A stretch of 64,000 nucleotides of DNA from Radicibacter daui (GTDB lineage: Bacteria > Pseudomonadota > Alphaproteobacteria > Radicibacterales > Radicibacteraceae), in NCBI GenBank assembly GCA_030657355.1, contig CP131056.1:1632501-1696500 (forward strand), read 5' to 3'. Numbering within the stretch: the first letter of the stretch is position 1; every line of letters starts with the position of its first letter. Below are positions 1 through 64,000 of this stretch, piece by piece. A model generated the notes under the pieces. It was not told the DNA's origin, did no database searches, and saw only the letters and a list, made by a program, of their open reading frames with translations. Made by a program: the position numbers and the translations under genes.

Positions 1-702
1 CGCGGCCTGGATACGGCGGGCCTCGGCTTTTTTCTGCGCGACATAGAGCTCGGCATCTGCCGCAAGCTCGGCGGCGCGCTTTTCACCTTCGGCCTTGGCG
101 ATGACGGCGCGGCGTTCGCGCTCGGCGTTCATCTGCTTGTGCATCGCCTCACGGGTGGTGGGGTCGAAATCGACATCCACGATCTCACAGCGGGTAATGG
201 CGATGCCCCATTCCTCCGCGGTGGCGGCCAGATCCTCGATCAGCTTGTGATTGATCTCGCTGCGTCTCGACTGGATGCTGTCGAAATCATAACCGCCGAT
301 GATCGAGCGCACGGTGCCGGTCACGGTGGTCATTACCGCAGCATCGATATCGCGGATGCGGTACACGGTGAATTCGGGCTGGAGCACGCGGTAGAAGGTG
401 CTGATATGCACCATCAGCGGCGCGTTTTCCGAGGTGATGACGGAAAGCTCCTCGACCGGCAGCGGCCGTTCCAGCACATCCACCTTGTGGCGCACATGGT
501 CAATCAGCGGAATGATCAGGTGCAGACCTGCCGGCAAGGTGGCGCGGTACTTGCCCATGCGCTCCACCACCCAGTTCTGGCTCTGCGGGACGATCTTCAC
601 CGCCTTGGTAAGGCCGATGAAAACCACGATCGCCAGCACGATCAGGGCGATGTTCGGTCCGCCCACATCGCTGAAAAAGGCTTCATGAAGGTCTATCGGC
701 AT
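1..702 (-). CDS. SPFH/stomatin-like (QmcA-type) membrane protein, 3' end cut by window edge
   Basis: Reading leftward from an ATG at 702 the frame stays open for 234 codons to the window edge, so the C-terminus is missing. Seen: a hydrophobic N-terminal segment at about residues 15-32 (LIVLAIVVFIGL), then an SPFH/band-7 domain with the family signatures VPQSQNWVVERMGKY, LPAGLHLIIPLID and a REAMHKQMNAERERRA stretch that begins the Ala/Glu/Lys-rich coiled coil. Proteins of this family (QmcA/YbbK, stomatin) are membrane-anchored scaffolds that oligomerise in lipid microdomains and are often paired with an NfeD protein, which would lie outside the window. Divergent from argS. The family call is secure; the specific role is not known from sequence. 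Confidence 0.88.
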   Translation of the reverse strand, partial: MPIDLHEAFFSDVGGPNIALIVLAIVVFIGLTKAVKIVPQSQNWVVERMGKYRATLPAGLHLIIPLIDHVRHKVDVLERPLPVEELSVITSENAPLMVHISTFYRVLQPEFTVYRIRDIDAAVMTTVTGTVRSIIGGYDFDSIQSRRSEINHKLIEDLAATAEEWGIAITRCEIVDVDFDPTTREAMHKQMNAERERRAVIAKAEGEKRAAELAADAELYVAQKKAEARRIQAA

Positions 703-878
703 CGAGGGGCCCTTACCGTGGGTTGCAGTGTGTTTCAGCCGTTATGATCGCTGCGCGCGAGAGCGGCAAGCTCGATGCGGCCGGCACAAGGCTGGCGGCC
801 CTTTGCAAGGGCGGGCCGCTGATGCTAAAGCCCAAGCTCATTTTTGCTTTTTCTTGCCCCAAAACCACCAGGCCGCCG

Positions 879-2639
879 ATGCCCTCGCTCCTTAACGATC
901 TTTCCGACATTGTCTCCGCAGCTTTTACCGAGCTTGGCCTGCCGGCCGAACTGGGCCGCGTGGGCGTGTCACAGCGAGCCGAGCTCGGGCAGTTCCAGTG
1001 CAACGGCGCCATGCCGGCGGCCAAGCAGGCGGGCAAGAACCCGCGCGAGATTGCGGAACAGGTGGTGGCGAAGCTCGCCGGCCATCCGATGCTGGCGAAG
1101 GTCTCCATCGCCGGGCCCGGCTTCATCAATCTTGACCTCAGCGACAAGGCGCTGGCCGAGCGTATTGCGGCCGTTGCTGCCGATGAGCGTCTTGGCGTGC
1201 CGGCCAAGGACAAGGAGATGGTGGTCGTCGACTATGGCGGCCCCAACGTCGCCAAGGCCATGCATGTCGGCCATCTGCGTGCGGCGCTGATTGGCGAGAG
1301 CCTGAAGCGCCTGATGCGTTTTAGCGGCGACGAGGTTGTCGGCGACGTGCATCTGGGCGACTGGGGCCTGCCGATGGGCCAGCTGATTGCCGAGCTGGAG
1401 CTGCAGCATCCCGATTGGCCCTATTTTGCCGAAGGCAATGGCCCGTTCCCGGCCGAAAGCCCGGTCTCCATCGAAGATCTCGAGGTGCTCTATCCGCAAG
1501 CCTCCGGCCGCTCCAAGGAAGATCCGGAGTTTCTGGAGAAAGCCCGCCGTGCCACTGCCGCGCTTCAGGCCGGCCGGCCCGGTTACCGTGCCCTGTGGCA
1601 GCATTTCTTCGACGTGTCTGTCGCCCGCCTGAAGCAGGATTATGGCGCGCTGGGCGTGACCTTTGACTGGTGGCAGGGAGAAGCGGCGGTCAATGACCTG
1701 ATCGCCCCGATGGTCGATGAGCTGAAGGCCAAGGGTCTTGCCGAGGAGAGCGATGGCGCGCTTGTCGTGCCGGTTGCCGAAGAGGGCGACAAGAAGGAAA
1801 TGCCGCCGCTCATCCTCTACAAGTCGGATGGTGCAGTGATGTATGGCACGACCGACCTTGCCACCATCGTCGACCGTCAGGCCAAGGTTAAGCCCAACGC
1901 CATCATCTATGTGGTGGATCAGCGCCAGGGCCTGCATTTCGAGCAGGTATTCCGCGCCGCCCGGAAAGCCGATCTCAGCCCCGGTACGCTTTATGAGCAT
2001 GCCGGCTTCGGCACGGTGAACGGTACAGACGGCAAGCCCTTCAAGACCCGCGCCGGCGGCGTCATGAAGCTGGGCGACCTTATCCGCATGGCAACCGAAG
2101 CGGCGGCCGCCCGTATCGAGGAAGCCGGCCTTGCCAAGGACCTGCCGGAAGCCGAGCGGGCTGATACCGCCCGTCAGGTGGGGCTCGCCGCGGTCAAGTT
2201 CGCCGATCTCTCTAACTGGCGTGCCACCAACTATATCTTCGACCTCGACCGCTTTGTGCGCTTTGAGGGCAAGACGGGCCCCTACCTCCAGTATATGGGC
2301 GTGCGCATCAAGTCGCTGCTGCGCAAGGCGGCAGACCAGCAGGCCCTGCCCGGGGCGCTGATGGAACCCGCCGCGGCGGAAGAGCGCGACCTCGTGCTGC
2401 ACATGCTGCGCCTCAGCGACGCCATGGAGCGCGCCTATGAGCGCCGCGGGCCGAACGAGATCGCCGACTGGGCCTATGAGCTGGCGGCGGCCTTCAGCCG
2501 CTTCTATGCGGCCTGCCACATCCTGTCCGAGAGCGACGGCGCGCGCCGTGCTTCCTGGCTCACCCTCAGCGCCACGGTGCTGAAGCAGCTGGAACTGGTG
2601 CTGGACCTGCTCGGCATCGAAATCCCCGAGCGGATGTAA
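879..2639 (+). CDS. argS: Arginyl-tRNA synthetase
   Basis: Charges tRNA-Arg with arginine in the cytoplasm. A class I synthetase of 586 residues from the ATG at 879, the usual family length. Seen in order: N-terminal Add-1-like domain (MPSLLNDLSDIVS), the ATP-binding signature DYGGPNVAKAMHVGHLRAA carrying the HVGH version of the HIGH motif, the catalytic-domain stretch ending in a KMSKS-like FKTRAGG loop, and the anticodon-binding DALR domain with the typical terminal LLGIEIPERM. The frame is open further upstream to 723, but that extension has no family match, so 879 was chosen. No operon partner is evident; a 369-bp gap follows. Confidence 0.97.
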   Translation: MPSLLNDLSDIVSAAFTELGLPAELGRVGVSQRAELGQFQCNGAMPAAKQAGKNPREIAEQVVAKLAGHPMLAKVSIAGPGFINLDLSDKALAERIAAVAADERLGVPAKDKEMVVVDYGGPNVAKAMHVGHLRAALIGESLKRLMRFSGDEVVGDVHLGDWGLPMGQLIAELELQHPDWPYFAEGNGPFPAESPVSIEDLEVLYPQASGRSKEDPEFLEKARRATAALQAGRPGYRALWQHFFDVSVARLKQDYGALGVTFDWWQGEAAVNDLIAPMVDELKAKGLAEESDGALVVPVAEEGDKKEMPPLILYKSDGAVMYGTTDLATIVDRQAKVKPNAIIYVVDQRQGLHFEQVFRAARKADLSPGTLYEHAGFGTVNGTDGKPFKTRAGGVMKLGDLIRMATEAAAARIEEAGLAKDLPEAERADTARQVGLAAVKFADLSNWRATNYIFDLDRFVRFEGKTGPYLQYMGVRIKSLLRKAADQQALPGALMEPAAAEERDLVLHMLRLSDAMERAYERRGPNEIADWAYELAAAFSRFYAACHILSESDGARRASWLTLSATVLKQLELVLDLLGIEIPERM

Positions 2640-3008
2640 TCGCGCGGCCTTCCGTAGCCCCGGTTATTTGACGTTACCCAGCATCCTGCTTGGTCCCGGA
2701 GGGCTCGCAGGGTGCCGCATTGCACCGTGCTGGAACCGGTGCCGCCCGACCGCGCCAAGCACGAAACTTATAATATCGCCCTAGTTAAAATTGGGGTGCT
2801 GCCGACTGCCGGTGCTAAATCGATGATGTCGATTTGATATGCCCGACAGCGCCATTGGCCTTGAGCAATCAGATCGGGGAGGAACGAGACGCCGGATTAA
2901 TGGCCACAGAAGATGGTCGCTCTAGCCCTGTTGCCAGCCTTTGAAAATGACTGCGCTCTCCTCCCGTTCTTATAAGCGTTCGGCCAGTCCCGGGAGGATG
3001 TGTGACAG
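2640..3008. promoter_or_regulatory. Intergenic region between argS and the Tct operon, with candidate promoter and palindrome
   Basis: No gene is supported here. On the plus strand a TATAAT box lies at 2769-2774 without a good -35 partner. A perfect inverted repeat AAATCGA-TGATG-TCGATTT occupies 2817-2835 and is a candidate operator for the downstream transporter genes. A GGGAGG ribosome-binding site at 2992-2997 precedes the tctA start by 11 bases. Assignment of the operator to any regulator is inference. Confidence 0.4.
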
Positions 3009-4520
3009 ATGTTTGAGGCTATCAGCGCGTCATTTAGCGGCCTGATTTTTTCCGGGGGTATTCTCTACCTCTGTATCGGCACCTTTGTCGGCCTGCTCTT
3101 CGGTATCATTCCCGGCCTTGGCGGACCCACCGCGCTTGCCCTGCTGATCCCGCTTACCTTCGGCATCGACACCCATTCGTCGATGTTCCTTGCCGGCGCC
3201 ATCATGGGTGCTGTGCCGTTCGGCGGATCGGTTACCGCCATCCTTATCAATACGCCGGGTACGGCGCCGAATGCGGCAACGGTCTTTGACGGTTACCCGC
3301 TGGCGCGTCAGGGCAAGGCGGGTCTTGCGCTTGGCGCTTCCGGGGCGGCGTCGGCCATCGGCGGTCTGCTGGGCGTGCTGGTGCTGTTTGCCGTGCTGCC
3401 CATTGCCCGCGACGTCATTCTCGCCTTTGCCCCGCCGGAATTTTTCATGCTCGCGGTGCTGGGCCTCTGTGCCATCGCGGTTTCCACCGAAGGCAAGTTC
3501 CTGCGCGGGTTGATTGCCGCCGGTGTCGGCCTGCTCATCGCCGCTATCGGCTACGACGATATCAGCGGTGCGGTGCGCTTTACCTATGGGGTCGATTATC
3601 TCTGGGATGGCGTGCCGCTGGTGCCGGCGCTCATCGGTCTTTTCGCCATCGCCCAGATCCTCTCGCTTTATGTCGAGGGTGGCTCGATCAGCGAGGACCC
3701 GGGCAAGGTCAAGGTGACGCGGGTGATGGACGGCGTGAAGTCTGTCTTCACCCATTACCCGACCCTGCTGCGCGGCTCCGTTATCGGGGCGGTCATCGGC
3801 GCCATTCCGGGCGTCGGCGGTACCGTTGCGGCCTTCCTGTCCTACTCAACTGAAGTCCAGCTTTCCAAGGAGCCGGAGACTTTCGGCAAGGGCAATATCC
3901 GCGGCGTTATTGCGCCGGAATCCTCCAACAATGCCCGCGAAGGCGGCGCGCTGATCCCGACACTGGCCTTCGGTATTCCCGGCAGCGCTGAAATGGCTGT
4001 GTTCCTGGGCATGCTCGTGCTGCACGGGCTCCAGCCTGGGCCGGCCGTTCTGCTCGACCATCTCGATGTCGTCACCAGCCTCATGCTGTCGCTGGCCATT
4101 GCCTCGGTGCTGGCCTCGGTCTTCTGCCTGCTGGTGGCGCGCCAGCTGGCGGCGATCACCCTCATCGATGTCAGCTACCTGGTGCCAATCATCCTGTCGG
4201 TGTCGCTGGTCGGTGCCTATGCGCTCAACAGCAGCATGTATGACGTCATCGTCACGGTGATCTTCGGCGTCATCGGCTACCTGATGATCCGCTTCGACTA
4301 TCCCCGTCTGCCGCTTGTTATCGCGCTCTTCCTGGGCGGGATCGTCGAGGTCAATTTCCGCCAGTCGCTGATGATTTCCAGCGGTGACTGGACGACCTTC
4401 TTCACCCGTAGCATCTCGCTCGTCCTCTTCATCCTCATTGTGGTCAGCCTGCTGCTGCCGCTCGTGCGGCAGGTCTTCAAGCGCCGTGCCGCCCGCTCCG
4501 GAAAGGAAATCAAGGCATGA
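3009..4520 (+). CDS. Tripartite tricarboxylate transporter, large permease subunit TctA-like
   Basis: Forms the 12-TM-class large channel subunit of a secondary, binding-protein-dependent carboxylate importer of the TTT family in the inner membrane. The 503 residues are strongly hydrophobic and carry the diagnostic TctA signatures near residues 32-40 (GIIPGLGGPTALAL) and around 256-270 (IGAIPGVGGTVAAFLSY), plus PESSNNAREGGALIPTLAFG, the best-known TctA block. First gene of a tight tctA-tctB-tctC cluster; its stop overlaps the tctB start (ATGA). The usual textbook order is tctC-tctB-tctA, so the order here is less common. The substrate is not readable from the permease. Confidence 0.95.
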   Translation: MFEAISASFSGLIFSGGILYLCIGTFVGLLFGIIPGLGGPTALALLIPLTFGIDTHSSMFLAGAIMGAVPFGGSVTAILINTPGTAPNAATVFDGYPLARQGKAGLALGASGAASAIGGLLGVLVLFAVLPIARDVILAFAPPEFFMLAVLGLCAIAVSTEGKFLRGLIAAGVGLLIAAIGYDDISGAVRFTYGVDYLWDGVPLVPALIGLFAIAQILSLYVEGGSISEDPGKVKVTRVMDGVKSVFTHYPTLLRGSVIGAVIGAIPGVGGTVAAFLSYSTEVQLSKEPETFGKGNIRGVIAPESSNNAREGGALIPTLAFGIPGSAEMAVFLGMLVLHGLQPGPAVLLDHLDVVTSLMLSLAIASVLASVFCLLVARQLAAITLIDVSYLVPIILSVSLVGAYALNSSMYDVIVTVIFGVIGYLMIRFDYPRLPLVIALFLGGIVEVNFRQSLMISSGDWTTFFTRSISLVLFILIVVSLLLPLVRQVFKRRAARSGKEIKA

Positions 4521-5011
4521 ACATCCGCGACCTTGCCTTCCGGTTTCTGCCGGCGCTGCTGCTTCTGGCCTTCACCCTTTCCTTTGTTGTGACCTCGTTC
4601 GACTACAAGGCGGATACCCGCGCCATGCCGCTGGTGATCGCCGTGCTGACCGTCGTGCTGCTGGTGCTGGAGCTTCTGGCCCAGCGGCGTGATCGGATTG
4701 GCGAGGTGTTGCGGCGTTTCTTTACCGGCAAAAGCCACCTGCCGGTGGGTACCCCGGGGAAAACGCCGTCGGTGGGCCGTGAAATCGGTGCGGTGCTGTG
4801 GGTTGTAGCCTTCCTGGTGCTTGCCATCCTGGTCGGCTTCTACATCGCCATCCCGGTCTATGTGTTCGCCTACCTCGCCATCTATGTGCGCAAGCCGCCG
4901 CTGATCTCCGCCATCACCGCGCTCGGCATCGTCGCACTTCTCTATGTGCTGTTCGAAGTGCTGCTGAGTTATCCGATTTTCAGCGGCGTCCTCTTCGGTG
5001 GCTACATGTAG
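4517..5011 (+). CDS. Tripartite tricarboxylate transporter, small permease subunit TctB-like
   Basis: Small four-helix membrane subunit that pairs with TctA. At 164 residues it fits the family. Seen: four hydrophobic segments, at about residues 9-28, 36-55, 93-115 and 127-155, with a basic cytoplasmic stretch (QRRDRIGEVLRRFFTG) between the second and third. TctB proteins are poorly conserved, so the call relies on topology, length and position between tctA and tctC. The ATG lies inside the tctA stop (4-base overlap), indicating translational coupling. Confidence 0.88.
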   Translation: MNIRDLAFRFLPALLLLAFTLSFVVTSFDYKADTRAMPLVIAVLTVVLLVLELLAQRRDRIGEVLRRFFTGKSHLPVGTPGKTPSVGREIGAVLWVVAFLVLAILVGFYIAIPVYVFAYLAIYVRKPPLISAITALGIVALLYVLFEVLLSYPIFSGVLFGGYM

Positions 5012-5041
5012 GAAGTAAATTTGGGAACGGAGGGAATACCA

Positions 5042-6013
5042 ATGAAGAGAAAAGCAATGTCTCGCTACCTGATGGGTGCCGCTCTTCTTGCCATGTCGGC
5101 GGTCGGGTTGGGTTCCGCCCCGGCGCATGCTGCCTGGCCCGATCATAATCTTACGATGATCATTCCAGCGAGCCCCGGTGGTGGTTTCGATACTTATGCC
5201 CGTGTGCTGGGAAAGGCCCTGGGTGATGTGCTCGGCGTTCAGGTGTTGCCGGACAACGTCTCCGGTGCTGCCGGGCAGCGCGGTGCAACGGCGGCCTATA
5301 CCGCCCGCCCGGATGGTTACACCTTTGCCATCTTCAACATGCCGGGCATCGTCCAGCCGGTGCTGGCCGGGCAGCAGGTCAAGTACGACGTCGACAAGAT
5401 CGACTGGATCGGCTCGATGGGGTTCGAGCAGTACATCGTCGTCGTGGCCAAGGACTCGCCCTACAAGACGATTGCGGACCTGAAAGCCGCCGGCAAGAAG
5501 GTTACCTTCGCGGCTTATGGTTCCTCCGGTGTCGCGGCCAACCGCATCCTGTGCAGCGAGGTCGGTCTCGATTGCCAGGTCATCTCCGGCTATCCGGGCA
5601 ACAATGATGCCCTGCTGGGTGTCGTGCGCGGCGATGCCGTTGCTTCCGTCACCCCGATTACCACGGCGACTTCCTTCAACACCGGCGGCGACCTGCGCGG
5701 TTTGCTGCTGATGTCGGATGAATTTGTCGAGGCCTTTGCCGGCACCCAGCTGGCTTCTGAATCCGGTTATCCGGCGCTTGCCAATCTCGGTCTCATCCGT
5801 GCCTTCGGCCTGCCGCCCGGCGTGCCGGCGGATATCCATGATGCGCTGGCCGATGCGTTCCAGAAGGCCATGGTGAGTGACGAGGTCAAGCAGTGGTCGG
5901 CCAGCACCAACTCGCCGCTCCAGCCGATGGGCGCAGCGCAGCTCAAGACGCTGATCGCCGGCCAGACCGAGCTCCTGACCAAGTACAAGGACATCATCGG
6001 TACAGAGAACTGA
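5042..6013 (+). CDS. Periplasmic solute receptor of the Bug/TctC family
   Basis: Captures a carboxylate in the periplasm and delivers it to TctAB. 323 residues from the ATG at 5042, preceded by a GGAGGG site; an in-frame TTG at 5021 is rejected because the 5042 start gives a clean signal peptide (MKRKAMSRYLMG, hydrophobic core, AHA-AW cleavage). The mature part begins with a Bug-type first strand (LTMIIPASPGGGFDTYARVL) and has the AAGQRGATAAYTARPDGYT region that follows the ligand loop. Bug receptors bind diverse di- and tricarboxylates and aromatic acids such as terephthalate, so the ligand is open; neighbouring amidohydrolase and decarboxylase-like genes favour an aromatic or cyclic acid (inference). 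Confidence 0.93.
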   Translation: MKRKAMSRYLMGAALLAMSAVGLGSAPAHAAWPDHNLTMIIPASPGGGFDTYARVLGKALGDVLGVQVLPDNVSGAAGQRGATAAYTARPDGYTFAIFNMPGIVQPVLAGQQVKYDVDKIDWIGSMGFEQYIVVVAKDSPYKTIADLKAAGKKVTFAAYGSSGVAANRILCSEVGLDCQVISGYPGNNDALLGVVRGDAVASVTPITTATSFNTGGDLRGLLLMSDEFVEAFAGTQLASESGYPALANLGLIRAFGLPPGVPADIHDALADAFQKAMVSDEVKQWSASTNSPLQPMGAAQLKTLIAGQTELLTKYKDIIGTEN

Positions 6014-6034
6014 GCCAGACGGTTCTCAAAGCCC

Positions 6035-6106
6035 CCGGATGGCGGCTGATGCCGCCATCCGGATCGGCCGCGTGCGTGATCGTCGCAGGCGGCCGCGTTG
6101 TTTTTT
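6035..6106 (+). terminator. Two tandem hairpins after the Tct operon, the second with a T-run
   Basis: A perfect 12-bp stem CCGGATGGCGGC/GCCGCCATCCGG with a TGAT loop spans 6035-6062. A second stem CGGCCGC (6065-6071) with GCGGCCG (6089-6095) is followed by a six-T run at 6101-6106. Together they look like a rho-independent terminator that separates the transporter genes from the LysR gene, although the LysR start lies only 25 bases further on. Confidence 0.6.
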
Positions 6107-6130
6107 CTTGCCATGACCCGGGGTGAAGGC

Positions 6131-7417
6131 ATGTTCATTCCAGATATCCAGGTCTTTGATGGCGAGCGCGGATCGATGCCGCTTGAAGCGGGAAACAGGC
6201 AGGAGGGGCTGACCCTCCACCCCCTTCCCAACTTGCGGCACCTGCGGGCGTTCCTGCTTGTGGCCGAAACCGGCAGCGTCAACCGGGCCGCCGAGCATGC
6301 CAACATCTCCCAGCCGGCGCTGACCCAGGCGATTGCCAGCCTTGAGCAGATTTTTGGCGCCGAGCTTTTCAATCGCCACCAGACCGGCATGTACCTGACC
6401 GCCGATGGCACCCGCCTCAAGGCGCGGCTGACCGAAGCCTTCGCCGCGCTGAGCGTCGGCCTTGGCGAGGCCGCGTCGGCGGCCATCGCGCCGGCTGCAA
6501 AAGCCGATCCTGCCTATTTTCTTACTGCCTCGCAGCTCAATGCGCTGACGGCCCTGCACCAGCTGGGGGATTGCCAGGCCGCGGCAACCCAGCTCGGCAT
6601 TCTCGTTACCTCGCTTCATCGCAGCGTCCGCAGCCTCGAAGACAGGCTGTGTGCCAAACTCATGCTGCGGGCCGGTCAGGGGGTGCAGTTCTCTCGTGGA
6701 GGGACGGTTCTTGCCCAGCAGGCCAAGCTTGCCATGCGCGAGCTGGAACTGGCTTTCGAGGATATCGACTGGGCACGTGGCATCAATCGCGGTCGCCTGA
6801 CCATCGGCGCCTTGCCGCTGACCCGCAGTTACATCGCGCCCAAGGCGCTGGTGACGGTAGCCACCCGCCATCCGGAATTGCGGGTGCGGCTGGTAGAGGG
6901 CTCCTACCCCGTGCTGCTGCGTGCCCTGTGCGAGGGGGATATCGATGTGCTGGTAGGGGCGCTGCGCCAGCCGGCGCCGGTGGCCGGCGTGCATGAAGAG
7001 CCGCTTTTCAGCGAAACCCTGCGCGTGGTGGCGCGGGCGGACCATCCGCTGGTCAGGGATAAGGGCATCAACCTCGACCAGCTGTTCCGCTTCCCGTGGG
7101 TTGCTCCGCGTATCGGCTCTCCCGCGCGCCGGCAGTTCGAGCTTCTGATGCAGGAAGCGGCCGTGCGCCCGCCAGTATTGCTGGAAGTCGCCTCGCACGA
7201 TTCCGTCCGTGCCATCCTGTTCGAGAGCGACGCACTTGCCCTGCTGTCACCGGAGCAGATCCGCTACGAGGTGCAGAACGGGCAGCTTGCTGTGCTGCCG
7301 GTGGACTGGGCCATCCAGCCGCGTGCCATCGGCTATACCGTACGTTCGAACTGGCGGCCGACACCGGCGCAGCAGGAGCTGATAGAGGTGCTGAAGGAAA
7401 CCTGCGCGCACCTCTAA
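6131..7417 (+). CDS. LysR-family regulator with two tandem winged-helix DNA-binding domains
   Basis: A 428-residue regulator, about 120 longer than an ordinary LysR protein. Seen: a normal LysR winged HTH at residues 34-93 (LRHLRAFLLVAETGSVNRAA, ISQPALTQAIASLE), a linker, then a second diverged LysR-type HTH at about 131-193 (ASQLNALTALHQLGDCQAAA, LHRSVRSLEDRL, RAGQGVQFSRGG), and one type-2 periplasmic-binding-fold effector domain from about 220 to the end. It lies just downstream of tctABC and convergent with the amidohydrolase pair, so it probably controls that module in response to its substrate (inference). Start chosen at ATG 6131; an ATG at 6113 and a TTG at 6098 are in frame but would fall against or within the terminator T-run. 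Confidence 0.9.
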   Translation: MFIPDIQVFDGERGSMPLEAGNRQEGLTLHPLPNLRHLRAFLLVAETGSVNRAAEHANISQPALTQAIASLEQIFGAELFNRHQTGMYLTADGTRLKARLTEAFAALSVGLGEAASAAIAPAAKADPAYFLTASQLNALTALHQLGDCQAAATQLGILVTSLHRSVRSLEDRLCAKLMLRAGQGVQFSRGGTVLAQQAKLAMRELELAFEDIDWARGINRGRLTIGALPLTRSYIAPKALVTVATRHPELRVRLVEGSYPVLLRALCEGDIDVLVGALRQPAPVAGVHEEPLFSETLRVVARADHPLVRDKGINLDQLFRFPWVAPRIGSPARRQFELLMQEAAVRPPVLLEVASHDSVRAILFESDALALLSPEQIRYEVQNGQLAVLPVDWAIQPRAIGYTVRSNWRPTPAQQELIEVLKETCAHL

Positions 7418-7447
7418 CCGCCCGCATCTGGTGCCGGATCTTGTCCC

Positions 7448-8332
7448 TCAGAGAAGGGCGAGGCTGTCGGCGAAGAACTCTTCTGCTGTCATCGCCTTGC
7501 TGATGAGGCCCTGATGCAGGGCGCTTTTCAGCAGGACGTCAATGGACGGCCGGATTGCCTCGAAGCCGACGGGGAACAGATCAAGTTCGCCTTCGGCAAA
7601 TCGGGTCGCTTCTTTTGACGCCACGAACAGCGCCATCAGCTTGCGTACGGCTTCCGGATGCTGCCGGACAAAGTCCTGCGCAACGACGACAAGATGGTTG
7701 ATCTGGACGATGCCATCGGCGGCAAACCGGGCCCGGGCGGCTTCATCCGGTGCCGGGATTACCGGCTGCACCCAATCTTCTTTCGGCAGGTCATTGCCGA
7801 AGATCGCAGCATCGATATCGCCATCTTCCAGCAATTTCAGCAGGTTCTTGCCGGTGTCCGTCATGGTGACGTTGGCCGGCGGATGGTAGCCGGCAACATG
7901 GGCCTCTTCGGTAGTGACCCAGTTAACCGCGCTGCTGAGAACGCCATATTCTCGCTCGAGGATGGCGCGCACCCAGGCGCCGGTCGTCTGGGTGTAAGCC
8001 CGCACCCCGACGCGCTGTCCAGCCAGATCTGCCGGGCGTACCGTGCCCCGGTTGGCGTTGAAGATAATGCATTTGTGCTGCAGGCGGGCTGCAACGGTAA
8101 CCGGAAGCGGTACAATCGGATTGCCACTGGCGACGGCCTGAATGGCGGTGACGATAGCCAGCTCGCAGGCGTCGTATTTCTGTTCGCGCACCATCGGCGC
8201 GAAGACCTTGTGGATCGGGTCTGCCGTCAAATGCTCGAGGACGAGCGGCGCGGTGTCGAGCCGGCCATCCGTCAGGGCGGTTGTCGTGGCGTGTTTCGCC
8301 AGCATGAGCCGCAGGGGAATGGCGGCGCTCAC
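7448..8332 (-). CDS. 4,5-dihydroxyphthalate decarboxylase-like protein (periplasmic-binding fold, cytoplasmic)
   Basis: 294 residues with a PBP2 fold and no signal peptide. The order of conserved blocks matches the Pht5/4,5-dihydroxyphthalate-decarboxylase-like family: TTALTDGRL near the N-terminus, VFAPMVREQKYDACELAI, then PLPVTVAARLQHKCIIFN, DLAGQRVGVRAY, WVRAILEREYGV and LEDGDIDAAIFGNDLP. Members decarboxylate 4,5-dihydroxyphthalate to protocatechuate, but many paralogues have unproven substrates. It starts with GTG at 8332, overlapping the stop of the upstream amidohydrolase (GTGA), so the two are translated as one unit. With the Tct transporter next door it suggests catabolism of an aromatic dicarboxylate or related ring acid; that is inference. 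Confidence 0.8.
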   Translation of the reverse strand: MSAAIPLRLMLAKHATTTALTDGRLDTAPLVLEHLTADPIHKVFAPMVREQKYDACELAIVTAIQAVASGNPIVPLPVTVAARLQHKCIIFNANRGTVRPADLAGQRVGVRAYTQTTGAWVRAILEREYGVLSSAVNWVTTEEAHVAGYHPPANVTMTDTGKNLLKLLEDGDIDAAIFGNDLPKEDWVQPVIPAPDEAARARFAADGIVQINHLVVVAQDFVRQHPEAVRKLMALFVASKEATRFAEGELDLFPVGFEAIRPSIDVLLKSALHQGLISKAMTAEEFFADSLALL

Positions 8333-9195
8333 TGCCGACCCCGCATGGTCTTGAGCACGGGGAAGAGAATTTCCGCGGTGCCGGAGAAGATCATTTCCCG
8401 GTCTTCGACCTTCAGCGTGGCAAAGGCGGTCCGGGCGGCCGCCACCAGATCGGGCATCGGCCGGTCGGCGGCAGGGAAGTTGGAACCCCAGGCAATGCGG
8501 TTTGCGCCAAAGCGGCCCACCAGCTGCGCCATGAAGGTCTCGACCGTGGATTTGCCCTGGGCTGCGGCTTCGATGTTGCGCAGCGTCAGCTTGAGATAGA
8601 CGTTTGGCCGGTCTGCAAGGCTGAAGAGCTCGGAGGCGAGCGCGTAGGGCGCGCCATCTTCCAGCACCGGGCGGGCCAGATGGTCGAGGATCACCCGGAC
8701 GTTCGGGAACTTCCCGATCAGGTTCTTCAGCAGCGGAATGCCTTCCGGCTGCATCTGCACCGCCACCGGGATGCCGGCATCGCTGGCATATTGCCAGGCC
8801 TTGTGCGAGCGCTCGTCGGCGAGCCAGGGCTGCTGGGTGGGCATGGTGCTGCCGGTGGAGAAGATGCGCATGCCGGTAAGGTTGCGGCTCTGCCAGTATT
8901 TGATCTTCTCGATCGCGTCGTCGGCCAGCAGGTCGGCGGAGAACATGCCGGTGAACCGCTCCGGATGGGCGGCGACGGCATCGGCCAGATAGCTGTTGTT
9001 ATGCCCATAGGCGGTGGAGGCCTGGACGACCACGGCCTTGTCTATCCCGGCTTCATCCATCCGCGCGATCAGGTCCTCATAGGAGACCTGATGGCTCTGC
9101 GACCAGTTGGACTGCTTGCCGCCGAGCGGCGTCAGCGGATAGGTCGCGGTATCGGGAGAGATGACATGGGGATGGATATCTATGATTTTCGGCAT
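8329..9195 (-). CDS. Amidohydrolase-2 family metal-dependent hydrolase (COG3618-like)
   Basis: 288 residues forming a TIM-barrel of the amidohydrolase-2 group, which includes 2-pyrone-4,6-dicarboxylate hydrolase and related lactonases and decarboxylases. Seen: the first metal/active-site motif HPH (residues 8-10, IIDIHPHV), the second-strand block IDKAVVVQAS, TGMRIFS, the VILDHLARP histidine, and a C-terminal AWGSNFPAAD block. In many relatives the last motif is GSDxP with a catalytic Asp; here the position is Asn, a variant that does occur in this family. First gene of a two-gene operon with the decarboxylase-like gene. Likely hydrolyses a lactone-type intermediate of ring cleavage or an analogous carboxylic substrate (inference). 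Confidence 0.82.
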   Translation of the reverse strand: MPKIIDIHPHVISPDTATYPLTPLGGKQSNWSQSHQVSYEDLIARMDEAGIDKAVVVQASTAYGHNNSYLADAVAAHPERFTGMFSADLLADDAIEKIKYWQSRNLTGMRIFSTGSTMPTQQPWLADERSHKAWQYASDAGIPVAVQMQPEGIPLLKNLIGKFPNVRVILDHLARPVLEDGAPYALASELFSLADRPNVYLKLTLRNIEAAAQGKSTVETFMAQLVGRFGANRIAWGSNFPAADRPMPDLVAAARTAFATLKVEDREMIFSGTAEILFPVLKTMRGRQ

Positions 9196-9364
9196 CGTTC
9201 AATCTGCTGGTCCGTAATGCGCGGGCGGGAGGCCGCACGCCAATGCTGGACTGGATTCTCGCCGCGCTGTGCGCTACCCGCCTAATCAGAAGACGGGCCT
9301 TGTAATAAGTTATCGGGAAGGGCGCCCATGCCGCCCGCACCATAAATGAGGGGAAGGAAAGCCG

Positions 9365-10009
9365 ATGCCGGGCAGGAAAGTGTCGCTGGAGGAACTGGCG
9401 GAGATCGTTGCTGCTCGAGGGGAGAGCGGGCGCCATGTCACGGCCATCGCCGGGCCGCCCGGTGCCGGCAAGTCCACCCTCGCCGAAGCGCTGGAGAAAA
9501 AGCTGAATGCCGCCGAGCCTGGTGCGGCCGCCATCCTGCCGATGGACGGTTATCATTTTGATGATCGTGTGCTGGTGCCGCGCGGCTGGCGGCCGCGCAA
9601 GGGTGCGCCGCATACCTTCGATGTCGGCGGTTTTGCCGCGATGGTGGAGCGTCTTGTCGCCAACCGCGAGGATGAGGTGGCGGTACCCGTCTTCGACCGC
9701 GATCTGGAGATCGCCCGGGCCGGTGCCCGCCTCATTCCGCGCTCGGTGCGCCATCTGCTGGTGGAAGGCAATTACCTGCTGCTGAAGGCCGAGCCTTGGG
9801 CCAGCCTCCGGCCGCTGTTCGGCACCACCGTCTTTATCGATGTGCCCTATTCCGTGCTGGAACAGCGCTTGCTGGCGCGCTGGCACCACTACCAGCTCTC
9901 GCCGGAAGAACTGGTGGTGAAGATGGAAGGCAATGACCTGCCCAATGTCCGCCTTGTGCTGGCAGAGAGCATCGAGCCGGAGTTCCGGCTGGGCGAGGAG
10001 GCGGGCTGA
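9365..10009 (+). CDS. Nucleoside/sugar kinase-family P-loop protein (uridine kinase/PanK-like fold)
   Basis: 214 residues beginning after a GGAAGGAAAG ribosome-binding site. Seen: Walker A GPPGAGKST at about residues 30-38, then MDGYHFDD, the acceptor-binding block shared with uridine kinase and pantothenate kinase, RGWRPRKGAPHTFDV, PVFDRDLEIARAG and LLVEGNYLLL, a Walker-B-like strand. This matches the YggC/FrcK-type kinases of Proteobacteria, whose substrate is often uncertain; rhizobial members sit with fructose ABC transporters, but no transporter is adjacent here. Divergent from the amidohydrolase operon across a 169-bp gap. Function beyond phosphotransfer is not assigned. Confidence 0.82.
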   Translation: MPGRKVSLEELAEIVAARGESGRHVTAIAGPPGAGKSTLAEALEKKLNAAEPGAAAILPMDGYHFDDRVLVPRGWRPRKGAPHTFDVGGFAAMVERLVANREDEVAVPVFDRDLEIARAGARLIPRSVRHLLVEGNYLLLKAEPWASLRPLFGTTVFIDVPYSVLEQRLLARWHHYQLSPEELVVKMEGNDLPNVRLVLAESIEPEFRLGEEAG

Positions 10010-10046
10010 CGCCAGCCTCCCCGGACCCTTTGCCGGTCGCTGCCGC

Positions 10047-10856
10047 TTATGCGGGGCGTGCCACCATCACCATGGTGTCGATGGTGAAGGAGCCGTCGGC
10101 TTCAATGGCGAAATAGTCCCTGACCTCGCTGGCCATCTGCTCCTGCAGGGCGCGGATGGCATCCGCCATCACTGGCGGCGTGCGCATGCGGGTGATCCAG
10201 CTCTTGAACTCGAGGCGCAGGCGGAAGCGCTCGGTCGTGCAGTGGCTGAAGCCGGCGGCTTCGATGGTGCGCTGCCATTCCTCGACCGAATAATTACGGA
10301 TGTGGGAGGGGTCGCGCAGCATCTCGACCGATTGCAGGAAGGTGTCGAGCAGCGGATCGCCGGGCGTGACGACATCGGCAAAGACGGCCCGGCCTTCCGG
10401 TGACAGCACCCGCCGCGCTTCGGCAATGCCGGCCGGGAAATGACGCCAGTGATGGGCGCTGTAGCGCGTCATCACCAGATCAAAGCTGCCGGCTGTAAAG
10501 GGCAGGGTCTCGGCGCCGCATTGCTGGGTCACGATGTTGGTGAGGCCGCGCTCGGCCGCCTGCTGTTCAACCGCGGCCAGCATGTCCTTGGAAAGATCGC
10601 TTGCCACCACCTCGCGGGCATAGGGCGCCGCGTGATAGGCGACATGCCCGCCGCCGCAGCCCATATCCAGCACACGCCCGCCGGAGCGGCGGCGCACAAT
10701 GTCGGTCATGAAGGCGAGATCCGGCCCGCCGGCATGTACCGCGCTCGTCACATAATTGGCGGCGGTGGTGCCGAACTGGCTGGTGACCAGCGCGGCATGA
10801 GAGTGCGTGCTGCTGGCGGGGGCAGTGCCAGAGGGAGCGGTGCTGGTGGCGGTCAT
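10047..10856 (-). CDS. Class I SAM-dependent methyltransferase
   Basis: 269 residues from the ATG at 10856, preceded by AAGGAAGG; longer in-frame starts would run through the divergent promoter. Seen: SAM-binding motif I VLDMGCGGGHVAYHAA, motif post-I VVASDLSKDML, then FDLVMTRYSAHHW and a RRVLSPEGRAVFADVV block as in UbiE/YcgJ-type enzymes. The Ala/Ser/Thr-rich first 20 residues are probably disordered. Substrate unknown: small-molecule methylation is the family norm. The gene is divergent from the MmyB-like regulator across 133 bp, the classic arrangement for regulator and target. Confidence 0.85.
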   Translation of the reverse strand: MTATSTAPSGTAPASSTHSHAALVTSQFGTTAANYVTSAVHAGGPDLAFMTDIVRRRSGGRVLDMGCGGGHVAYHAAPYAREVVASDLSKDMLAAVEQQAAERGLTNIVTQQCGAETLPFTAGSFDLVMTRYSAHHWRHFPAGIAEARRVLSPEGRAVFADVVTPGDPLLDTFLQSVEMLRDPSHIRNYSVEEWQRTIEAAGFSHCTTERFRLRLEFKSWITRMRTPPVMADAIRALQEQMASEVRDYFAIEADGSFTIDTMVMVARPA

Positions 10857-10945
10857 GATCGTCGGCCTTCCTTGGTCTTGCTCTTGCCCGGCGGAAATGG
10901 TGCTCCGGGGAGGCGTTGTCTGGAAGGGGAAGGTTAGGGCACTTT

Positions 10946-10981
10946 TAAACTGGTACAAGAGTGGCATTTATACTGGTATAA
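10946..10981. promoter_or_regulatory. Candidate operator pair between methyltransferase and MmyB-like regulator
   Basis: Two related boxes, TAAAC-TG-GTACA at 10946-10957 and TATAC-TG-GTATA at 10969-10980, lie 23 bp apart in the divergent promoter region. The second has perfect 5-bp inverted arms; both contain ACTGGTAYAA. The TATACT within the second box is also a plausible -10 for the plus strand. Recognition by the adjacent regulator is inference. Confidence 0.5.
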
Positions 10982-10989
10982 AAACTGCC

Positions 10990-11802
10990 ATGAGCAAGAC
11001 TCCGTCAGAAGCCCAGCGGCGTGCGCTGGGAGAGTTCCTGAAAGCCCATCGGGCCCGCCTCAGCCCGGAAAGTGCCGGCCTTGCCGTTACCGGCCGGCGG
11101 CGCACGCCCGGCCTCCGGCGCGAGGAGGTGGCCCATCTCGCCGGCCTCAGCGCGACCTGGTATTGCTGGATGGAACAGGGACGGGACATCTCTGTATCCC
11201 CGCATGCGCTGACCCGGCTGGCCGAGGCCTTGCAGCTGACGCCGGCAGAGCGTGCCTATCTCTTCGACCTCACCGGCAAACGCGATCCCGCCCTGCATCA
11301 TGATGAGGCGGGCGGCAGCCAGGCCGCACCGCCCGCCTTGCAGGCTGCCTTAACGGCGACAGGGTGCCCCGCCTATCTCATGGATCATCGCTGGAACCTT
11401 ATGGCCTGGAACCCGGCGGCAGAGAGGCTGTTCGCCGGATGGCTCGACCGGCCTGAAGACCACAATCTGCTGCGCTTCGTTTTTCTCCATCCCGTCGCCC
11501 GGCGGCTGATCGTCGACTGGGATGAGCGGGCGCGGCGTGTGCTCGCCGAGTTTCGTGCCGATTACAGCCGCCATCTGGAGGAAGGGCCGATGACCGCGCT
11601 GGTGGAGGAGCTGCTTGCCGCCAGTGCGGTTTTTGCCGTCGGGTGGCGCGAGCAGCAGGTTTATGGCCGCGATGGCGGGGAGCGGCTTTTCCGGGGGGCA
11701 GGGGACGAGGTGCACCGGTACGAGCAGGTAAGCCTGCTGCCCGCAGCGCGTCCGGATCTGAAACTGGTGATGCTGACGGGGCCTGCCGCCAGGGCCCTTT
11801 AG
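10990..11802 (+). CDS. XRE-family HTH regulator with MmyB-like ligand-binding domain
   Basis: 270 residues. Seen: an N-terminal HTH (LGEFLKAHRARLSPE, then GLRREEVAHLAGLSATWYCW and MEQGRDISVSPHALTRLAEAL), typical of the MmyB-like class, followed by the MLTR ligand-binding domain with WNLMAWNPAAERLFAG, NLLRFVFLHPVARRLIVDW and the basic end. These regulators are known from actinomycetes and Proteobacteria, where they commonly control a divergent redox or tailoring enzyme; here the divergent neighbour is the methyltransferase. Start chosen at ATG 10990 because upstream in-frame codons lie in the operator region. Confidence 0.9.
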   Translation: MSKTPSEAQRRALGEFLKAHRARLSPESAGLAVTGRRRTPGLRREEVAHLAGLSATWYCWMEQGRDISVSPHALTRLAEALQLTPAERAYLFDLTGKRDPALHHDEAGGSQAAPPALQAALTATGCPAYLMDHRWNLMAWNPAAERLFAGWLDRPEDHNLLRFVFLHPVARRLIVDWDERARRVLAEFRADYSRHLEEGPMTALVEELLAASAVFAVGWREQQVYGRDGGERLFRGAGDEVHRYEQVSLLPAARPDLKLVMLTGPAARAL

Positions 11803-11967
11803 CGGCCATCATTCCGGCCACAGGGGAACGGTGTTCTCAAATTTTCTGCAAATGTTCTCATTTTGATCTTGTCATGTGGAAAATGTTCTGTCACTGTTCA
11901 CGTGAACAAAAGGCAAACGCCTTTCGACCTCGGTCGCCCCCGCGGCCTCAAGATCAAGGAGAGAGCG

Positions 11968-12066
11968 ATGCGTAGCTGGATGGTGCTCAAGGATATCGTT
12001 GCCGGTGTCAGCCTGATTGTGGCCATGGGTTCCTGGGGTCTTTTGGCGTACGGGCTCGGTGCCTGA
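11968..12066 (+). CDS. Small single-span membrane peptide, 32 residues
   Basis: An ATG at 11968 follows a good AAGGAGAG site (from about 11956) by 5 bases. The product has a basic N-terminus (MRSWMVLKD) and a hydrophobic segment at about residues 10-31 (IVAGVSLIVAMGSWGLLAYG), compatible with one membrane helix. No family is recognised. It is followed by a clear terminator, so it looks like a short monocistronic unit. Evidence is RBS, hydrophobicity and terminator only; conservation in relatives would be needed to be sure. Confidence 0.5.
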   Translation: MRSWMVLKDIVAGVSLIVAMGSWGLLAYGLGA

Positions 12067-12137
12067 TCGTCGCCGGGCTGCCAGGGGTGGCAGCTCGCCG
12101 GACGGCAAGTTTCTGGTTTTAAAGGGTTTGGGTAAAA

Positions 12138-12174
12138 GGGGCGGGACGACCGACGGGTCGCCGCCCTTTTTCTT
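12138..12174 (+). terminator. Rho-independent terminator after the 32-residue ORF
   Basis: GGGCGG (12138-12144 region) pairs with CCGCCC at 12161-12166 around an inner CGAC/GTCG stem, followed directly by TTTTTCTTT at 12167-12175. It ends the small-peptide transcript ahead of the lytic transglycosylase. Confidence 0.8.
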
Positions 12175-12255
12175 TGCCCGTTGCCGGGCCAATGCCGGGC
12201 GGGCTGGCACGGTGGTTGCTTTCCTTCAGGGCAGGTTTCTTGAAGGTAGGCACGA

Positions 12256-13428
12256 ATGACCCGGACAGGTTTGCATTTCACAAGGTCAGGCGCGGCGCCG
12301 CGGCGGTGGTGGCCGCTGGTGCTGGCGGCTGTTGCCGTTGCCGTGCTGATGCAACTTTTCGGCCTTGTCCGCCCTGCCCATGCCGGTAGCCTGACCGAAC
12401 AGCGAAACCTCGCCCTGGGACGGATGCTGGCGGCGCGCAATGAAGCCGCGCAGCAGGCCGCCTTGCCAGCCTTGCCCTATTTTGCCGCCAGCAATGGCAT
12501 GCGGGCGCCGGCTGACCCGGCCATGCGCGGTTCCGAAATCTGCCTGAATGAGATCGCTGTTGCCGAGCGCCGCTATAGCGTGCCGCCCAAGCTGCTTCAG
12601 GCAATCGCCATCGGCGAGAGCGGGCGCTGGGTGCCGGAACAGAAGCGTTCCTATCCCTGGCCGTGGACGGTCACCAATGGCGGCGATGGCGAATATCTCC
12701 CCAACAAGCAGGCAGCGATTGCCTATGTGCGCCAGCTGCAGGCGCGGGGGGAAACCAACATTGATGTCGGCTGCATGCAGATCAACCTGCGTGCCCATCC
12801 CGATGCCTTCGCCTCGCTGGAAGAGGCGTTCGACCCCCGCGCCAATGTCGGTTATGCGATCAATCTGCTGAACAGCCTCAAGCAGCGCGAGGGCAACTGG
12901 GTCTCCGCCGTTGGCTTCTATCACTCCGCCACGCCGTCGCTGAAGGCGAAGTACAACGCCAAGATCGCCTCGATCTGGCAGGGCCTGAAAGGTGCGGCGG
13001 ACCTGCAGCAAACGCTTTATGCCTCCGCTGGTCGTAACCCGATGTCGCCCTCGCAATCGATGACGGGCCTGCTGGCCGGCACGGCCGGGGATGACATGAC
13101 CATGGCGCCGCGTGCTGGCTCCCTCGGGGTTGCCGGAACCCAGCTCGCCGCCTTCCCGGACGCAACGGATGAGGCAACGGCGCCGGGCCCGGTGTTGCCG
13201 CGCCAGCCGACAGCCTTCTTCAACAGCCTCGTCAACCGCGTGCCGGGCAAGCAGGTGGTCGCCCAGCAGGGCACGCTGCATCAGGGCGGCGCCACCACGG
13301 CCGTCGCGTCCAATACGGGCGGGACCGTTCAGCCGGAACATCGGGCCAAGGGGCTGGGCGATTACATGGCCCAGGCGATCCCGACCGCAACCTCAATGGC
13401 CGCCTCCCCGCAGATCAACCTGCGTTAA
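12256..13428 (+). CDS. Lytic transglycosylase, SLT domain, secreted or membrane anchored
   Basis: 390 residues. Seen: a basic N-terminus and one hydrophobic segment at about 20-38 ending in RPAHAGS, a signal peptide or anchor; a goose-lysozyme-like SLT domain at about 95-225 with catalytic-Glu block AIAIGESGRW, the VGCMQINLRAHPDAF block and AVGFYHS; then a long Pro/Ala/Thr-rich low-complexity tail. Such enzymes cleave the glycan strands of peptidoglycan to give 1,6-anhydro ends during growth or assembly of envelope machines. No secretion or flagellar genes are adjacent, so the specific role is open. Convergent with the downstream LysR gene. Confidence 0.9.
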   Translation: MTRTGLHFTRSGAAPRRWWPLVLAAVAVAVLMQLFGLVRPAHAGSLTEQRNLALGRMLAARNEAAQQAALPALPYFAASNGMRAPADPAMRGSEICLNEIAVAERRYSVPPKLLQAIAIGESGRWVPEQKRSYPWPWTVTNGGDGEYLPNKQAAIAYVRQLQARGETNIDVGCMQINLRAHPDAFASLEEAFDPRANVGYAINLLNSLKQREGNWVSAVGFYHSATPSLKAKYNAKIASIWQGLKGAADLQQTLYASAGRNPMSPSQSMTGLLAGTAGDDMTMAPRAGSLGVAGTQLAAFPDATDEATAPGPVLPRQPTAFFNSLVNRVPGKQVVAQQGTLHQGGATTAVASNTGGTVQPEHRAKGLGDYMAQAIPTATSMAASPQINLR

Positions 13429-13452
13429 TTCCTGCCGACGGCGTGGGGGCGG

Positions 13453-14352
13453 TCACCAACGCGGGTTCGCGCCGAACCATTCTTCCAGCAGGTCGATAAA
13501 ATGGCGCACCTTGGTGCCCACATGCCGGGCTGACGGATAGACGGCGTGAATGCCTAGGCTCTCTGTCGTGTAGTCTGGCAGCAGCTGTACCAGTGCGCCG
13601 CGCGCCACATGGGCGCCCAGCACGAAGGCCGGGCCATAGAGGATGCCGCCCCCCGCCAGCGCTGCGGCGAGCAAGGTCTCCATATTGTCAGCCATGAACC
13701 GGGCCGGACCTTCCACCTTTTGTGGGCGGCCGGTTTTGTCGGCAAAACTCCAGTCGCCGGGTGACCGGGCGCGACTGAACGCCAGACAGTCAAGCCGGGC
13801 CAGCGCCGCCGGGGTCCGGGGAGTCTCCTTGCCCGCGAGATAGGAAGGCGCTGCACAGGCCATCATCGGGCTCTCGGCGAAACGGCGGGCAATGAGTGTT
13901 GAATCGGGCAGGGAGCCGATCCGGATCGCCAGATCGAAACCGGCGTCGATCAGGTCGGCAAACCGGTCGTCGAGGTTCATCTCCACCCGCACGTCGGGAT
14001 ACCGGCGCAGATACTCGGCTATGGGGCCGCCCAGATGAAGGGCGCCGAAGGTTGTCGGTGCGGTGAGGCGCAAGATGCCACGGGGTTTTTCCTGCAGGGC
14101 AGCGGCGGCGCGGTCGGCATCTTCAAGGCAGGTGAGAATGTGGACGCTGCGCTCGTAATAGTCCCGGCCGGCCTCCGTCAGGTGCAGCTTGCGCGTTGTG
14201 CGTTGCAGGAGGCGCGCGCCCAGCAGTGTCTCCAGGGTGGCGAGATGCTTGCCGGCCATTGCAGGCGTCATGCCCAGACGGCGTGCTGCCGCTGCAAGGC
14301 TGCCCTCATCGACGGCGGCAACAAGCACTGCAAGGCCGGTAAGCCGATCCAT
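13453..14352 (-). CDS. LysR-family transcriptional regulator (DmlR/AaeR-like)
   Basis: 299 residues, standard LysR length. Seen: N-terminal HTH (MDRLTGLAVLVAAVDEGSLA, LGMTPAMAGKHLATLE, GARLLQRTTRKLHLTEAG), then the effector domain with LRLTAPTTFGALHLGG, LDDRFADLIDAGFDLAIRIG and GILYGPAF. The RIG block is characteristic of the DmlR/PtxR-like subgroup. Divergent from the alpha/beta-hydrolase fusion gene across 112 AT-rich bases, which makes that gene the likely target. Effector unknown. Confidence 0.92.
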   Translation of the reverse strand: MDRLTGLAVLVAAVDEGSLAAAARRLGMTPAMAGKHLATLETLLGARLLQRTTRKLHLTEAGRDYYERSVHILTCLEDADRAAAALQEKPRGILRLTAPTTFGALHLGGPIAEYLRRYPDVRVEMNLDDRFADLIDAGFDLAIRIGSLPDSTLIARRFAESPMMACAAPSYLAGKETPRTPAALARLDCLAFSRARSPGDWSFADKTGRPQKVEGPARFMADNMETLLAAALAGGGILYGPAFVLGAHVARGALVQLLPDYTTESLGIHAVYPSARHVGTKVRHFIDLLEEWFGANPRW

Positions 14353-14464
14353 GGCAGATTATATCTCGTAGTTATCGAATGTATGAAAATAACAGATAAT
14401 TATCACTCATAAGAAGTAGATTTAATGTTCCGCCCGTGCCCTGACAGGGGTTGTTGAAAACGGG
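14353..14464. promoter_or_regulatory. AT-rich divergent control region of the LysR/hydrolase pair
   Basis: This gap is much more AT-rich than its surroundings between 14355 and 14425. It contains TTATC at 14372-14376 and GATAATTATC, a perfect 10-bp palindrome, at 14395-14404. LysR proteins normally bind such divergent regions near their own promoter; the exact box is not resolved. Confidence 0.4.
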
Positions 14465-15634
14465 ATGGACATCATGAAGATATCGGCCAACGGGATTATG
14501 TTGCAGGCGCAAGATCAGGGCGACGGCGATGTAGCGCTGGTATTCCTGCACTATTGGGGCGGCACCGCGCAGAGTTGGCGTCTCCTGATCGACACGCTGC
14601 CTGACGAGCTGCGAACTATCGCGCTGGATGCCCGGGGCTGGGGTGGCTCGGACCGGCCCGCGGACGGATATGACATCGCGACGATGGCGGACGACGTGGC
14701 GGCGGCCATATCCAGCCTCGGCCTGCAGCGTTACGTTCTGGTCGGTCACTCCATGGGTGGCAAGGTTGCGCAGTTGCTGGCATCGCGGCGTCCGTCTGGC
14801 CTTGCCGGCCTGGTGCTGGTGGCTCCGTCTCCCGCGCAAGGCAAGCATCTTTCTGCGGCTGAGCGAGAGGGGATGGCTGCAGCCTATACAACCGGGCAGT
14901 CTGCCGGATGGACAGTCGACAATGTGCTGACAGGCCGGGCCCTGCCTTCTCATCTGCGGGAGCAGGTAATTTCAGGCAGCCTCGCCGGGTCGCCGGCAGC
15001 CCGGGAGAGTTGGCCTGCGCGGGCTATCGTTGAGGATGTCAGTGCCAACCTTGCCGATATCGAGGTTCCGGTTCTCGTAATCGGCGGCGAGCTGGACAAG
15101 GTCGACAGTGTGGAGATGCTGCGGTCGGTGGTGCTGCCCTCCCTGCCTGAGGCCCGTCTGTCGGTTGTTGCCGGCGCCGGCCATCTGTTGCCGCTGGAAG
15201 CGCCGGAGGAAGTCGGAGCCCTGCTTGCCGATTTCGTCGCGGGCCTGTCCGCTACTTCGGCCACCCCCACTCCGGAAGATATCCCCGGCGCGTTCGATGA
15301 GGCCTTTAACCGTGGCGATATCGACGGAGTGCTGTCGCTTTTCCATCCGCAGGCAGTGATGCGGATGACCGATGGCGTCACTGTTGCCGGAGGCGCCGCG
15401 TCCCTGCGCGAGCATCTGCGGCATCTCCTCGCGGCTAGGCCAGTCCTTCACAACAGGATCCGGCGCGTACTGGTCAGCGGGGACACAGCGTTGCTGCTTC
15501 TGGACTGGGAAATCCGCGTTCCGGTTCAGGGCCGCGGAGACGAGGAAGGGCAGGGCACCGCCACTCAGGTTGCCGAACGCTGCGGTGACGGAAACTGGCG
15601 CCTACGCATCGCCAATCCGCTTGGCATTGCCTGA
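14465..15634 (+). CDS. Alpha/beta hydrolase fused to a SnoaL/NTF2-like domain
   Basis: 389 residues with two domains. Residues 1-270 are an alpha/beta hydrolase: an HYWGG oxyanion region in place of HGxxG, LDARGWGGSDRP, nucleophile elbow GHSMGG (Ser at about 95), an acid near VLVIGGELDKV and the catalytic His in AGAGHLLPLEAP. Residues about 275-389 are an NTF2-like (SgcJ/EcaC or ketosteroid-isomerase-like) domain, FDEAFNRGDIDGVLSLF and VMRMTDGVTVAGG. Each domain is common alone; the fusion is less so. It could be an esterase, epoxide hydrolase-like or haloperoxidase-like enzyme; no substrate is readable. Likely controlled by the divergent LysR. An alternative ATG at 14474 would remove three residues. 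Confidence 0.87.
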   Translation: MDIMKISANGIMLQAQDQGDGDVALVFLHYWGGTAQSWRLLIDTLPDELRTIALDARGWGGSDRPADGYDIATMADDVAAAISSLGLQRYVLVGHSMGGKVAQLLASRRPSGLAGLVLVAPSPAQGKHLSAAEREGMAAAYTTGQSAGWTVDNVLTGRALPSHLREQVISGSLAGSPAARESWPARAIVEDVSANLADIEVPVLVIGGELDKVDSVEMLRSVVLPSLPEARLSVVAGAGHLLPLEAPEEVGALLADFVAGLSATSATPTPEDIPGAFDEAFNRGDIDGVLSLFHPQAVMRMTDGVTVAGGAASLREHLRHLLAARPVLHNRIRRVLVSGDTALLLLDWEIRVPVQGRGDEEGQGTATQVAERCGDGNWRLRIANPLGIA

Positions 15635-15644
15635 ACCTTCGGAG

Positions 15645-15670
15645 GTCCGCTCTCAAAAGAGAGCGGACTT
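15645..15670. terminator. Hairpin between convergent hydrolase and rodA genes
   Basis: A perfect 10-bp stem GTCCGCTCTC/GAGAGCGGAC with an AAAA loop spans 15645-15668, placed between the stops of two convergent genes. There is only a short T stretch on either side, so it may serve both directions weakly. Confidence 0.6.
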
Positions 15671-15679
15671 CGCCTGATA

Positions 15680-16831
15680 TCAGAGCGAGTCCGAGCTAAA
15701 GACGCGCGGCACCTTCACCTCGCGGTGGATCGAGACGCTGAGCAGGATGCCGGTCGCGATCATGGTGGTGAGCATGGCGGTGCCGCCATAGGAGACGAGC
15801 GGCATGGGAATGCCGACCACCGGGATGATGCCGGTCACCATCGCGACATTGATGAAGATATAGAAAAAGATGTTGATGGTGATGCCGCCGGCCACCAGCC
15901 GGGAGAACTGCATGCGCGCGGAAAGCGCGATGGCAAAGCCGTAGATCAGCACCAGCAGGAAAAGCCCGAGCACGAAGAGCGTGCCGATGAGGCCGAATTC
16001 TTCTCCCAGCAGGGTGAAGATGAAGTCGGTTTCCTTTTCCGGCAGGAAGCGCAGCTGGCTCTGGCTGCCATTCATGAAGCCCTGGCCAATAAGGCCGCCG
16101 GAGCCGAAGGCAATCTTGGATTGCATGATGTTGTAGCCGGCGCCGAGCGGATCGCGCTCCGGATCGAGGAAGGTGTAGACGCGCTGTTTCTGGTAGTCGT
16201 GCATGAACTCCCAGAGCACCGGGAGTGCCGAGACGCCGGCGACGATGATGATGAGGAATTTCCAAAGGCGCACGCCGGACATCAGCATCAGCGAGCCGCC
16301 GACCAGCGTCAGGATGGTGGCCGTGCCAAGATTGGGCTGCAGCAGCACGAGCCCGACGGGGATGAAGATCATCGCCAGCGGCGGCAACAGCACCAGTGGC
16401 TTGCCCACCTGCTCGTAGGTAAGGCCGTGGAAATACCGCGCCAGCGCCAGCACCAGCGTGATCTTGGCAAGCTCCGACGGTTGCAGCTGGAAGACGCCGA
16501 GATCGATCCAGCGCTGGGCGCCCATGCCGATCTTGCCTTTCACCTCCACGACCACGAGCAGGAAGATCGCGATCCCGTGCAGGATGTAGGCGTAGCGCAG
16601 GAAGACGCGGATATCGACCATCGCCAGCATGAGCATCAGCACGAAACCGATGCCAAAGCGCGTGATCTGGCGGATGGCCCAGGGTTGCAGATTGCCGCCG
16701 GCAGCCGAATAGAGCAGCGCGGCACCGATCCCCGAGATCAGCGTGACCAGAAACACCAGCCCCCAGTTGAGCAGGCGCAGTTTAAGGCCCAACGAAAAAG
16801 TCGGTTCGCTGGAATCGATGTGTCTGTACAT
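15680..16831 (-). CDS. rodA: Rod-shape peptidoglycan glycosyltransferase RodA
   Basis: SEDS-family membrane enzyme that polymerises lipid II glycan strands during cell elongation, with a class B PBP partner. 383 residues from the ATG at 16831, preceded by GGCGGAG; the frame continues upstream but without family similarity. Seen: about ten hydrophobic helices, QRWIDLGVFQLQPSELAKI, LLQPNLGTATIL, the QKQRVYTFLDPERDP loop, GSGGLIGQGF, and LPEKETDFIFTLLGEEFGLIG with the essential acidic region. C-terminal MPLVSYGGTAML is typical. The usual partners mreBCD and the PBP2 gene mrdA are not adjacent. Confidence 0.95.
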   Translation of the reverse strand: MYRHIDSSEPTFSLGLKLRLLNWGLVFLVTLISGIGAALLYSAAGGNLQPWAIRQITRFGIGFVLMLMLAMVDIRVFLRYAYILHGIAIFLLVVVEVKGKIGMGAQRWIDLGVFQLQPSELAKITLVLALARYFHGLTYEQVGKPLVLLPPLAMIFIPVGLVLLQPNLGTATILTLVGGSLMLMSGVRLWKFLIIIVAGVSALPVLWEFMHDYQKQRVYTFLDPERDPLGAGYNIMQSKIAFGSGGLIGQGFMNGSQSQLRFLPEKETDFIFTLLGEEFGLIGTLFVLGLFLLVLIYGFAIALSARMQFSRLVAGGITINIFFYIFINVAMVTGIIPVVGIPMPLVSYGGTAMLTTMIATGILLSVSIHREVKVPRVFSSDSL

Positions 16832-17010
16832 GCATCTCCGCCCTGCCGGCGGGCGCTTCCTTCGCGGGCGCCGGCGCATGAGCCCTGTCATACGCCAGCC
16901 CGGCGCCGCGTTCCAGAACGCATCGCTGCAGTGCGGGGTGGTGAGTGGACGCGGGTGGCGCGTGCTGGTCGTGCATGTCGCTTCCGTCCCTTTCCGCTCT
17001 TTTGCCAGAC

Positions 17011-17060
17011 TTGACGGATGGCTGGGTGCGAAATACATCAAATCATCCGATGACTTGATG
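17011..17060 (+). promoter_or_regulatory. Promoter and palindromic operator upstream of the FadR/GntR-type regulator
   Basis: A -35-like TTGACG at 17011-17016 is followed 17 bases later by TACATC at 17034-17039. A 25-bp palindrome CATCAAATCATC-C-GATGACTTGATG occupies 17036-17060 with 11 of 12 positions paired around the central C. The TCATCxGATGA core resembles operators of FCD-type GntR repressors. Its overlap with the -10 predicts autorepression of the regulator and probably of the MFS gene behind it. Confidence 0.7.
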
Positions 17061-17080
17061 TTTTGGAGCGGCATGCCGCC

Positions 17081-17764
17081 ATGCAGCTGAACCGTGCTTC
17101 TCTGGTCGATGAAACCGTCAGCGCCCTGCGGGCCGGGATTGCGGCCGGACGCTGGGCGGTGGGCGGGCGCATTCCACCGGAACCCGCCCTTGCCGATCTG
17201 TTGAAGGTGAGTCGCGGCACCGTGCGCGAGGCTGTGCGTGTGCTCGCGGCGGCCGGTTTGCTGGAGGTTCGTCAGGGCTCCGGCACCTATGTGCGCAGCC
17301 AGGCTGACGGCACCGGCATGGTGCAACGGCTGGGCCTTGCCAGCCTCAAGGAGCGGCTGGAGGTACGCTGCATGCTGGAGAGCGAGGCGGCTCGCCTCGC
17401 GGCGCCCCGCTGCAATCCCGCCGACATCGCCGAACTCACGGGCTTGCTGGAGGCGCGGGATGCCGCACGGCCGGCGGATTTTGTCGAGCGCGACCTTGCC
17501 TTTCACCGCCGGCTGGTTGCGCTTTCCGGCAATTCGGCGCTGGAGGCGCTTTACGAGTGGTTTTCGGCCTCGGTCGCCGAAACCATTGCCGAAACCCGCA
17601 AGCCCTGGATGCCCGAGCCTGACCGTCCGCAGCACGATGCCATCGTTACGGCGCTTGCCGCCCATGACGCCGATGGTGCCGTGGCGGCGGTAAAAATCAT
17701 GATCGCGCCGCTGCTGGCCAGGCTGACGCGCGCGCTCGAGGACAGTTCCGAAACAGAAAATTGA
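17081..17764 (+). CDS. GntR-family regulator, FadR/FCD subfamily
   Basis: 227 residues. Seen: a winged HTH at about 8-70 (LVDETVSALRAGIAAGRWAV, IPPEPALADLLKVSRGTVRE, VRVLAAAGLLEVRQGSGTYV), then an all-helical FCD effector domain with the metal/ligand pattern LEVRCMLESEAARLAA, DLAFHRRLVALSGN and HDAIVTALAAHDA. FCD regulators sense small organic acids or amino-acid metabolites. Start chosen at ATG 17081; a TTG at 17063 is in frame, but the family similarity begins after 17081. The MFS gene follows 42 bp downstream, so permease control is likely. Confidence 0.92.
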   Translation: MQLNRASLVDETVSALRAGIAAGRWAVGGRIPPEPALADLLKVSRGTVREAVRVLAAAGLLEVRQGSGTYVRSQADGTGMVQRLGLASLKERLEVRCMLESEAARLAAPRCNPADIAELTGLLEARDAARPADFVERDLAFHRRLVALSGNSALEALYEWFSASVAETIAETRKPWMPEPDRPQHDAIVTALAAHDADGAVAAVKIMIAPLLARLTRALEDSSETEN

Positions 17765-17806
17765 AGCCTGCGGTCAAGCAAGGCCTCGCCACCATGGACC
17801 CCCAGA

Positions 17807-19099
17807 ATGACACTGCCTGACAACCACCCTTCCGCGGGCCCCGACCCGCAAGAACTGACACTGGCTGACGAGTTGCTGATCGAGGCCGAGGCAGCGGACG
17901 AGGGAGATATCCCAGTGCCGCCGACCCCGGTTTTCGGCCCGCTCGGCCGGCTGGTGCTGGGCGTGAGCCTCGTGCTCGTCTCCTTCAACCTGCGCCCTGT
18001 CTTCTCCAGCCTCTCCACCGTCCTGCCGGAAGCCCGGCAGGCGCTTGGGCTTTCTGCCTCCACCGCCAGCCTCATGACCACGCTGCCGGTGCTCTGCCTC
18101 GGTGTGTTCGCGCCCTTTGCCCCGGGTCTTGCCCGTCGCTTCGGGCCTGAGCGGACGATCCTCATGCTTTTGCTGCTGCTGGCCATCGGCACCGCGCTGC
18201 GCGGGGTGGAGCAGGCGGGGGTCCTCATTCTCGGCTCCGCGCTTGCCGGCGCGGCAATTGCCATCGTCAATGTGCTGTTGCCAGGCCTTGTGAAGCGTGA
18301 TTTTCCGCAGCAGGTCGCCCTGATGACCGGGCTTTATACAATGGCGCTATGTGGCGGCGCGGCGACGGCGGCGGGCGTTACCGTGCCGCTTGAGCGCGGC
18401 TTCGGGTCCTGGTCGATGGCGCTTGCCTTCTGGGCGGTGCCGGCCGTCCTCGTTGCCCTGCTGTGGCTGCCGCAGGCCCTGTCTGCCGGTGCTCCCGCAG
18501 GCAGCCATGGGGCCGCCCCCCGCAACAAGCTGTGGCGCAGCCCCCTTGCCTGGCAGGTCACCTTCTTCATGGGGCTGCAATCGGCACTGGCCTACTGTGT
18601 CTTCGGCTGGCTGGCGCCCATCCTGCGCGAGCGCGGCATGGATGCGGCAACCGCAGGGATGGTGGTTTCCTTCTCCGTGCTGGTGCAGACGGCGGCTTGC
18701 CTGCTGGCGCCGGCAATTGCCGTGCGCGGACGCGATCAGCGGCTCATCAATGTGATCATCATGCTGCTGGCGGTCGGCGGTTTCATCGGCTGCATTTTCG
18801 CCCCGCTCTGGTCGGTCTGGTTCTGGGCCTTCCTGCAAGGGGTGGGGCAGGGCAGCCTGATTGCCGTCGCGCTCACCATCATCGTGCTGCGCACGCCCGA
18901 CAGCCACACCGCAGCCCGTCTCTCCAGCATGGCGCAGAGCTTCGGTTACATGATGGCCGCGACCGGGCCGCTGCTGGTGGGCGTGCTGCGTGACTGGACC
19001 GGCGGCTTCTCCGCCGCAACAATCCTCTTCCTTGCCATCGGAGCCGGGGGCGTGGTTGCGGGGCTCGGGGCCGGGCGCAACCGGTTGATCAACGCCTGA
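17807..19099 (+). CDS. MFS transporter, CynX/NimT (cyanate permease-like) family
   Basis: 430 residues with about 12 hydrophobic helices after an unusual 45-residue hydrophilic acidic N-terminus (ELLIEAEAADEGDIPV). Seen: SFNLRPVFSSLSTVLPEAR in the first loop, a hallmark of the CynX/NimT group, MTTLPVLCLGVFAPFAPGLARRFG, the VLLPGLVKRDFP loop and a central loop after helix 6. CynX-like proteins export or import small anions, nitroimidazoles or cyanate; the substrate here is not known. Co-oriented and 42 bp behind a FadR-type regulator, and followed by a strong terminator, so the two form a compact unit. Confidence 0.88.
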   Translation: MTLPDNHPSAGPDPQELTLADELLIEAEAADEGDIPVPPTPVFGPLGRLVLGVSLVLVSFNLRPVFSSLSTVLPEARQALGLSASTASLMTTLPVLCLGVFAPFAPGLARRFGPERTILMLLLLLAIGTALRGVEQAGVLILGSALAGAAIAIVNVLLPGLVKRDFPQQVALMTGLYTMALCGGAATAAGVTVPLERGFGSWSMALAFWAVPAVLVALLWLPQALSAGAPAGSHGAAPRNKLWRSPLAWQVTFFMGLQSALAYCVFGWLAPILRERGMDAATAGMVVSFSVLVQTAACLLAPAIAVRGRDQRLINVIIMLLAVGGFIGCIFAPLWSVWFWAFLQGVGQGSLIAVALTIIVLRTPDSHTAARLSSMAQSFGYMMAATGPLLVGVLRDWTGGFSAATILFLAIGAGGVVAGLGAGRNRLINA

Positions 19100-19144
19100 G
19101 CTGGCGTGAAATAGTGGCCGGCCGCCTGGGCTTCCGGTCGGCTC

Positions 19145-19180
19145 AAAAGCCGGAGAGGGCCTTCCTTTCCGGCTTTTCTT
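19145..19180 (+). terminator. Terminator of the regulator-MFS unit
   Basis: AAAAGCCGG at 19145-19153 pairs with CCGGCTTTT at 19169-19177 around a 15-base, itself partly paired, loop. The descending arm merges into a CTTTT run. Confidence 0.8.
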
Positions 19181-19229
19181 TTGGCCCCTGATTTTTCAGC
19201 TGTTCTCGATTTCAGGACAATCCGTTGCC

Positions 19230-19261
19230 CCATGGGTGGATTTATTCAATCCAGCCCATGG
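19230..19261. promoter_or_regulatory. Long palindrome upstream of wrbA, candidate operator
   Basis: CCATGGG-TGGATT at 19230-19242 faces AATCCA-GCCCATGG at 19248-19261, an inverted repeat with a TATTC centre and one bulged base. It lies about 95 bp before the wrbA start. The GGATT-N5-AATCC core is the size expected for a dimeric regulator; a quinone or redox-responsive regulator is possible but not shown. Confidence 0.5.
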
Positions 19262-19355
19262 ACTAGATAGTAGTCACCAGCCAGTCGGGCCGGGCGGGCA
19301 TACCCCTCTCAGGAACGGCGGCGAAACCATTCACCTGCGAAGAGGGGTCTTCACG

Positions 19356-19955
19356 ATGGCTAAGGTTCTGGTTCTCTATTACAGCAGCTACGGTCACCTT
19401 GAAGTGATGGCCAAGGCCGTTGCCGAAGGCGTCGCCGAAACCGGCGCCAGCGTCGTCGTCAAGCGCGTGCCGGAACTGGTGCCGGAAGAAGTGGCGAAGG
19501 CTTCCCACTTCAAGCTGGATCAGGCGGCGCCGATCGCCACGGTCGACGAACTGGCCGAATACGACGCCATCATCTTCGGTGCGCCGACCCGCTTCGGTGT
19601 CGCCGCCTCCCAGATGCGCAACTTCCTCGACCAAACCGGTGGCCTGTGGTTCACCGGCAAGCTGATCGGCAAGATCGGCAGCGTCTTCACCTCCACCGCC
19701 ACCCAGCATGGCGGCCAGGAATCCACCATTCTCAGCTTCCACACCACCCTGCTGCATCACGGCATGGTCATCGTCGGCCTGCCCTACAGCTGCGCTGACC
19801 AGATGGGTGTCACGGAAGTCCATGGCGGCAGCCCCTACGGCGCCTCCACCATTTCCGATGGCGATGGCTCCCGCATGCCGTCCGAGCGCGAGCTCGGCAT
19901 GGCCCGCTTCCAGGGCCGCCATGTTGCAGAAATCACCAAGAAGCTGCACGGGTAA
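19356..19955 (+). CDS. wrbA: NAD(P)H:quinone oxidoreductase WrbA
   Basis: Tetrameric FMN flavoprotein that performs two-electron reduction of quinones, avoiding semiquinone radicals. 199 residues from the ATG at 19356 after AGAGGGG; the frame is open upstream but there the sequence is the palindromic control region. Seen: flavodoxin-like FMN loop [43 protein letters not shown], then [20 protein letters not shown] and [25 protein letters not shown], all WrbA hallmarks. The pirin gene follows 72 bp downstream behind a hairpin; wrbA and pirin are commonly paired in Proteobacteria. Confidence 0.96.
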
Positions 19956-19961
19956 CCGTCA

Positions 19962-19993
19962 GCGGGGTCCGGCCAGATCGGGCCGGACCCCGC
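19962..19993 (+). terminator. Strong hairpin between wrbA and pirin, likely attenuator
   Basis: GCGGGGTCCGGCC at 19962-19974 and GGCCGGACCCCGC at 19981-19993 form a perfect 13-bp stem with a six-base loop. The following sequence has few T residues, so partial read-through into the pirin gene is likely rather than full termination. Confidence 0.6.
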
Positions 19994-20027
19994 CCTTGCC
20001 CCCACGCAGCGCAAGGAGTGCCTGAAA

Positions 20028-20741
20028 ATGATGACCCATATCCCCTTTGGCAGCCTCGGCCGGTTCACCAACGACTGGCTCAATGCCCGCCATCACTTCT
20101 CCTTCGGCCATTACTGGGATCCGAAGCGCATGGGGTTCGGGCCGCTGCGCGTGTGGAATGACGACACGATCAATGCCGGCACCGGCTTCGATCCGCACCC
20201 GCATGAGCACATGGAAATCATTACCTATGTGCGAAAGGGTGCCATCAGCCACCGCGACAGCCTGGGCAACCAGGGCCGCACCTCGCATGGCGAAGTGCAG
20301 GTGATGAGCGCGGGCTCCGGCATCGTTCATGCCGAATATAATCTTGAGCCCGGCGAGACCCAGATCTTCCAGATCTGGATCCAGCCGAACAGCCGCGACG
20401 TGAAGCCCCAGTGGCAGGCCCGCCAGTTCCCCGAGGCGACGGATGCCGGCAAGCTGGTGGTCATGGCGTCGGGCCGTGAGGGCGACGATGGCGCGCTGCC
20501 CATCCATCAGGATGCGGCGCTGCTGGCGGCCACCATCAAGGCCGGCGAGTCGGTCACTCACCATCTGGGTGCCGGGCGCGGTGCCTATCTTGTGCCGGCG
20601 ACCGGCCGGTTGAAGATCGGCAGCCAGGTCCTTGAAACCCGCGACGGTCTGGCTGTTCAGGACGAGACGTCCATCACCATCGAGGCGCTTGAGGAAAGCG
20701 AGCTGGTGCTGGTGGATGTCCCGCTCAAGAACTGGAAATAA
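20028..20741 (+). CDS. Pirin-family bicupin protein
   Basis: 237 residues, the size of the YhhW/YhaK-type pirins, starting after CAAGGAG. Seen: N-terminal cupin with the iron-ligand motif HPHEHMEIITYV (three His and one Glu position), RTSHGEVQVMSAGSGIVHAEYN carrying the next His/Glu positions, and a more diverged C-terminal cupin. YhhW has quercetin 2,3-dioxygenase activity in vitro, and other pirins act as redox-sensing partners; the in vivo role is not readable here. Position behind wrbA links it to quinone or flavonoid stress. Confidence 0.92.
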   Translation: MMTHIPFGSLGRFTNDWLNARHHFSFGHYWDPKRMGFGPLRVWNDDTINAGTGFDPHPHEHMEIITYVRKGAISHRDSLGNQGRTSHGEVQVMSAGSGIVHAEYNLEPGETQIFQIWIQPNSRDVKPQWQARQFPEATDAGKLVVMASGREGDDGALPIHQDAALLAATIKAGESVTHHLGAGRGAYLVPATGRLKIGSQVLETRDGLAVQDETSITIEALEESELVLVDVPLKNWK

Positions 20742-20780
20742 CGCCAGAGAAAGCGGCGTCACGTTTTCGATGATTGTTGC

Positions 20781-20818
20781 AGCGCCCCGGATGTTTCCAT
20801 CCGGGGCGCTGTTGCTTT
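20781..20818 (+). terminator. Rho-independent terminator after pirin
   Basis: AGCGCCCCGGATG (20781-20793) and CATCCGGGGCGCT (20798-20810) form a perfect 13-bp stem with a TTTC loop, followed by GTTGCTTT. Confidence 0.85.
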
Positions 20819-20829
20819 AGCATCGCGCC

Positions 20830-21066
20830 ATGGCTGAAACGCACTTCCTCGATGCAACCGGGCTGATCTGCCCGATGCCTATCCTGACCGCCCGGCGCGC
20901 GCTGAAGCCGCTTGCCGCCGGCGATCGTTTGACGGTGAGCGCCACCGACGAGGCTGCGCTCAGGGATTTTCCGGAGTTCTGCCGCATGGCTGGCCACCGG
21001 CTGCTGGAAAGCGGCACGGGTGAGGACGGCATCCTGCGCTTCGTGATCGAGAAGGGGGCATCTTGA
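20830..21066 (+). CDS. TusA-family sulfurtransferase
   Basis: 78 residues with the family signature LDATGLICPMPILTARRAL; the Cys of the CPMP motif is the persulfide carrier. TusA-like proteins relay sulfur for tRNA thiolation, molybdenum cofactor or sulfur oxidation; which applies is unclear, since no tusBCDE, moeB or dsr genes are adjacent. The stop TGA overlaps the TTG start of the deacetylase-like gene, so the two are co-translated, an unusual pairing of a sulfur carrier with a deacetylase fold. Confidence 0.9.
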   Translation: MAETHFLDATGLICPMPILTARRALKPLAAGDRLTVSATDEAALRDFPEFCRMAGHRLLESGTGEDGILRFVIEKGAS

Positions 21067-21992
21067 GCACGGCGCTGATTTCCCACGCGGCCTGCCTTGC
21101 GCACGATACCGGCCTTGGCCATCCCGAGTGCCCGGACCGCCTGCGCGCGGTCATGCAGGCGCTGGAGGGGGAGGAGTTCCAGTTCCTCGCCCGCCACGAT
21201 GCGCCGCGCGCCACCGGCGAGCAGTTGCTGCGCGTTCACACCAAGGGGCTGGTCGACGGCATCCTCGACAGCCTGCCCGAAGAGGGCTTGCGCTATATCG
21301 ACAGCGATACCGTGTTGTCCCCGGGCAGCGGAGAAGCCGCGCTGAGGGCGGCAGGCGCCGTGTGCCTGGCCGTGGACCTTGTGATGACCGGCAAGGCGAT
21401 CAACGCCTTCTGTGCCGTGCGCCCGCCGGGCCACCATGCCGAGGCCGACCGCGCGATGGGCTTTTGCCTGTTCAACAACATCGCTGTCGGCGCTGCCCAT
21501 GCCCGGGCGGCGCATGGCATCGAGCGGGTCGCGATCATCGATTTCGATGTTCATCACGGCAATGGCACCCAGGCGATCTTCTGGGATGAGCCGGGTGTCT
21601 TTTATGCCTCGACCCACGAGTTTCCCTGTTATCCCGGCACCGGGCGGGAAGAAGAAACCGGGGTCGCCGGCAATATTCTCAATTTGCCCATGGCGCCCTA
21701 TTCGAAGGCGGATGTTTTCCGTGCGCTCGTCAGCGACCGTCTGATCCCGGCGCTTGATGCCTTTCGCCCGGAACTGGTGATGATCTCCGCCGGCTTCGAT
21801 GCCCATCTCTTCGATCCGCTGGCGACAGTGCGGCTCGAAAACGCGGATTTTGCCTGGGTAACGCAGCAACTGGCAGCGGTTGCCGAGCGGCACTGCAAGC
21901 GGCGGCTCGTCTCTTCGCTGGAAGGCGGCTATGACCTTGGCGCACTTGGCCAATGTGCCGCCATTCATGTGCGCGAACTGATGCTGGCCTAA
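21063..21992 (+). CDS. Histone-deacetylase-family (acetoin utilisation/acetylpolyamine amidohydrolase-like) protein
   Basis: 309 residues with an arginase-deacetylase fold. Seen: GLGHPECPDRLRAVMQAL, the catalytic His pair in RPPGHHAEAD, the zinc ligands in IIDFDVHHGNGTQAIF and ISAGFDAH, and the GGYDLGALG block with the active-site Tyr. All catalytic positions look intact, so it should hydrolyse an acetylated amine: a lysine side chain, polyamine or small amide. Start is TTG at 21063, overlapping the tusA-like stop; this is the only start that keeps the N-terminal family block. Its 3' end overlaps the convergent solute-binding gene by 4 bases. Confidence 0.93.
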   Translation: MSTALISHAACLAHDTGLGHPECPDRLRAVMQALEGEEFQFLARHDAPRATGEQLLRVHTKGLVDGILDSLPEEGLRYIDSDTVLSPGSGEAALRAAGAVCLAVDLVMTGKAINAFCAVRPPGHHAEADRAMGFCLFNNIAVGAAHARAAHGIERVAIIDFDVHHGNGTQAIFWDEPGVFYASTHEFPCYPGTGREEETGVAGNILNLPMAPYSKADVFRALVSDRLIPALDAFRPELVMISAGFDAHLFDPLATVRLENADFAWVTQQLAAVAERHCKRRLVSSLEGGYDLGALGQCAAIHVRELMLA

Positions 21993-22753
21993 GGTCTGGC
22001 CGGGGCTTTTACCTCGGCCACCAGTGCCCCATAGGTGCCGTCGGTCTTCATCTCCTCAATCGCCTGGTTGAAGTGCGCGATGAGGTCGGTTTTGCCGGCC
22101 TTCTTGTCGAAGGCGATGTAAACGGAATTTTCCGCGATGGGCCGTGCCGCCACGCCGAGCTGAAGGCCGCCGGGAGCGGGAAGGCTGCCATCCTGCGGCT
22201 CCACCATCAGCATGGCGTCGATACGGCCGGCGGCGAGTTTGGCGAGGTTCTGGTCGTCATTGTCGGCGGTATCGGCGGTCAGGCGCCCTTCGGCGCGGGC
22301 CTTGTCGAAGCCGGGGCAATAAGCCCAGCCACGCATCACGCCGATGCGCAGATGGTCAAGATCGCGAATATGCTCGAACACCACCGGATGGTCGGCGCGG
22401 AAATAGAGCAGCACCCGCTCCTCATAGATCGGGTCGGAATAATCGTAATGCTGGAGACGTTGTTCGGTCTGGTAGAGGCCGCCGATCCCGGCAGCGCCGG
22501 CATCTACGCTCATCAGCGCGCGGGTCCAGGGAACCGCCTCGAGCCGCACCGGCACCTTCATGCGGCGGAAGGCTTCGGCGACCATGCGGGGGTAGAGCCC
22601 GTCGGCAACGTGGTTCTTGCCGGCAAAGGCCAGCGGATGGGCGTTTTCGTCAAAAAGGATGGTAACGCCGTCTTCAATGGAGTTCTGTGCCAGCGCCGGT
22701 GTGGCGGGCAGACCCAGGGTCAGGAACAGCCACAACAGCAGCACAATGCGCAC
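21989..22753 (-). CDS. Periplasmic solute-binding protein, family 3-like (orphan)
   Basis: 254 residues. Seen: a signal peptide (MRIVLLLWLFLTLGLP, cleavage after ALA-QN), then a type-2 periplasmic binding fold with DGLYPRMVAEAFRRM, VPWTRALMSVDAGAAGIGG, DYSDPIYEERVLLYF and the LAAGRIDAMLM block. No ABC permease or ATPase gene is adjacent, so it is either an orphan receptor, a signalling partner, or the remnant of a system elsewhere. It lies on the opposite strand between the deacetylase gene and xseB and looks like an insertion into an otherwise co-directional block. Confidence 0.85.
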   Translation of the reverse strand: MRIVLLLWLFLTLGLPATPALAQNSIEDGVTILFDENAHPLAFAGKNHVADGLYPRMVAEAFRRMKVPVRLEAVPWTRALMSVDAGAAGIGGLYQTEQRLQHYDYSDPIYEERVLLYFRADHPVVFEHIRDLDHLRIGVMRGWAYCPGFDKARAEGRLTADTADNDDQNLAKLAAGRIDAMLMVEPQDGSLPAPGGLQLGVAARPIAENSVYIAFDKKAGKTDLIAHFNQAIEEMKTDGTYGALVAEVKAPARP

Positions 22754-23014
22754 GGTTTCTCCCGCTTTGTCGCGTTATATGGCTCTCATATCAGCACTTG
22801 GAATTATTTTCGTGCAAAATTTTAACTAACTTAAAGAGGTTTGCGAAGGCCTGCCGCTGAATGGGGCGGCAGAGAGGCGGCAAGGCCGTGCCAAACTGCC
22901 CGCAGGGGCTTTGCCGCGGACCCGCCTGTTGATGGACTTGGCCGGCCGAATGTGCCAAAACGCGCGCTTGGGAAAACCCCGGGCATCGCCCGATAAAAGT
23001 TGCCGGATTGCTTG

Positions 23015-23284
23015 ATGACGAACACTGCTGCCCCCGACTCCACCGCGCTGCCGGCCGATATCGAAGCCATGAGCTTCGAGGCGGCTCTTGCCGAACTGGA
23101 AGGCATCGTGCGCCAGCTTGAGGACGGGCGCGGCAAGCTGGATGAAGCGATCTCGGCCTATGAGCGTGGGGCGCTGCTGCGCCGCCACTGCGAGCGCAAG
23201 CTCGGCGAGGCCAATGCCCGCATCGAACGCATCACCCAGCAGGCCGACGGTTCGCTGACCGCCACGCCGGTTGAAATCGGCTGA
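23015..23284 (+). CDS. xseB: Exodeoxyribonuclease VII small subunit
   Basis: 89 residues from the ATG at 23015. Binds XseA to form exonuclease VII, which degrades single-stranded DNA. Seen: the XseB signature SFEAALAELEGIVRQLEDGR, then LDEAISAYERGALLRRHCERKL with the coiled-coil pattern. The ispA gene follows after 8 bases, the arrangement found in many Proteobacteria. First gene of the xseB-ispA-dxs-tlyA block. Confidence 0.95.
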   Translation: MTNTAAPDSTALPADIEAMSFEAALAELEGIVRQLEDGRGKLDEAISAYERGALLRRHCERKLGEANARIERITQQADGSLTATPVEIG

Positions 23285-23292
23285 CCCGGCAA

Positions 23293-24192
23293 ATGGCTGT
23301 TGCCTCCCTGCCGCTGGCGCAAGCCATGGCCGAAAATGCCGCTCTGGTGGAGCGGCAGATCGGGCTCATGCTGCCGAAAAGCGATCTGCCCGAAGCCCGG
23401 CTCTTCGATGCCATGCGCCATGCCTGTCTCAATGGCGGCAAGCGGCTGCGGCCGTTCTTGGTCATGGAAGGGGCAAAGCTCTTCGGTGTCGATCCGGGCT
23501 GCGCGCTGCGCGTGGCGGCGGCCATCGAGTTCATGCACTGCTATTCGCTGGTGCATGACGATTTGCCCGCCATGGATAACAGCGACCTGCGCCGCGGCCA
23601 GCCGACGGTGCACAAGCTTTATGATGATGCCACCGCCATTCTGGCCGGTGATGCGCTGCTGACGCTGTCCTTCGAAGTGCTGGCCGAGCCCGATACCCAT
23701 GCCGACCCGCAGGTGCGTGTGGCGCTGGTGCAGGCGCTGGCAAAGGCCGCCGGCGGGCGCGGCATGGTGGGCGGGCAGATGCTCGACATCATCGCCGAGA
23801 CGACGGTTTTCGAACTGCACACCGTCTCCCGCCTGCAGCGCATGAAGACCGGCGAGCTGATTGCCTTTTCTGCCGAGGCTGGTGCCATTCTGGGCAAGGC
23901 TTCAGCCCCCCAGCGGCAGGCACTGCGGGCCTATGCCCATGACCTTGGTCTTGCCTTCCAGATCGCCGACGATCTGCTGGATGCCGAAGGCGATACCGAG
24001 ACGGCAGGCAAGCCGGTTGGGCAGGACGCAGACCTTGGCAAGGCGACCTTCGTTTCCATCCAGGGGGTGGAGCGGGCGCGGGCCCAGGCAAGGATGCTGG
24101 TGGAACAGGCCGAACGGCACCTGGCTATTTTTGAAGGCCGTGCGGAAATGCTGCGCGCGGTTGCGCGTTTCGTCATCGACCGCCGCCATTGA
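23293..24192 (+). CDS. ispA: Farnesyl diphosphate synthase (geranyltranstransferase)
   Basis: Condenses IPP with DMAPP and GPP to make farnesyl diphosphate for quinones, undecaprenyl lipid and other isoprenoids. 299 residues. Seen: [13 protein letters not shown], first Asp-rich motif [10 protein letters not shown] at about 89-98, [14 protein letters not shown], and the second Asp-rich motif [13 protein letters not shown]. The residues before the first motif (HCYSLVH) suit a short-chain product. Coupled to xseB and followed by dxs, which feeds the same pathway. Confidence 0.95.
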
Positions 24193-24230
24193 CGCTGGCT
24201 CCCGGGACGAATTCAGGGGATTATCTTTTT

Positions 24231-26153
24231 ATGTCAACCTCTCGCACGCCGCTGCTCGACACCATCCAGACGCCCGATGACCTTCGTGCACTGCCGGCCG
24301 AAAAGCTGCGTCAGGTCGCCGATGAGCTGCGGCTGGAGACCATCGACGCCGTCTCCGTGACCGGCGGGCATCTGGGCGCCGGCCTTGGTGTGGTCGAGCT
24401 GACGGCGGCCATCCACTATGTGTTCGATACGCCGCGCGACCGCCTGATCTGGGATGTCGGCCATCAGTGTTACCCGCACAAGATCCTGACCGGGCGCCGT
24501 GATCGCATTCGCACGCTGCGCCAGAAGGATGGGCTCAGCGGCTTCACCAAGCGTGAAGAAAGCGAGTACGATCCCTTTGGTGCGGCCCACAGTTCCACCT
24601 CCATTTCCGCCGGTCTCGGCATGGCGGTGGCGAGCGACCTCAAGGGCGAGGAACGCCGCAACGTTATCTGCGTGATCGGCGATGGCGCCATGAGCGCGGG
24701 CATGGCCTATGAGGCAATGAACAATGCCGGCGCCATGCGCTCGCGCCTCATCGTCATCCTCAACGATAACGACATGTCCATCGCCCCGCCGGTGGGCGCG
24801 ATGAGCGCCTATCTCTCCTCGCTGGTTTCCTCGCGCCCGTTCCAGTCACTGCGCAATCTGGGCCGCGACCTTGCCAACCACATGCCGCGTGCGGTGCGCA
24901 ATACGGTCAAGCGCGCCGAGGAATATGCCCGTGGCATGGTGATGGGTGGCACGCTGTTTGAGGAGATGGGCTTCTTCTATGTCGGCCCCATCGATGGTCA
25001 CAATCTCGACCATCTGCTGCCGGTGCTGACCAATGTGCGCGACACCGAGGGTACCGGCCCGGTGCTGGTGCATGTCGTGACCCAGAAGGGCAAGGGCTAC
25101 AAGCCGGCCGAGGATGCCGCCGACAAGTATCACGGCGTCAGCAAGTTCGATGTCGTCACCGGCGCCCAGGCCAAGGCCGCGCCGGGCAATCCGCAATATA
25201 CGCAGGTGTTTGCCGACGCGCTGGTGGAAGAGGCCGAGCGGGACGAGCGCATTGTCGCCATCACCGCCGCCATGCCCGGTGGCACCGGCCTTAACCGTTT
25301 TGCCGCGCGCTTCCCGGAGCGCTGCTTTGATGTCGGCATTGCCGAGCAGCATGCCGTTACCTTTGCGGCCGGCCTTGCGGCTGAAGGCTACAAGCCCTTT
25401 GCGGCCATTTATTCCACCTTCCTGCAGCGCGCCTATGACCAGGTCGTGCATGATGTGGCGATCCAGAAGCTTCCGGTGCGTTTTGCCATCGACCGTGCCG
25501 GCCTTGTCGGCGCCGATGGCGCTACGCATGCCGGTAGCTTCGATATCGGCTTCCTTGGCCAGCTGCCCGGCCTTGTGCTGATGGCGGCCGCCGATGAGGC
25601 GGAGCTGAAGCACATGGTGGCGACCGCCGCCGTGATCGATGACCGTCCCTCCGCCCTGCGTTATCCGCGCGGGGAGGGGGAAGGTGTGCCGCTGCCCGAG
25701 CGCGGCCTTGTGCTGGAAATCGGCAAGGGCCGTATCCTTCAGGAAGGCACCAAGGTCGCCATCCTCTCCTTCGGCACCCGCCTTGCCGAAGCGCAGAAGG
25801 CAGCCCGCGAGCTGGGCGCCCGCGGCCTCAGCACCACGGTTGCCGATGCCCGCTTCGCCAAGCCGCTCGATACCGATCTGGTGCGCCGCCTTGCCCGCGA
25901 ACATGAAGTGCTGATTACGCTGGAAGAGGGCGCCGAGGGTGGCTTCGGCTCCATGGTCCTGCATCATCTGGCCCGCACCGGCATGCTGGATGGCGGCCTC
26001 AAGATCCGTCCGCTCACCCTGCCGGACCGTTTCCAGGATCAGGCCAAGCCCTTCGACCAGTATGACGAGGCCGGCCTCAATGCCTGCCATATCGTGGCGA
26101 CGGCGCTGGAAGCGCTGCGCATCAACGATATTGGCGACGTGGCGCGGGCCTGA
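24231..26153 (+). CDS. dxs: 1-Deoxy-D-xylulose-5-phosphate synthase
   Basis: Thiamine-diphosphate enzyme that joins pyruvate and glyceraldehyde 3-phosphate in the first step of the MEP isoprenoid pathway and also supplies thiamine and pyridoxal synthesis. 640 residues from the ATG at 24231 (CAGGGGA upstream); a further upstream in-frame start would overlap ispA. Seen: [32 protein letters not shown], the ThDP/metal motif [18 protein letters not shown], the [12 protein letters not shown] and [18 protein letters not shown] blocks. Complete and well conserved. Confidence 0.97.
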
Positions 26154-26161
26154 GCTTCCCC

Positions 26162-26908
26162 ATGGCGAATAACAAGCTGCGGGCGGATGTCGCGCTGGTA
26201 GAGCGCGGCCTTGTGGAAAGCCGCGCGAAGGCGCAGGCGTTGATCATGGCCGGCAAGGTCTTTTCCGGCGAGGCGCGCGTGGCCAAGCCCGGCCAGCCGA
26301 TATCGGAAGATCAGGCGCTGGAAGTGCGCGGGCAGGACCATCCCTGGGTTTCCCGCGGCGGTCTCAAGCTGCAGAAGGGGCTCGATTTTTTTGCCATCGA
26401 CCCCACCGGTTTCACGGCCATCGATGTGGGCGCCTCGACCGGTGGCTTTACCGATGTGCTGTTGACCGGCGGGGCGGCCAGGGTTTACGCCGTCGATGTC
26501 GGCCAGGGGCAACTTGCCTGGAAATTGCGCACCGATGAGCGCGTCGTGGTCATGGAAAAGACCAATGCCCGCCACCTGACGGCAGAGCAAATTCCCGAAC
26601 CCGCCGATATCGTGGTGTGCGACGCCAGCTTCATCGGCCTGCGCACGGTACTGCCGGCAGCGCTGGCGCTGACGAAGCCGGGCGCCTTTCTCGTGGCGCT
26701 CATCAAGCCGCAGTTCGAGGTGGGCAAGGAGCGTGTGGGCAAGGGCGGCGTTGTGCGTGAGCCTGAGCTGCATGCCGAGGTTTGCGAGACCATCTGCAGC
26801 TGGCTGGCGGCGCTTCCCGGCTGGGAAGTGCTGGGCATTACCGAAAGCCCGATTACCGGCCCCGAAGGCAATGTTGAGTTCCTGATCGGCGGTCGCAGGG
26901 TCGCCTGA
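26162..26908 (+). CDS. tlyA: TlyA-family rRNA methyltransferase (S4 domain plus FtsJ-like fold)
   Basis: 248 residues. An N-terminal S4 RNA-binding domain (RADVALVERGLVESRAKAQ, FSGEARVAKPGQPI) is followed by HPWVSRGGLKLQKGLDFF and an FtsJ-like SAM domain with AIDVGASTGGFTDVLL and YAVDVGQGQLAWKLR. Known TlyA proteins 2'-O-methylate cytidines in 16S and 23S rRNA; some homologues are annotated as haemolysins but the methylase role is better supported. It starts 8 bases after dxs, closing the block, as in other Alphaproteobacteria. Confidence 0.93.
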   Translation: MANNKLRADVALVERGLVESRAKAQALIMAGKVFSGEARVAKPGQPISEDQALEVRGQDHPWVSRGGLKLQKGLDFFAIDPTGFTAIDVGASTGGFTDVLLTGGAARVYAVDVGQGQLAWKLRTDERVVVMEKTNARHLTAEQIPEPADIVVCDASFIGLRTVLPAALALTKPGAFLVALIKPQFEVGKERVGKGGVVREPELHAEVCETICSWLAALPGWEVLGITESPITGPEGNVEFLIGGRRVA

Positions 26909-27016
26909 CCAACAACCCGCTGCAACGGCACGCAACCTGCTAGGCTGCCGCTACAGGGCTGCGGTGCGGGTATGGTCCCGACTGCCCGTGCCCTGCCGTA
27001 AGGCAGAGAGGAAAGG

Positions 27017-27604
27017 ATGCGGGTACTGGTCGTTCACAGCCATCCGGTGGCGGAAAGCTATAACCGGGCGCTGGCGGATCAAGTGGTGTCATCGCTCGGC
27101 AAGGCCGGGCATGAAGTCAGGTTTCTCGATCTTTATGCCGAGGGCTTCGATCCGGTGATGAGCCGGGAAGACCGCCTCAACTATCACGAACGCGGCCTCA
27201 ACGAGCAGAAGGTGGCCGGGCAGCTTGAGCACATCAAATGGTGCGAGGCGCTGGTGCTGGTCTATCCCACCTGGTGGTACGGGCTGCCGGCCATGCTCAA
27301 GGGCTGGCTGGAGCGGGTGTGGGTGCCGCATGTCACCTTCTCCATGCCGGAGGGTAACCAGCCGATCCGGCCGCTGATGCAGCACATCAGGCGGCTTGCC
27401 ATCGTGACTACCTATGGCTCGCCCTGGTGGTGGATACAGATGGTAGGCGACCCGGGGGTGCGCACGGTCATGCGGGGCATCCGGGCCCTGTGCGCAAAAC
27501 GCTGCCATCGGCTGAAACTCGCCCATTATCGTATGGACGACTCGACGCCGGAGAGCCGGGCACGGTTTCTGGCCAAGGTGGAGAGGGTGTTTGCCAGTTA
27601 TTGA
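27017..27604 (+). CDS. Flavodoxin-like NAD(P)H dehydrogenase (quinone) / KefF-like
   Basis: 195 residues after a clear GAGAGGAAAGG site. Flavodoxin-2 fold: RVLVVHSHPVAESYNRALAD (phosphate loop), RFLDLYAEGFDPVMS, VLVYPTWWYGLPAMLKGWLERVW and VTTYGSPWWW. These enzymes reduce quinones or act as regulatory partners of K+ efflux (KefF). No kef antiporter gene is nearby, so plain quinone reductase is more likely. The stop codon abuts a REP-like palindromic repeat pair. Confidence 0.88.
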   Translation: MRVLVVHSHPVAESYNRALADQVVSSLGKAGHEVRFLDLYAEGFDPVMSREDRLNYHERGLNEQKVAGQLEHIKWCEALVLVYPTWWYGLPAMLKGWLERVWVPHVTFSMPEGNQPIRPLMQHIRRLAIVTTYGSPWWWIQMVGDPGVRTVMRGIRALCAKRCHRLKLAHYRMDDSTPESRARFLAKVERVFASY

Positions 27605-27605
27605 G

Positions 27606-27723
27606 TCATTACCCTCACCCGGCCCTGCGGGCCACCCTCTCCCCGCTATCGCGCGGAGAGGGAAACCCTCCCCTGCCGAAAGGCGGGGGAGGTGCCCGCA
27701 ACGCGGGCGGAGGGGGGTAATGA
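27606..27723. repeat. Pair of inverted REP-like palindromic units
   Basis: Two facing units, 27606-27662 and about 27666-27723. Both outer ends are TCATTACCC (read inward), then each has a GC hairpin (GGCC-ctgc-GGCC; GCCCGC-aac-GCGGGC) and a CT-rich/GA-rich stem. The same unit type recurs three times at 52.5-52.7 kb, with ends GGGGGTAATGA. The left unit begins one base after the stop codon of the preceding gene. The structure is that of paired extragenic palindromes that can also act as terminators. Confidence 0.8.
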
Positions 27724-27751
27724 GCCTCGAACAAGCATTGGCTCTGGGCTT

Positions 27752-28777
27752 TCACCCTTCCTTCCCCGCCTGACTCCCGATCTTCTTGGCATAGGTCGCA
27801 TTCAACTTGGCCTCAATAAAACCGCCGCCTGTCGTTGGTTCATACCGCGCCGCTTCCCCGGCCGGAATGCAGGTGGGAATGGTTTCGATCGGCGCGTCAT
27901 AGTTCGGGTCAAAGAAATAGGCGATCGAGTAGCGCTCGCGCCCGCTGGCATTGATAACGCGGTGCGGCGTGGAGAGATAAAGATCGTTGGTCCAGCGCAT
28001 CATCAGGTCGCCGACATTGATGACGGCAGCGCCGGCTAGAGGCGGTGCATCGATCCATTCGCCGGCTACATTGCGCACCTGCAACCCGCCGACCTCATCC
28101 TGGAACAGCACGGTAAAGATGCCGTAGTCGGTATGCGCGCCGGCGCCGATCTGTTCTTCGGCAATGGCACCGCCCTGCGGCGGATAATGCAGGAAACGCA
28201 GCGTCGCAATCGGCCGGTCGATCTTGTCGGCAAACCACTCCTCCGGCAACTCCAGCGACAGGGCAAAGGCACGGGCAAGGCGCTGGGCGAAATCATCCAC
28301 GCGGGACCGGAAGTGGCGGATATCGGCGCACCAGTCCGGCATGTCCGCCGGCCACTGGTTTGGGCCGCGCAGCGGCTGGCCGAATTCCGGATCGCCCGGC
28401 TGAACCTCGCGGCCGAAATTGAGCGCTTCCTTGAGGTCCGTCTTCTTGGTCGGGTCCAGTTTCTCGACGCCGATGGCCACATAGCCGCGATTGTGCGCGG
28501 ATTTGTGGAAGGCGATTTCATTCTTCTTTTCCAGCGGCAAGCTGAAGAATTCGTGCGAGCGCTCGAAGGTCCGTGCCATCAGCGCCGGCTCCAGCCCGTG
28601 ATTGACCACGTAGAAAAAGCCGATATCCCGGCAGGCCTGATGTAGGGCCGTGGCAACGCTACGGCGTGCGGCGATATCGTCGCTGTAGAGGCCGGCGGCA
28701 TCGATGACCGGTACCCGCTCCAGCGGCAGGCGCTTGGCGGTAAGGCTTGCGGAGAGGGTGGCGGCGCTGTGGTTCAT
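27752..28777 (-). CDS. Isopenicillin-N-synthase-type 2-oxoglutarate/Fe(II) oxygenase
   Basis: 341 residues from the ATG at 28777 after GGAAGAA. Seen: N-terminal DIOX block VPVIDAAGLYSDD, then SYxCVxHGLEP-like FFYVVNHGLEPALM, and the C-terminal double-stranded beta-helix with the iron triad HTDYGIFTVLFQDEVGG (His, Asp) and the last His plus the 2-oxoglutarate-binding Arg-x-Ser in HRVINASGRERYSIAYFFDP. All catalytic positions are present. Bacterial members act on flavonoid-like, ethylene-forming or other small substrates; this one's is unknown. Downstream palindromes lie just beyond its stop. Confidence 0.9.
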   Translation of the reverse strand: MNHSAATLSASLTAKRLPLERVPVIDAAGLYSDDIAARRSVATALHQACRDIGFFYVVNHGLEPALMARTFERSHEFFSLPLEKKNEIAFHKSAHNRGYVAIGVEKLDPTKKTDLKEALNFGREVQPGDPEFGQPLRGPNQWPADMPDWCADIRHFRSRVDDFAQRLARAFALSLELPEEWFADKIDRPIATLRFLHYPPQGGAIAEEQIGAGAHTDYGIFTVLFQDEVGGLQVRNVAGEWIDAPPLAGAAVINVGDLMMRWTNDLYLSTPHRVINASGRERYSIAYFFDPNYDAPIETIPTCIPAGEAARYEPTTGGGFIEAKLNATYAKKIGSQAGKEG

Positions 28778-29081
28778 CGGGTTCTTCCGGTTACGAACGG
28801 ACGGTGGATCGCTGGCTGCATCATGAATGCTGCAATCTTCGTACCTTTGGCGCCGGGCGCCAAAACCCTTAAAAAGCCGCGTGCGGGTATGCCGGAATCC
28901 GGAAGAATGGCGCTCGGGGCGCAGGCGGTTGCCTGTTTTAAAGGCGGCGATTTTAAAATCCGCGAAGTGCTGTTTTTAAAATCAGCGACCCTGAGTCGGA
29001 ATTTTAAAATTTTTTAAAAATACGTCCGGTGTTTTTTTAAAATCGGCGGCCGGGTTTTGCGGCAGAGGGGCCAAAAAAGAA
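28778..29081. other. Non-coding stretch holding a cluster of TTTTAAAA palindromes
   Basis: No gene is supported between the oxygenase start and the pal terminator. Six T-tract/A-tract palindromes of the form TTTTAAAA occur within 107 bases: 28936-28942, 28951-28958, 28973-28981, 29002-29009, 29010-29020 and 29032-29042, spaced about 10-28 bases centre to centre. The surrounding DNA is GC-rich, so this is locally striking. They lie 160-265 bp upstream of the oxygenase start. Possible roles are nucleoid-protein nucleation, intrinsic DNA bending or repeated operators. Confidence 0.6.
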
Positions 29082-29115
29082 AAACCCTGCGCGGAAGTGT
29101 CCCCGCGCAGGGTTT
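29082..29115 (-). terminator. Terminator of pal
   Basis: AAACCCTGCGCGG and CCGCGCAGGGTTT form a 13-bp stem with an eight-base loop. Read on the minus strand the stem is followed by TTTTTCTTTTTT-like sequence, placing it downstream of pal. Confidence 0.85.
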
Positions 29116-29174
29116 GTTCTTTCGTCCGTGTTATCCGGCATGCCCCGATGCCGGATCGCCGGGCAGAGCAGTGA

Positions 29175-29672
29175 TTAGTTGCTCACCACGGTCACAGCGC
29201 GACGGTTCTGGGCCCAGACGGCTTCGCCGGTACCGAGAACAGCCGGACGCTCCTTGCCGTAGGAGATCACGGTGATGCGGCTGGTGGCAACACCGAGCGC
29301 AACCAGGAAGTCCTTGGCGGAATTGGCGCGCTTCTCGCCGAGGGCGAGGTTGTACTCGCGGGTGCCGCGCTCGTCAGCATGGCCTTCCACGGTCACGGTC
29401 ACAGCCGGATACTTCTTCATCCAGTCGGCCTGACGGGTCAGGGTCGCCTGGGCTTCGCTATCCAGCGCATACTTGTCGAAAGCGAAGAAGACGCGGTCGC
29501 CAACATTGACGACGAGGTCTTCCTGGGAACCCGGGACCGGGCCGGTAGCCGGAGCGGCAGCGGCGGTGGAACCGGAGGTGGACATGGCACCAGCATCCGT
29601 CGGCTTCTTGGCGCAAGCAACGGTGGTGAGGGCGACCAGGCTCAGAGTCGCAGCGAGACGAAGAACGTTCAT
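29175..29672 (-). CDS. pal: Peptidoglycan-associated lipoprotein Pal
   Basis: Outer-membrane lipoprotein of the Tol-Pal envelope complex, needed for outer-membrane constriction at division. 165 residues. Seen: signal peptide ending in lipobox LTTVAC with the lipidated Cys at 20, a Ser/Ala/Pro linker to about 50, then the OmpA-C peptidoglycan-binding domain with VFFAFDKYALDSEAQATL, TVTVEGHADERGTREYNLAL and ALGEKRANSAKDFLV, ending in ISYGKERP and NRRAVTVV. The usual genomic partners tolQRAB and cpoB are not next to it; upstream is a 508-bp gap, so pal is transcribed alone here. Confidence 0.95.
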   Translation of the reverse strand: MNVLRLAATLSLVALTTVACAKKPTDAGAMSTSGSTAAAAPATGPVPGSQEDLVVNVGDRVFFAFDKYALDSEAQATLTRQADWMKKYPAVTVTVEGHADERGTREYNLALGEKRANSAKDFLVALGVATSRITVISYGKERPAVLGTGEAVWAQNRRAVTVVSN

Positions 29673-30180
29673 GGGGTCAGCACCCGATTCTATAAGTGGG
29701 TTTCTGGAAGGGGTTGGTCAGGTTTTAACACGAATTACGGTGATGCTGGAATCAGCAATTTGCAGCTGAATTCAATTATTACAGCAATCTGCAGTAACCC
29801 GTTTGCCTCGATCCTAGGATCCCGCGGCAATTTTTGCGTCGCTCCGGCGGGACCAGAAGGCGGGCGAGCAATGCCACTGACGTCCCGGTTCGGGTGAACC
29901 GACAGCTGCTGCGCCAGGATCTCGTCGGGTAAGACTGGGGTAGGACTTCCCGCCCTGCGGGCTCTGGCCTTGCGGACATCGCCCTTTCCTGTCGCTCGCA
30001 CCGGGAGGAGTGAGCGGGGTTTGAATGCGCCTTTTTTGTGCGGCCTTCCAGCGCATTTGCATGAAATAAGGCCGCATTCAGGCGAATGGGGCATACTGTT
30101 GCGGTGCTGCAACATTTTGTTAACGCGGTGCAGCACGAGGGGTGGAGGGAGGTTCTGGAACATCAACGCGGCACTCCTGT
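29673..30180. other. Gap of about 500 bases between pal and phyR with no supported gene
   Basis: The open frames here are short, overlap on both strands and show no family match or ribosome-binding sites. The first 130 bases before pal are AT-richer than the surroundings and are the likely pal promoter region. A GGAAC with GTT 17 bases later (30157-30182) points away from any gene and is treated as chance. Confidence 0.5.
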
Positions 30181-30993
30181 TCAGGCGGCCGGACGTGCCT
30201 CGCGACGGAAGAAAAGCGCCTGGGAAATGGCGACTTTCACGGCCTCATCGAGGAAAGGCTTGGTGATGAGGAAGGTCGGCTCAGGGCGCAGGCCGGTCAG
30301 CAACCTTTCCGGGTAGGCGGTGATGAAGATCACCGGAACCTGGGCATCCGAGAGGATGCTGTTGACGGCGTCGATGCCGGAGGTGCCGTCGCGCAGCTGG
30401 ATATCGGCCAGCACGAGGCCGGGCGGATTGTGCCGCGCCAGCGTCACCGCTTCGGAGAGGGTGGTGGCGATGCCGGTCACGTTGTGGCCGAGTTCGCTGA
30501 CGATTGAGCGGATGTCGAGGCCGATGATCGGCTCGTCCTCGATAATCAGGACATCGGTGTGGATCTGGTCGTTGAGCGCGGCCTGGGCGCGCTTGAGCTG
30601 ATCCAGCACTTCGCTTTCCTCGAGGCCGAGGATAAAGGCCGTCTCGCTGCTGGAGAAACCCTCCATCGCCATCAGCAGCAGAACCTGGCGTTCCAGCGTC
30701 ACGAGGGCGCCGAGAGAACCAAGGGCCGCGCGCTCATCCGGCAAGGTACCGCCGGGCAGCACTTCACGCAGGCCGGGATTGCCCGCCGTGCTCCAGATAC
30801 GATGGAAGATATGATAAAGTGCGGCGCGCGCACCGCGATCAAGGCGAAATTCATTCGGCGCCTCGAGAATGATCTCCAGCGTCGCGCGGACCAGATGGTC
30901 GCCGCGGTTCTGGCTGCCGGTCAGCGCGCGGGCGTAGCGCCGCAGCAGCGGAAGCTCGGGGGCAATGCTCTGGGAAAGCGAATTTCCGCTCAT
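30181..30993 (-). CDS. phyR: General stress response anti-anti-sigma response regulator PhyR
   Basis: Upon phosphorylation it binds and removes the anti-sigma factor NepR, freeing EcfG. 270 residues in two parts: a sigma-like domain at about 1-140 with sigma2- and sigma4-like segments (LPLLRRYARALTGSQNRGDH, LGALVTLERQVLLLMAMEGF), and a receiver at about 147-262 with VLIIEDEPIIGLDI, phospho-acceptor Asp197 (VLADIQL), and the FITAYPERLLTG stretch with conserved Thr225, followed by Lys245. The last group is the FAT-GUY type receiver typical of this pathway. It is divergent from nepR-ecfG, the canonical alphaproteobacterial layout. Confidence 0.96.
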   Translation of the reverse strand: MSGNSLSQSIAPELPLLRRYARALTGSQNRGDHLVRATLEIILEAPNEFRLDRGARAALYHIFHRIWSTAGNPGLREVLPGGTLPDERAALGSLGALVTLERQVLLLMAMEGFSSSETAFILGLEESEVLDQLKRAQAALNDQIHTDVLIIEDEPIIGLDIRSIVSELGHNVTGIATTLSEAVTLARHNPPGLVLADIQLRDGTSGIDAVNSILSDAQVPVIFITAYPERLLTGLRPEPTFLITKPFLDEAVKVAISQALFFRREARPAA

Positions 30994-31189
30994 CTGTTTT
31001 TGTCCCTGCTTTTTCCATTACGGCATTTCTTGCCGCTACCACCGGCCACACCGAAAGGTGACCGCATTTCGGGTTAAACGTGGTCCGTGCGATTTGGTTG
31101 CATGACGGTTGATGCGTCGCGGCGCAGCTTCGGCGAACCACGATAGTGCAGCAGATTTCTCTTTTGTGCAGTTTTGCGGCTTAAGGGCT

Positions 31190-31214
31190 GGAACCAACGG
31201 CAACCCGCGGCGTT
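31190..31214 (+). promoter_or_regulatory. EcfG-dependent promoter upstream of nepR-ecfG
   Basis: GGAAC at 31190-31194 is followed 16 bases later by CGTT at 31211-31214. GGAAC-N16/17-CGTT is the published consensus for EcfG-type sigma factors, and its position about 120 bp ahead of nepR fits autoregulation of the locus. No equivalent was found pointing toward phyR. Confidence 0.85.
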
Positions 31215-31332
31215 AACCCTTCGAACGCTACCCGGACGGGGGTACGGGCATGAAAAGAGACAGCAAATCGGAAGGTCCTGCGAGCGGGAGGGAGCGCTGC
31301 CGCACCGCCGGATCCTTCAAGGAGTAGGCCTG

Positions 31333-31743
31333 ATGAACCCGGAAATACAACCCTACAGCACGCAAGATGCTGAAGGCGAAAACCCCGAAGCCGTGATGGA
31401 GCGGGCAAACTCAAACCCGGCTCCGGGCATGACCGGGGGCGGATCGCCTGAAGCCGCGCCGTTTGGCGCCGGGCAGGCGGGAGATGGCCAGGCCGCGCGT
31501 CTTCTTGAGGAGAACGGCTTTCACTGGCTCGGCGGTCAGTTGCGCGACATGTATGAAGAAGTCGTGCATGAGCCGTTGCCCGGCCAGTTCATGGATCTTT
31601 TGCAGAAGCTTGATGATCGGGTCCGCGAGCCCGCGGCAGCTTCCCGCCCCACTCTTGCCCCGATCGGTGGCGCCACTGGCGGTAATGCGACCGAGGGCGC
31701 CTCTGGTCTCCAGAGCGAAGGCAACCGGGAGGAGAAGCATTGA
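31333..31743 (+). CDS. nepR: Anti-sigma factor NepR
   Basis: 136 residues, of which the conserved core is near residues 65-90: HWLGGQLRDMYEEVVHEPLP and the following QFMDLLQKLD, the two-helix sigma-binding region. The flanking parts are disordered and Gly/Ala/Pro-rich, and the N-terminal extension is longer than in many homologues. NepR holds EcfG inactive until phosphorylated PhyR competes for it. AAGGAG at 31319-31324 precedes the ATG; the stop is TGA overlapping the ecfG ATG (TGATG), so the two are translationally coupled. Confidence 0.93.
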   Translation: MNPEIQPYSTQDAEGENPEAVMERANSNPAPGMTGGGSPEAAPFGAGQAGDGQAARLLEENGFHWLGGQLRDMYEEVVHEPLPGQFMDLLQKLDDRVREPAAASRPTLAPIGGATGGNATEGASGLQSEGNREEKH

Positions 31744-32333
31744 TGGGATCATCCGACCCCACCCGCGCGGTCCAGCCGGCCCCGGCCGCTCTACCGGATG
31801 CGGTGTTCCGCGAGACGCTGATCGAGCAGTTGCCGAGCTTGCGTGCCTTTGCCCGTTCGCTGTGCGGCAACCGCGACCTTGCCGATGATCTGGTGCAGGA
31901 TACGATGGTCCGGGCTTGGACCAACTTCGGGTCCTTCCGGCCGGGCAGCAATATGAAGGCCTGGCTCTTTACCATCCTGCGAAACCTCTTCGTGTCCGAT
32001 CGTCGCCGCAGCGGCCGCGAGATTTCGGATCCCGAGGACGGGACGTTCGAGCGTCTCGGGTTGCCGGCGAGCCAGGAAATGAGCGTGCAGGTGCGCGACT
32101 TCCGCCGGGCATTCTCCCGCCTGCCGGACGAACAGCGCGAAGCGCTCGTGCTCGTCGGGGCCAGCGGCTTTTCCTACGAGGAAGCTGCCGAGATCGCTCA
32201 ATGTGCGCTGGGCACGATGAAAAGCCGTGTTTCCCGTGCCCGAAAGGAGCTCGGCGAGCAGCTGGGCGGAATCGTGGAGCCGGCAGGTGCCAACTCGTCT
32301 GCGACCTATGCGACCGGCAGCACCGTCATCTGA
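31743..32333 (+). CDS. ecfG: ECF sigma factor EcfG (general stress response)
   Basis: 196 residues. Sigma2 at about 25-95 (LIEQLPSLRAFARSLCGNRD, LADDLVQDTMVRAW, MKAWLFTILRNLFVSDRRR) and sigma4 at about 115-175 (SRLPDEQREALVLVGASGFS, EEAAEIAQCALGTMKSRVSR). It directs RNA polymerase to GGAAC/CGTT promoters of stress genes. ATG at 31743 overlaps the nepR stop. A short C-terminal tail after sigma4 is Ala/Ser/Thr-rich, as in several EcfG proteins. Confidence 0.95.
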   Translation: MGSSDPTRAVQPAPAALPDAVFRETLIEQLPSLRAFARSLCGNRDLADDLVQDTMVRAWTNFGSFRPGSNMKAWLFTILRNLFVSDRRRSGREISDPEDGTFERLGLPASQEMSVQVRDFRRAFSRLPDEQREALVLVGASGFSYEEAAEIAQCALGTMKSRVSRARKELGEQLGGIVEPAGANSSATYATGSTVI

Positions 32334-32465
32334 CATGTATATAAGCGCATCCGTTGCCGAACGCCGGCAACGGATGCGGCTTCCACGGCCCGTGCCGGGC
32401 TGACGGGCTGGACCCTTCCCGGGTTCTCCTGCACGGTTCCGGCCGGGCTTTTTCATGGTAGCGGA

Positions 32466-34319
32466 ATGCAGAGCAGCAACCGGGTTGCGGAGATATTTGC
32501 GGGAAGCTTCAACCGCCGGCTGACCTCCCTGAGGCTGCGACTTCTCTTCATGGTCGCGATCTCGCTCTTGCCGGTGCTTGTCCTGGCAAGTTTTCAGGCG
32601 GTGCATGCCTATAATGTCGACCAGGCAGAAACCCGCGCCAGCCTGCGTCGCTCCGCCGCCTTCGTCACCCAGGACCAGAGCGATCTCTTCATAAAGACGC
32701 AGGGCCTTTTGACGGCGCTCGCCGCCACCGGGCTTGCCGGCGTGCCGGATGCGGCGCTCTGCCAGCAGCAGATGCAGCGTCTGGCCAGCCAGGTGCCCGA
32801 TTATACGAATATCGGTATCGTGAATGCCGAAGGCACGATGATCTGCGCCTCGGCAGATGTGCCCAGTGGAATGAATTTCGCCGGCTTTGCGTGGTTCAAG
32901 GCGGTGCGCTCCAGCGATGGGGTGGTCATTGGCTCGTTCCAGCTCGGGGTGCGGACCAACCGCCCGATCGTCGTGGCCACGGCACCGATCCTGCGCGACG
33001 GCAAGTTTTATGGTGCGGTGCTGGCTGCGATCAAACTGGAGCAGCTGGACCGGCTTGCAACCAGCGGCGAGCTGCCGCCGGAAGCCGTAGCCCAGGTCGT
33101 GGACGCTCACGGCGCGATCCTGACCGCCGGGGCCAAGGTTGCCGAGGCCAGCCGTCTGCCGCCGTCTTCGGTGCTGCGCCCGCGTCTTAATGGGACGATG
33201 AGCGAGTTCGAGGCCGAGAGCATCGACAAGGTAAGCCGTGTGTTCGTGGTGACGCCACTCTTCAACGCCGATATCTATGCGGTGTTCGGCATGCCAACCT
33301 CCACTGCGTCCGGCTGGGCCCGTCTCAATCTGGCCAGCCGCATCATGGTCCCGCTCGCCATGTGGTTCATCGCCCTGGTGGCCGCGTGGATTTTCAGCGA
33401 ACGGCTGGTGCTGCGCTGGATCGGGCGTCTGCGGCGTGCGGCGCATGCCTATGCGCTCGGTGCCTATTCCATCCGTCCGGACATGACCGGTGCCCCGCGT
33501 GAGCTCAGCGAGCTGGGGCGTGCCTTCTCCAGCATGGCGGAAAATATCGAGCAGCAGACGCTTCAGCTGCGGCATTCGATTGAGGAGAAGGAAACGCTCA
33601 TCAAGGAGATTCACCACCGGGTCAAAAATAACCTGCAGACGGTGGTGAGCCTGCTTAACCTGCAATCCCGTTCCTTGCCCGACCCGCAAAGCCGCCGCGT
33701 GCTGCTGGAAGCGCAGACCCGCATCAATGCCCTCGCCCTGGTGCATCGTGGCATCTACGAGACGGCCGATCTGGCTTCGGTGGAGTTGCCATCCTTCACG
33801 CTCACGCTGTGTCGGCAGGTGGCGGCCAGCTTTGGCTGGGCAGCGCAGAATATTGACATCAAGGTCGATGTACCGGCCGAGCCGGTGCCGCAGGAGCGGG
33901 TGGTGCCGCTGGCGTTGCTGATCACCGAAGCGCTGACCAATGTGTTCAAGCATGCCTTTGCACCCGGCCAGCGGGGGCAGGCCTGGGTTTCCGTGCTGCA
34001 TCTCGGCGGCAGGGACGGGCGGCTCGTCATCGCCGACAACGGCAAGGGCTCGCACTGGCAGGAAGTGGTGCCGACAGAGGGGGCGCAGAGTCCGGCGGCC
34101 ATCGGCAGCGGGCTCGGGCGCTCGCTCATGCAGTCCTTCGCCCGCCAGCTGGGAGGCGATTGTGAAGTCACGGCCCGTACTGGCGGCGGCACGCAGCTGA
34201 GCGTCGACCTGATCGATTTCTGGTATGCCCCGTTCGGCGAGGCCTCTGCGACTGGCGCCGAAGCTGCGGCGGCGCGCAGCAACGGTGCGCTGCCTTCTGC
34301 GGGGGTTGCGGATACTTGA
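32466..34319 (+). CDS. Membrane sensor histidine kinase of the HisKA_2/HWE-like class, likely PhyR kinase
   Basis: 617 residues. Seen: one TM at about 24-43, an extracytoplasmic sensor region of about 245 residues (dCache-like: INAEGTMICAS-type VNAEGTMICASADV, AVRSSDGVVIGSFQ), a second TM near 290-312, HAMP-like linker (LRRAAHAYALGAYSIRP), and a HisKA_2 dimerisation box IHHRVKNNLQTVVSLLNLQS with the phospho-acceptor His at about 383-384, then an HATPase with TEALTNVFKHAF and GLGRSLMQSFARQLGG. HisKA_2/HWE kinases adjacent to the phyR-nepR-ecfG locus commonly signal to PhyR, so it is a probable input kinase (inference). Confidence 0.9.
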   Translation: MQSSNRVAEIFAGSFNRRLTSLRLRLLFMVAISLLPVLVLASFQAVHAYNVDQAETRASLRRSAAFVTQDQSDLFIKTQGLLTALAATGLAGVPDAALCQQQMQRLASQVPDYTNIGIVNAEGTMICASADVPSGMNFAGFAWFKAVRSSDGVVIGSFQLGVRTNRPIVVATAPILRDGKFYGAVLAAIKLEQLDRLATSGELPPEAVAQVVDAHGAILTAGAKVAEASRLPPSSVLRPRLNGTMSEFEAESIDKVSRVFVVTPLFNADIYAVFGMPTSTASGWARLNLASRIMVPLAMWFIALVAAWIFSERLVLRWIGRLRRAAHAYALGAYSIRPDMTGAPRELSELGRAFSSMAENIEQQTLQLRHSIEEKETLIKEIHHRVKNNLQTVVSLLNLQSRSLPDPQSRRVLLEAQTRINALALVHRGIYETADLASVELPSFTLTLCRQVAASFGWAAQNIDIKVDVPAEPVPQERVVPLALLITEALTNVFKHAFAPGQRGQAWVSVLHLGGRDGRLVIADNGKGSHWQEVVPTEGAQSPAAIGSGLGRSLMQSFARQLGGDCEVTARTGGGTQLSVDLIDFWYAPFGEASATGAEAAAARSNGALPSAGVADT

Positions 34320-34518
34320 GTAATAGGCTGTGTTATTTGAGTAAATGAATGTGTTTTCGTCCGGGTTCGTTATTCATTTGGGCAATTTTGTCGCAATTGA
34401 TCACGGGAATGCCTTGAGAAGGGCCGCAACATTTACCCTCTTTTAATGGTTTGATCTCTGAAGCGGTTCAGGAGCCGATCCGGCCGACGTTTCCGGAAAA
34501 TCAATCCAGGAGGCAGTG

Positions 34519-34986
34519 ATGCATAAGGTTCTTCTCTCCACGGCGTGCATTCTGACGCTGGCCAGTGTCGATGTCGCTCTGGCGCAGGAAGCAACGCCGC
34601 CGACCACTGCGCCGTCCCCGACGGCCCCTGCTGATCCCTCAGCTCCGGCAGCCCCCCTCAACAATCAGCCGGCGGCCCCCTCAGCGCCGTCGACGGCCGC
34701 CCCGGCCAACGCCTTGCCGAGCGGCGACAAGATCCTCGATATGCCGGTTGTCGATAATGGCGGCGAGAAGGTCGGCAATGTCGTGGATGTGGTTTACGAC
34801 AATGTCGGTGCCGTGGATGAAGTCATTGTTTCCACCGGTGGTTTCCTCGGCATCGGCTCGCACGATGTTGCGCTTGATGCCTCCAGCGTTTCCGTGGCGC
34901 CCGATGGCGGCGGCCTGCAGGTTGCGATGAGCGAGGATGAAGTCAAGCAACTGCCCGAATGGAAAGGCGGCAAGGAGCCGTCGTGA
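34519..34986 (+). CDS. Periplasmic PRC-barrel domain protein
   Basis: 155 residues from the ATG at 34519, placed 5 bases behind a perfect AGGAGG. Seen: a signal peptide (HKVLLSTACILTLAS, cleavage after ALA-QE), an Ala/Pro/Thr-rich linker to about residue 68, and a PRC-barrel domain (KILDMPVVDNGGEKVGNVVD, VDEVIVSTGGFLGIGSHDVA, VSEDEVKQLPEW-like MSEDEVKQLPEW end). Such proteins are often induced under general stress in Alphaproteobacteria, which fits the neighbourhood, but no EcfG promoter was found before it. Confidence 0.85.
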   Translation: MHKVLLSTACILTLASVDVALAQEATPPTTAPSPTAPADPSAPAAPLNNQPAAPSAPSTAAPANALPSGDKILDMPVVDNGGEKVGNVVDVVYDNVGAVDEVIVSTGGFLGIGSHDVALDASSVSVAPDGGGLQVAMSEDEVKQLPEWKGGKEPS

Positions 34987-35028
34987 ATTGAGGACATAGT
35001 CCTAAAGTTTAATCTGGATGCTGAGCAG

Positions 35029-35060
35029 CCCGGTGCCGGAAACGGCGCCGGGTTTTCATT
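35029..35060 (+). terminator. Terminator after the PRC-barrel gene
   Basis: CCCGGTGCCG (35029-35038) and CGGCGCCGGG (35043-35052) with a GAAA loop, followed by TTTTCATTT. Confidence 0.85.
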
Positions 35061-35249
35061 TGCCTTCCCGGGCGTTTTGTCTCTTTCCGTAAGTCAAGCT
35101 TCTGCCCAGAATGCAGTTTGATGCGGGAAGATTGGCAGCGCATCGGGATAGCGTTGCAAGAGGCTCTTCCGTCACGCGCATTGTCATATAAGCTGCCAAA
35201 TAAAGCAGCGGCAAAAAGCCGCGACCATACGGCGGGAGGAAACGCGCCC

Positions 35250-36635
35250 ATGAGCCTGACCGAAGCGGACATACTCAAGGCCGTTGCGACGAAAACCGGC
35301 GGGCTCGGGGTCGAGATTGCCGATATCGCCGGCGCTGTTGATGATCTGAGCGGGCGCATCGGCACCCAGGCCGATCAACTCGGCTCGCTGTCCGAACTGG
35401 CGCGTGCCGTGGCGGCGGACAACGACACCATCTCCGGCGCATCGGCCAAGGCAAACCAGCTGATGACCGGTCTTGCCGAGGGCATGAACAGCTCGGCCGA
35501 GACCATCCGTGCCTCGCTGGGCGATATTCGCGAGCTTGCGGAGTCCGTCGGCCATATCGACAGCGAGATGCGGGTGCTGGGCGACTATCTGCGCCAGGTG
35601 GGCAAGGTGGCCCAGGAGATCAACCGCATCGCCAGCCAGACCAATCTGCTTGCCCTCAATGCCACCATCGAGGCGGCGCGGGCCGGGGAGGCCGGGCGCG
35701 GTTTTGCCGTGGTGGCGCAGGAGGTCAAGGTTCTGGCCGGGCAGACCGCCTCGGCAACCGAGCAGATCGACCGCACGCTGCGCGAGCTGACCCAGCAGAT
35801 CAAGCGTGTGGTGGATGAGGCATCCTCCAGCCGTGAACGGGCGGAGTCCGTACGCACCAGCGCGGTTTCCATTGGCGACACGGTGGATACACTGTCGCGC
35901 GATGTGGAAGGGGTCCGCAGCGATGTGAGCGGTATTTCAGAGGCGGCCGCCAAGACCCGTTCTTCCTTTGAAGGCATGCGCACCTCGCTGGAGACGCTTT
36001 CCGGCGGTGTGCATGCCTCGTCCGAAGGGCTGGGCAAGGCGCGCGAGCGCGTCAACAACCTCATCATGCTGTCGCAGGATCTGATCGGCATGACGGCAGA
36101 CACCGGGTTTGCCGAAACCGATGATACCCGCTTCGTGCGCAAGGTACGGGAGATTGCAGCAGCCGTCTCCGCTGCTTTTGCCGATGCCATGGCTGCCGGA
36201 GAGGCAAGCCTCGCCGACCTGTTCGACGACCAGTACAAGCCGGTTCCCGGCTCCAATCCCGAGCAGGTGACAACACGCTTTACCGCGCTGACGGACCGGC
36301 TGTTGCCAGCCCTGCAGGAGCCAGTGCTTGAGTTCGACCCCCGGGTAGTTTTCTGCGCTTCGGTGGACCGCAACGGATATCTGCCGACGCATAACCTTAA
36401 ATTTGCCCGCCCGCAGGGCCCCGATCCGGTGTGGAACATGGCCAACTGCCGTAACCGGCGCCTCTTCAACGACCGTGTCGGGCTTGCCGCGGGCCGGAAT
36501 GAAAAGGACTTCCTGCTGCAGACCTATCGCCGCGACATGGGCGGGGGAAACTATGCGCTCATGAAGGATGTCTCGGCGCCCGTAACCATCAATGGCCGGC
36601 ACTGGGGCGGCGTGCGGCTCGCCTACAAGGTCTAG
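35250..36635 (+). CDS. Soluble methyl-accepting chemotaxis protein with C-terminal Cache-like module
   Basis: 461 residues from the ATG at 35250 after GGGAGGA; there is no transmembrane helix. The N-terminal 300 residues are coiled coil with the highly conserved MCP hairpin tip [36 protein letters not shown] and [13 protein letters not shown]. The C-terminal 130 residues carry a compact module ([60 protein letters not shown]) seen at the C-terminus of other bacterial chemoreceptors and thought to sense a ligand. No che genes are near. Its input and output partners are unknown. Confidence 0.88.
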
Positions 36636-36761
36636 GGGCAGTCCGGCCGGGCGGCGCAATCATGCAAGCGCGGCAGCGCGTACCGGTGTTTTGTCTATCC
36701 CGGAGGAGCGGGTAGTCTCGGACAGGAAACGGGGCGAAGGTTCCCGGGGAAGGAAACAACA

Positions 36762-37745
36762 ATGCGTGCCTTGATCCTGCGTGAAGAAGCGGGTGCGGTC
36801 TCCGCCGCCATTGAAAGTGTCGACGAGGCGCTGCTGCCGGGCGGCGATGTGGTGATCGATGTCGATTACAGTACCCTCAATTACAAGGACGGCATGATCC
36901 TCAAGGGGCTGGGCCGACTGGTGCGCCAGTACCCGCATGTGCCGGGCGTGGATTTTTCCGGACGGATTGCCAGCAGCGGGCATCCCGATTTCAATCCCGG
37001 TGACGCGGTGATCCTGACCGGTTGGCGCGTGGGGGAAATGCGCTGGGGCGGTTTTGCCGACAAGGCGCGCGTCAAGGGCGAGTGGCTGGTGCCTGTGCCG
37101 ACCGGCATGACGCGCCGCCAGTCGATGGCGCTCGGCACCGCCGGGCTTACGGCCATGCTGGCGATCATGACGCTGGAGGAACATGGGCTGGAGCCATCGG
37201 CCGGCCCGGTGCTGGTTACCGGTGCGGCGGGCGGTGTTGGCTCCGTCGCAACCGTGCTGCTGGCGCAGGCGGGTTATCAGGTCGCCTGTTCTACCGGGCG
37301 TCAGGAAACCCATGACTATCTGCGCTCCCTGGGGGCTGGTGAAATCATCGATCGCAAGGAGCTGGAGGAAGCGTCGGCGCGCCCGCTCGAGACTGAACGC
37401 TGGGCGGCCTGTATCGACAATGTCGGGGGCAGCACACTGGCACGGGTTCTCGGGCAGATGAAATATCGCGGCGGTGTCGCGGCCGTTGGCATGACCGGCG
37501 GCAACATGATGACGGCCAGCGTGCTGCCCTTCCTGCTGCGCGGCGTGCGGCTGCTGGGCATCGATTCCGTGATGATCCCTGTCGAGCGGCGGCGGGCGGC
37601 GTGGCGCCGTCTTGCCGACGAAATGCCGACGACCCTGCTCGATGGCATGACGACGGAAATTACGCTTGGCGAGGTTGTCGGGGCCGCCGAGGCGATCCTC
37701 GCCGGACAGGTGAAGGGACGCATCGTGATCGACGTAAGGCGTTGA
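36762..37745 (+). CDS. acuI: Acrylyl-CoA reductase / YhdH-type quinone oxidoreductase (AcuI family)
   Basis: 327 residues of the zinc-free MDR family. Seen: VDYSTLNYKDGMILKGLG, VPGVDFSGRIASSGHPDFNP, ILTGWRVGEMRWGGFADKAR, and the NADPH-binding VLVTGAAGGVGSVATVLL. These blocks match AcuI/YhdH, which reduces acrylyl-CoA to propionyl-CoA using NADPH, a detoxification step in DMSP and 3-hydroxypropionate metabolism. No dddL, dddP or prpE is adjacent, so the gene may only serve housekeeping detoxification. AAGGAAA precedes the ATG. Confidence 0.87.
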   Translation: MRALILREEAGAVSAAIESVDEALLPGGDVVIDVDYSTLNYKDGMILKGLGRLVRQYPHVPGVDFSGRIASSGHPDFNPGDAVILTGWRVGEMRWGGFADKARVKGEWLVPVPTGMTRRQSMALGTAGLTAMLAIMTLEEHGLEPSAGPVLVTGAAGGVGSVATVLLAQAGYQVACSTGRQETHDYLRSLGAGEIIDRKELEEASARPLETERWAACIDNVGGSTLARVLGQMKYRGGVAAVGMTGGNMMTASVLPFLLRGVRLLGIDSVMIPVERRRAAWRRLADEMPTTLLDGMTTEITLGEVVGAAEAILAGQVKGRIVIDVRR

Positions 37746-37956
37746 TGGTGTTTGCCGCCGGGGTCATCGCGGCTCTATCATCGGATGGCAGGGGTGGCCC
37801 TTGCGGGGGAGTGTCCCTTCGCCGCAGCCGCCCCGGGGAGTGCAACCGGCGGCTTTGACCACCCGTTGTTCTCCATAGAGACAGATGAGGGCGCCCAACC
37901 TGCGCCCGGCCGGGGTCCTCAGGGCCCTAGCATGACCGGAAGACCGAGGAAATCCC

Positions 37957-39444
37957 ATGAGTTTAGCTGCCGAGCTGCCCGCTGACGTCTGGTCCGGGCT
38001 CAAGGATCCGTCGCTTCTGCGCAACCAGTGCCTGATTGGCAAGGGCTGGGTCGGTGCCGATAGCGGCGCCACCATCGCCGTCGACAATCCGGCAACCGGC
38101 GAGGTCATCGCCCATGTGCCCGATATGGGCGCCGCGGAAACGCGCCGCGCCATCGAGGCGGCCGATGCCGTCTGGGGCGAGCTCAAGAAAATGTCAGCGC
38201 TGAAGCGCTCCCAGTTGCTGCGCGCCTGGCATGACCTGATCCTTGCCAATCAGGACGACCTCGCCCTGATCATGACGCTGGAACAGGGCAAGCCGCTGGC
38301 CGAAGCCAGGGGTGAAATCGCCATTTCCGCCGCCTATGTGCTGTGGTTTGCCGAGGAGGCTCGGCGCGCCTATGGCGATGTCATTCCCTCGCCCTATGCC
38401 GACCGGCGCCTGGTGGTGAGCAAGCAGCCCGTCGGAGTGGTTGCCGCCATCACGCCGTGGAACTTTCCGTCCTCCATGATCACCCGCAAGCTGGCGCCTG
38501 CCATTGCCGCCGGCTGCCCGGCGGTGGTGAAGCCGGCAAGCCAGACGCCGCTTTCGGCGCTGGCGCTGGGCGAGCTTGGCATCCGCGCCGGCTTCCCGGC
38601 CGGCACGCTCAATATCGTCACCGGCAATCCGCAGCAGATCGGCGGCGAGATGACCGGCAATGCCTTGGTGCGCAAGTTCAGCTTCACCGGCTCCACCCCC
38701 ATCGGCAAGAAGCTGATGGCGGACTGTGCCGCGACGATGAAGAAGGTGTCGCTGGAGCTCGGGGGCAATGCGCCCTTCATCGTCTTTGACGATGCCGACC
38801 TTGATGCGGCGGTGGAGGGCGCCATCGCCTCCAAGTTCCGCAACAACGGCCAGACCTGCGTGTGCGCCAACCGCATTCTGGTACAGGCAGGGGTCTATGA
38901 TGCCTTTGCCCAGAAGCTGGCCAAGGCCATCGCCGCGCTCAAGATCGGCAACGGCACCGAGGGCGGCGTGCTGCTTGGCCCGCTCATCGATGACAAGGCC
39001 GTCGATAAGGTCGAAGGTCTGGTCAAGGATGCCGCCGGCCATGGTGCGAAGGTGGTGAGCGGCGGCAAGCGCCACCAGCGCGGCGGGCGTTTCTTCGAGC
39101 CGACCGTGATCACCGGCGTCACCCGCGATATGCGCATCTTCAGCGAGGAGATTTTCGGGCCGGTGGCCCCGCTCTTCCGTTTCGAGACGGAAGAGGAAGC
39201 GGTGCAGATGGCCAACGATACCGAGTTCGGCCTTGCCGCCTATTTCTATACCCGCGATGTGGGCCGGGTGTGGCGCATGTCCGAGGCGCTGGAATATGGC
39301 CAGGTGGGCGCCAATGTCGGTGTCATGACCACGGTCGAGGCACCGTTCGGGGGCGTCAAGGAATCCGGGCTTGGCCGTGAGGGCTCCAAGTACGGCCTCG
39401 ATGAGTATCTTGAGGTCAAATACATGTGCATGGGCGGCCTCTGA
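37957..39444 (+). CDS. gabD: Succinate-semialdehyde dehydrogenase, NAD(P)-dependent
   Basis: 495 residues of the aldehyde dehydrogenase superfamily; oxidises succinate semialdehyde to succinate in GABA and polyamine breakdown. Seen: VAAITPWNFPSSMITRKLAP, KPASQTPLSALALGELG, FTGSTPIGKKLM, catalytic Glu in LELGGNAPFIVF, catalytic Cys in NNGQTCVCANRI and the EEIFGPVAPLF block. The EGSKYGLDEYLEVKY ending fits GabD. A convergent polyamine ABC operon lies next door, consistent with a link to putrescine degradation, although no aminotransferase or GabT gene is adjacent. Confidence 0.93.
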   Translation: MSLAAELPADVWSGLKDPSLLRNQCLIGKGWVGADSGATIAVDNPATGEVIAHVPDMGAAETRRAIEAADAVWGELKKMSALKRSQLLRAWHDLILANQDDLALIMTLEQGKPLAEARGEIAISAAYVLWFAEEARRAYGDVIPSPYADRRLVVSKQPVGVVAAITPWNFPSSMITRKLAPAIAAGCPAVVKPASQTPLSALALGELGIRAGFPAGTLNIVTGNPQQIGGEMTGNALVRKFSFTGSTPIGKKLMADCAATMKKVSLELGGNAPFIVFDDADLDAAVEGAIASKFRNNGQTCVCANRILVQAGVYDAFAQKLAKAIAALKIGNGTEGGVLLGPLIDDKAVDKVEGLVKDAAGHGAKVVSGGKRHQRGGRFFEPTVITGVTRDMRIFSEEIFGPVAPLFRFETEEEAVQMANDTEFGLAAYFYTRDVGRVWRMSEALEYGQVGANVGVMTTVEAPFGGVKESGLGREGSKYGLDEYLEVKYMCMGGL

Positions 39445-39483
39445 CCGCCGCTGCCTTCCCCACTTTTTGTATCGGCAAAGAAA

Positions 39484-39514
39484 AAGCCGCCTCCGGTGCC
39501 GGAGGCGGCTTGTT
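39484..39514 (+). terminator. Terminator of gabD
   Basis: AAGCCGCCTCCGG and CCGGAGGCGGCTT form a 12-13-bp stem, with almost no loop, ending in a TTGTT stretch. Preceded by AAAGAAAA on the plus strand, so it could also act for the minus strand. Confidence 0.75.
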
Positions 39515-39718
39515 ACTGCCTTGAGGGGAAGCAGCAAGATGGGCGGGCGGGAGGAGCCCGCATCATGTGAGAACATAATAATCGGGGTGCCATAATCCCG
39601 GACAGCGAGCTTTTCGCTCGGCTGGAATGCGGCAATTGCAGGGCAGGCTGGCCCTTCTTGTGCGTCAGCGCGTCGCAGGACCGCGGGGAGCCTTCAAAGC
39701 CCCCGCAGCGTTCCCGGA

Positions 39719-40537
39719 TCAGCCCGCGGGAGCGGCGGCCGTTGCCGCCAGCTTGCGCCTGCGGTTCACCTCATAGGCCATGGCCAGCGCGACGGTGATG
39801 AGGATAAGGATGAGGCCGAGAGCGTTGACCGCCGGGGTCACGCCGGTACGCACGCGGCTGGCGATGAAGACGGTGAGCGGCGTGTCGAGGCCGCGCACGA
39901 ACAGCGTGGTGTTGTAGTTCTCGAAGGATTGCAGGAAGGCGATGAAGGCCGCTGCAATCAGCGACGGCCTGAGGAACGGCATCAGCACCCGGCGGAACAC
40001 CTGCCAGTGCGAGGCGCCGAGATCGAGCGCTGCTTCCTCCAGCGTGCCGTCGAAGCGCTGCAGGCGGGCGCCCACCATCAGCATGACATAGGCGATGATG
40101 TAGGAGCTTTGCGCCAGCATCGTCATCAGGATGCCGCCGGTCAGATGGAAATAGCGGTTCCAGAAGATGAGCGTGGAGATGCCGATGATGACGCCGGGCG
40201 TCAGCAGCGGGGAGACCATCAGCGCATAAGCGAAGGTGCGGGCCTTCTTGTTGAGGGAGGCCAGCAGCAGGGCGGCGGCCGTGCCGGTCGGCACGCAGAT
40301 GACGATGACGCCAAGCCCGATGGTAATGGAGGTGAAGAGCGCGTTCCACATCGAGCCATCGGCGAAAAGCTCGCCGAACCAGCGCAGCGTGGTGCCGTTC
40401 CACGGGGTGACTGTGGGCAGGCGGCTGTCATTGAAGGTTGCCGCGCTCATGATGATGAGCGGCAGGAACAGGTAGAGGAAGAAGAGCCCGATATAGCCGC
40501 GTGTCAGCCACGCAAGCAGCGGATTGCCGTGACGCAT
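39719..40537 (-). CDS. Polyamine ABC transporter permease (PotC/PotI-type)
   Basis: 272 residues with six hydrophobic helices and the EAA loop near residues 170-190 (LEEAALDLGASHWQVFRRVL) that contacts the ATPase. PotC/PotI hallmarks include FLPLIIMSAATFND near the N-terminus and SFENYNTTLFVRG. Preceded by AAGGAGG. Last gene of the operon receptor-ATPase-PotB-PotC, read leftward. Confidence 0.92.
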   Translation of the reverse strand: MRHGNPLLAWLTRGYIGLFFLYLFLPLIIMSAATFNDSRLPTVTPWNGTTLRWFGELFADGSMWNALFTSITIGLGVIVICVPTGTAAALLLASLNKKARTFAYALMVSPLLTPGVIIGISTLIFWNRYFHLTGGILMTMLAQSSYIIAYVMLMVGARLQRFDGTLEEAALDLGASHWQVFRRVLMPFLRPSLIAAAFIAFLQSFENYNTTLFVRGLDTPLTVFIASRVRTGVTPAVNALGLILILITVALAMAYEVNRRRKLAATAAAPAG

Positions 40538-40549
40538 GATGCCGCCTCC

Positions 40550-41434
40550 TTACTTGGCGATGTCGGCAAGGCCGACGCGGAAGAGCTTCATCATCAGGAG
40601 GATGAAGAAGAGGCAGAGCAGCAGCAGGATCATCGCGTAGGCGGCGCCCTGGTTCCAGTTACCGCCCTCGAAGAACCAGTTGTAGATGATCTCGGTAAAC
40701 CAGCGGCTGCCGGGCGAGCCCAGCAGGGCCGGCACGGCATAGCTGCCGGCCGCGAGCATGAAGGTCATGATGCAGCCGGTGGCGATACCGGGTTTGGCAT
40801 GGGGGATGGCGATGCGCCGGTGGACGCGCAGCCAGCCGGAGCCGAGGTCGCGCGCGGCATCGATCTGGTTACGGTCGAGGCTTTCCAGCGCGTTGTAGAT
40901 CGGAAATACCATGAAGAGGATGTAGGCATAGACCATGCCGACGATGACGACGCCGTTGCCCGACATCCAGCGGAACGGCTGGTCGAGGATGCCGAGCGCC
41001 GTCAGCAGGCCGTTCAGCGGTCCGGCATAGGCGAAGATGATCCACCAGGCGAAGGTTCGCAGGATCTCGTTGATCCAGAACGGGATCACCAGCAGCAGAA
41101 GCATCTGCGCCGTGCGCTGGGGCTTGGCCACCTGCGCCAGGTAATAGGCCATCGGATAACAGACGATGAGGGTGATGAAGGTGACCAGCGAACTGGCCCA
41201 GATCGTCTTGAAGAAGATGGTGAGATGCACCTGGTTGCGAAACAGCGTCGCGTAATTGGCCCAGGAGTGCACATCGTCCGGCCCGCCAATCTTCGAAGGC
41301 GGCAGGTTGGGACGGAAAGAAAAGTCGATCATCAGCAGCTGGGGCAGCACCACCAGCATGATGATCCAGAACACTACCAGCGCGACCATCAGGGTGGTCA
41401 GCCCGCCGCCGAAGCGGCGATAGAGATCACGCAT
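40550..41434 (-). CDS. Polyamine ABC transporter permease (PotB/PotH-type)
   Basis: 294 residues. Six helices, an extended first periplasmic loop (FRPNLPPSKIGGPDDVHSWA), and the EAA loop ARDLGSGWLRVHRRIAIPHA. PotB family blocks SYAVPALLGSPGSRWFTE and GAAYAMILLLLCLFF are present. Its start overlaps the potA-like 3' end by 8 bases, indicating coupling, and the PotC-like gene follows after 12 bases. Confidence 0.93.
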   Translation of the reverse strand: MRDLYRRFGGGLTTLMVALVVFWIIMLVVLPQLLMIDFSFRPNLPPSKIGGPDDVHSWANYATLFRNQVHLTIFFKTIWASSLVTFITLIVCYPMAYYLAQVAKPQRTAQMLLLLVIPFWINEILRTFAWWIIFAYAGPLNGLLTALGILDQPFRWMSGNGVVIVGMVYAYILFMVFPIYNALESLDRNQIDAARDLGSGWLRVHRRIAIPHAKPGIATGCIMTFMLAAGSYAVPALLGSPGSRWFTEIIYNWFFEGGNWNQGAAYAMILLLLCLFFILLMMKLFRVGLADIAK

Positions 41435-42506
41435 GGCCAGCCTCCGCCGGGACGATCACCGCGTCGGTGGCGTGGAAACCCAGGGGCAGGGCACCGGCCG
41501 GGTCGAAGGCGGGCAGGGCGCCGTCATTGGTTACCTGCACCATCAGCTCGCCGCTTGGCCCTTCGGCCATCAGGTTGAGGAAGGAGCCCTCGAAGCTGCG
41601 GGACTTGAGCCGGGCGATGAAGCCATTTTCGCTACCGGTACCCGAAAGGCGCAGCCGCTCGGGGCGCACACAGACAATGGCGCTGGCCCCGGCCGCGAGG
41701 CCGAGATGGTTGCGGGCCTTCAGCGCGCCGGCCGGTGTATCCACCACGGCAAAGCCGCCATCGATGGCCGAGATGGTGCCGGCAAAGCGGTTGTTCTCGC
41801 CCACGAAGCCGGCGGCAAAGGCGGTGGCCGGCTCGTCATAGAGTTCCTGCGGGGTGGCGACCTGCTGCAGCGTGCCCTGCGACATGACGGCGACGCGGTC
41901 CGACATGGTCAGCGCTTCGCCCTGATCATGGGTGATGTAGATGAAGGTAACGCCCGTGCGCTTCTGGATGTCGCGCAGCTCGGCGCGCATGTGCTGGCGC
42001 AGCTTGAGGTCGAGGGCGGAGAGCGGCTCGTCCAGCAGCAGCACCTGCGGCTCGACAGCGAGTGCGCGCGCAATGGCGACGCGCTGGCGCTGTCCGCCGG
42101 AAAGTTCGGTCGGCATCTTGTCGCCCTGGCCCGGCAGCGCGATGAGGTCCAGCAGTTCGTCGGCCCGCTTGCGGCGCTCGGCCTTGCCGACACCGCGCAC
42201 CTCAAGGCCGAAGGCGATGTTGTCGGCCACGCTCATCAGCGGGAACAGCGCAAGATTCTGGAAGATCATCGCGGTCGGGCGCTTGTTGGCGCCGATGCCG
42301 CGCATGCTGGTGCCGCCGATGCGCACCTCGCCCTCGGTCGGATCAAGAAAACCGCTGATCAGCTTCAGGATCGTGGTCTTGCCGCAGCCGGAAGGTCCGA
42401 GGAAGCTGAAGAACTCACCGCCCTTGATCTCAAGGCTGATGCCCTTGACGGCGGTGAACTCCCCGAAGCGCATGACTACTTTGTCCAACTCGACATTCTG
42501 GCTCAT
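41427..42506 (-). CDS. Polyamine ABC transporter ATP-binding protein (PotA/PotG-type)
   Basis: 359 residues. Seen: Walker A GPSGCGKTT, Q-loop, the signature LSGGQRQRVAIARALA, Walker B VLLLDEPLSALD and the H-loop THDQGEALTMSDRVAVM, then a C-terminal TOBE domain (VRPERLRLSG). A typical PotA-length protein with regulatory domain. Powers import of a polyamine, probably putrescine or spermidine. Separated from the receptor gene by an attenuator-like hairpin. Confidence 0.94.
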   Translation of the reverse strand: MSQNVELDKVVMRFGEFTAVKGISLEIKGGEFFSFLGPSGCGKTTILKLISGFLDPTEGEVRIGGTSMRGIGANKRPTAMIFQNLALFPLMSVADNIAFGLEVRGVGKAERRKRADELLDLIALPGQGDKMPTELSGGQRQRVAIARALAVEPQVLLLDEPLSALDLKLRQHMRAELRDIQKRTGVTFIYITHDQGEALTMSDRVAVMSQGTLQQVATPQELYDEPATAFAAGFVGENNRFAGTISAIDGGFAVVDTPAGALKARNHLGLAAGASAIVCVRPERLRLSGTGSENGFIARLKSRSFEGSFLNLMAEGPSGELMVQVTNDGALPAFDPAGALPLGFHATDAVIVPAEAGHA

Positions 42507-42595
42507 GGGCGTGATTCCGGGCGGCAGGGGGAAGGATATCGGGAAAGCGCGAAAGGCAGGAGAAACGGTACCGAATTACTGGCCGTGATTATAGA

Positions 42596-42631
42596 AAAAC
42601 CCCCGGCGGCGATCAGGCCGCCGAGGGTTTT
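42596..42631 (-). terminator. Hairpin between receptor and permease/ATPase genes, likely partial terminator
   Basis: AAAACCCCCGGCGGC (42596-42610) and GCCGCCGAGGGTTTT (42617-42631) pair with a six-base GATCAG loop. On the minus strand the stem ends in T residues, so it should reduce transcription into the ATPase and permeases relative to the abundant binding protein, a common design of binding-protein operons. Confidence 0.75.
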
Positions 42632-42651
42632 CCCGGCAGTTCAGCCCGCTA

Positions 42652-43815
42652 TCAGGCGGACAGGTAACGGTCCTGGTACTCATTGCGGATGGCGACGTAC
42701 CAGGCTTCCTGGATCGGCCACCACCACAGCTTGTCGAGCGCATCGCCCGGATAGGCGTCGGCGAAGAACTTCTTCGAGGCTTCCGGCAGCAGGGCGGCAG
42801 CGCCCTTGGACGTGGCGTTGTAGCCCGTCAGCTGGGCGAAGGCCGCGCCGGTTTCCGGGGTGTAGAAGAAGTTGATGAACTCATAGGCCTCGGTGAGGTT
42901 GGCCGCGCCCTTGGTGAGGCAGAAGCCTTCCATCCAGGCGAGTGCACCTTCCTTCGGCGCGATGTAGCTCACCGGCTGGCCGTCCTTGCCGAGCTGGTAG
43001 GCGGTCGAGTCCCAGGTCTGGCCGATGACGCAGCCATTGGTGCGGAAGGCACCCTGGGCTTCGTTTTCATTGGTCCAGAACTGCGCGATGGACTTCTTGT
43101 GCTCGACGGCAACCTTGAGGATGGCGTCGAAGTTGGCGCGGGCGGCCTTCTCGTCCTTGTACATGTCCAGCACCGGGTGCGGGAGCTTGTCCTGGGACTG
43201 CAGATAGAGCGCGAGGCCGATGAGGCCGGAGTGGCCGCGAACGGTCACCTTGCCCTCATATTCCGGCTTCCACAGATCGCCGTAGGAGGCGGTGCCGTAC
43301 TTGAGCGGCGCTTCCTTGGTGTTGAAGGCCAGGGCCTCGGTGCCCCAGTCGGACGGCGCCATGTAGCGCTTGCCGCCGACCACGCCGCCGGTGCCTTCGG
43401 AACCCTTCACGGCGCTGGCTTCAGCGCCGTCCCACTTAACCTTGGATTCGTCGAGCGGCTGAACGAGGTCATACTCGACATAGTTCGGCACGCGGTCGAC
43501 CGTCGGCATGATGATGTCATAGCCGCTGCCGCCGGAGGCGCGCAGGGTATTGAGCAGCTCATCATTGGTGCCGTAGGTGGTGTAGTTGGCCTTGATACCG
43601 GTCTTGTCGGTGAAGGCCTTCAGGATGTCGTCGTTGAAATAGCCGGCCCAGCCATAGAGGTTCACCTGACCAGCCGCGAGTGCGCGGCGGGAGACAAACG
43701 GGCTGGCCACGCCAACGGCGCCGACGGCGGCCGCGGCGCGCAGCATGGAGCGGCGGCTGAGACGCGCGGCTGCCACGGTGGCGGCAGCCGACGAGATGGT
43801 CTTATTGTCGGACAT
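42652..43815 (-). CDS. Polyamine ABC transporter substrate-binding protein (PotD/PotF-type), Tat-exported
   Basis: 387 residues. Seen: a twin-arginine signal (RLSRRSMLRAAAAVGAVG, cleavage after ALA-AG), then VNLYGWAGYFNDDILKAF, GYDIIMPTVDRVPNYV, DWGTEALAFNTKEAP, FEGK-like EYEGKVTV and the WPIQEAWYVAIRNEY ending. Type-2 binding fold matching PotD/PotF. Likely ligand putrescine or spermidine; which one is not resolved. It is the first gene of the operon and has a strong GGGGAGTAACG site. Confidence 0.93.
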   Translation of the reverse strand: MSDNKTISSAAATVAAARLSRRSMLRAAAAVGAVGVASPFVSRRALAAGQVNLYGWAGYFNDDILKAFTDKTGIKANYTTYGTNDELLNTLRASGGSGYDIIMPTVDRVPNYVEYDLVQPLDESKVKWDGAEASAVKGSEGTGGVVGGKRYMAPSDWGTEALAFNTKEAPLKYGTASYGDLWKPEYEGKVTVRGHSGLIGLALYLQSQDKLPHPVLDMYKDEKAARANFDAILKVAVEHKKSIAQFWTNENEAQGAFRTNGCVIGQTWDSTAYQLGKDGQPVSYIAPKEGALAWMEGFCLTKGAANLTEAYEFINFFYTPETGAAFAQLTGYNATSKGAAALLPEASKKFFADAYPGDALDKLWWWPIQEAWYVAIRNEYQDRYLSA

Positions 43816-43942
43816 CGTTACTCCCCATTCGAAAGATCGGAGCGATGCCGGTTGGCGGCCCCGCCCTCAACAGCGCGGGAGAGTATAATGCGATTATTAC
43901 AGAATGGCGAAAAATTTGCCGGTCTGTAATTTTCGAGTAAAT

Positions 43943-43965
43943 CCGGACGCCGCCATGGCGTCCGG
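43943..43965 (-). terminator. Hairpin between lolA and the polyamine operon
   Basis: CCGGACGCC (43943-43951) and GGCGTCCGG (43957-43965) form a perfect 9-bp stem with a GCCAT loop, just downstream of lolA on the minus strand. It has only an ATTTA stretch after it, so termination strength is uncertain. Confidence 0.5.
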
Positions 43966-44019
43966 TGTCGTGTCCGTTATAAAGGGCAGTCGCATCCGCA
44001 CAGGACGGCCGGCTTTTTC

Positions 44020-44682
44020 TTACTTGTCCGGCCGGTAGAAGTAGAACAGATCGCGATCAATTGGCTGCCCGGCCTCGACCTGGCTAAGGCGCACTTCGGT
44101 TCGCGCCCCCTGCGCGTCGATCACCTGCCAGCCCAGAAGGCCGCTCGGGACGCGGTTGAAATAGAGCGTCAGTTCGCCCTGATCCGGGTCGGAATCGGAT
44201 TTGAGGGTAATGGCGGCAGTGTTGTCGTCATAGCGCACGCGCGTGACGGTCACGCCGTCGGTCAGGCTTGGATTCTGCCGCACGATCAGATCGACCATCG
44301 AGCCCTTGAGCAGCGTCTGGGTGACGTTCTTGATCTCGTCGTCCCAGAAATAAAGGAAGGTGCCGTCGGCAACCAGCTGATGGCGCAGCGGCGGATCGTA
44401 GTTGAGTCGCAGCTTGCCGGGCCGGGAGAGCCACAGCTCGCCGGTGGTGTAGCCATTGTCGCCTACCGTCTGGGCGAAATGTGCATGCAGCGTCGTCAGC
44501 CGGTCGAGAAAACGCTCGGCCTGATTGATGATCGCCATGTTGTCCGGCGTCTGCTGGACCTGCGGCTCTCCGGCAAGGGCGGGCGTTGCGGCCTGCGGCA
44601 GGGCGGTCAGGGATGCCGCCAGCAGGGCGCCGAGAGCAAACGAGCGAAGGCCGTTATGGCGGGCGCTGGATGAGAAACGCAC
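44020..44682 (-). CDS. lolA: Outer-membrane lipoprotein carrier protein LolA-like
   Basis: Periplasmic chaperone that takes lipoproteins from LolCDE to the outer membrane. 220 residues from a GTG at 44682 behind CGGGAG; upstream in-frame starts give an over-long basic N-terminus. Seen: signal peptide (ALGALLAASLTALP), then FLDRLTTLHAHFAQTVGDNG, GELWLSRPGKLRLNYDPPLR, LVADGTFLYFWD and a C-terminal LSQVEAGQPIDRDLFYF. This is the alphaproteobacterial LolA type. ftsK-lolA order is conserved in the class. Confidence 0.88.
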   Translation of the reverse strand: MRFSSSARHNGLRSFALGALLAASLTALPQAATPALAGEPQVQQTPDNMAIINQAERFLDRLTTLHAHFAQTVGDNGYTTGELWLSRPGKLRLNYDPPLRHQLVADGTFLYFWDDEIKNVTQTLLKGSMVDLIVRQNPSLTDGVTVTRVRYDDNTAAITLKSDSDPDQGELTLYFNRVPSGLLGWQVIDAQGARTEVRLSQVEAGQPIDRDLFYFYRPDK

Positions 44683-44904
44683 GAGGGATGTCTCCCGGGG
44701 CTGAACGAGACTGTTGGCGGATGCCGGGCTGAAAATCTGCCCAGCTTTGTCATCTGACAAGGCTTTGTGGCAAGGCCCTGTGGCAATGATGGTGCGCAAG
44801 CATGGTCATGCGATGGCATTACATCAACAGTGCGGCCCGGCCGGAAGTTCCAGCCGGGCCGCACACCGTTGAATGATTTATCTGCTGCCGATAGTGCCGG
44901 CTGT

Positions 44905-47430
44905 TCAGTAATCCCCGTGATCGGGCAGCAGCACCTCACGTTTGCCCACATGGTTGGCGCGGCTCACCACGCCTTCCTTTTCCATGCGCTCGATCAGGCG
45001 CGCCGCCCGGTTGTAGCCGATCTGCAGGTGGCGCTGGATAAAGCTGGTGGAGGCCTTGCGCTCGCGGGCGACGAGGGCGATGGCCTGATCGTAGAGATCG
45101 TCCCCGCTTTCGCCATTGCCGCCGACATCATCCTCAAGGCCGAAGGCACCGCCTTCATCCGGGTCCTCGGTGATGTTGTCGATGTAAAGCGGCTCGCCCT
45201 GCGCCTTCAGGTGATTGACCGACTTCTCGACCTCGTCATCCGACACGAAGGCGCCGTGAACGCGGGTAAGGCGTCCGCCGGAGGCCATATAAAGCATGTC
45301 GCCCTGGCCCAGCAGCTGTTCGGCGCCCTGTTCGCCCAGGATGGTGCGGCTGTCGATCTTGGAGGTCACTGCATAGCTGATACGGGTCGGGAAGTTGGCC
45401 TTGATCGTACCGGTGATGACGTCGACCGACGGGCGCTGCGTTGCCATGATGAGATGGATGCCGGCCGCACGCGCCATCTGGGCGAGACGCTGGATACAGC
45501 CTTCGATCTCCTTGCCTGCCACCAGCATGAGGTCGGCCATCTCGTCGACCACCACCACGATATAGGGCAGTTCGGTCATGTCGAAGGGCTGCTCCTCGAA
45601 CACCGGCTTGCCGGTATCGGGGTCGAAGCCCGTCTGCACGCGCCGGCGCAGCAGCTCACCACGTTCCACCGCCTCGCGGATGCGAGCGTTGTAACCATCG
45701 ATATTGCGCACGCCGAGCGTGGACATGGAGCGATAACGGTCCTCCATCTCGCGGACCGCCCATTTGAGCGCGACCACGGCCTTGCCCGGTTCCGTCACCA
45801 CCGGGGTCAGCAGATGGGGGATGCCGTTATAGACGCTGAGCTCCAGCATCTTGGGGTCGATCATGATGAAACGGCAGCGATCCGGCGGCAGGCGGAAGAG
45901 GATCGACAGGATCATGCCGTTGACGCCGACCGACTTGCCCGAACCGGTGGTACCGGCCACCAGCAGATGGGGCATTTTGGCGAGGTCGGCGATGATGGGC
46001 GCGCCGCTGATATCCTTGCCGAGCGCCATGGCCAGCTTGGCCTTGGTGCCCTGAAACTCCGTCGCCTCGAACAGTTCGCGCAGATAGACCATCTCGCGCT
46101 TGCGGTTCGGCATTTCGATGCCGATGACATTGCGGCCGGGGACGACGGCAACGCGCACGGAAACAGCCGACATCGAGCGGGCGATATCGTCGGAAAGGCC
46201 GATCACGCGGCTCGACTTGGTACCGGGAGCCGGCTCCAGTTCGAACAGGGTAACGACCGGGCCCGGCCGCACCTCGACGATGCTGCCCTTGACGCCGAAA
46301 TCGCCAAGCACCCCTTCCAGATCGCCGGCAGCCTGACGCAGCAGGCCCGGATCCTGGGTAGAGGTGCGCTCGCCCGGCTTGGGGCTTGCCAGCAGGTCGA
46401 GCGGCGGCAGCTCATAGGCGCCGGGCTCATCTTCTATATAGACGCGCTCGGTCAGCGGCAGGGTGGGGGAGCGGTCGGCCCGCTCGTTCACGCGAACCGG
46501 CGGGGCGCTGGTTTCACGGGGGGCTGCACTCGGCGGCGGGGCGAAAAGGCCCGCCACTTCGCCTTCAGCCTCTTCATCGTCGCTCTCCGGTTCGGCGGCG
46601 GCGGCAAAGCCGGGGGCAATCCGGGGTTCGGCACGAACGGCGGCCGGCTTTTCCTTGCGGCTGCGTTTTTCCATCGGTGCGCGCAGGCCGACGCTCTCGG
46701 CCCGCAGCGGCGGGGCGGCGTCATAGGCTTCTTCTTCCTGTGCGCCGTCCTGGCCGAGGTTCGGCATGATGGCACGCAGACCCGCGCCGGCCCGGCTTGC
46801 CGTATCGCCTACCAGCGACCCGGCCGCCCGCATCGAGCCCGAGCCAAGCCGCAGGGCACGTACGATACCGCTCCAGCTGGCCCCGGTGGCTCCGGCAAGC
46901 AGGGTGGCGAAGATGACCAGCAGCAGGAACATGCCCGGCAGGTGCCAGGCGTTGGGCAGGGTGGAGGCGAGCTTGCCATTGACGAGCGCACCGATCACGC
47001 CGCCCGCGCTGCTGATCCGCAAGCCTGCGGGGGCACCGAACGCGCCGACGAAGGCGGAGAGCACCAGCAGGGCAAGCAGGGCGAGGATGAGGCGCAGCAC
47101 GGGATATTTGAGCTGCCGGTGCGCCGCGATCATGCCGCCCCAGGCCACGATGACCACCGGCAGCAGATAGGCGGAAAAGCCCAGCACCTGCATGAGAATG
47201 TCGGCAAGGGTGGCGCCGAGGCCACCCAGCCAGTTGCGGTAGGTAGCACTGGCGCTCGCCACATTGGCCGAGGCGTCATCCGGGTGATAGCTGATGAGGG
47301 CACCCAGAAGGGCCGCCCCCAGCGCGACCACAACCAGCCCACCGACCTCGACCGCCCGCCGCATCATCAGTGCGGCAAACCAGGGCGGCACCAGCGACGC
47401 CATCCTCGAACGCGAAAACCCCGACTTCAT
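44905..47430 (-). CDS. ftsK: DNA translocase FtsK
   Basis: Septal DNA pump that clears the chromosome terminus and activates dimer resolution. 841 residues. Seen: four hydrophobic helices in the first 190 residues, a Pro/Glu-rich linker, then the motor with Walker [49 protein letters not shown] (Walker B) and [16 protein letters not shown], and a C-terminal winged-helix gamma domain ([20 protein letters not shown]). The start overlaps the aminotransferase stop by 4 bases. Complete. Confidence 0.97.
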
Positions 47431-48626
47431 ATATCCAGCACCTCGACGATCCGCTCCAGGGCAGGGGCCAGTATCTCCGGCTCATGCACCATCGCCACTC
47501 TTATATAGGGGTCGCCCGGGCCCCGCCCGGCTTCCCCGCGGCTGAGATAGGCACCTGGCAGCACGCGGATGCCGGCTTCGCGCCAGAGCCTGGCTGTCGC
47601 GGCCTCGCCATCGCCAACCTTGAGCCACAGGAAAAAGCCGCCAGCAGGGCGGCGATAGCCCAGCCGGTTGCCGAGAATACGGTCGGCCAGATCGAACTTT
47701 GCGCTATAGGCCGCCCGGTTGGCGACCACATGTGCCTCGTCGCGCCACAGGGCGGAGGAGGCGGCCAGCAGCGGCAGCGGGGTGCTGGCGGCAGCATAAG
47801 AGCGCATGCGGGAAAAACGCGTCATCAACGCCTTGTCACCGGCCACGAAACCGGAACGCAGGCCGGCGGCGTTGGAGCGCTTTGAAAGCGAGTGGAACAC
47901 CAGCACGTTGTGCAGCGAGCCGCCATCCATGTCGCGGCATACTTCCAGCGCGCCTGTGGGCGGGGTGTGGCTATAGATCTCGGCATAGCACTCATCGACC
48001 GCCAGCACGAAATCATGGCGGCGCGCCAGCGTGATGGCCTTGCGCAGATAGTCGGCCGAGGCGACGGCGCCCTGCGGGTTGGAGGGGGTGCAGAGATAGA
48101 AGAGGGCAGTGCGGTCGAGCAGGGAGGCCGGGATGGCATCGAGATCGGGCAGGTGGCCGGTCTCTTCCGTTGCCGGCAGGAAGACCGGCTCCGCGCCGGC
48201 AAAGCGGGCTGCCCCCTCGTAAACCGCATAGAACGGGTCCGGCATCAGCACGGCCGGCATGTAGCCGCTCTTGTTCTCCGGCACGGCCAGCAGCGCGGCC
48301 ATGAACAGCCCCTCGCGGCTGCCGGCCAGCGGCAGCACCATGCTGGCGGGGTCGATATAACCCTCGGCAAGCTGGTAGCGCCGGTTCAGCCACTCGGTGC
48401 AGGCGAGGCGAAAATCATCCGTGCCCGGCACAGGCGGATAACGGTTCCAGGTGTCGGCCCCGGCCAGGAGCGCCGCGTTGATCAGCTCTACCGGCGGCTG
48501 GTGCTGCGGCTCGCCCACCGAAAGGGCCAGCGGCGGGACGCCTGCCGGCGCGGCGGTGCCTTCCAGCAGGGTGCGCAGGCGCGAGAACGGATAGTCCAGA
48601 AGCGTGTCGAGGCGGGTATTGTACAT
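47427..48626 (-). CDS. Class I/II PLP aminotransferase, DapC-like (N-succinyldiaminopimelate type)
   Basis: 399 residues from the ATG at 48626; a GTG at 48674 is an alternative. Seen: [67 protein letters not shown] and the PLP-lysine block [18 protein letters not shown], then [19 protein letters not shown]. The pattern matches DapC, which makes N-succinyl-LL-diaminopimelate for lysine and peptidoglycan; other aminotransferases of fold type I are hard to exclude. It is the first gene of an operon with ftsK and lolA. Confidence 0.82.
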
Positions 48627-49043
48627 GGGCAGACGGGCTTTTGAGCTGGGGCGGACAGGGATATCTTCCGGCACTTTAGGCCGAGCGAGCGGTTTTGAGA
48701 AAACAGAATCAAGGTTTTGGGGCTGATCGCTACTTTTGGGGGCATATCTGGCGGCCCGATGCGATGGCGGGCAAGCGCGGCCGCATTATGGCTTGTTGCC
48801 CGGCAAGGCAGCCGGTGGTGGTCTGTGTTGCTCTAAATGTTATTGATTTTCATTCCTGAAACTTTCCACCGGATACATGCGGAAGGAGGGTTGCCGCCTT
48901 TTGCAAGAGCATGCTAGACGGCGCGCAGTGAACAGCTTTTCTGGCTGTAGCGCCGGTGTTGCCGGCCCCCCGCGGGCCCGGCCCAGGAGCGTGACAGGCT
49001 CACCCGGGCGATCGCCGGATCATCATAAGGTTTGGAGGGCTCG
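48627..49043. other. Non-coding region between the aminotransferase and fdxA
   Basis: No coding frame with family support or a ribosome-binding site was found. It must hold the divergent promoters for the aminotransferase-ftsK-lolA operon and for fdxA. A TAAATGTTATTGATTTTCAT AT-rich patch sits at about 48835-48854. A GGAGGG site precedes the fdxA start. Confidence 0.4.
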
Positions 49044-49382
49044 ATGCCGTACGTCGTGACTGACCAGTGCATCAAGTGCAAGTACACCGACTGCGTCGAA
49101 GTCTGCCCCGTGGATTGCTTCTACGAGGGTGAGGTGATGCTCGTGATCCATCCGGACGAGTGCATCGACTGCGGCGTGTGCGAGCCGGAGTGCCCGCCGG
49201 AAGCCATCGTGCCGGATACGGACGACAAGGCCGAAGCCTGGCTCGAGATGAACCGCACCTACGCCGAGCAGTGGCCGAACATCACCCGCCAGATCGACCC
49301 GATGGAAGGCGCCGACAGCTTCAAGGGTGTCGACGGCAAGTACGACAAGTACTTCACCGAAGCGCCGGGCCAGGGCTCGTAA
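49044..49382 (+). CDS. fdxA: Seven-iron ferredoxin FdxA
   Basis: 112 residues after GGAGGG; electron carrier with one 3Fe-4S and one 4Fe-4S cluster. Seen: Cys9, Cys12, Cys17 and Cys21 in [20 protein letters not shown] and Cys40, Cys43, Cys46 and Cys50 in [18 protein letters not shown]. This Cys pattern and the 40-residue C-terminal extension ([15 protein letters not shown]) define the FdxA type. It sits upstream of carD in many Alphaproteobacteria, as here. Confidence 0.95.
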
Positions 49383-49454
49383 GTCCGAAGGGTGTTTCCG
49401 GTACCGAGTCGCGGTGACTGATGCGGTGCCGGGCCGGTTGAAGGTGCCTTAAAG

Positions 49455-49516
49455 GGCGCCGCGGCTGCCGCAAAAGCAGGCAGCCGGTATCGGCAGGGGG
49501 CGAATTTCGCGGCGCC
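49455..49516 (+). other. Structured element between fdxA and carD (nested stems)
   Basis: An outer stem GGCGCCGCG (49455-49463) with CGCGGCGCC (49508-49516) encloses an inner hairpin GCTGCC-loop-GGCAGC at 49464-49484. The outer stem is 9 bp, perfect. It could be the fdxA 3' end, a processing element or part of an RNA; no T-run follows. Function not known. Confidence 0.45.
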
Positions 49517-49619
49517 GTGGCCGCCGGGACTCGCCGGTTTTGCTCACAAGCGGGCAAGCCCAGAACAAGAGGGCATGGCAGACACGCGCCTGTAACATGG
49601 GCGCGTGAGGCCGTGCCTT

Positions 49620-49648
49620 TTGTCATCGCGCTGTCATTCCGGTATAGT
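49620..49648 (+). promoter_or_regulatory. Sigma-70-type promoter upstream of carD
   Basis: TTGTCA at 49620-49625, exactly 17 bases, then TATAGT at 49643-49648. It is a good housekeeping promoter by alphaproteobacterial standards. The predicted start near 49655 would give a leader of about 280 bases ahead of the carD start, unusually long. Confidence 0.65.
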
Positions 49649-49937
49649 GTGCCCACGATGAAAACCCAATAACCGGCTCCGAGCTTCTGCCAACCTGACA
49701 TCCTTCTTGAAACGGGAGTCGGGAGCGGGAGCAACGGCCGCGTTTTTGTGTCTAGTCGACTTGATTCGAAACTGGGCTAGCGGTCCGATCCACTGAAAAG
49801 CCGTCTTCTTCCGACAGGCTGCGCAAGTCACTGGCGGGTTTCCGTCCGTGGCGCGGCAGGGGAGGATTTGCTTTTGCGGCTTCTTGTTGGCCTGTCCGGT
49901 GCGGTCCGCCTGCGCGACGGTAGAGAGTGTACGCCTT

Positions 49938-50438
49938 ATGTCTCAGCAGTTTGATTTCCAGCCCGGCGATCTCGTTGTTTATCCGGCCCACGGCGTGGGC
50001 ATCGTGGAGGGCATCGAGACCCACAATATCGCCGACCAGGAGGTCTCGCTTTACACCATCTCGTTCGAGAAGCAGCGCATGCGCCTCAAGGTGCCGCTGC
50101 ACAAGGTCAAGGCCAGTGGCCTGCGCCGCCTGAGCTCGAAGGAGCGCATCAAGGATGCGCTGACCACGCTCCAGGGCCGCTCGCGTATCAAGCGCATGAT
50201 GTGGAGCCGCCGTGCGCAGGAATATGAAGCCAAGATCAATTCCGGCGACCCGGTGGCGATCGCGGAAGTCGTGCGCGACCTGCACCGTGCCGAAGACCAG
50301 CCGGAGCAGAGCTACTCCGAGCGCATCATCTACCAGCAGGCGCTGGAGCGTCTTTCCCGCGAGCTGGCCGCCGTCGAGCGTATCGACGACGAAAAGGCGA
50401 CGGAAAAACTAGAGGCAGTGCTGCGCAAGGCTGCGTGA
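49938..50438 (+). CDS. carD: CarD-family transcription regulator
   Basis: 166 residues from the ATG at 49938. CarD binds RNA polymerase beta and stabilises open complexes at many promoters. Seen: N-terminal Tudor-like RID (FQPGDLVVYPAHGVGIVEGI, LYTISFEKQRMRLKVPLHK), then a helical DNA-binding domain with MMWSRRAQEYEAKINSG and VVRDLHRAEDQPEQSYSERI. Upstream in-frame starts are not family-like. Located between fdxA and the degenerate phosphatase gene, and a long leader is predicted. Confidence 0.95.
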   Translation: MSQQFDFQPGDLVVYPAHGVGIVEGIETHNIADQEVSLYTISFEKQRMRLKVPLHKVKASGLRRLSSKERIKDALTTLQGRSRIKRMMWSRRAQEYEAKINSGDPVAIAEVVRDLHRAEDQPEQSYSERIIYQQALERLSRELAAVERIDDEKATEKLEAVLRKAA

Positions 50439-50515
50439 CACTATATGATGGGCGGCGTGGTCGGGGTAACCCAACCACGCCGTTTTTGTCTTCAGCCTCG
50501 AGAGCGTCTTGCCGA

Positions 50516-51379
50516 ATGGTGCCTGAGCATCAGACCGCTGACACCGCACCTGCCGCTGGCCTGGATCCCAGCAAATTCGCCAAACTCGGGCGTTTCGCGC
50601 GACTGTGGGCGGTTGGCTCCATCCATGGCGATGTCGGGCGCCTGCAGAAGATCCACGACCACATCGCCCGCGACTTTCGGGTCGGGGACCGAATCATCTA
50701 TCTCGGCAATATGACCGGCCGGGGAGCACATCCCCGCGAAACGGTGGATGAGCTCCTGGGTTTTCGCCTCAATGTCATGAGCCTGCCGAGCGTGCTGGCC
50801 AGCGATATCGCCTATTTGCGCGGCGCGCAGGAAGAAATGCTGCAAAAGCTGTTGCAGCTCCAGTTCGCACCCGATCCGCCCTCCGTCCTCAGCTGGATGC
50901 TTGCCCACGGGCTGGAGCCGACGATCCGCGCCTATGGCGGTTCGGTCGAGGATGGTATCGCCAGCGCCCGCAGCGGCCCGCAGGCCATCACCCGCTGGAC
51001 GCAGGCGCTGCGCAATGCCATCCGCGGCGCGCGCGGGCATAATGACCTCTTCTCGGCAGTGCGCCGGGCGGCGGTGGGTGAGGGGCTGGGGCCTCATCCC
51101 GAAACCGGACGGCCGATCAATTTTCTCTTCGTGCACGCCAACATCAACCGCGCCCACAGCCTTGCCGACCAGGCCGATGCCTTCTGGTGGGGCGGTGCCC
51201 GTTTTGACGAGCAGGATGGCCCGTTCGAGGGCTGGGATCTCGTCGTGCGGGGCTTTTCGCCGACCGGGCAGGGGCCGCGTTTTGGCCTGCATGTGGCAAC
51301 CATCGACGCGCCCGGGCCTGAAATCGCCTGTGCTCTTCTGTCGTCGGAAGGTCGCCTGCTTGATCAGGTCGTGACCTGA
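50516..51379 (+). CDS. Degenerate PPP-family phosphatase-like (calcineurin-fold) protein, probable pseudophosphatase
   Basis: 287 residues. The fold of serine/threonine phosphatases is recognisable, but the metal-binding positions are substituted. Motif I, normally GDxHG, reads AVGSIHGD; motif II, normally GDxVDRG, reads LGNMTGRG; motif III, normally GNHE, reads RGAQEEM; motif IV, the terminal VHAG, reads VHANI. Two metal-ligand aspartates and the GNHE Asn/His are therefore gone, while the surrounding spacing is preserved (LRGAQEEMLQKLLQ). Such proteins can act as scaffolds or signalling partners. It is directly downstream of carD, starting 78 bases after it, likely in the same transcript. 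An upstream in-frame start at 50435 exists. Confidence 0.72.
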   Translation: MVPEHQTADTAPAAGLDPSKFAKLGRFARLWAVGSIHGDVGRLQKIHDHIARDFRVGDRIIYLGNMTGRGAHPRETVDELLGFRLNVMSLPSVLASDIAYLRGAQEEMLQKLLQLQFAPDPPSVLSWMLAHGLEPTIRAYGGSVEDGIASARSGPQAITRWTQALRNAIRGARGHNDLFSAVRRAAVGEGLGPHPETGRPINFLFVHANINRAHSLADQADAFWWGGARFDEQDGPFEGWDLVVRGFSPTGQGPRFGLHVATIDAPGPEIACALLSSEGRLLDQVVT

Positions 51380-51386
51380 TCTTTTG
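51362..51386 (+). terminator. Terminator overlapping the end of the phosphatase-like gene
   Basis: GATCAGGTC and GACCTGATC (51362-51381) form a palindrome of 9-bp arms that includes the stop codon, and TTTTGT follows. The hairpin reads as an 8-bp stem with a CGTG loop. Confidence 0.7.
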
Positions 51387-51391
51387 TATAG

Positions 51392-51407
51392 GTAGGATAA
51401 ATCCTAC
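51392..51407. promoter_or_regulatory. Perfect 16-bp palindrome upstream of rpoH
   Basis: GTAGGATAAATCCTAC is a perfect inverted repeat with a two-base centre, followed by an AT-rich stretch and the palindrome ACGATCGT near 51462-51469. It sits about 200 bp before the rpoH start and could be an operator. Confidence 0.45.
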
Positions 51408-51611
51408 GATTATTTGAATGATCACGCCGTATTTTGCTCGGCACCTTATTGTTAATTTTCATACGATCGTAGGGTTTGCACTTCTTTGCGCTTTTTTATT
51501 TGGCGCGTGATCCTTTTGCCTCAATCCTGCGTATTATAAAGAGCACGGGGATAAGACGGGGCAATCCTCCGCGGCCGGTATTTCCCGGTCCGGGCACAGA
51601 GGGAGAGGATC

Positions 51612-52505
51612 ATGAGTCATGTTGACGATCCACAGACCCAGAAAGCCAATCTCGGTTTCATTCGCGCCTCCATGCGTGAGCCGCTACTGACGCGCGACCG
51701 CGAGTTCGATCTTGCCCGCCGCTGGCGCGAGGGTGGCGATGAACCCGCCCTGCACGAGCTGGTTCGCAGCTATACCCGGCTTGTGGTGTCGATGGCGGGA
51801 CGCTTTCGCAGCTATGGCCTTCCCGCCGGTGATCTGGTGCAGGAGGGTAATGTCGGCCTGATGCAGGCGGCCAGCCGCTTCGAGCCGGAGCGCGATGTGC
51901 GCTTTTCAACTTATGCCAGCTGGTGGATCCGCTCGGCCATGCAGGATTACATCCTGCGGAACTGGTCTATCGTGCGCACCGGCACCACCGCGGCCCAGAA
52001 GTCACTGTTCTTCAACCTGCGCCGGTTGCGCGCCCGCATCAGTGCGGAAACCGCCGGGCAGGAGCTGGGAGATGCCGGCCGCCGGCGCATCGCCGCCGAA
52101 CTGCAGGTGCCGCTTTCGGATGTCGAGAGCATGGAGCAGCGGCTCTCCGCGACGGACCATTCGCTGAATGCGCTGGTCGGCGATGATGGCGACAGCCAGT
52201 GGCAGGATTTCCTGACGGCGGCTGACCCTTCACCTGAACAAAACGCCATTGCTTCCCTCGACGGCCATCAGCGTACCCACTGGCTGCATCAGGCCATGGC
52301 CGAGCTGAACGAGCGCGAACGGCACATTATCCGCGAGCGGCGGCTGCGCGAGGAAGGGGTGACGCTGGAGGAGCTTGGCCGCGCGCTGGGCGTCAGCAAG
52401 GAGCGGGTGCGCCAGCTGGAGCATCGCGCAATGGACAAGCTGCGCGTGCTCATCTCCGCCCATATCGAGCGGCCGGTCGACCTGCTGCCGGAAGGTGAAG
52501 CGTGA
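51612..52505 (+). CDS. rpoH: RNA polymerase sigma-32 factor RpoH
   Basis: 297 residues from the ATG at 51612 behind GGGAGAGG. Directs RNA polymerase to heat-shock and related stress promoters. Seen: sigma region 2 LVRSYTRLVVSMAGRFRSYG, DLVQEGNVGLMQAASRFEPE and FSTYASWWIRSAMQDYILRN, the RpoH-box-like AAQKSLFFNLRRLRA, and region 4 with LGVSKERVRQLEHRAMDKLR. Alphaproteobacteria usually carry more than one RpoH. Three REP-like units follow. Confidence 0.94.
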   Translation: MSHVDDPQTQKANLGFIRASMREPLLTRDREFDLARRWREGGDEPALHELVRSYTRLVVSMAGRFRSYGLPAGDLVQEGNVGLMQAASRFEPERDVRFSTYASWWIRSAMQDYILRNWSIVRTGTTAAQKSLFFNLRRLRARISAETAGQELGDAGRRRIAAELQVPLSDVESMEQRLSATDHSLNALVGDDGDSQWQDFLTAADPSPEQNAIASLDGHQRTHWLHQAMAELNERERHIIRERRLREEGVTLEELGRALGVSKERVRQLEHRAMDKLRVLISAHIERPVDLLPEGEA

Positions 52506-52512
52506 TCTGAAT

Positions 52513-52640
52513 GCCTTCCCACTTGTGGGGAAGGTGCGGCGAAGCCGCGGATGGGGGTAATGAGGTGAGGCCTTCACCGGGCCTCACCTCATTACCCCCA
52601 CCGGCCCTTCGGGCCAGCCTCCCCGAAATGGGGAGGCTTG
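52513..52640. repeat. Facing REP-like palindrome pair after rpoH
   Basis: A roughly 128-bp imperfect palindrome. Its centre is exact: GGGGGTAATGAGGTGAGGCC (52553-52572) and GGCCTCACCTCATTACCCCC (52580-52599) pair over 20 bp with a 7-base loop. Each outer unit adds a GC hairpin (GCGGC-gaa-GCCGC; GGCC-ctt-GGGCC) and a CCTTCCCC/GGGGAAGG type stem. The right end, AGCCTCCCC/GGGGAGGCT plus a TTTTTT run, reads as a terminator for rpoH. Confidence 0.8.
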
Positions 52641-52668
52641 TTTTTTGTTAGGCTCGCGAACAACGAAG

Positions 52669-52716
52669 CCCTCCCCTCTCGGGGAGGGTGCGGCGAAGCC
52701 GCGGGTGGGGGTAATG
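52669..52716. repeat. Single REP-like unit
   Basis: CCCTCCCC/GGGGAGGG hairpin at 52669-52688, then GCGGCGAAGCCGC and the GGGGGTAATGA end. Identical in its last 20 bases to the unit at 52540-52562, and in the same orientation. It lies just downstream of the M48 gene, read on the minus strand. Confidence 0.75.
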
Positions 52717-52744
52717 ACTCTCTGCTTTTACCCGGCCCGTCCTC

Positions 52745-54268
52745 TCAGCTCTTTTCTTCGCGGATGATCTTCAACTGCTGGCCGGCGGCGATGGGCGCAT
52801 TGGTCGGCAGGCCGTTCAGCACGGCGAAGGTTTCCAGCTTCAGGTCCGGCACATCCATCTTTTCGGCAAGCGAGGTCATGGTGTCGCCGGCCCTGGCCGT
52901 TACCAGCCGGATGCGCAGCGGGCCGATGCTCGACTTTTCCTGGGTGGTCAGGGCGCGGAAGCTGTAGGTGGTGCGCTTCAGCCCCTCGGCTTCCGAGGCG
53001 GTGTTGCCCGGCACGGTGATGAACATGAAGCGGTAGATGCTCTTGCTGTCAAAGCGGATGGCAACGGCCCGGATATCGGCGGCTTTGCCGTTGACGGCAC
53101 CGCGCACATAACCGGTAGCTGCCGTCAGCCCGTTGATGTCGATGGTCTCGACCTGCTGCAGGTCACTGCCCTTGGCCCAGACCTCCTGCAGATAGCGTGT
53201 CATCGACCCGCCGGGTGCCTTGCTCAGGCGGTCGCTGTCAAAAGCGATGATGGAGCCCTTGGCGTTGGTCGCCACCACCTTGGAAGCGCTGTTGGAGATA
53301 TTGAAGCCGGCCGGCACCTCGAAACGGAAACCGAGCGGCACATGGATGAAGGCATGCCCGCGCACATAACCCTGATCGGGGCCATCGCCATAAAGCAGCC
53401 CGTCCACCATCTTCATATAGCTGTCGCGCCCACGGGCAAGGCCGTTGCCTTTGGTTTGCTGGGCAAGGCTGTCCGCCCGGGTCACTCGGTCGCCGGTATT
53501 GGGGTGGGTCGCGAAAAAGTCCTGTGTATTGTCGCGGGCGGACTGGCCGGCGAGCTTGGCATCGAGATCTTCATTGCGCTGGAGCTGACGCAGGAAGTTG
53601 GACATCGCCTCCGGATCGTAGCCGGTACGGCCGAGGTAACGGATACCCAGCTGGTCGGCCTGATATTCCTGATCGCGTGAATAGCCGAGCAGGGCCAGTT
53701 GCGCACCCTGACCCAGCACGCCCGCCAGCTGGTCGCTGCCTGTCAGAACGGCGGCGGCGGTGACGCCCAGATTGGCGACAACGCTCTGGCTGTAGCGCTC
53801 GGCGGTATGGCGGGCGGCAATGTGGCCCACTTCGTGCCCCAGCACGCCGGCAACCTCCGCCTCGTCATTGGCGAGCGCCAGCAGGCCGCGGGTGATGTAG
53901 ACATAGCCGCCCGGCAGGGCAAAGGCGTTGATCACCGGCGTGTCGAGCACGGTGAAGGTATAATGAAGGTCGGGCTTGTCACCGAAGGAGGCGACCCGTT
54001 CGCCCACCTCGTCCACCCAGCCGGTTACTTTCTTGTCGCCATAGGCGCCGCCGAATTCCTTGAGGATTTTCGGGTGTTCGTCGTCACCGGTCTGCTGCTC
54101 CTGCGACGGGCTCATGAAGGCGGTGAACTGGCGCTCGCCGGTTGCGGGGTTGGTCTGGCAGCCGGCGAGCAGCATCAAGGCTGCGCCGGCGGCGGCAAGG
54201 CCGGGCAAGCGCGCGAAGGGCGGCGAAACACGGCGGGGCGGGGCGAAAGCCGGAAGGGTGAGGCTCAT
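52745..54268 (-). CDS. M48-family metallopeptidase lipoprotein with LysM-like C-terminus
   Basis: 507 residues from the ATG at 54268 behind AAGAGGAAAG; a longer frame exists but starts in unrelated sequence. Seen: signal peptide and lipobox LMLLAGC with Cys37, then the peptidase domain with the zinc motif VAGVLGHEVGHIAARHTAER and a following QEYQADQLGIRYL Glu, like the BepA/YfgC class of outer-membrane quality-control proteases. The C-terminal 60 residues form a LysM-like repeat (GDTMTSLAEKMDVP, GQQLKII). Probably periplasmic and tethered to the outer membrane. Confidence 0.92.
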   Translation of the reverse strand: MSLTLPAFAPPRRVSPPFARLPGLAAAGAALMLLAGCQTNPATGERQFTAFMSPSQEQQTGDDEHPKILKEFGGAYGDKKVTGWVDEVGERVASFGDKPDLHYTFTVLDTPVINAFALPGGYVYITRGLLALANDEAEVAGVLGHEVGHIAARHTAERYSQSVVANLGVTAAAVLTGSDQLAGVLGQGAQLALLGYSRDQEYQADQLGIRYLGRTGYDPEAMSNFLRQLQRNEDLDAKLAGQSARDNTQDFFATHPNTGDRVTRADSLAQQTKGNGLARGRDSYMKMVDGLLYGDGPDQGYVRGHAFIHVPLGFRFEVPAGFNISNSASKVVATNAKGSIIAFDSDRLSKAPGGSMTRYLQEVWAKGSDLQQVETIDINGLTAATGYVRGAVNGKAADIRAVAIRFDSKSIYRFMFITVPGNTASEAEGLKRTTYSFRALTTQEKSSIGPLRIRLVTARAGDTMTSLAEKMDVPDLKLETFAVLNGLPTNAPIAAGQQLKIIREEKS

Positions 54269-54388
54269 CTTTCCTCTTGTTCTCTTTCGGGGGCGTCTCT
54301 GGCGGATGTCCGTCTCGGGAAGGCGCCGGGTGCCAGTTGGGCGTGCGGCATCCTGTCTTGTCAACGCCGTGAGCGGGTGCCGGGTTCG

Positions 54389-55213
54389 TCAGCTCGCCAG
54401 AATTCTGAGGTTCTCGGCGCAGGCCGGCTCGATGAGCGGGCCGTTCTCGCTGATGGCGTACCCCCTGACCTGGATGTTTCGGCCGGCAAGCTCTTCTGCC
54501 TGAAAGCCAAGGGCGGCAAGGGCGCGGGTGACAGGCTGGGCGAGGCGTACGGTAAAATCATGGCGGCGGTCGCTGCCGAAATTGAGATAGACGGTGCTGC
54601 CCACCTTCGCAGCGGCAAGAACCTTCCCGCGTACGATCACCACCATCTGCAGCGGCCAGTCCTCGCCGGCATAATCCACCGCCTCGCGTTCGCCGAGCAG
54701 CGGCTCCCGCCACAGGCCGGTCCGGGAGTGGCGGGCAGTATCTTCCAGCTCATAGAGCGCGCCAATACCGGCGGTCGCTCCCGGAGCGCCCAGAACACGG
54801 GCCGCGCCGCTGCTTACCAGATTGCCCTGCAGCCAGAGGCCATCGCGGGCCCGCACCAGATGGCACAGGGCAGCGCCGTGGCGGTCCTGCCGCTGCGGCC
54901 CGGCGGAATAGAGCAGCACCTCTTGCTCCATGGCGAGGCTGCCAAGGGCTTCCTTCTGCGCCTGCTGCACCGGCCATTCGGCAAACAGCGTGCCGGCAAG
55001 CGGCGGGGAGGGGATTTCCAGCGCTGCAAGACGCACCGCACCCACCCCTTGCAGGGAGAGCCCGACGGGCGAGGTGACCGCCACCACCCGGCCGCGGCCA
55101 ATCTCGCGCAGGCCGGATGGCAACAACGGGCCCGCGGCGTGCGCTCCGGCACCGGGCAGCACAGCGACTGCCGCTCCGGTGGCGGCAAGGGTCAGGAAAT
55201 GGCGGCGTTCCAT
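54389..55213 (-). CDS. SNase-fold (thermonuclease-like) exported protein with degenerate catalytic residues
   Basis: 274 residues from the ATG at 55213. Seen: a Tat-like N-terminus (MERRHFLTLAATG), then an SNase OB-fold: VRLAALEIPSP aligns with the VRLxGIDxPE block and DRHGAALCHLV with DRxGRxLA. The Ca2+ ligand DGDT position is replaced, the catalytic Glu of the IDxPE block is replaced by Ser/Pro, and the catalytic Arg of DRxGR is Ala. The second half (TVYLNFGSDRRHDFTVRL) is a DUF-like OB domain. It is probably not a nuclease. Two in-frame upstream starts are possible. Confidence 0.75.
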   Translation of the reverse strand: MERRHFLTLAATGAAVAVLPGAGAHAAGPLLPSGLREIGRGRVVAVTSPVGLSLQGVGAVRLAALEIPSPPLAGTLFAEWPVQQAQKEALGSLAMEQEVLLYSAGPQRQDRHGAALCHLVRARDGLWLQGNLVSSGAARVLGAPGATAGIGALYELEDTARHSRTGLWREPLLGEREAVDYAGEDWPLQMVVIVRGKVLAAAKVGSTVYLNFGSDRRHDFTVRLAQPVTRALAALGFQAEELAGRNIQVRGYAISENGPLIEPACAENLRILAS

Positions 55214-55310
55214 GCCGGCCATCATGGGGTCGCGAGGCAATACTGCCAAGATCGCCAACTGCCCGCTGCCGCCCATTGCCGTTGCAAAAGGGGCGTCCTA
55301 AAGTCGGCCT

Positions 55311-56300
55311 ATGCAGCACGACAAGGAAACCATGCGCTCCGGCGGCGCGCTCGCCGGCCGGCCGCTCTTCCCGCCCCTGGAGCCCTACCGTTCCGGCAGG
55401 TTGCCGGTGGGGGGAGGGCATACGCTCTATTGGGAGGAGTGCGGTAATCCGCGCGGCCTGCCAGTGGTCTTCCTGCATGGCGGACCGGGAGCCGGCGCCT
55501 CGCCGACGCACCGGCGCTTCTTCGATCCGCAGGCCTGGCGTATCGTCATTTTCGACCAGCGCGGCGCCGGCCGGTCGACGCCGACCGCCGAAACGCATGA
55601 GAACACGCCCGATCATCTGGTCGCGGACATCGAAAAGCTGCGCCAGCATCTGGAAATCGAGCGCTGGCACGTCTTCGGCGGCTCCTGGGGCAGCACGCTG
55701 GCGCTGCTTTATGCGCAGGCGCACCGCCCGCGTGTGCTGGGGCTGATGCTGCGCGGCATCTTCCTGATGACGCGCCGGGAGATCGACTGGTTCCTCCACA
55801 GCATGCGCATGATCTTTCCGGAAGCCTGGTCGCGGCTCGCCGCCCATATTCCGGCAGCCGAGCACGGCGACATGCTGGAGGCCTTCTATACCCGCCTGAT
55901 GAATCCCGATCCGGCAGTCCATATGCCGGCCGCGCGGCTGTGGAGCCGGTATGAGGCCATCTGCTCCACCCTGCTGCCGAGCCTGGAGCTGACGGCGCCG
56001 GGGGATGATCGCATGTCGCTCAGCCTTGCCCGGCTCGAGACGCATTATTTCCGCAACTGCCTGTTCACGCCGGAGGACCGGCTGGTGCGCGATGTCGATA
56101 TCATCCGGGATGTGCCGGCGGTCATCGTGCAGGGCCGCTACGACATAGTCTGCCCCATTGCCTCGGCCGATGCCCTGCACCGTGCCTGGCCGGAGGCGGA
56201 TTATATCGTGGTGCCCGATGCCGGCCATTCGGCGCTCGAGCCCGGCATCTGCCGCGAACTGGTGCAGGCGACGGAGCGCTTCCGCCGCATTACCGACTAA
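55311..56300 (+). CDS. pip: Proline iminopeptidase
   Basis: Alpha/beta-hydrolase fold peptidase that removes N-terminal proline. 329 residues. Seen: HGGPGAGASPTHRRFFDPQ, the oxyanion region, VIFDQRGAGRST, nucleophile GGSWGSTLALLY, and the terminal catalytic Asp/His region GRYDIVCPIASADALH and PDAGHSALEPGI. Prolyl iminopeptidase landmarks are complete. Cytoplasmic, no signal. Its stop overlaps that of the convergent flavin protein by 4 bases. Confidence 0.93.
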   Translation: MQHDKETMRSGGALAGRPLFPPLEPYRSGRLPVGGGHTLYWEECGNPRGLPVVFLHGGPGAGASPTHRRFFDPQAWRIVIFDQRGAGRSTPTAETHENTPDHLVADIEKLRQHLEIERWHVFGGSWGSTLALLYAQAHRPRVLGLMLRGIFLMTRREIDWFLHSMRMIFPEAWSRLAAHIPAAEHGDMLEAFYTRLMNPDPAVHMPAARLWSRYEAICSTLLPSLELTAPGDDRMSLSLARLETHYFRNCLFTPEDRLVRDVDIIRDVPAVIVQGRYDIVCPIASADALHRAWPEADYIVVPDAGHSALEPGICRELVQATERFRRITD

Positions 56301-56800
56301 CGGCCGGCGTCACCGAAAAGCGCCTGCGGCTCCAGCCAGTCTATGCGGCCGAAGCCGGCGACGAGGTGCGCTGCTTCGGTTGAAAAGCGCCAGAAGGCGA
56401 AATCCTTGAAGCCGGCGTAAAAGCTGCTGGAAGGATGGCGGGCAATATAGGCGTCCGAGGCGGCGGCCTTGTCGGCGCCCTCCACCAATTGCGCCGTGCC
56501 GGAGAGGGTGAGGCGCGGGCCTGTCAGGGTTTCGGCAAAACCCTCGGTGCCGTCGAGCAGCAGCGAGGCGCACGGGTCGGCCAGCAGGTTGGCGGTGTGC
56601 TCGGCAAGGCCGGAGAGAAGCAGCAGGGGACGGCCCGCCGCATCGGGTGCAATCAGCACCAGCGAGGCGTAAGGCATGCCCGCCCGGTTGCGGTCGAGGG
56701 TGGCCAGAGTGGCCTTGCCGCAGGTCAAAATCAGCCGGCGCGCAGTTTCCCCGGCTGTTTCCGAAGCGGCGGGCGCGGGATTGACTTCGGCAGCAGCCAT
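56297..56800 (-). CDS. Pyridoxamine-5'-phosphate-oxidase-fold (FMN-binding, HugZ-like) protein
   Basis: 167 residues from the ATG at 56800 behind GGGAACAGAA. Split-barrel FMN fold: ILTCGKATLATLDRNRAGMP, SLVLIAPDAAGRPLLLLSGL, AEHTANLLADPCASLLLDG and GPRLTLSGTAQLVE. The C-terminal half has the ATEAAHLVAGFGRIDWL-type block with GFGR also found in haem-oxygenase-like HugZ relatives. Substrate unknown; flavin-dependent reduction or haem/cofactor binding are possible. Confidence 0.85.
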   Translation of the reverse strand: MAAAEVNPAPAASETAGETARRLILTCGKATLATLDRNRAGMPYASLVLIAPDAAGRPLLLLSGLAEHTANLLADPCASLLLDGTEGFAETLTGPRLTLSGTAQLVEGADKAAASDAYIARHPSSSFYAGFKDFAFWRFSTEAAHLVAGFGRIDWLEPQALFGDAGR

Positions 56801-57054
56801 TTCTGTTCCCTTCAGCTTTGCGCATGATTGGCCGCTGCCAGTCACGGGCGGATTGTGGCAAAATCAACAGAAGGGCGGCACTTTTTTCTTTTTGCCGCGT
56901 TTACACACCATAATACGCGGATTTGGCCGCAATCGCGCCACAGTCGCCGCCGAATTAGGGATCCTGAATTAAGGCAAGGCCGGATTGCCGGCACGCCTGC
57001 AGGCGGCGACAGTGATCGGACAGCCGGCGGGCACATCAAAGGAGAATGGGCTAA

Positions 57055-57750
57055 ATGGCACACAGCATTGCGCTGGTTGATGACGACCGGAACATCCTCA
57101 CCTCCGTCTCCATGGCGCTGGAGGCCGAAGGCTTTGACGTGCGGACCTATGTGGATGGCGAAGAGGCCTTTCGCGGACTGACCCAGCGGCCGGCCGATCT
57201 CGCCGTGCTCGATATCAAGATGCCGCGCATGGATGGCATGGAGCTGCTGCAGCGCCTGCGCCAGCGCATGACCATGCCGGTCATCTTCCTGACCTCCAAG
57301 GATGACGAGGTGGATGAGGCGCTGGGCCTGCGTATGGGCGCGGACGATTATATCAAGAAGCCCTTCAGCCAGCGCCTGCTCATCGAGCGTATCCGCGCCG
57401 TGTTGCGCCGCCAGGAGCTGACGCAGACCTCCACCGATGACCCCAATGCCACCATCACCCGCGGCCCGCTGGTGATGGATAGCGGGCGCCATCTGTGCCA
57501 GTGGAAGGGTGAGCAGGTGAACCTCACCGTCACCGAATTCCTGCTGGTCAAGGCGCTGGCCCAGCGTCCCGGCCATGTGAAGAACCGCGATCAGCTCATG
57601 GATGCCGCCTATGGCGAGCACATCTATGTGGACGACCGCACGATCGACAGCCATATCAAGCGCATCCGCAAGAAGTTCCGTGTCGTCGACACGGAGTTCG
57701 ACGAGATCGAAACGCTGTACGGGGTCGGCTATCGCTACAAGGACGTATGA
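57055..57750 (+). CDS. chvI: Response regulator ChvI-like
   Basis: 231 residues, an OmpR/PhoB-class regulator. Receiver with [11 protein letters not shown] and Asp53 in [16 protein letters not shown], then a winged HTH ([56 protein letters not shown]). ChvI with ChvG controls envelope stress, acid response and host interaction genes in Alphaproteobacteria. Followed directly by the histidine kinase gene. Confidence 0.92.
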
Positions 57751-57760
57751 GGCCGAGGAC

Positions 57761-59425
57761 GTGGCCGGGCTTTCAGCCCAGCGCGACGAGGGCCGCCCGC
57801 AAGAACGTCCGTCGCGTACCTATGGTGCGCGGCGGCGGGGCGGCATCTCTCGTCTCACACTGCGCATCCTCGCGGTCAATCTCGCTGCGCTGCTGGTGCC
57901 GGTGCTGGGGGCACTTTACCTTGGCGAATACCGCAACGAGCTGATTGCCAGCGGTGTTGAATCGCTGCGCAACCAGGCCCTGCTGTTTTCCGACGCGGTG
58001 GCGGAAGGTGCAGCCGTCGCCCTGCCGGATGAACGCTCCACCCTGTCGCCGTCGCAGGCGCTCGCCATCGTGCGGCGCCTCAGCGAAACCGGCAGTGTGC
58101 GCACCCGGCTTTATGATGCCGATGGCTCGCTGATTGCCGACAGCCGGCGCCTTTCCGGCGGCGGCGGCACGGTCATCATCGAAGAGCTGCCGCCACCCGA
58201 TCCCAATCCGCCTTGGTGGCGGGGGACGATGGATTTCCTCGACAGGCTGTTTGCCCCGCTCACCAAGCCTGCGGGTTTGCTGCGCCACGGCGATACCGGC
58301 TTCTCCGCCAATCCGCAGGCCTATCCGGACGTCGTGCTGGCGCTGGAGGGCGAGACGCAGGCCTCCTTGTGGGACAATGGCTCCAACGGCTTCACCATGA
58401 CGGTGGCGGCGCCGGTGCAGCTCTTCAAGCAGGTGCTGGGCGCCGTGCTGCTGAGCCGCGATTCCCGCGAGATTGAAAATGCCCTGCGCTCGGTGCGCCT
58501 GCAGCTGCTCACGGTTTTTGCCGTGGCGCTCAGCGTAACCGTGCTGCTCAGCCTCTATCTTGCCCGTTCGCTTGCCCGGCCGATCACCCGGCTTGCCCGC
58601 GCGGCGGAGCGCATGCGTGCCTCCCCGGGGCGCGAGCTGACCATCCCGGACTTCAGCGCCCGGCAGGACGAGATCGGCCATCTGTCCGTCGCGCTGCGTG
58701 ACATGACACGCAGCCTGTGGGATCGCATGGACGCCATCGAACGGTTTGCCGCCGATGTGGCGCACGAGATCAAGAACCCGCTCACCTCCATGCGCTCGGC
58801 CATCGAGACGGCAACGCGGATCAAGGACCCGGAGCGGCAGGGCAAGCTCTTTGCCATCATCCTTGATGACGTGACGCGCCTTGATCGCCTGATTACCGAC
58901 ATCTCCGATGCCTCCCGTGTGGATGCGGAGATGAGCCGTGCGCAGGTAGAGCCGCTCGATCTCGATACCGTGCTGTCGATGCTGGTGGAGAACTATCGCG
59001 CTACCCGCCAGGACGGGCAGCCTGAGGTCAGTTATGAAGGGCCGGGGCCGGGCAAGGCGCGTACACAGGCGCTGGAAGGCCGTCTGGTGCAGGTGTTCCG
59101 CAACCTCGTGGGCAATGCCATTTCCTTCTCCCCTCCGGACGGTGCCATCAAGGTGCGCCTTGCCGTGCGCCGGGGCGGTGGTATTGAAGCCAGCGTGGAA
59201 GACAGCGGCCCGGGCATTCCGGATGCCAAGCTCGATGCCATCTTCAACCGCTTCTATAGCGAGCGACCGGCAGGCGAGAAGTTCGGCACCCATTCGGGCC
59301 TCGGCCTCTCGATCTCCAAGCAGATCATCGATGCCCTGCACGGGCGCATCTACGCCGAGAACCGGCGCGACAGCCGGGGCAACATCATCGGTGCCCGTTT
59401 CGTGGTGGAATTGCCGCCGGCCTGA
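57761..59425 (+). CDS. chvG: Sensor histidine kinase ChvG-like
   Basis: 554 residues from a GTG at 57761, the first plausible start after chvI, 10 bases past its stop; no ATG lies near. Seen: a TM near residues 30-55, an extracytoplasmic sensor, a second TM near 245-270, HAMP (LARPITRLARAAERMRA), HisKA with the phospho-His about residue 335 (ADVAHEIKNPLTSMRSAIET) and HATPase (NLVGNAISFSPPDGA, DSGPGIPDAKLDAIF, SGLGLSISKQIIDA). The ExoS/ChvG block is typical of this family. Confidence 0.92.
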   Translation: MAGLSAQRDEGRPQERPSRTYGARRRGGISRLTLRILAVNLAALLVPVLGALYLGEYRNELIASGVESLRNQALLFSDAVAEGAAVALPDERSTLSPSQALAIVRRLSETGSVRTRLYDADGSLIADSRRLSGGGGTVIIEELPPPDPNPPWWRGTMDFLDRLFAPLTKPAGLLRHGDTGFSANPQAYPDVVLALEGETQASLWDNGSNGFTMTVAAPVQLFKQVLGAVLLSRDSREIENALRSVRLQLLTVFAVALSVTVLLSLYLARSLARPITRLARAAERMRASPGRELTIPDFSARQDEIGHLSVALRDMTRSLWDRMDAIERFAADVAHEIKNPLTSMRSAIETATRIKDPERQGKLFAIILDDVTRLDRLITDISDASRVDAEMSRAQVEPLDLDTVLSMLVENYRATRQDGQPEVSYEGPGPGKARTQALEGRLVQVFRNLVGNAISFSPPDGAIKVRLAVRRGGGIEASVEDSGPGIPDAKLDAIFNRFYSERPAGEKFGTHSGLGLSISKQIIDALHGRIYAENRRDSRGNIIGARFVVELPPA

Positions 59426-59443
59426 GGCTGGCGGCTTCTTCCG

Positions 59444-60622
59444 TCAGGCAGCGCGGGCGTCCAGATAACGACCCAGCCGGGCGAGGGCTTCGTCCAGCGT
59501 GCTGTCATCCTTGCAGAAGCAGAAGCGCAGGCAATGCTTTACGTCACCCTGCTGGTAAAAGGCGCTGACGGGAATGCTGGCAACACCCGCCTCGCGCGTC
59601 AGGCGCTGGGCAAGGGCGGCATCATCCTCGCCTTCGCGCAGCAAAGTGCTGGCATCAGTGATGATGAAATAGGTGCCCTGGCTGGTGAGCGGGGTCAGGC
59701 CAACGCGGGCAAGGCCGGCGGCCAGCTTGTCGCGTTTGGCTTCCATGCCGGCGGCAAGGCCGGTGAAGTAGTCGTCGTCCTTCATAAGCCCATGCGCCAC
59801 GCCCGCCTGCAGGTTGGGCGGGGTGGTGAAGGTCAGGAACTGGTGCGCCTTGGCGATGGCCGGCATCAGCGCCGGGGCGGCGGTGATATAGCCCACCTTC
59901 CAGCCGGTGAGGGAGAAGGTCTTGCCGGCCGAGCCGATGCGGGCGGTGCGGCCTTCCATGCCGGGCAGGCTCATGATCGGGATATGGCGCGCCGGCCTGA
60001 AGACAAGATGCTCATAAACCTCGTCGCACACGGCAAAGGCATCGTGGCGCACGATGAAATCCGCCAGCAGCCGCAGCTCTTCCTCGCTGAAGACCTTGCC
60101 GGCCGGGTTCATCGGGTTGTTGAGCAGCACCAGCTTGGTGCGCGGGGTAAAGGCTGCTTCCAGCGCGGCGGCGGTCAGCTTCCAGTCCGGCGGGGTCAGC
60201 GGCACCGGTACCACGGCGGCGCCGGCCTGGCGGATGATGGGGCCGTAACTGTCATAAGCCGGCTCAAAGATGATGGCTTCATCGCCCGGATCGAGCAGGC
60301 CGAACAGGCAGGCCGCCAGCGCTTCAGTTGCGCCGGAAGTGACGATCACCTGCTTCTGCCAGTCGCTCTTCAGGCCGAAGAAGCGCTCGGCATTGTGGCT
60401 GACGGCCTGCCGGAGTTCGGGCAGGCCGAACATCGGCGGATACTGATTGTAACCGGAGAGCAGATGTTCGGCGGCCTTGCCGCGCACATCCTCCGGCCCG
60501 TTGCCGTCCGGAAATCCCTGGCCGAGATTGACCGCCGCATGCTCGCGCGCCAGCGCTGACATCACTTCGAAGATCGTGGTGCCGAAAGACGAAAAGAGAC
60601 GCGAAGGCTGGCGTGCGGACAT
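59444..60622 (-). CDS. PLP-dependent aminotransferase, kynurenine/methionine aminotransferase-like
   Basis: 392 residues. Seen: INLGQGFPD-type VNLGQGFPDGNGP, YNQYPPMFGLPELRQAVS, VTSGATEALAACLFGLL, IIFEPAYDSYGP, LLNNPMNPAGKVFSEEEL, CDEVYEHLVF and the PLP-Lys block GSAGKTFSLTGWKVGY. The YNQY pattern and GQGFPD place it with YbdL/KAT-like methionine or kynurenine aminotransferases. Single gene, convergent with chvG. Confidence 0.88.
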   Translation of the reverse strand: MSARQPSRLFSSFGTTIFEVMSALAREHAAVNLGQGFPDGNGPEDVRGKAAEHLLSGYNQYPPMFGLPELRQAVSHNAERFFGLKSDWQKQVIVTSGATEALAACLFGLLDPGDEAIIFEPAYDSYGPIIRQAGAAVVPVPLTPPDWKLTAAALEAAFTPRTKLVLLNNPMNPAGKVFSEEELRLLADFIVRHDAFAVCDEVYEHLVFRPARHIPIMSLPGMEGRTARIGSAGKTFSLTGWKVGYITAAPALMPAIAKAHQFLTFTTPPNLQAGVAHGLMKDDDYFTGLAAGMEAKRDKLAAGLARVGLTPLTSQGTYFIITDASTLLREGEDDAALAQRLTREAGVASIPVSAFYQQGDVKHCLRFCFCKDDSTLDEALARLGRYLDARAA

Positions 60623-60672
60623 GGGGATTTTACCGGCAGGAACGGGAAGGGCAGGGAGCCCCGAAAGAAGGC

Positions 60673-61599
60673 TCAGACCTCTTCAGCATAGGGCGGGTTG
60701 GCGCCCGCGCGCGAGCAGGTAATGGCGGCAACCCGCACGGCATGCTCAAGGCAGGAACGCAGCTCCACCTCGCCAAGGGCTGTGATGGCGGCGGCGCTGT
60801 GGGCGGCGTGCCCGCCAAGGGAGACGAGCAGGGCGCCGGTAAAGCTGTCGCCGGCCCCCACCGTATCCACAACCTTGACCGGTCTGGCCGCTACCTCGAC
60901 GGCCTTCTGGCCGGTGCGCCACGCTGCTGCGCCACGGCTGCCGCGGGTCACGACAATCATGGCCGGGCCGAGGCCGAGCCAGCGCTGGACGATCTGCTCC
61001 TCGCTCTCGCCGCCAAAGAGCCATTCAAGATCGGCGGCGCTGACCTTCACGAGGTCGAAGCAGGAGAGCGCCTTTTCAACGAGGCCGGCATAATGCGCAC
61101 GGTCGGCAATCATGTTGGCGCGGATGTTGGGGTCGAAACTGCGCAGGGCAAGGCCCTGCATGCGCTCGAAGAGCCCCAGATAGGTGCCGGCAAAGGGCTG
61201 GGTTTCCAGCGTGTCGGCGCCAAGGCCCAGATGCAGGCAGCTGACGGAGCCCGGCAGGTTGGCAACTTCCGACGGCTCGATGGTGCGGTCGGCCGCCTCG
61301 CGGGTGAAGAAGGCGTATTGCGGCTCTTCACCGGCCAGATCGACGAAGGCCAGCGTACTGGGGTTGGAGACCCGGGTGACCAGTTCAAGGCTGACGCTGT
61401 CGCCGGACAGCGCCTGGCAGATCTGGTCGCCGAAAAGATCGGTGGAGACGCGCGAAAGGAAACCCGTGGGGGCGCCAAGGCGGGCGGTGGTGATCGCCGT
61501 GTTGAAGGGCGAGCCGCCGGGCTTGGGCAGGTAGGCATTCTCCGTGCCATAGGCGACGGGGATGAAATCGATCAATGCCTCTCCGCAGGCAACGATCAT
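60673..61599 (-). CDS. PfkB-family carbohydrate kinase (fructokinase-like)
   Basis: 308 residues behind AAGGAAG. Seen: N-terminal MIVACGEALIDFIP, GGSPFNTAITTARLG with the sugar-binding Gly pattern, DLAGEEPQYAFFTREAADR, and the C-terminal PfkB signature VDTVGAGDSFTGALLVSLGG with the catalytic Asp. Substrate most likely fructose or a related ketose. It lies 191 bases downstream of a DeoR-type regulator that reads in the same direction. Confidence 0.9.
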   Translation of the reverse strand: MIVACGEALIDFIPVAYGTENAYLPKPGGSPFNTAITTARLGAPTGFLSRVSTDLFGDQICQALSGDSVSLELVTRVSNPSTLAFVDLAGEEPQYAFFTREAADRTIEPSEVANLPGSVSCLHLGLGADTLETQPFAGTYLGLFERMQGLALRSFDPNIRANMIADRAHYAGLVEKALSCFDLVKVSAADLEWLFGGESEEQIVQRWLGLGPAMIVVTRGSRGAAAWRTGQKAVEVAARPVKVVDTVGAGDSFTGALLVSLGGHAAHSAAAITALGEVELRSCLEHAVRVAAITCSRAGANPPYAEEV

Positions 61600-61790
61600 G
61601 GGCGTCTTCCTTATCCTTAAGCCCCTTCGGGGCGCGCGCTGGTTAGGGCCGGCTTCGGTGGTGCGTCACGGCGGGCCCGGTCCTTGTCCGGGCACTTCTG
61701 TAACGTTACCGCCGGAGCCGCCTTTCTAGCGTTCTTTGTCCGGGCCTGCCAGAGGCAGAAGGGTCATGCAGGGGCGGATTTTGTGCCCGC

Positions 61791-62570
61791 TTATACGTGC
61801 GCCACATGCACCTCGAGGCCGGCGGCCGCCAGCTCGTCCACCTGCTCCTGCCGGGCGCCGCTGTCGGTAATCAGCAGGTCGGCTTCGGCAAGGCTCGCCA
61901 CCTTGGCGGTGCCCACCTGGAAGAGCTTGGAATGGTCGGCGAGGAAGACCTTGCGCGTTGCCGCTTCGATGATGACGCGCTTGATCTCCGCTTCCTCAAG
62001 GTTGGTGTTGGTAAGGCCACGCTGCGGGTCCACACCGCTGACGCCGATAAAGGCGATGTCGGCATTGATCTCGCGTAGCATGAGCGTGCCGAACGGGGCC
62101 ACGAGCGAATGCTGCAGCGGGCGCAGCGTGCCGCCGGTCACCACGACGCTGACGCCCGGGTGATGCTCCAGCGCCATGGCGATGTTGAGCGCGTTGGTGA
62201 AGACCACGACATCGCGCAGGCTGTGCGGCAGCGACTTGGCGGTTTCAGTCGTGGTGCCGCCGGTATCGATGATGACGGTATCGCCGTCGCGCACCATCGC
62301 GGCGGCCGCGCGGGCGATTGCCTTCTTCTCCTCGATCATTTTCGTGGAGGTTACTTCAAGCGGCAATTCGTAACGGCGCGGGCGCAGCGGAATGGCCCCG
62401 CCACGGGTACGGCGCAGTGACTTTTGCTTTTCGAGAAACTCCAGATCGGCGCGGATCGTAACCGGCGAGACACCCAGATGCTCAGAGAGCTGACCAACCT
62501 TCACAGTTCCATGCTGCTGCAGAAGGTCCAGAATAAGCTCATGTCTCAGCGTTGCTTGCAGTGACGGCAT
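61791..62570 (-). CDS. DeoR/GlpR-family transcriptional regulator
   Basis: 259 residues behind GAGGAAA. Seen: an N-terminal HTH (LRHELILDLLQQHGTVKVGQ, LGVSPVTIRADLEFLEKQ, RTRGGAI) and a C-terminal DeoRC sensor domain (TVIIDTGGTTTETAKSL, VVTGGTLRPLQHSLVAPF, DIAFIGVSGVDPQRGLTNTN, ADHSKLFQVGTAKVA). These repress sugar or phosphosugar catabolic genes; the PfkB kinase is the natural neighbour target. Confidence 0.92.
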   Translation of the reverse strand: MPSLQATLRHELILDLLQQHGTVKVGQLSEHLGVSPVTIRADLEFLEKQKSLRRTRGGAIPLRPRRYELPLEVTSTKMIEEKKAIARAAAAMVRDGDTVIIDTGGTTTETAKSLPHSLRDVVVFTNALNIAMALEHHPGVSVVVTGGTLRPLQHSLVAPFGTLMLREINADIAFIGVSGVDPQRGLTNTNLEEAEIKRVIIEAATRKVFLADHSKLFQVGTAKVASLAEADLLITDSGARQEQVDELAAAGLEVHVAHV

Positions 62571-62636
62571 CTCGCATTTCCTCGCTTGCGAATTCCGGTT
62601 TCGAACTCTTTCGCAAGAGGGACTATCGCAAAGCTG

Positions 62637-63011
62637 TCACACGGCGTCCATGAACTCTGACAGACTTTCGATCAGATATTGCGAAGAAAAGGGTTTTTCG
62701 ACGAAACCGTTAGCGCCGAGGCTGGTGGCAAGGTCCACCAGCGAGGCATCCGAATAGGCCGTCAGAAGCACGACGCGGGTATTGGGGTCGATACCGGCGG
62801 CTCCTTCGCGCACCCGCTGCAACAGGTCAAGCCCGCCGCGTGGTGACATGCGCACATCGGAAAGGATCAGGTCGGGGTGGTGGGTTGCCGCCTGCTCAAG
62901 TGCTGACGAGCCGTCACCGGCTTCCAGGATGGTGGAAACACCGGCGCGCTTGAGAATGTGGCGTACCAGATGACGAATGCCTGGCTCGTCATCGACGACG
63001 AGAATCTTCAT
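62637..63011 (-). CDS. CheY-like single-domain response regulator
   Basis: 124 residues from the ATG at 63011, where the receiver fold begins (MKILVVDDEPGIRHLVRHIL); an ATG at 63044 is in frame but adds unrelated residues. Seen: acidic pair, phospho-Asp in LILSDVRMSPRGGLDLL, VVLLTAYSDASLVDLA with the Thr, and the Lys in NGFVEKPFSS. No output domain. Its partner kinase is not in the window; such stand-alone receivers may relay to chemotaxis or cell-cycle proteins. Confidence 0.85.
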   Translation of the reverse strand: MKILVVDDEPGIRHLVRHILKRAGVSTILEAGDGSSALEQAATHHPDLILSDVRMSPRGGLDLLQRVREGAAGIDPNTRVVLLTAYSDASLVDLATSLGANGFVEKPFSSQYLIESLSEFMDAV

Positions 63012-63127
63012 CGCGAGGCTGGGTCCTGAACGCTTTGCGGTCATGTCGGTCGGCCGGAAGCCGTTACCCTGACAATAGCGCGGCGACGAACCCTAGGGTG
63101 TAGGGTTTGGTAGAAGTTTGTAAAGAA

Positions 63128-63167
63128 AAACGGCCCGCCGGCCTTTGTTGAGGCGGGCGAGCCGTTT
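63128..63167 (-). terminator. Terminator of amn
   Basis: AAACGGC (63128-63134) and GCCGTTT (63161-63167) close an interrupted stem with inner CCGCC/GGCGG. On the minus strand the stem runs into TTTTTCTTT, and it lies just beyond the amn stop. Confidence 0.75.
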
Positions 63168-63190
63168 AGCCGGGATGATGCCCCCCATGA

Positions 63191-64000
63191 CTAACGGAAG
63201 GCGGGCTCCGCGAAGGTGCGCAGCTTGCGGCTGTGCAGGCGCGAGGGCCCGCGCTCGCGCAGCAGCTCCATGGTCATGATGCCGATCTGCAAGTGCTGGT
63301 TGACCCGCTCGCGGTAGAAATGGTCCGCCATGCCGGGCAGCTTCAACTCGCCATGCAGCGGCTTGTCGGAGACGCACAGCAGCGTTCCGTAGGGCACGCG
63401 GTAGCGATAACCGTTGGCGGCAATGGTGGCGCTTTCCATGTCGAGCGCGATGGCGCGCGAATGGGTGAACTTCTCCATCAGCACGCGGTAGTCGTTGGTC
63501 TCCCAGTTACGGTCGTCCACCGTTGCCACGGTGCCGGTGCGCAGCAGGCGCTTGCGCTCGAAATCGGCAAGGCCGGTAACCTTGTCCACCGCCTCTTCCA
63601 GCGCCGTTTGCACTTCGGCGATTGCCGGAATGGGCACGTGGGTCGGCAGGTGATTGTCCAGCACATTGTCCTCACGCAGATAGGCGTGGGCGAGGACATA
63701 GTCGCCAAGGCGCTGGGTGTTGCGCAGGCCGGCACAGTGGCCAACCATTAGCCAGCAATGCGGGCGCAGCACCGCGATATGGTCGGTAATGGTTTTGGCG
63801 TTGGAAGGGCCGACGCCGATATTCACCAGCGTGATGCCCATATTGTCCGCCGTCTTCAGGTGATAGGCGGGCATCTGCGGCATGCGCGGGGGAAGTTCGC
63901 CTTCCACCGGACGGTCGCTGTGATTGGCATTCCAGGTGATGCGGTTTCCGGGCTCGACGAAGGCGGTATAGCGGCTGTCCTTGCCCTTGCCGTTCTTGCT
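63191..64000 (-). CDS. amn: AMP nucleosidase, C-terminal part (5' end outside window)
   Basis: The frame is open to the window edge, giving the last 269 residues of a protein that is normally about 490. It hydrolyses AMP to adenine and ribose 5-phosphate. Seen: VNIGVGPSNAKTITDHIAVL, LMVGHCAGLRNTQRLGDYVL, AYLREDNVLDNHLP, TGTVATVDDRNWET, ALDMESATIAANGYRYRVPY and LLCVSDKPLHGELKLPGMAD, all AMP nucleosidase/phosphorylase-fold blocks. The missing N-terminal half would lie beyond 64000. Confidence 0.93.
   Translation of the reverse strand, partial: SKNGKGKDSRYTAFVEPGNRITWNANHSDRPVEGELPPRMPQMPAYHLKTADNMGITLVNIGVGPSNAKTITDHIAVLRPHCWLMVGHCAGLRNTQRLGDYVLAHAYLREDNVLDNHLPTHVPIPAIAEVQTALEEAVDKVTGLADFERKRLLRTGTVATVDDRNWETNDYRVLMEKFTHSRAIALDMESATIAANGYRYRVPYGTLLCVSDKPLHGELKLPGMADHFYRERVNQHLQIGIMTMELLRERGPSRLHSRKLRTFAEPAFR

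Follow-up and report, generated by a model that had tools for sequence, protein, structure and literature searches.

A carD-linked alphaproteobacterial family of PPP-type phosphatases predicted to be catalytically dead

The gene that stands directly behind carD in the DNA analyzed here (the window, a stretch of 64,000 nucleotides from Radicibacter daui) belongs to an unnamed alphaproteobacterial family of PPP-type phosphatases that appear to be catalytically dead, are maintained by purifying selection beside carD, and may modulate CarD or RNA polymerase by binding; for this reading as a whole we estimate a probability of about 0.7. Its components are not equally firm. To judge from the residues that have been replaced, PPP catalysis by the family protein is almost certainly absent, and action through binding is probable. 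A tentative proposal, argued from the position of the gene, is that the target is CarD, RNA polymerase or the neighboring sigma factor. The finding offers a concrete, testable candidate beside an RNA-polymerase regulator. A search of open-access papers found no report of a bacterial PPP pseudophosphatase.

The gene and its surroundings

The pseudophosphatase gene occupies 50516..51379 on the forward strand, from an ATG at 50516 to a stop codon ending at 51379, and encodes a protein of 287 aa with a predicted PPP fold. The GTG at 50519 could be an alternative start; a start near 50516 fits, because the 31 close homologues of the first search are mostly 264-283 residues long. The gene begins 77 bases after the stop codon of carD (TGA, 50436-50438) and ends 232 bases ahead of rpoH. 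The carD/cdnL gene (49938..50438, forward strand) encodes 166 aa ending in LRKAA, with the Pfam domains CarD_TRCF_RID and CarD_C, and rpoH (51612..52505, forward strand) encodes the RNA polymerase sigma-32 factor (NCBIfam NF005693). The conserved neighborhood also includes a ferredoxin gene, fdx, upstream of carD (49047..49382, forward strand), and a recurrent downstream neighbor, a convergent gene for an M48-type metalloprotease (52745..54364, reverse strand) recognized by reading from its HEVGH motif. Further upstream, the window has an ftsK-like gene at 44905-47430. Behind rpoH, the intergenic segment 52508-52720 contains GC-rich palindromic repeats, GGGGAAGGTGCGGCGAAGCCGCGG...GGGGGTAATGA, apparently in two or more copies.

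The five PPP motifs of the window protein read VGSIHGD, LGNMTGRG, LRGAQEEM, FVHANI and VRGFS, and the positions of the ligands are occupied by S35, H37, N65, G68, A104, Q105, H207 and F247. The open reading frame, coordinates, motifs and neighbors described in the earlier note were all recovered from the sequence.

Relationship to PPP phosphatases

The earlier note had proposed a PPP-phosphatase-like fold, and this was borne out by profile-profile comparison, by PHROG matches, and by an AF2 model searched with Foldseek. In hhalign, the pseudophosphatase family aligned with active alphaproteobacterial PPPs over 227 columns with a probability of 99.8% and an E value of 1.1e-27. The NinI-like Ser/Thr phosphatase family of PHROGs was matched by 24 of 32 members, the window protein among them at E 3.9e-9. 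The AF2 model of the window protein (pLDDT 86, pTM 0.86) found lambda Ser/Thr phosphatase 1g5b as its best PDB match (E 5.8e-9, probability 1.00, TM 0.50/0.62), and a phage Ser/Thr phosphatase ranked first among the viral models too; the model of another homologue, L005, had somewhat lower confidence (pLDDT 80.6). The window protein had no match in Pfam or NCBIfam up to E 1, and Pfam PF00149 (Metallophos) gave weak matches in 3 of 32 members, the best at E 0.031, the window protein staying below the cut-off. As far as profiles and predicted structure can tell, the window protein is derived from PPP phosphatases by descent and has a PPP-type fold, the likeness not being due to chance.

The bacterial and phage PPP Ser/Thr phosphatases (lambda NinI and PrpA/PrpB-like enzymes; PF00149) resemble the family in predicted fold, in the order and spacing of the motifs, and in a conserved framework of Gly and Glu residues. 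The family differs from them in that four motifs (I, II, III and V) have their catalytic ligands replaced, in a longer helical region after motif III, and in the motifs RWT, FWW and VRG[FY]D. The best PDB chains by sequence profile (E about 3e-5) are Rhizobiales-like phosphatase 2 (5vjv) and a putative diadenosine tetraphosphatase (2qjc); both have low similarity and are described as enzymes, and neither has a known link to carD.

Replacement of the catalytic residues

The catalytic columns were counted in 113 distinct aligned family members and in 9 active relatives, all 9 of which have D35, D65, D68, N104, H105, H207 and H247. Asp at position 35 occurs in 0/112 members, which have A, S, P, C or T instead. 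In motif II, D65 is present in 1/113 and replaced by N in 106/113, and D68 is present in none of the 113 and replaced by G in 112. In motif III, N104 survives in 5/113 and H105 in 2/113, with Q at the latter position in 101/113. His at position 247 of motif V is found in 3/113 members, 87 having Y or F. Loss is less complete at H207 of motif IV (H in 49/113, N or S in 52/113) and at H37, which is present in 84/112 members and replaced in 28/112. The active-motif relatives obtained in the same search (L033-L041) carry GDIHG or GDVHG, GDYxDRG, GNHE or GNHD, VHAG (CHAG in one), and VHGH(T/S).

The window protein follows the family pattern. It departs from GDxHG in motif I, where S replaces D, from GDxxDRG in motif II, where N and G replace both D residues, and from GNHE in motif III, where A and Q replace N and H. 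Motif V, VRGFS as opposed to VHGH(T/S) in the active relatives, has lost its GH, with F in place of H; motif IV keeps HA, and its His is retained in the window copy (VHAN). The alignment thus confirmed the substituted columns that the earlier note had asked to see checked against the PPP family. That note had placed the loss of ligands in three motifs, which holds for motifs I, II and III; the loss extends to four of the five, the one in motif V having been missed.

Many further columns are close to invariant. G64, G103, E106 and G246 are fixed in 113/113 members, and W224 (112), G174 (112), H175 (111), E107 (110), W225 (109) and W161 with T162 (107) are nearly so; D264 occurs in 105/113, R245 in 101/113, and an Asp at position 248 in 86/113. 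Judged by the alignment, N65, Q105 and R245 are conserved replacements and not random decay. Stretches specific to the family are conserved as well, namely QEEM..KLLQLQFAP, RWT..LR, GH, Q.D.FWW, VRG[FY]D and a GG-rich C-terminal strand.

For the 40 pairs of closest members, dN/dS lies between 0.035 and 0.35. Both the metal site and the phosphate site have been lost family-wide, the framework is near-fixed and dN/dS is low; selection therefore appears to act for a protein without PPP catalysis. The claim of a selective loss of catalysis, as opposed to decay, stands, since the same columns are replaced in more than 110 distinct homologues under purifying selection. Loss of the ligands is, on this sequence record, a family trait, and the decay of a single copy is ruled out by the family-wide substitutions together with dN/dS. 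Homologues with intact motifs in the same context had been named beforehand as the observation that would overturn the claim, and the 97 carD-linked loci contain none.

Distribution and association with carD

Among the 387 alphaproteobacterial genomes of the sample, 145 encode a member, so that about 37% of them carry a protein whose window copy escapes both Pfam and NCBIfam. Carriers were called at E <= 4.6e-56, and the next match appeared only at 1.6e-20, which leaves a clean gap. A phylum-level sample of 397 genomes, counted as a whole and not by class, gave 14 matches, every one of them alphaproteobacterial and none from another class, and a search of plasmids gave no match. Along the CarD tree, the presence or absence of the pseudophosphatase gene changes at least 17 times, as estimated from a short protein with a fast method.

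Linkage to carD is conserved. Of the 111 family loci that could be assessed, 97 have carD in the same orientation no more than 1.5 kb upstream, and two others (L097 and L047/G300) have it at about 1.5 kb, which brings the linkage to about 99/111, a count of related members and not of independent events. The second of these, L047 (G300:C24:144134-144928), has one TAG inside the matched stretch and an ORF of 256 codons that is still open. In three loci of family f38 (L018, L043 and L054), carD and the pseudophosphatase gene stand about 1.3-1.4 kb apart, with room for an inserted gene. Among the 113 family loci, the ferredoxin gene is upstream in at least 82, rpoH downstream in at least 42, and the M48 protease gene convergent downstream in at least 36, all three counts being minima from flanks that spanned 1.5-5 kb. 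In the earlier argument from position, which had invoked both carD and rpoH, linkage to the former is strong, and the latter carries less weight.

In about a dozen genomes from several lineages the gene persists away from carD, and no recurrent alternative neighbor was seen by reading these loci. In one such lineage (L084) it precedes an FtsK-like gene, again by reading only. Conversely, 35 carD loci from genomes that are not carriers largely keep the fdx-carD-(rpoH)-(M48) frame, from which the pseudophosphatase gene is simply missing; the family profile and the active-PPP profile find nothing within about 3 kb of them. An active phosphatase in the same context was thus sought both in the 97 carD-linked loci and near these 35, and was found in neither set.

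Transcription

The genes are not generally organized as an operon with carD, as terminators separate them in 52 of the 97 linked loci, the window included, compared with 2-15 in ten rounds of dinucleotide shuffles. In the window, the 77-base gap contains a strong intrinsic terminator on the forward strand (50452..50488), in which GGCGTGGT...ACCACGCC is followed by a T-tract (stem-loop GGCGTGGTCGGGGTAACCCAACCACGCC, then the T-tract). Because only about 28 bases separate this terminator from the start codon, transcripts of the pseudophosphatase gene probably arise either from read-through or at a promoter located within carD. A second terminator-like stem-loop with a T-run (51362..51391, forward strand) overlaps the pseudophosphatase stop codon. 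Intrinsic terminators are thus a common feature of the gap behind carD, yet both genes stay neighbors.

Possible functions

STYX, MTMR13 and the D2 domains of PTPRs, the eukaryotic pseudophosphatases to which the family may be compared, have Cys-based phosphatase folds and not PPP folds. The likeness lies in a phosphatase fold without catalysis, which the eukaryotic proteins retain for roles in binding, trapping or allostery (PMC10211241). In the family described here, the two-metal centre would be unable to form, with the consequence that dephosphorylation would not take place, and a partner would be bound through the retained scaffold and the family-specific conserved stretches. The most likely role would be that of a modulator of the CarD/RNA-polymerase system. 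CarD/CdnL is the usual neighbor of the protein and a partner candidate, not a homologue; in Caulobacter, CdnL binds RNA polymerase and is needed for normal rRNA transcription (PMC5324124). It may be conjectured, with perhaps a one-in-three chance of being correct, that wholesale replacement of its metal site turned a Ser/Thr phosphatase into a dedicated pseudophosphatase, which has CarD or RNA polymerase as its binding partner and in many Alphaproteobacteria tunes the transcription of housekeeping or stress genes.

The most serious competitor, only a little short of even odds, is a function unrelated to CarD, with an ancestral gene order passively kept in a stable region. The terminators in the intergenic gaps, the intact unlinked copies in several lineages, and the many genomes that have carD without the pseudophosphatase gene all speak for it, and the ferredoxin and M48 genes, for which no part in the function of CarD is evident, are comparably stable neighbors. 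The distances of CarD and of the pseudophosphatase correlate (Spearman 0.47), as would already follow from vertical inheritance. Against passive retention, however, the adjacency spans very divergent families, and the repeated presence changes on the CarD tree imply a gene content that is labile and a position that is mostly kept. In 953 tests, several CarD columns were associated with the presence of the gene at raw Fisher p values between 1e-5 and 1e-3; none was supported on independent pairs, of which only 5 were well supported, too few for significance.

A more specific form of action on CarD would be that of an adaptor or anti-adaptor for its turnover, perhaps one that senses a nucleotide in the dead pocket; by analogy with the Caulobacter system this has a slim chance, about one in eight. 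During starvation, ClpXP clears Caulobacter CdnL by recognition of a C-terminal Ala-Ala degron, a process that depends on ppGpp, and an adaptor has been suggested whose identity is unknown (PMC11034885). A term search of both CdnL papers (PMC5324124 and PMC11034885) found no mention of a phosphatase. In favor of such a role, the C-terminus of the window CarD is LRKAA, an AA end is shared by 79 of 97 linked CarD proteins, and one of the PPP relatives, the diadenosine tetraphosphatase chain 2qjc, bears the name of a nucleotide-cleaving enzyme. However, the AA end is equally common in the absence of the gene (28/35) and in its presence (76/94), so that the degron does not follow gene presence and nothing yet ties it to the pseudophosphatase.

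Modulation of CarD or RNA polymerase, the reading preferred here, also has to be set against two proposals that we consider improbable. A regulatory subunit or decoy for a catalytically active PPP phosphatase of its own cell, slightly less probable than a role in turnover, would correspond to a mode that is common among eukaryotic pseudophosphatases (PMC10211241), and the second contig of the window genome has a candidate, by profile, in a strong active-PPP match (C2:517561-518283). It is nevertheless unlikely that the protein needs an active PPP of the nearest type as an obligate partner, because 27 of 39 inspected carriers have no active-PPP profile match, or none other than the pseudoenzyme itself, in a set that is enriched for single-match genomes and in which more distant active PPPs may lie outside the reach of the profile. 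Least probable is a protein that has remained an enzyme but catalyzes a different chemistry, at a site that has migrated or binds one metal, even if new activities have been found in some other pseudoenzymes (PMC10211241). Nearly all members lack the Asp and Asn ligands and most of the His ligands, and even H207 and H37 are replaced in the numbers given above. On the other hand, H37, E106 and D264 are largely retained and the old motifs have acquired conserved polar residues (N65, Q105, R245 and D248); the retention of H37, E106 and sometimes H207 may allow weak metal binding or other chemistry.
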